From contig DATEAK010000158.1 of NCBI GenBank assembly GCA_035288405.1, positions 1 to 6,471 on the forward strand: 6,471 nucleotides of DNA, read 5' to 3'. Within the stretch, counting starts at the first letter, position 1, and every line of letters begins with the position of its first letter. This document shows, piece after piece, positions 1-6,471 of this stretch. The notes under the pieces were generated by a model that had not been told where the DNA came from, searched no databases, and saw only the letters and a list, made by a program, of their open reading frames with translations. The stretch is from JACPSX01 sp035288405 [NCBI: bacterium]. GTDB lineage: Bacteria > JACPSX01. Position numbers and translations under genes: made by a program.

Positions 1-1228
1 CAGCCTCGGTAACCGATGTGAGCCGGTGCCATCGGTCATAGCCGTATGCAGTTTGAGACGTGGTGATCCCACCCGGGTCGATGAGGGCCTTCCCGGTTCG
101 TCTCCCCTCGAGGTCGTAAGTATAGTTGATCGCGTTCCCCAGGGGGTCTTTGAGCTCCAGGAGCTGGTTGATGGGGTTATAGCTCATCTGGATCGAATTC
201 CCCTTCGGGTTGGTGAGCACCTTCAGGTTTGCCGCCGGGTCATAGGTGTTCTGGATTTGTCCCCCGTTGGGTTGGGTGACTTGCGTGGGGCGGTCTCTTA
301 GGTCATAGGTGTACTGCGTCCCGTTTCCGTTGGGATCGGTAACCGAAAGGAGATTCCCCAGAAGGTCGTAGCTAAACTGAGTCACATGGTCCAGGGGGTT
401 AGTGATCGTCGCGAGGTTCCCGTAAGGATCGTAGGTAAACCGAGTCACATCGGAGACATCGGTGCGAGGGCCATCGATCTGGATCAGTTGCCCGAACGAA
501 TCGTAGGTGAGCACCGTGGTCCCTCCCACGGGGTCAATCACCTGCGTCAGGTTCCCTTTGCCGTCGTAGAGAAACTGGGTGGCGCTGGGAGGCAGCACCT
601 GGGTCGGGGGTTCCGCCTTGCTGGTCGGGCGGTTATAGGTGAGATCGTAGGTGTACGCCGTCACCGCTCCCGTGGGATCCGTTTCGCTCAAGACGTTCCC
701 ATGCGCATCGTAGGTATACGCGGTCGCATACCCGCGCCGGTCCTTGGACAGTGTCTTGTTCAGTTGCTCGTCCCAGGTAAACTCGGTCCTGGTGCCGTCG
801 GACTCTTCGATACTCGAGGTGGCCCCGGTCTTCACGTCGTACCGGTAAATCCTCTGATTCCCCAAGGAATCGGTCGCCGTCGTTTGTCCGGGCTGATCAA
901 AGGAAAGAGTGACGGACTCCCGGCAGCCCGCCTTGCAGGAAGTGATGGCCCGGTCCTGGTTGTCGTAGGTATGGGCTTCCACCTCGTTGCTGTTCTCATC
1001 CAGGATGATGGTCAGGTTATGGACATCTTTTGGGTCGGCATACTGATAGGTCCGGGTGGTCCCGTCCGGGTAGGTGGCCTGGGTGAGGTTGTCATTCGCA
1101 TCGTAAGCATATTGCAAGATGCGGCCCGCCGGGTCGGTGAGAGTCGCCACCTGTTGGTGGTGGTTGTATGTGAATCGGAGCAAGCGGCCCGCGGGATCGG
1201 TTACCGAATACAGAAGCCCTTCCGTGTA
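1..1228 (-). repeat. YD-repeat array inside the RHS protein
   Basis: About 17 degenerate repeats of the YDxxGN or YDxxGR type fall at residues 375, 396, 442, 464, 484, 506, 527, 548, 575, 596, 620, 641, 662, 683, 704, 725 and 751, with a weaker one near 355. The spacing is 20-22 residues in most places and exactly 21 from 641 to 725, which gives a 63-base period in the DNA. Many units contain a DP-G turn before the aromatic residue, as in TDPNGN and IDPVGG. The copies differ in DNA sequence, so this is a protein-level repeat and not a recent tandem duplication. Irregular steps at 396-442 (46 residues), 548-575 (27) and 725-751 (26) mark inserted loops, one of which contains the cysteine pair SCKAGC at 451-456. 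Confidence 0.9.
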
Positions 1229-2290
1229 GGCGAGCTGAAGTGCGTTTCCATTAGGATCTGTGATGTAGAGGAGATGCCCCTCTTGGGGTTCAAAGCTGTA
1301 GGCGATCCCATCCTTTTCTCGGTGGAGATACGTACCATCGGCTAATAGCTGCAGGGTGGTCTTCTCCCCGTACAGAGGGGTGTATGTGCCGTTGTTGGGA
1401 TCCTTCTGGAAGAAGACGGCGCTCCCGTCGGGTTTGGTGATCATCACGCCCCCATCGACCAGGACCTGAAGGAAGCGATGATAGGTGTGGTTCCAACCGT
1501 AGCCGACGTGAGTCATGTCGGTGGAGCGGCTGTTGTACATCCGGGTAAATTCCAGAGGGAGACCTCTTGCCGGAATCCCGAGATCCTTCTGCGGGTTGGT
1601 AAACATGTTGCCGTTATCGACGCTGACCGGGCAGCCCACATTGGACTTGTAGTTGGGGTCTCCCAGAGACACCAGGGAAGGACGGGAGTTGGGATCGGAG
1701 TTGCACAGGGAAACGGGAACCGAGGCGGTGGCTCCTTGGGCGTCTCGGACGGTAGCAACGCCTTTCTGGAAGCCTTCGAGAGCACAAGGCCGGCAGCCCG
1801 CCGCTTTTACATGGGGTAAGCGCCAGTCCTCCGGGTTGCCATTAGCTACTTGATAGATAAACTGGACTTGGGTTCTTTCCGGACGATCGCAACCACCGTA
1901 ACCAATCTGGATCCTTTCTCCCTTACAGTCATAAATTTGCCATTTTATTGTGGTCCACTGGACCCCATCAATCACCGGGCACTTGAGCTCCCCATAGCCC
2001 CCCTCCGGTGGGTTATGGCTGACGATAGAGTACAGTGCGTAGGCCGTCTCCCCAGCGTACAACCCCGCAGCTCTCCAAGCCCCCTGGGAGCCAATGCTCC
2101 CCACCGTGGCACTCCAGGTATAGGGAGGTATTCCTCCCGTGACGGTGAACTGCTGGGTCGTGCCGCTACCTCCCGTGACACTGGAAGGGCTTAGGCGCAA
2201 GGCCGCATGGGATACCTGGAGAAATAAACAAAAGATCGCGAAGAAAGTAAAGATCCAAAAGGAAAGAACACCACTGCGAGGAAACCTCAT
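1..2290 (-). CDS. Exported RHS/YD-repeat protein, C-terminal part outside window
   Basis: An open frame of 763 codons runs from an ATG at 2290 to the left window edge without a stop, so the 3' end is missing. The start follows GGAGGAG six bases upstream. Residues 1-29 look like a Sec signal peptide: Arg2 and Arg5, a hydrophobic core at 8-26, and a probable cut after SHA (27-29). There is no proper lipobox around Cys21. Residues 31-65 resemble a bacterial Ig-like strand set (TQQFTVTGGIPPYTWS). Residues 218-275 match the DUF6531 RHS N-terminal domain (DNGNMF, IPARGLPLEFTRMYNSRS, GYGWNHTY). From about 355 onward there are YD repeats. In the RHS family these build a shell that encloses a variable C-terminal domain, often a toxin with an immunity gene next to it; that part lies off the left edge. 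Secretion is supported by the sequence, but a toxin role is inferred only. The gene is separated from its upstream neighbour by 298 bases that carry its own promoter. Confidence 0.93.
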   Translation of the reverse strand, partial: MRFPRSGVLSFWIFTFFAIFCLFLQVSHAALRLSPSSVTGGSGTTQQFTVTGGIPPYTWSATVGSIGSQGAWRAAGLYAGETAYALYSIVSHNPPEGGYGELKCPVIDGVQWTTIKWQIYDCKGERIQIGYGGCDRPERTQVQFIYQVANGNPEDWRLPHVKAAGCRPCALEGFQKGVATVRDAQGATASVPVSLCNSDPNSRPSLVSLGDPNYKSNVGCPVSVDNGNMFTNPQKDLGIPARGLPLEFTRMYNSRSTDMTHVGYGWNHTYHRFLQVLVDGGVMITKPDGSAVFFQKDPNNGTYTPLYGEKTTLQLLADGTYLHREKDGIAYSFEPQEGHLLYITDPNGNALQLAYTEGLLYSVTDPAGRLLRFTYNHHQQVATLTDPAGRILQYAYDANDNLTQATYPDGTTRTYQYADPKDVHNLTIILDENSNEVEAHTYDNQDRAITSCKAGCRESVTLSFDQPGQTTATDSLGNQRIYRYDVKTGATSSIEESDGTRTEFTWDEQLNKTLSKDRRGYATAYTYDAHGNVLSETDPTGAVTAYTYDLTYNRPTSKAEPPTQVLPPSATQFLYDGKGNLTQVIDPVGGTTVLTYDSFGQLIQIDGPRTDVSDVTRFTYDPYGNLATITNPLDHVTQFSYDLLGNLLSVTDPNGNGTQYTYDLRDRPTQVTQPNGGQIQNTYDPAANLKVLTNPKGNSIQMSYNPINQLLELKDPLGNAINYTYDLEGRRTGKALIDPGGITTSQTAYGYDRWHRLTSVTEA

Positions 2291-2296
2291 GGTCGT

Positions 2297-2303
2297 CTCC
2301 TCC
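2297..2303 (-). promoter_or_regulatory. Ribosome binding site of the RHS gene
   Basis: GGAGGAG on the minus strand ends six bases before the ATG at 2290. This near-perfect anti-16S match, directly followed by a signal-peptide-like start (MRFPRSG), fixes the start codon of the RHS protein. Confidence 0.85.
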
Positions 2304-2359
2304 GGAAGAGGGGTTATCGGAAAACGTCAGGAGTTGTGCGGGACTGTTCTCAAAGCGAA

Positions 2360-2375
2360 AGCAAGAGGAGTGCCA
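2360..2375 (-). promoter_or_regulatory. Sigma-54 (RpoN) promoter for the RHS gene
   Basis: On the minus strand the sequence reads TGGCAC-TCCTC-TTGCT. This matches the -24/-12 consensus TGGCAC-N5-TTGCW at every fixed base, with GG and GC exactly ten bases apart. With the C of the -12 GC at 2361, transcription would start near 2349, leaving a leader of about 59 bases before the RHS ATG at 2290. Orientation, distance and position in the intergenic region all fit. Sigma-54 promoters need an AAA+ enhancer-binding activator, and inverted repeats that could bind one lie upstream at 2437-2467 and 2495-2521. I found no good sigma-70 promoter in the same gap. Confidence 0.72.
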
Positions 2376-2436
2376 CAGAAAAAAGGAGGAACTACGAAAA
2401 AGAGAATGGGCGTGAGATCAAGGGATTAAGGCTCTT

Positions 2437-2467
2437 GGAGCTTTTCTGGAAAGTGTCCAAAAGCTCC
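2437..2467. promoter_or_regulatory. 31-bp inverted repeat upstream of the RHS promoter
   Basis: The nine-base arms GGAGCTTTT (2437-2445) and AAAAGCTCC (2459-2467) are perfect inverted complements. Inside them GGA (2448-2450) and TCC (2456-2458) also pair, leaving a two-base bulge and a five-base loop. No T-run follows on either strand, which argues against a standard intrinsic terminator for the TPR gene that ends at 2589. The centre lies about 103 bases upstream of the predicted sigma-54 start, a normal position for an enhancer-binding site. It could still be an RNA hairpin at the 3' end of the TPR transcript. Confidence 0.5.
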
Positions 2468-2494
2468 CGGTGCGATTTATGCTCTCTGATTCGC

Positions 2495-2521
2495 TGCACA
2501 TGGGACTGTGCAATTTGCACA
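2495..2521. promoter_or_regulatory. Operator-like palindrome with a third half-site
   Basis: TGTGCAATTTGCACA at 2507-2521 is a perfect 15-bp palindrome (7+1+7). TGCACA at 2495-2500 adds a further half-site, so three TGCACA/TGTGCA units in alternating orientation lie within 27 bases. The palindrome centre (2514) is about 165 bases upstream of the predicted sigma-54 start. The half-sites resemble those of enhancer-binding proteins such as NtrC (TGCAC-N7-GTGCA) or NifA (TGT-N10-ACA), but the spacers here differ by one base from both, so no specific regulator can be named. Confidence 0.45.
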
Positions 2522-2588
2522 CGGATTTGTGGATAGGCAGATTGGACGGCGTCGAATTGAAGCGGGGATTCCTCAGACGAACTCGAGA

Positions 2589-3239
2589 TTACTTTTCGTC
2601 GCCCTCTTCCCGACCCAGAAGCTGATTGAAGAGATGATCCCAGTTCACCTTTTCGACTTCCTCTTGGGTGATGGGAGGCAAGCTTGCGGGCTCCCCTTGC
2701 ACGGGCTCCGGCGGGAAAGAAGCAGGCATCGGCGGCAGAGTCGGACGCGGCCCTTTGGATTCGGTGCGCTGGCGCCGCAAGTTACGGTTGGCTTCCGCCA
2801 GCCTCTCCAGGGTCACCTGCTGTTTGCGCATGATCTGCTGCATTTTCTGGGCTGAGACGTTCAGATTGCGGGCGTAGTTTTCCAGGTTATCCGAGAGCTG
2901 GCGCAAGGCCCGGCTGCTGTCGAGAAACTTTTTGAGACAATCGTGCCTCTGGCTCACCTCAAAGCGGCCGTAGCGCACCGGGCTGATCTCTTTGAGTATT
3001 TCGTAGTGGCGCAGTGCCTCCTCATACTTGCCTTGTGCCTGCAGGATCTCGGCCAGCAGGAGGTGGGCCTGGAAGTGATCGGCCTTGCGGGCAACCACCT
3101 GGGAAAGGTGATCGAGAGCGCGCTCCCATTGCTGGTTTTGAGCGCACTCGACTCCTTTTTGAAAATGAGCCCGGATATGGCCATCCCGGTTATCGCGGAT
3201 GGCGAGAAGGATCTCGTGGATTTTGGGGAGGATCTTCAT
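2589..3239 (-). CDS. TPR, coiled-coil and proline-rich protein of unknown function
   Basis: This 216-residue protein starts at an ATG preceded by GGGAG six bases upstream. It has no signal peptide or membrane segment and is probably cytoplasmic. Residues 23-54 and 57-87 form two TPR-like helix pairs (AHFQKGVECAQNQQWERALD; LLLAEILQAQGKYEEALRHY). Residues 105-158 are rich in Leu, Gln, Arg and Lys with heptad-like spacing and predict a long helix or coiled coil. Residues 164-190 are proline-rich (RPTLPPMPASFPPEPV), and the end is acidic with a short helix (NWDHLFNQLLGREEGDEK). TPRs usually hold protein partners, so a scaffold role is plausible, but no function can be given. It lies 123 bases after engB, far enough for separate expression. 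I do not recognise a named family for the whole protein. Confidence 0.85.
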   Translation of the reverse strand: MKILPKIHEILLAIRDNRDGHIRAHFQKGVECAQNQQWERALDHLSQVVARKADHFQAHLLLAEILQAQGKYEEALRHYEILKEISPVRYGRFEVSQRHDCLKKFLDSSRALRQLSDNLENYARNLNVSAQKMQQIMRKQQVTLERLAEANRNLRRQRTESKGPRPTLPPMPASFPPEPVQGEPASLPPITQEEVEKVNWDHLFNQLLGREEGDEK

Positions 3240-3362
3240 GTTTTACTCCCGCAGGCGGGGGCCCGGCAAAGCGAGCGGATTGAGCAATCAAGCCAAAATT
3301 TGAGCAGTATCAAAAAGATACAAGACCTGTTTAGAGCTTCAGCGTGTGTCCCTACAAAAAAA
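3240..3362. other. Gap between engB and the TPR gene
   Basis: On the minus strand seven T residues (3362-3356) directly follow the engB stop, but no GC-rich hairpin precedes them, so termination here is uncertain. The short inverted repeat GTATC-TTTTT-GATAC lies mid-gap. TTGATA there resembles a -35 box, but no good -10 follows at 16-18 bases, so I call no promoter. CCCGC-CT-GCGGG (3248-3259) is a small inverted repeat whose downstream arm includes the GGG of the TPR ribosome binding site (3246-3250). Confidence 0.4.
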
Positions 3363-3983
3363 TCATAGCAAATTCGACCTGACACTCACAACAGATTTTT
3401 TTCGACAAAGATCCTCAACGGCGCGCCACAAACGATCCCTTCCTTCTCCTGTGGTAGCAGAAAAAGGGATGATTTCTTCCTCTTCTCTCAGCTCCAGTGA
3501 CCGCGCGATCTCCTTGCGCGCTTCGATCCACGCGGACCGGGAAAGCTTGTCCGTCTTTGTGGCCACCAGGACCACAGGAATCCGCCAGTGTTGGAGCCAA
3601 TCGCGCATCTGGCGATCGGAATCCATACTGGGATGGCGCGAGTCAATCAACAAAACCGCGCCGCGCAGCGTGGGGCGGGAGGAGAGGTAGGTCTCGATGA
3701 GTTCGCGCCAGGTGCCGCGCACGGCGGCGGCGACCTTGGCAAAGCCGTAGCCCGGCAGATCGGCCAGAACAAATTCATCGTTGATCTTCAGGAACTGAAT
3801 GGCCCGAGTCTTCCCCGGGGTGGAGCTCACCCGAGCAGCCCGCTTTTGGTGAAGGAGAACATTGATGAGGGAAGACTTGCCCACGTTGGATCGCCCCGCC
3901 ACGGCGATTTCGGGAAGGACCGCCTGCGGGTAGTGGTCCGGAGATACGGCGCTGGTCAGGAGCTCGAAACGAGCTGCTTTCAT
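3363..3983 (-). CDS. engB: Ribosome-assembly GTPase EngB (YsxC/YihA)
   Basis: This 206-residue protein has the normal EngB length and a full set of GTPase motifs: G1 P-loop GRSNVGKS at 30-37, a G2 region with SSTPGKT at 53-59, G3 DLPGYG at 75-80, G4 TKTD at 142-145 and G5 SAT at 175-177. The PGKT and DLPGYGFA stretches are typical of the EngB branch of TrmE-Era-EngA-YihA-Septin GTPases. The family binds GTP and helps late assembly of the large ribosomal subunit in the cytoplasm, and it is essential in several bacteria. The ATG start gives the usual short N-terminal lead before the G domain. The nearest Shine-Dalgarno match, GGAG, is 12 bases upstream, longer than ideal. Only 21 bases separate the gene from the DUF1015 stop, so translation may be partly coupled to it. 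Confidence 0.96.
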   Translation of the reverse strand: MKAARFELLTSAVSPDHYPQAVLPEIAVAGRSNVGKSSLINVLLHQKRAARVSSTPGKTRAIQFLKINDEFVLADLPGYGFAKVAAAVRGTWRELIETYLSSRPTLRGAVLLIDSRHPSMDSDRQMRDWLQHWRIPVVLVATKTDKLSRSAWIEARKEIARSLELREEEEIIPFSATTGEGRDRLWRAVEDLCRKKSVVSVRSNLL

Positions 3984-4004
3984 GGGGAATAGCGACTCCA
4001 GAGG

Positions 4005-5309
4005 TCAGGAAAGTTTCTGAATGACCAGTCCGGTCAAAAGCTTCGGGTAAAAATAGGTGGACTTTTGCGGCATCCGCAGCCCGGCCGTGGTTACCTGCCG
4101 AATCTCTTCCATAAGAGTCGGGTTCAGGAAAAATGCCGCATCGAATTCCCCGCGGGAGACCCGCTCCAACGCTTCGGGGGCGCTGCGCGTGTAGGCCACG
4201 GCCCCTTCCCGCTCCATCTCCTCGATCCGAAGGCCCAGAGCTTTTTCGAAGACGCCGGTATGGAGAACCGAGACTTCCAGACGCTTCCAGACCAACGGAA
4301 GGTCCGGGGAGCCGGTTTTTTCCAGGAGCCTTTCGTCTTTCAGAGTGATGACCTGCAGGTTCCCTTGCCGGGAATAAACGCCAAAGCTCTGTCTCCGCTT
4401 GGCGAGAGTGGAGAGAAACATGGGAAGCGCCTCCGGAGTCGCCTGGCCATGATCGTTGACGTGGAAATCGTCCTGCAGTCGGGAGAAAAGGGTGTCCATT
4501 TGATTTGCCGGCAGTTTTAACAGGCGATGGGTTGGGAAAATGGCGGATCCTTCGGATTCCATCCGGGAAAAGTACATGATGGCGTAATTGTACGGCTGCG
4601 CCGCAGCCTCGCCGCGCTCCCGGCGGACTTCATCTCGGATGGCCAGGGCCGTCTCGTAACGGTGATGGCCATCGGCAATGACCGCCTTCTTGTCTTTCAT
4701 CAGGGCCGCCACCCGCTGCACCAGCGCCGGCTCCGAAACGGACCAGAAGACGTGGCGGACCTCTTCGTTGTCCACGAAGTCCCACAGAGGAGGTTCCTTC
4801 TCGGCGCTCAAAAGCGTTGCTTCAATCTCCCCGCCTGGATCCGAATACAGAGACATGACCTGACTCAAGTGGGCGGGACAGGCTCTGCGCAGCGCCAGCA
4901 AGTCGGCCTTGGGTTTCGGAAAGGTGGTTTCGTGGGGCATGATCCAGCCGCTGGAAAGTTCTTCCAGGCGCAGGAGGGCAATGAAGCCTCGGCGAACCCG
5001 CTCCCGGCCTTCCACAGAGTAGTGCTGGCGGTAGAGGTAAATGGCCTCCCGGGGATCTTCCACCAGGACACCTTGCCGCAGCCAGTCCCCAAAATACTTC
5101 CCGGCCCTCAGGAAGCGGTTGTCCGCGGGGCCGTCGCCAGGCAATTCCCGGCCCAGGATCAGATGAACTACATTGTGAGGGTCGAGGTTGTGGAGGCGTT
5201 CCCGTTCGGACGGAGAGATGACGTCGTAAGGAGGGGACACGAGATGGGCAATGTCGCGGTACTTTTCCTCGTTGTATAGAATCCCGTGAAACGCGCGGAT
5301 ATCAACCAC
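4005..5309 (-). CDS. DUF1015 family protein
   Basis: This is a complete 434-residue protein of normal family length. Recognisable blocks are VSPPYDVIS near the N-terminus (24-32), PHETTFPKPKADLLALR (125-141), IADGHHRYETALAIRD (211-226), LNPT (396-399 region) and the C-terminal MPQKSTYFYPKLLTGLV (413-429). ADGHHRYETA and the MPQKSTYFYPK tail are hallmarks of DUF1015. The clustered His and Asp residues at 213-216 suggest an active or ligand site, but the reaction is not established to my knowledge. There is no signal peptide or membrane segment, so it is probably cytoplasmic. The start is GTG, supported by AGGGGA six bases upstream. The gene begins 22 bases after the amidotransferase-like gene and ends 21 bases before engB, so it is probably co-transcribed with both. 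Confidence 0.93.
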   Translation of the reverse strand: MVDIRAFHGILYNEEKYRDIAHLVSPPYDVISPSERERLHNLDPHNVVHLILGRELPGDGPADNRFLRAGKYFGDWLRQGVLVEDPREAIYLYRQHYSVEGRERVRRGFIALLRLEELSSGWIMPHETTFPKPKADLLALRRACPAHLSQVMSLYSDPGGEIEATLLSAEKEPPLWDFVDNEEVRHVFWSVSEPALVQRVAALMKDKKAVIADGHHRYETALAIRDEVRRERGEAAAQPYNYAIMYFSRMESEGSAIFPTHRLLKLPANQMDTLFSRLQDDFHVNDHGQATPEALPMFLSTLAKRRQSFGVYSRQGNLQVITLKDERLLEKTGSPDLPLVWKRLEVSVLHTGVFEKALGLRIEEMEREGAVAYTRSAPEALERVSRGEFDAAFFLNPTLMEEIRQVTTAGLRMPQKSTYFYPKLLTGLVIQKLS

Positions 5310-5315
5310 CTGCCG

Positions 5316-5321
5316 TCCCCT
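5316..5321 (-). promoter_or_regulatory. Ribosome binding site selecting the GTG start of the DUF1015 gene
   Basis: AGGGGA on the minus strand ends six bases before the GTG at 5309. The protein then begins MVDIRAFHGI, the usual DUF1015 N-terminus, so GTG is preferred over any later ATG. Confidence 0.6.
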
Positions 5322-5331
5322 TTCGCAAAGA

Positions 5332-6102
5332 CTACTCCCTGCTCTTGCCTGTGAGGGCTCCGCGCCGGGCTCCGACTCGGGCCGCGCTGACGAACGCCGC
5401 GAAGATCTTCATAGAGTCGGAGTCCTCTTTCCAGTTTCCCTCCGGATGCCATTGCACTCCGACTACGAAACGGCTGCCGGGGTTCTCAATCCCTTCGATG
5501 ACACCATCCGGAGCTTTGGCGCTGATCGTGAGTCCTGCTCCCAGATCTTTGACGGCCTGGTGATGCTTGCCGTTCACCGACAAGGTTTCCTTCTGCAAAA
5601 TCCCGTAAAGGAGGGTTTTCTTTTCAATCGCAACCCGATGGGTAAGAACTTCCTTATCGGCATCCTGACGATGCTTCAGACTGTTGGGGATCTGGGTCTG
5701 CATATCCTGAAACAAGGTCCCTCCTGCCGCCACATTGAGCACCTGCATCCCGCGGCAAATCCCCAGCAGCGGGAGGTCTCGATCGAGAGCCATGCGCGCC
5801 TGCGCCAGCTCACACTCGTCCCGAGGAGCATCGATTTCACCCAAACCGGGCAGAGGATCCTCCCCATAGCGGCAGGGATTCACGTCCGTCCCACCGCTGA
5901 TGAGAAGGCCGTCCAAGAGATCCATGACGTCTTTCAAGGTCTTCCCATGGAGCACATTGGGAATAAGGATAGGACAAGCTTTTAACTCCTGGATAGCGGA
6001 ACTATACTCTCGATCCAATAAATCACAGCGATGACCCGGTGAAAACCGGCCCCAACCGCTTTCTACGATGCTAGCGCAGCTGATTCCAATGATGGGTCCC
6101 AT
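5332..6102 (-). CDS. PuuD-like gamma-glutamyl-GABA hydrolase family protein (peptidase C26)
   Basis: This 256-residue protein has the class I glutamine amidotransferase fold signature of the C26 hydrolases. SGGTDVNPCRYGE (69-81) is the family's substrate-side motif. GICRGMQVLN (114-123) carries the nucleophile Cys116, and QWHPEG (217-222) supplies catalytic His219 and Glu221. NGKHHQAV (177-184) matches the family NSxHHQ block, with Gly in place of the usual Ser at 178. Family members hydrolyse gamma-glutamyl amides such as gamma-glutamyl-GABA in putrescine breakdown, but no other polyamine genes are visible, so the real substrate is unknown. The protein is probably cytoplasmic. The ATG start has GAGGGGG five bases upstream. 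The C-terminal 15 residues are basic (RVGARRGALTGKSRE) and extend past the conserved domain. It is the first of a tight run of three genes with DUF1015 and engB. Confidence 0.92.
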   Translation of the reverse strand: MGPIIGISCASIVESGWGRFSPGHRCDLLDREYSSAIQELKACPILIPNVLHGKTLKDVMDLLDGLLISGGTDVNPCRYGEDPLPGLGEIDAPRDECELAQARMALDRDLPLLGICRGMQVLNVAAGGTLFQDMQTQIPNSLKHRQDADKEVLTHRVAIEKKTLLYGILQKETLSVNGKHHQAVKDLGAGLTISAKAPDGVIEGIENPGSRFVVGVQWHPEGNWKEDSDSMKIFAAFVSAARVGARRGALTGKSRE

Positions 6103-6171
6103 GTCCGCCCCCTCAATCTCCTATCCGGAACAGGACCAGAGTACTGCGACGGTTTCGCAACTGCTCCTTGT
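6103..6171. other. Short gap before the PuuD-like gene
   Basis: This 69-base gap on the minus strand contains the PuuD-like ribosome binding site (GAGGGGG at 6108-6114) and a small inverted repeat TGCGA-AACCG-TCGCA. There is no T-run and no clear promoter, so read-through from the upstream gene is likely. A 20-codon ORF overlapping the upstream stop as ATGA crosses most of the gap and is discussed in the findings. Confidence 0.5.
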
Positions 6172-6471
6172 TCATTTGCGCTTGGCGGTCCCGTGGAACT
6201 GGTCCAATTCCTCTAAAAGAGATTGGGCCCGCTCATAGCGCTGGCGCCATATGATATCTTTTTTCTCCACTTCGGCCAGGGTGAATTCCTCCTTGCCCAT
6301 GACCTCGACCACTTGGCGCTGAAGGGTCAGGGCCTCTTCCCGGATCTCCTGTAGGGCAGGCTCTCCGAATTTTTCCAACCCCAGCCTCTTCCGGACCAGC
6401 CGACCCAAGGAAGGACCAAACCGTTGGGGCTGCGGTCGGGGCGGAGGCGGTTCTTTGACAGGGCGAGGTTT
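6172..6471 (-). CDS. C-terminal part of an unrecognised protein, 5' end outside window
   Basis: The frame is open from the right edge to a TGA at 6172-6174 and shows 99 residues. A TTG at 6408 could be read as a start, but the frame continues upstream to the window edge without a stop and no convincing ribosome binding site precedes the TTG. I therefore read this as the end of a longer protein. The visible part begins with a proline-rich basic linker (KPRPVKEPPPPRPQPQRFGP). It is followed by a helical, charged tail with heptad-like Leu and Val spacing (ALQEIREEALTLQRQVVEVM; RYERAQSLLEELDQF), probably a coiled coil. It ends in a basic GTAKRK. No family is recognised. Position and strand suggest it heads the operon that contains the PuuD-like gene. 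Confidence 0.7.
   Translation of the reverse strand, partial: KPRPVKEPPPPRPQPQRFGPSLGRLVRKRLGLEKFGEPALQEIREEALTLQRQVVEVMGKEEFTLAEVEKKDIIWRQRYERAQSLLEELDQFHGTAKRK

What the first reader, a model, noticed from the sequence alone, without database searches (positions are those of the whole stretch)
2349..2375. Exact sigma-54 promoter core in front of an exported RHS protein
TGGCAC-N5-TTGC with GG-N10-GC spacing occurs once in the RHS intergenic gap, on the correct strand, 59 bases (predicted leader) before an ATG with a strong ribosome binding site. A full match in such a position is unlikely to be chance. It would place the RHS protein under RpoN and an enhancer-binding activator, implying inducible, condition-specific production. 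The promoter match is seen directly; the regulation is inferred.
Basis: partly seen in the sequence, partly recalled or inferred. Interest (0 to 1): 0.62.

Follow-up and report, generated by a model that had tools for sequence, protein, structure and literature searches.

The report
Activator-gated promoter of an RHS gene
In front of a gene for a large, probably exported repeat protein lies a promoter of the kind that fires only when an activator protein bound upstream drives it, and the matching activator sites, which recur in front of such promoters in other bacteria, suggest a shared and apparently undescribed control circuit.

Summary
The core is real: TGGCAC-N5-TTGC, minus strand 2375-2361, once in the window, 59 nt (predicted leader) before the RHS ATG at 2290. 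It scores 16.4 on a matrix from 29 published Salmonella sites (those score 14.1-23.9, leave-one-out; next best in the window 6.5; 5 of 10,000 gap shuffles as good). The perfect dyad occurs in 6 of 40 distant genomes, in 9 regions, and in 8 of 9 a sigma-54 core (11.2 or more) lies 75-131 bp downstream, correctly oriented (random positions: 292 of 18,000). In G095 the layout is almost that of the window, including the 21-bp tandem, and the dyads lie just behind a gene for a sigma-54 activator of the NtrC type. So the dyad is very probably an activator site and the RHS promoter very probably sigma-54-dependent (0.92). Not shown: rpoN in this host (no genome held), transcript, binding. No RHS ortholog was found in 736 genomes; 0 of 26 distant RHS genes has such a core. 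The mechanism is known; the regulon and its activator look undescribed.

The parts
2361..2375 (-). sigma-54 -24/-12 core TGGCAC-TCCTC-TTGC
   Evidence: only exact match in the window, PSSM 16.4, 5 of 10,000 gap shuffles as good
2349..2349 (-). predicted transcription start (12 nt after the C of the -12 element)
   Evidence: inference from sigma-54 geometry; not mapped
2495..2512 (.). dyad 1, TGCACA-N6-TGTGCA: activator (enhancer-binding protein) site, proximal
   Evidence: the same perfect dyad lies 75-131 bp before a sigma-54 core in 8 of 9 regions of other genomes
2516..2533 (.). dyad 2, TGCACA-N6-TGTGGA (one mismatch), 21 bp from dyad 1; same spacing and same linker as a tandem pair in genome G095
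2437..2467 (.). inverted repeat with 9-bp exact arms and 13-nt loop, no T tract; possible end of the upstream transcript or a further operator
   Evidence: 14 of 1,000 gap shuffles have such a dyad; one search finds no minus-strand terminator
2416..2428 (+). IHF-like site with one mismatch, between dyads and core (weak)
   Evidence: 5 such matches in the window, 2.19 expected
2297..2303 (-). ribosome binding site GGAGGAG
   Evidence: read directly
2..2290 (-). RHS gene, first 763 codons: likely signal peptide, unassigned N-terminal part, DUF6531 at 219-294, RHS repeats; runs off the window
   Evidence: the signal peptide is read by eye
2589..3239 (-). TPR protein gene, upstream neighbour on the same strand

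Best explanation
The gap 2291-2588 holds a sigma-54 (RpoN) promoter for the RHS gene with its own activator sites. Polymerase with sigma-54 would sit closed on TGGCAC-N5-TTGC (2375-2361); a two-component activator of the NtrC type would bind the tandem TGCACA-N6-TGTGCA dyads 120-158 bp upstream, loop over and open the complex using ATP, starting transcription near 2349. Shown: the sequences, their rarity, geometry, and that the dyad keeps company with sigma-54 cores in other genomes. Inferred: binding, the activator (best candidate: a relative of the regulator encoded beside the dyads in G095), the start site and conditional expression.
For: Core: 0.01 expected; 16.4; next best 6.5; 5 of 10,000. 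No sigma-70-like match at 2200-2700 (only 0.2 expected by chance, so weak). Tandem dyads: 1 of 3,000 gap shuffles, only such pair in the window; 3 matches with up to 2 mismatches against 0.10 expected. Cross-genome: perfect dyad at 11 places in 6 of 40 genomes, reversed control at 2 places in 2. Grouped into 9 regions, 8 have a core of 11.2-18.2 at 75-131 bp, right orientation; the ninth has a 6.5 core at 74 bp before a gene of the same small family as three of the others. Random positions in the same stretches: 292 of 18,000, true cores included. G095: three dyads, two of them 21 bp apart with the linker AAT as here, TGGCACCGATTTTGC (16.4) at 84 bp, an exported-looking product, and a sigma-54 response regulator gene ending about 20 bp before the dyads. 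Sigma54_DBD in 36 of 40 distant genomes.
Against: Host genome not held. One of the 8 regions (G202:C35) was known before the count, the 11.2 limit was set on the lowest of the 8, and by their products they fall into about 4 promoter types, so they are not 8 independent cases. 34 of 40 genomes lack the perfect dyad. A tandem pattern in G479 has no core in place (best 13.8, 771 bp off, wrong side). Single 6-bp dyads are not rare in the gap: 57 of 1,000 shuffles have as many as observed, and 128 of 1,000 have a 7-bp palindrome. The nearer dyad is 120 bp from the core here, near the top of the 75-131 range. No ortholog of the RHS gene; 0 of 26 distant RHS genes score above 7.0. Sigma54_DBD not found in G004, G011, G069, G135. 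In Salmonella 41 of 70 predicted bound sites are inside genes (PMC3844500, passages).
Confidence: 0.92

Rival explanations
1. Chance match: the core is a coincidence and the RHS gene is read through from the TPR gene or from a promoter type that simple scans miss.
For: 12 of 1,000 window shuffles reach the score; no rpoN test; no minus-strand terminator; 26 of 26 distant RHS genes lack such a core.
Against: The dyad found here is tied to sigma-54 cores in 8 of 9 regions elsewhere; core and dyads together by chance are very unlikely.
Confidence: 0.04
2. The sigma-54 promoter is real, but the activator site that matters here is not the tandem dyads: a distant site, or the 9-bp inverted repeat 2437-2467.
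For: Activator sites can lie more than 1 kb off (PMC8855297, passage); the inverted repeat has exact 9-bp arms, 14 of 1,000 shuffles, centre 77 bp from the core.
Against: The dyads recur before sigma-54 cores elsewhere; the inverted repeat was not sought elsewhere.
Confidence: 0.1
3. Sigma-54 and the dyads act here to repress, or to drive a small RNA, rather than to express the RHS protein.
For: RpoN can repress by binding (PMC8855297, passage); the P. putida Rhs effector Tke2 rose in an rpoN mutant (PMC5363822, passage).
Against: Leader length, strand and ribosome binding site fit the RHS gene.
Confidence: 0.05

Closest known systems
Sigma-54 promoters with upstream activator sites (glnA, glnK, pspA class)
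   Same: -24/-12 core with score in range, tandem dyads upstream, short leader
   Different: Activator unidentified; target is an RHS gene
PEP-CTERM box with PrsK/PrsR (Haft 2006, PMC1569441; section 7 read whole, other passages)
   Same: Genes of exported proteins behind long gaps, motif 1 (sometimes repeated), then a -24/-12 motif
   Different: Motif 1 there is 17 nt ending in TTTACA with spacer 32-92; here 18 nt, TGCACA-N6-TGTGCA, 120 bp from the core and 75-131 elsewhere. The paper found its motifs only in Proteobacteria. The regulator beside the dyads in G095 is below the PrsR cut-off (435.6 against 502.6), and two large products near other dyads do not end in a PEP-CTERM-like tail (by eye)
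NtrC enhancer, TGCAC-N7-GTGCA (recalled, from no call)
   Same: Same half-sites
   Different: Spacer one base longer; G095 regulator below the NtrC cut-off (457.2 against 558.6)
RpoN/Sfa2 control of the H2-T6SS in Pseudomonas aeruginosa (PMC8855297, passages)
   Same: Sigma-54 and an activator drive genes of secreted proteins
   Different: hcp/vgrG clusters of a T6SS; no T6SS gene recognised in this window

Membership tests
Sigma-54-dependent promoter | -24/-12 core with GG-N10-GC spacing | tested here: met
Sigma-54-dependent promoter | Score comparable with published sites | tested here: met
   16.4 against 14.1-23.9, lower half
Sigma-54-dependent promoter | Activator sites upstream | tested here: met
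   by sequence and by recurrence with cores in 8 of 9 regions; binding itself not tested
Sigma-54-dependent promoter | rpoN and an activator in the same genome | not testable with these tools
   no genome held; 36 of 40 distant genomes have Sigma54_DBD
Sigma-54-dependent promoter | Transcript start about 12 nt after GC, lost without RpoN | not testable with these tools
   needs RNA data
Sigma-54-dependent promoter | Conservation before orthologous genes | tested here: inconclusive
   no ortholog in 736 genomes; 0 of 26 distant RHS genes have such a core
PEP-CTERM box / PrsR regulon | 17-nt motif ending TTTACA, 32-92 nt before the core | tested here: not met
   dyad is TGCACA-N6-TGTGCA, 120 bp before the core
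PEP-CTERM box / PrsR regulon | Target protein ends in a PEP-CTERM tail | not testable with these tools
   RHS gene runs off the window
NtrC enhancer site | TGCAC-N7-GTGCA (recalled) | tested here: not met
   spacer is N8
RHS/YD-repeat protein | RHS repeats and DUF6531 | tested here: met
   PF05593 E 9.6e-53, PF20148 E 1.9e-17

The most novel reading that the evidence does not exclude
TGCACA-N6-TGTGCA is the operator of an undescribed NtrC-type two-component activator that, in several distantly related lineages, runs a sigma-54 regulon of cell-envelope and exported proteins: small membrane proteins, ComEA-like exported proteins with an HD-GYP-like gene, and here an RHS protein. It would be a counterpart of the PEP-CTERM box/PrsR circuit with a different operator, and would put an exported RHS gene under such a switch.
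Probability: 0.5. Interest if true: 0.5.

Novelty: new member of a known kind. Interest (0 to 1): 0.42.

Why it matters
Triggers of large RHS proteins are mostly unknown (my knowledge). This gives one a promoter that should be silent without its activator, a defined operator, and a candidate activator in a related layout. It also gives a motif with which the same circuit can be traced through uncultured lineages. It does not change what is known of how sigma-54 works.

Tried and rejected
DUF1015 in phylum samples: 48 of 60, 54 of 60, 135 of 148; best 43, 43 and 44%. The host phylum stays open.

Orthologs: RHS residues 1-300 match in 6 of 77, 6 of 118, 14 of 149, 3 of 95 and 21 of 297 genomes; most matches lie in the DUF6531 part, those of 5 genomes only within residues 17-84. 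None in viral contigs; plasmids gave distant RHS proteins under 60% identity. Upstream survey: of 47 candidate loci 5 had no RHS match in the script, 16 were dropped for lack of a start or of upstream DNA, 26 were scored, best -5.5 to 7.0, none with the dyad (one search is an earlier partial version).

PEP-CTERM box: considered because of the layout and rejected as a membership. NtrC site: spacer differs. RNA element: Rfam gave only two hits far below the family thresholds, fold z -1.10. GG-N10-GC alone rejected. IHF-like site weak. Papers: searches; four spellings of the dyad gave 0 papers (figures are not searched); the dyad half-sites are not in the main text of PMC4641369, PMC3333781 or PMC9850573. 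I did not see a described sigma-54 promoter of a signal-peptide RHS gene in these listings and passages.

Full report
Observation. The window carries one exact TGGCAC-N5-TTGC, minus strand, 2375-2361 (0.01 expected). The genes I assign all lie on the minus strand: an end-open ORF of unknown family, a C26 peptidase, DUF1015, EngB/YsxC, a TPR protein and, after a 298-bp gap, the RHS protein, which starts at ATG 2290 and runs off the window. The core lies in that gap on the RHS strand; a start at 2349 gives a 59-nt leader, and GGAGGAG stands 6 nt before the ATG.

Strength of the core. A matrix from the 29 intergenic sites listed in PMC3844500 Table 3 scores it 16.4; those sites, each left out in turn, score 14.1 to 23.9; the second place in the window scores 6.5; 12 of 1,000 window shuffles and 5 of 10,000 gap shuffles reach it. 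In 1.68 Mb of fetched loci (partly overlapping) 10 places, 9 distinct, score 16.3 or more; 5 of 9 lie outside any ORF of 100 aa or more, and 2 of 9 have the start of such an ORF within 300 nt downstream, some loci ending there.

The tandem dyads. Upstream lie TGCACA-N6-TGTGCA (2495-2512) and TGCACA-N6-TGTGGA (2516-2533), 21 bp apart. A pair with halves this alike occurs in 1 of 3,000 gap shuffles and nowhere else in the window; the criterion was set after seeing them, and single dyads of 6 bp are common (57 of 1,000 shuffles have as many). Between dyads and core are a 9-bp inverted repeat without T tract and a weak IHF-like match.

Test in other genomes. A tandem pattern was found in 2 of 395 genomes of one phylum, control 0; my rough estimate of chance is about 1. 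One of the two, G202, has two dyads 32 bp apart (the second with one mismatch) and a core scoring 11.2, 86 bp downstream in the right orientation, before a MiaB-like ORF (named by eye); the other, G479, has none in place. I then sought the perfect single dyad in 40 genomes chosen for the nearest DUF1015, not for the dyad (G202 being one of them): 11 places in 6 genomes, against 2 places in 2 genomes for the reversed control. Three places in G095 belong to one gap, so there are 9 regions. In 8 of 9 a core scoring 11.2 to 18.2 lies 75-131 bp beyond the nearest such dyad, correctly oriented; the distances are 84 (G095), 76 (G187), 75 and 99 (G209), 99 (G169), 86 and 75 (G202) and 131 (G178). The ninth (G178:C4) has a core of 6.5 at 74 bp. 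Random positions in the same stretches have such a core, 60-140 bp off on either side, in 292 of 18,000. Without G202:C35, known beforehand, it is 7 of 8. Four regions precede genes of one small membrane protein family (DUF6722 for the G187 member; the others by eye), three precede ComEA-like exported proteins (one tested) with an HD-GYP-like gene after them (by motif), so there are about four independent promoter types. Even so, the link of dyad and sigma-54 core is far beyond chance.

G095. Its gap holds three dyads, two of them 21 bp apart with the linker AAT exactly as in the window, then TGGCACCGATTTTGC (16.4), then an ORF beginning like an exported protein. The gene that ends about 20 bp before the dyads, on the same strand, encodes a response regulator with receiver, Sigma54_activat and HTH_8 domains. 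It is below the NCBIfam cut-offs for AtoC, NtrC and PrsR (best 25 of 119 families shown). It is my candidate for the activator family; adjacency is the only evidence. In the other eight 20-kb stretches only one more such gene was seen by motif, about 7.5 kb from the dyad in G202.

What it is not. The PEP-CTERM box (PMC1569441, section 7 read) has the same layout but a 17-nt motif ending in TTTACA, and was seen there only in Proteobacteria. The NtrC site as I recall it has a spacer one base shorter.

Open points. No genome is held, the host phylum is unknown, Sigma54_DBD is in 36 of 40 distant genomes, no RHS ortholog was found in 736 genomes of five phylum samples, and 0 of 26 distant RHS genes has a comparable core: sigma-54 control is a trait of this gene, not of RHS genes at large as far as surveyed. 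RNA and binding data are lacking. The RHS part matches T6SS Rhs proteins and teneurins of known structure; its end lies outside the window.

Verdict. A sigma-54 promoter with its own activator sites, 0.92; a member of a known kind, with an operator and regulon that I did not find described in the searches named.

Noticed in passing
L212 1-1845 (G095): Sigma-54 response regulator gene followed by three TGCACA-N6-TGTGCA dyads, a strong core and an exported-protein start: a compact candidate activator-target pair.
   Followed up: partly
L207, L208, L211: ComEA-like exported protein plus an HD-GYP-like gene behind dyad and sigma-54 core in three genomes; in two of the three regions (L216, L220) an exported-looking protein of about 1,000 codons follows.
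   Followed up: partly
L205, L206, L209, L210: Small membrane proteins with the N-terminal stretch QIDNLSK (DUF6722 for the one tested) behind the same dyad and a core.
   Followed up: partly
window 2437-2467: 31-bp inverted repeat with 9-bp exact arms behind the TPR gene, no T tract on either strand.
   Followed up: partly
window 3363-5309: DUF1015 directly before EngB/YsxC, an order also seen in Nitrospinota loci (L008, L015, L018) at 36-42% identity.
   Followed up: partly
L033 924 and 2204: Two similar strong sigma-54-like sites (17.0 and 18.5) in non-coding DNA of an Anammoxibacter locus with no long ORF start close downstream.
   Followed up: no
L119 2396 (minus): A sigma-54-like site (16.7) overlaps the start of a DUF1015 gene.
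   Followed up: no
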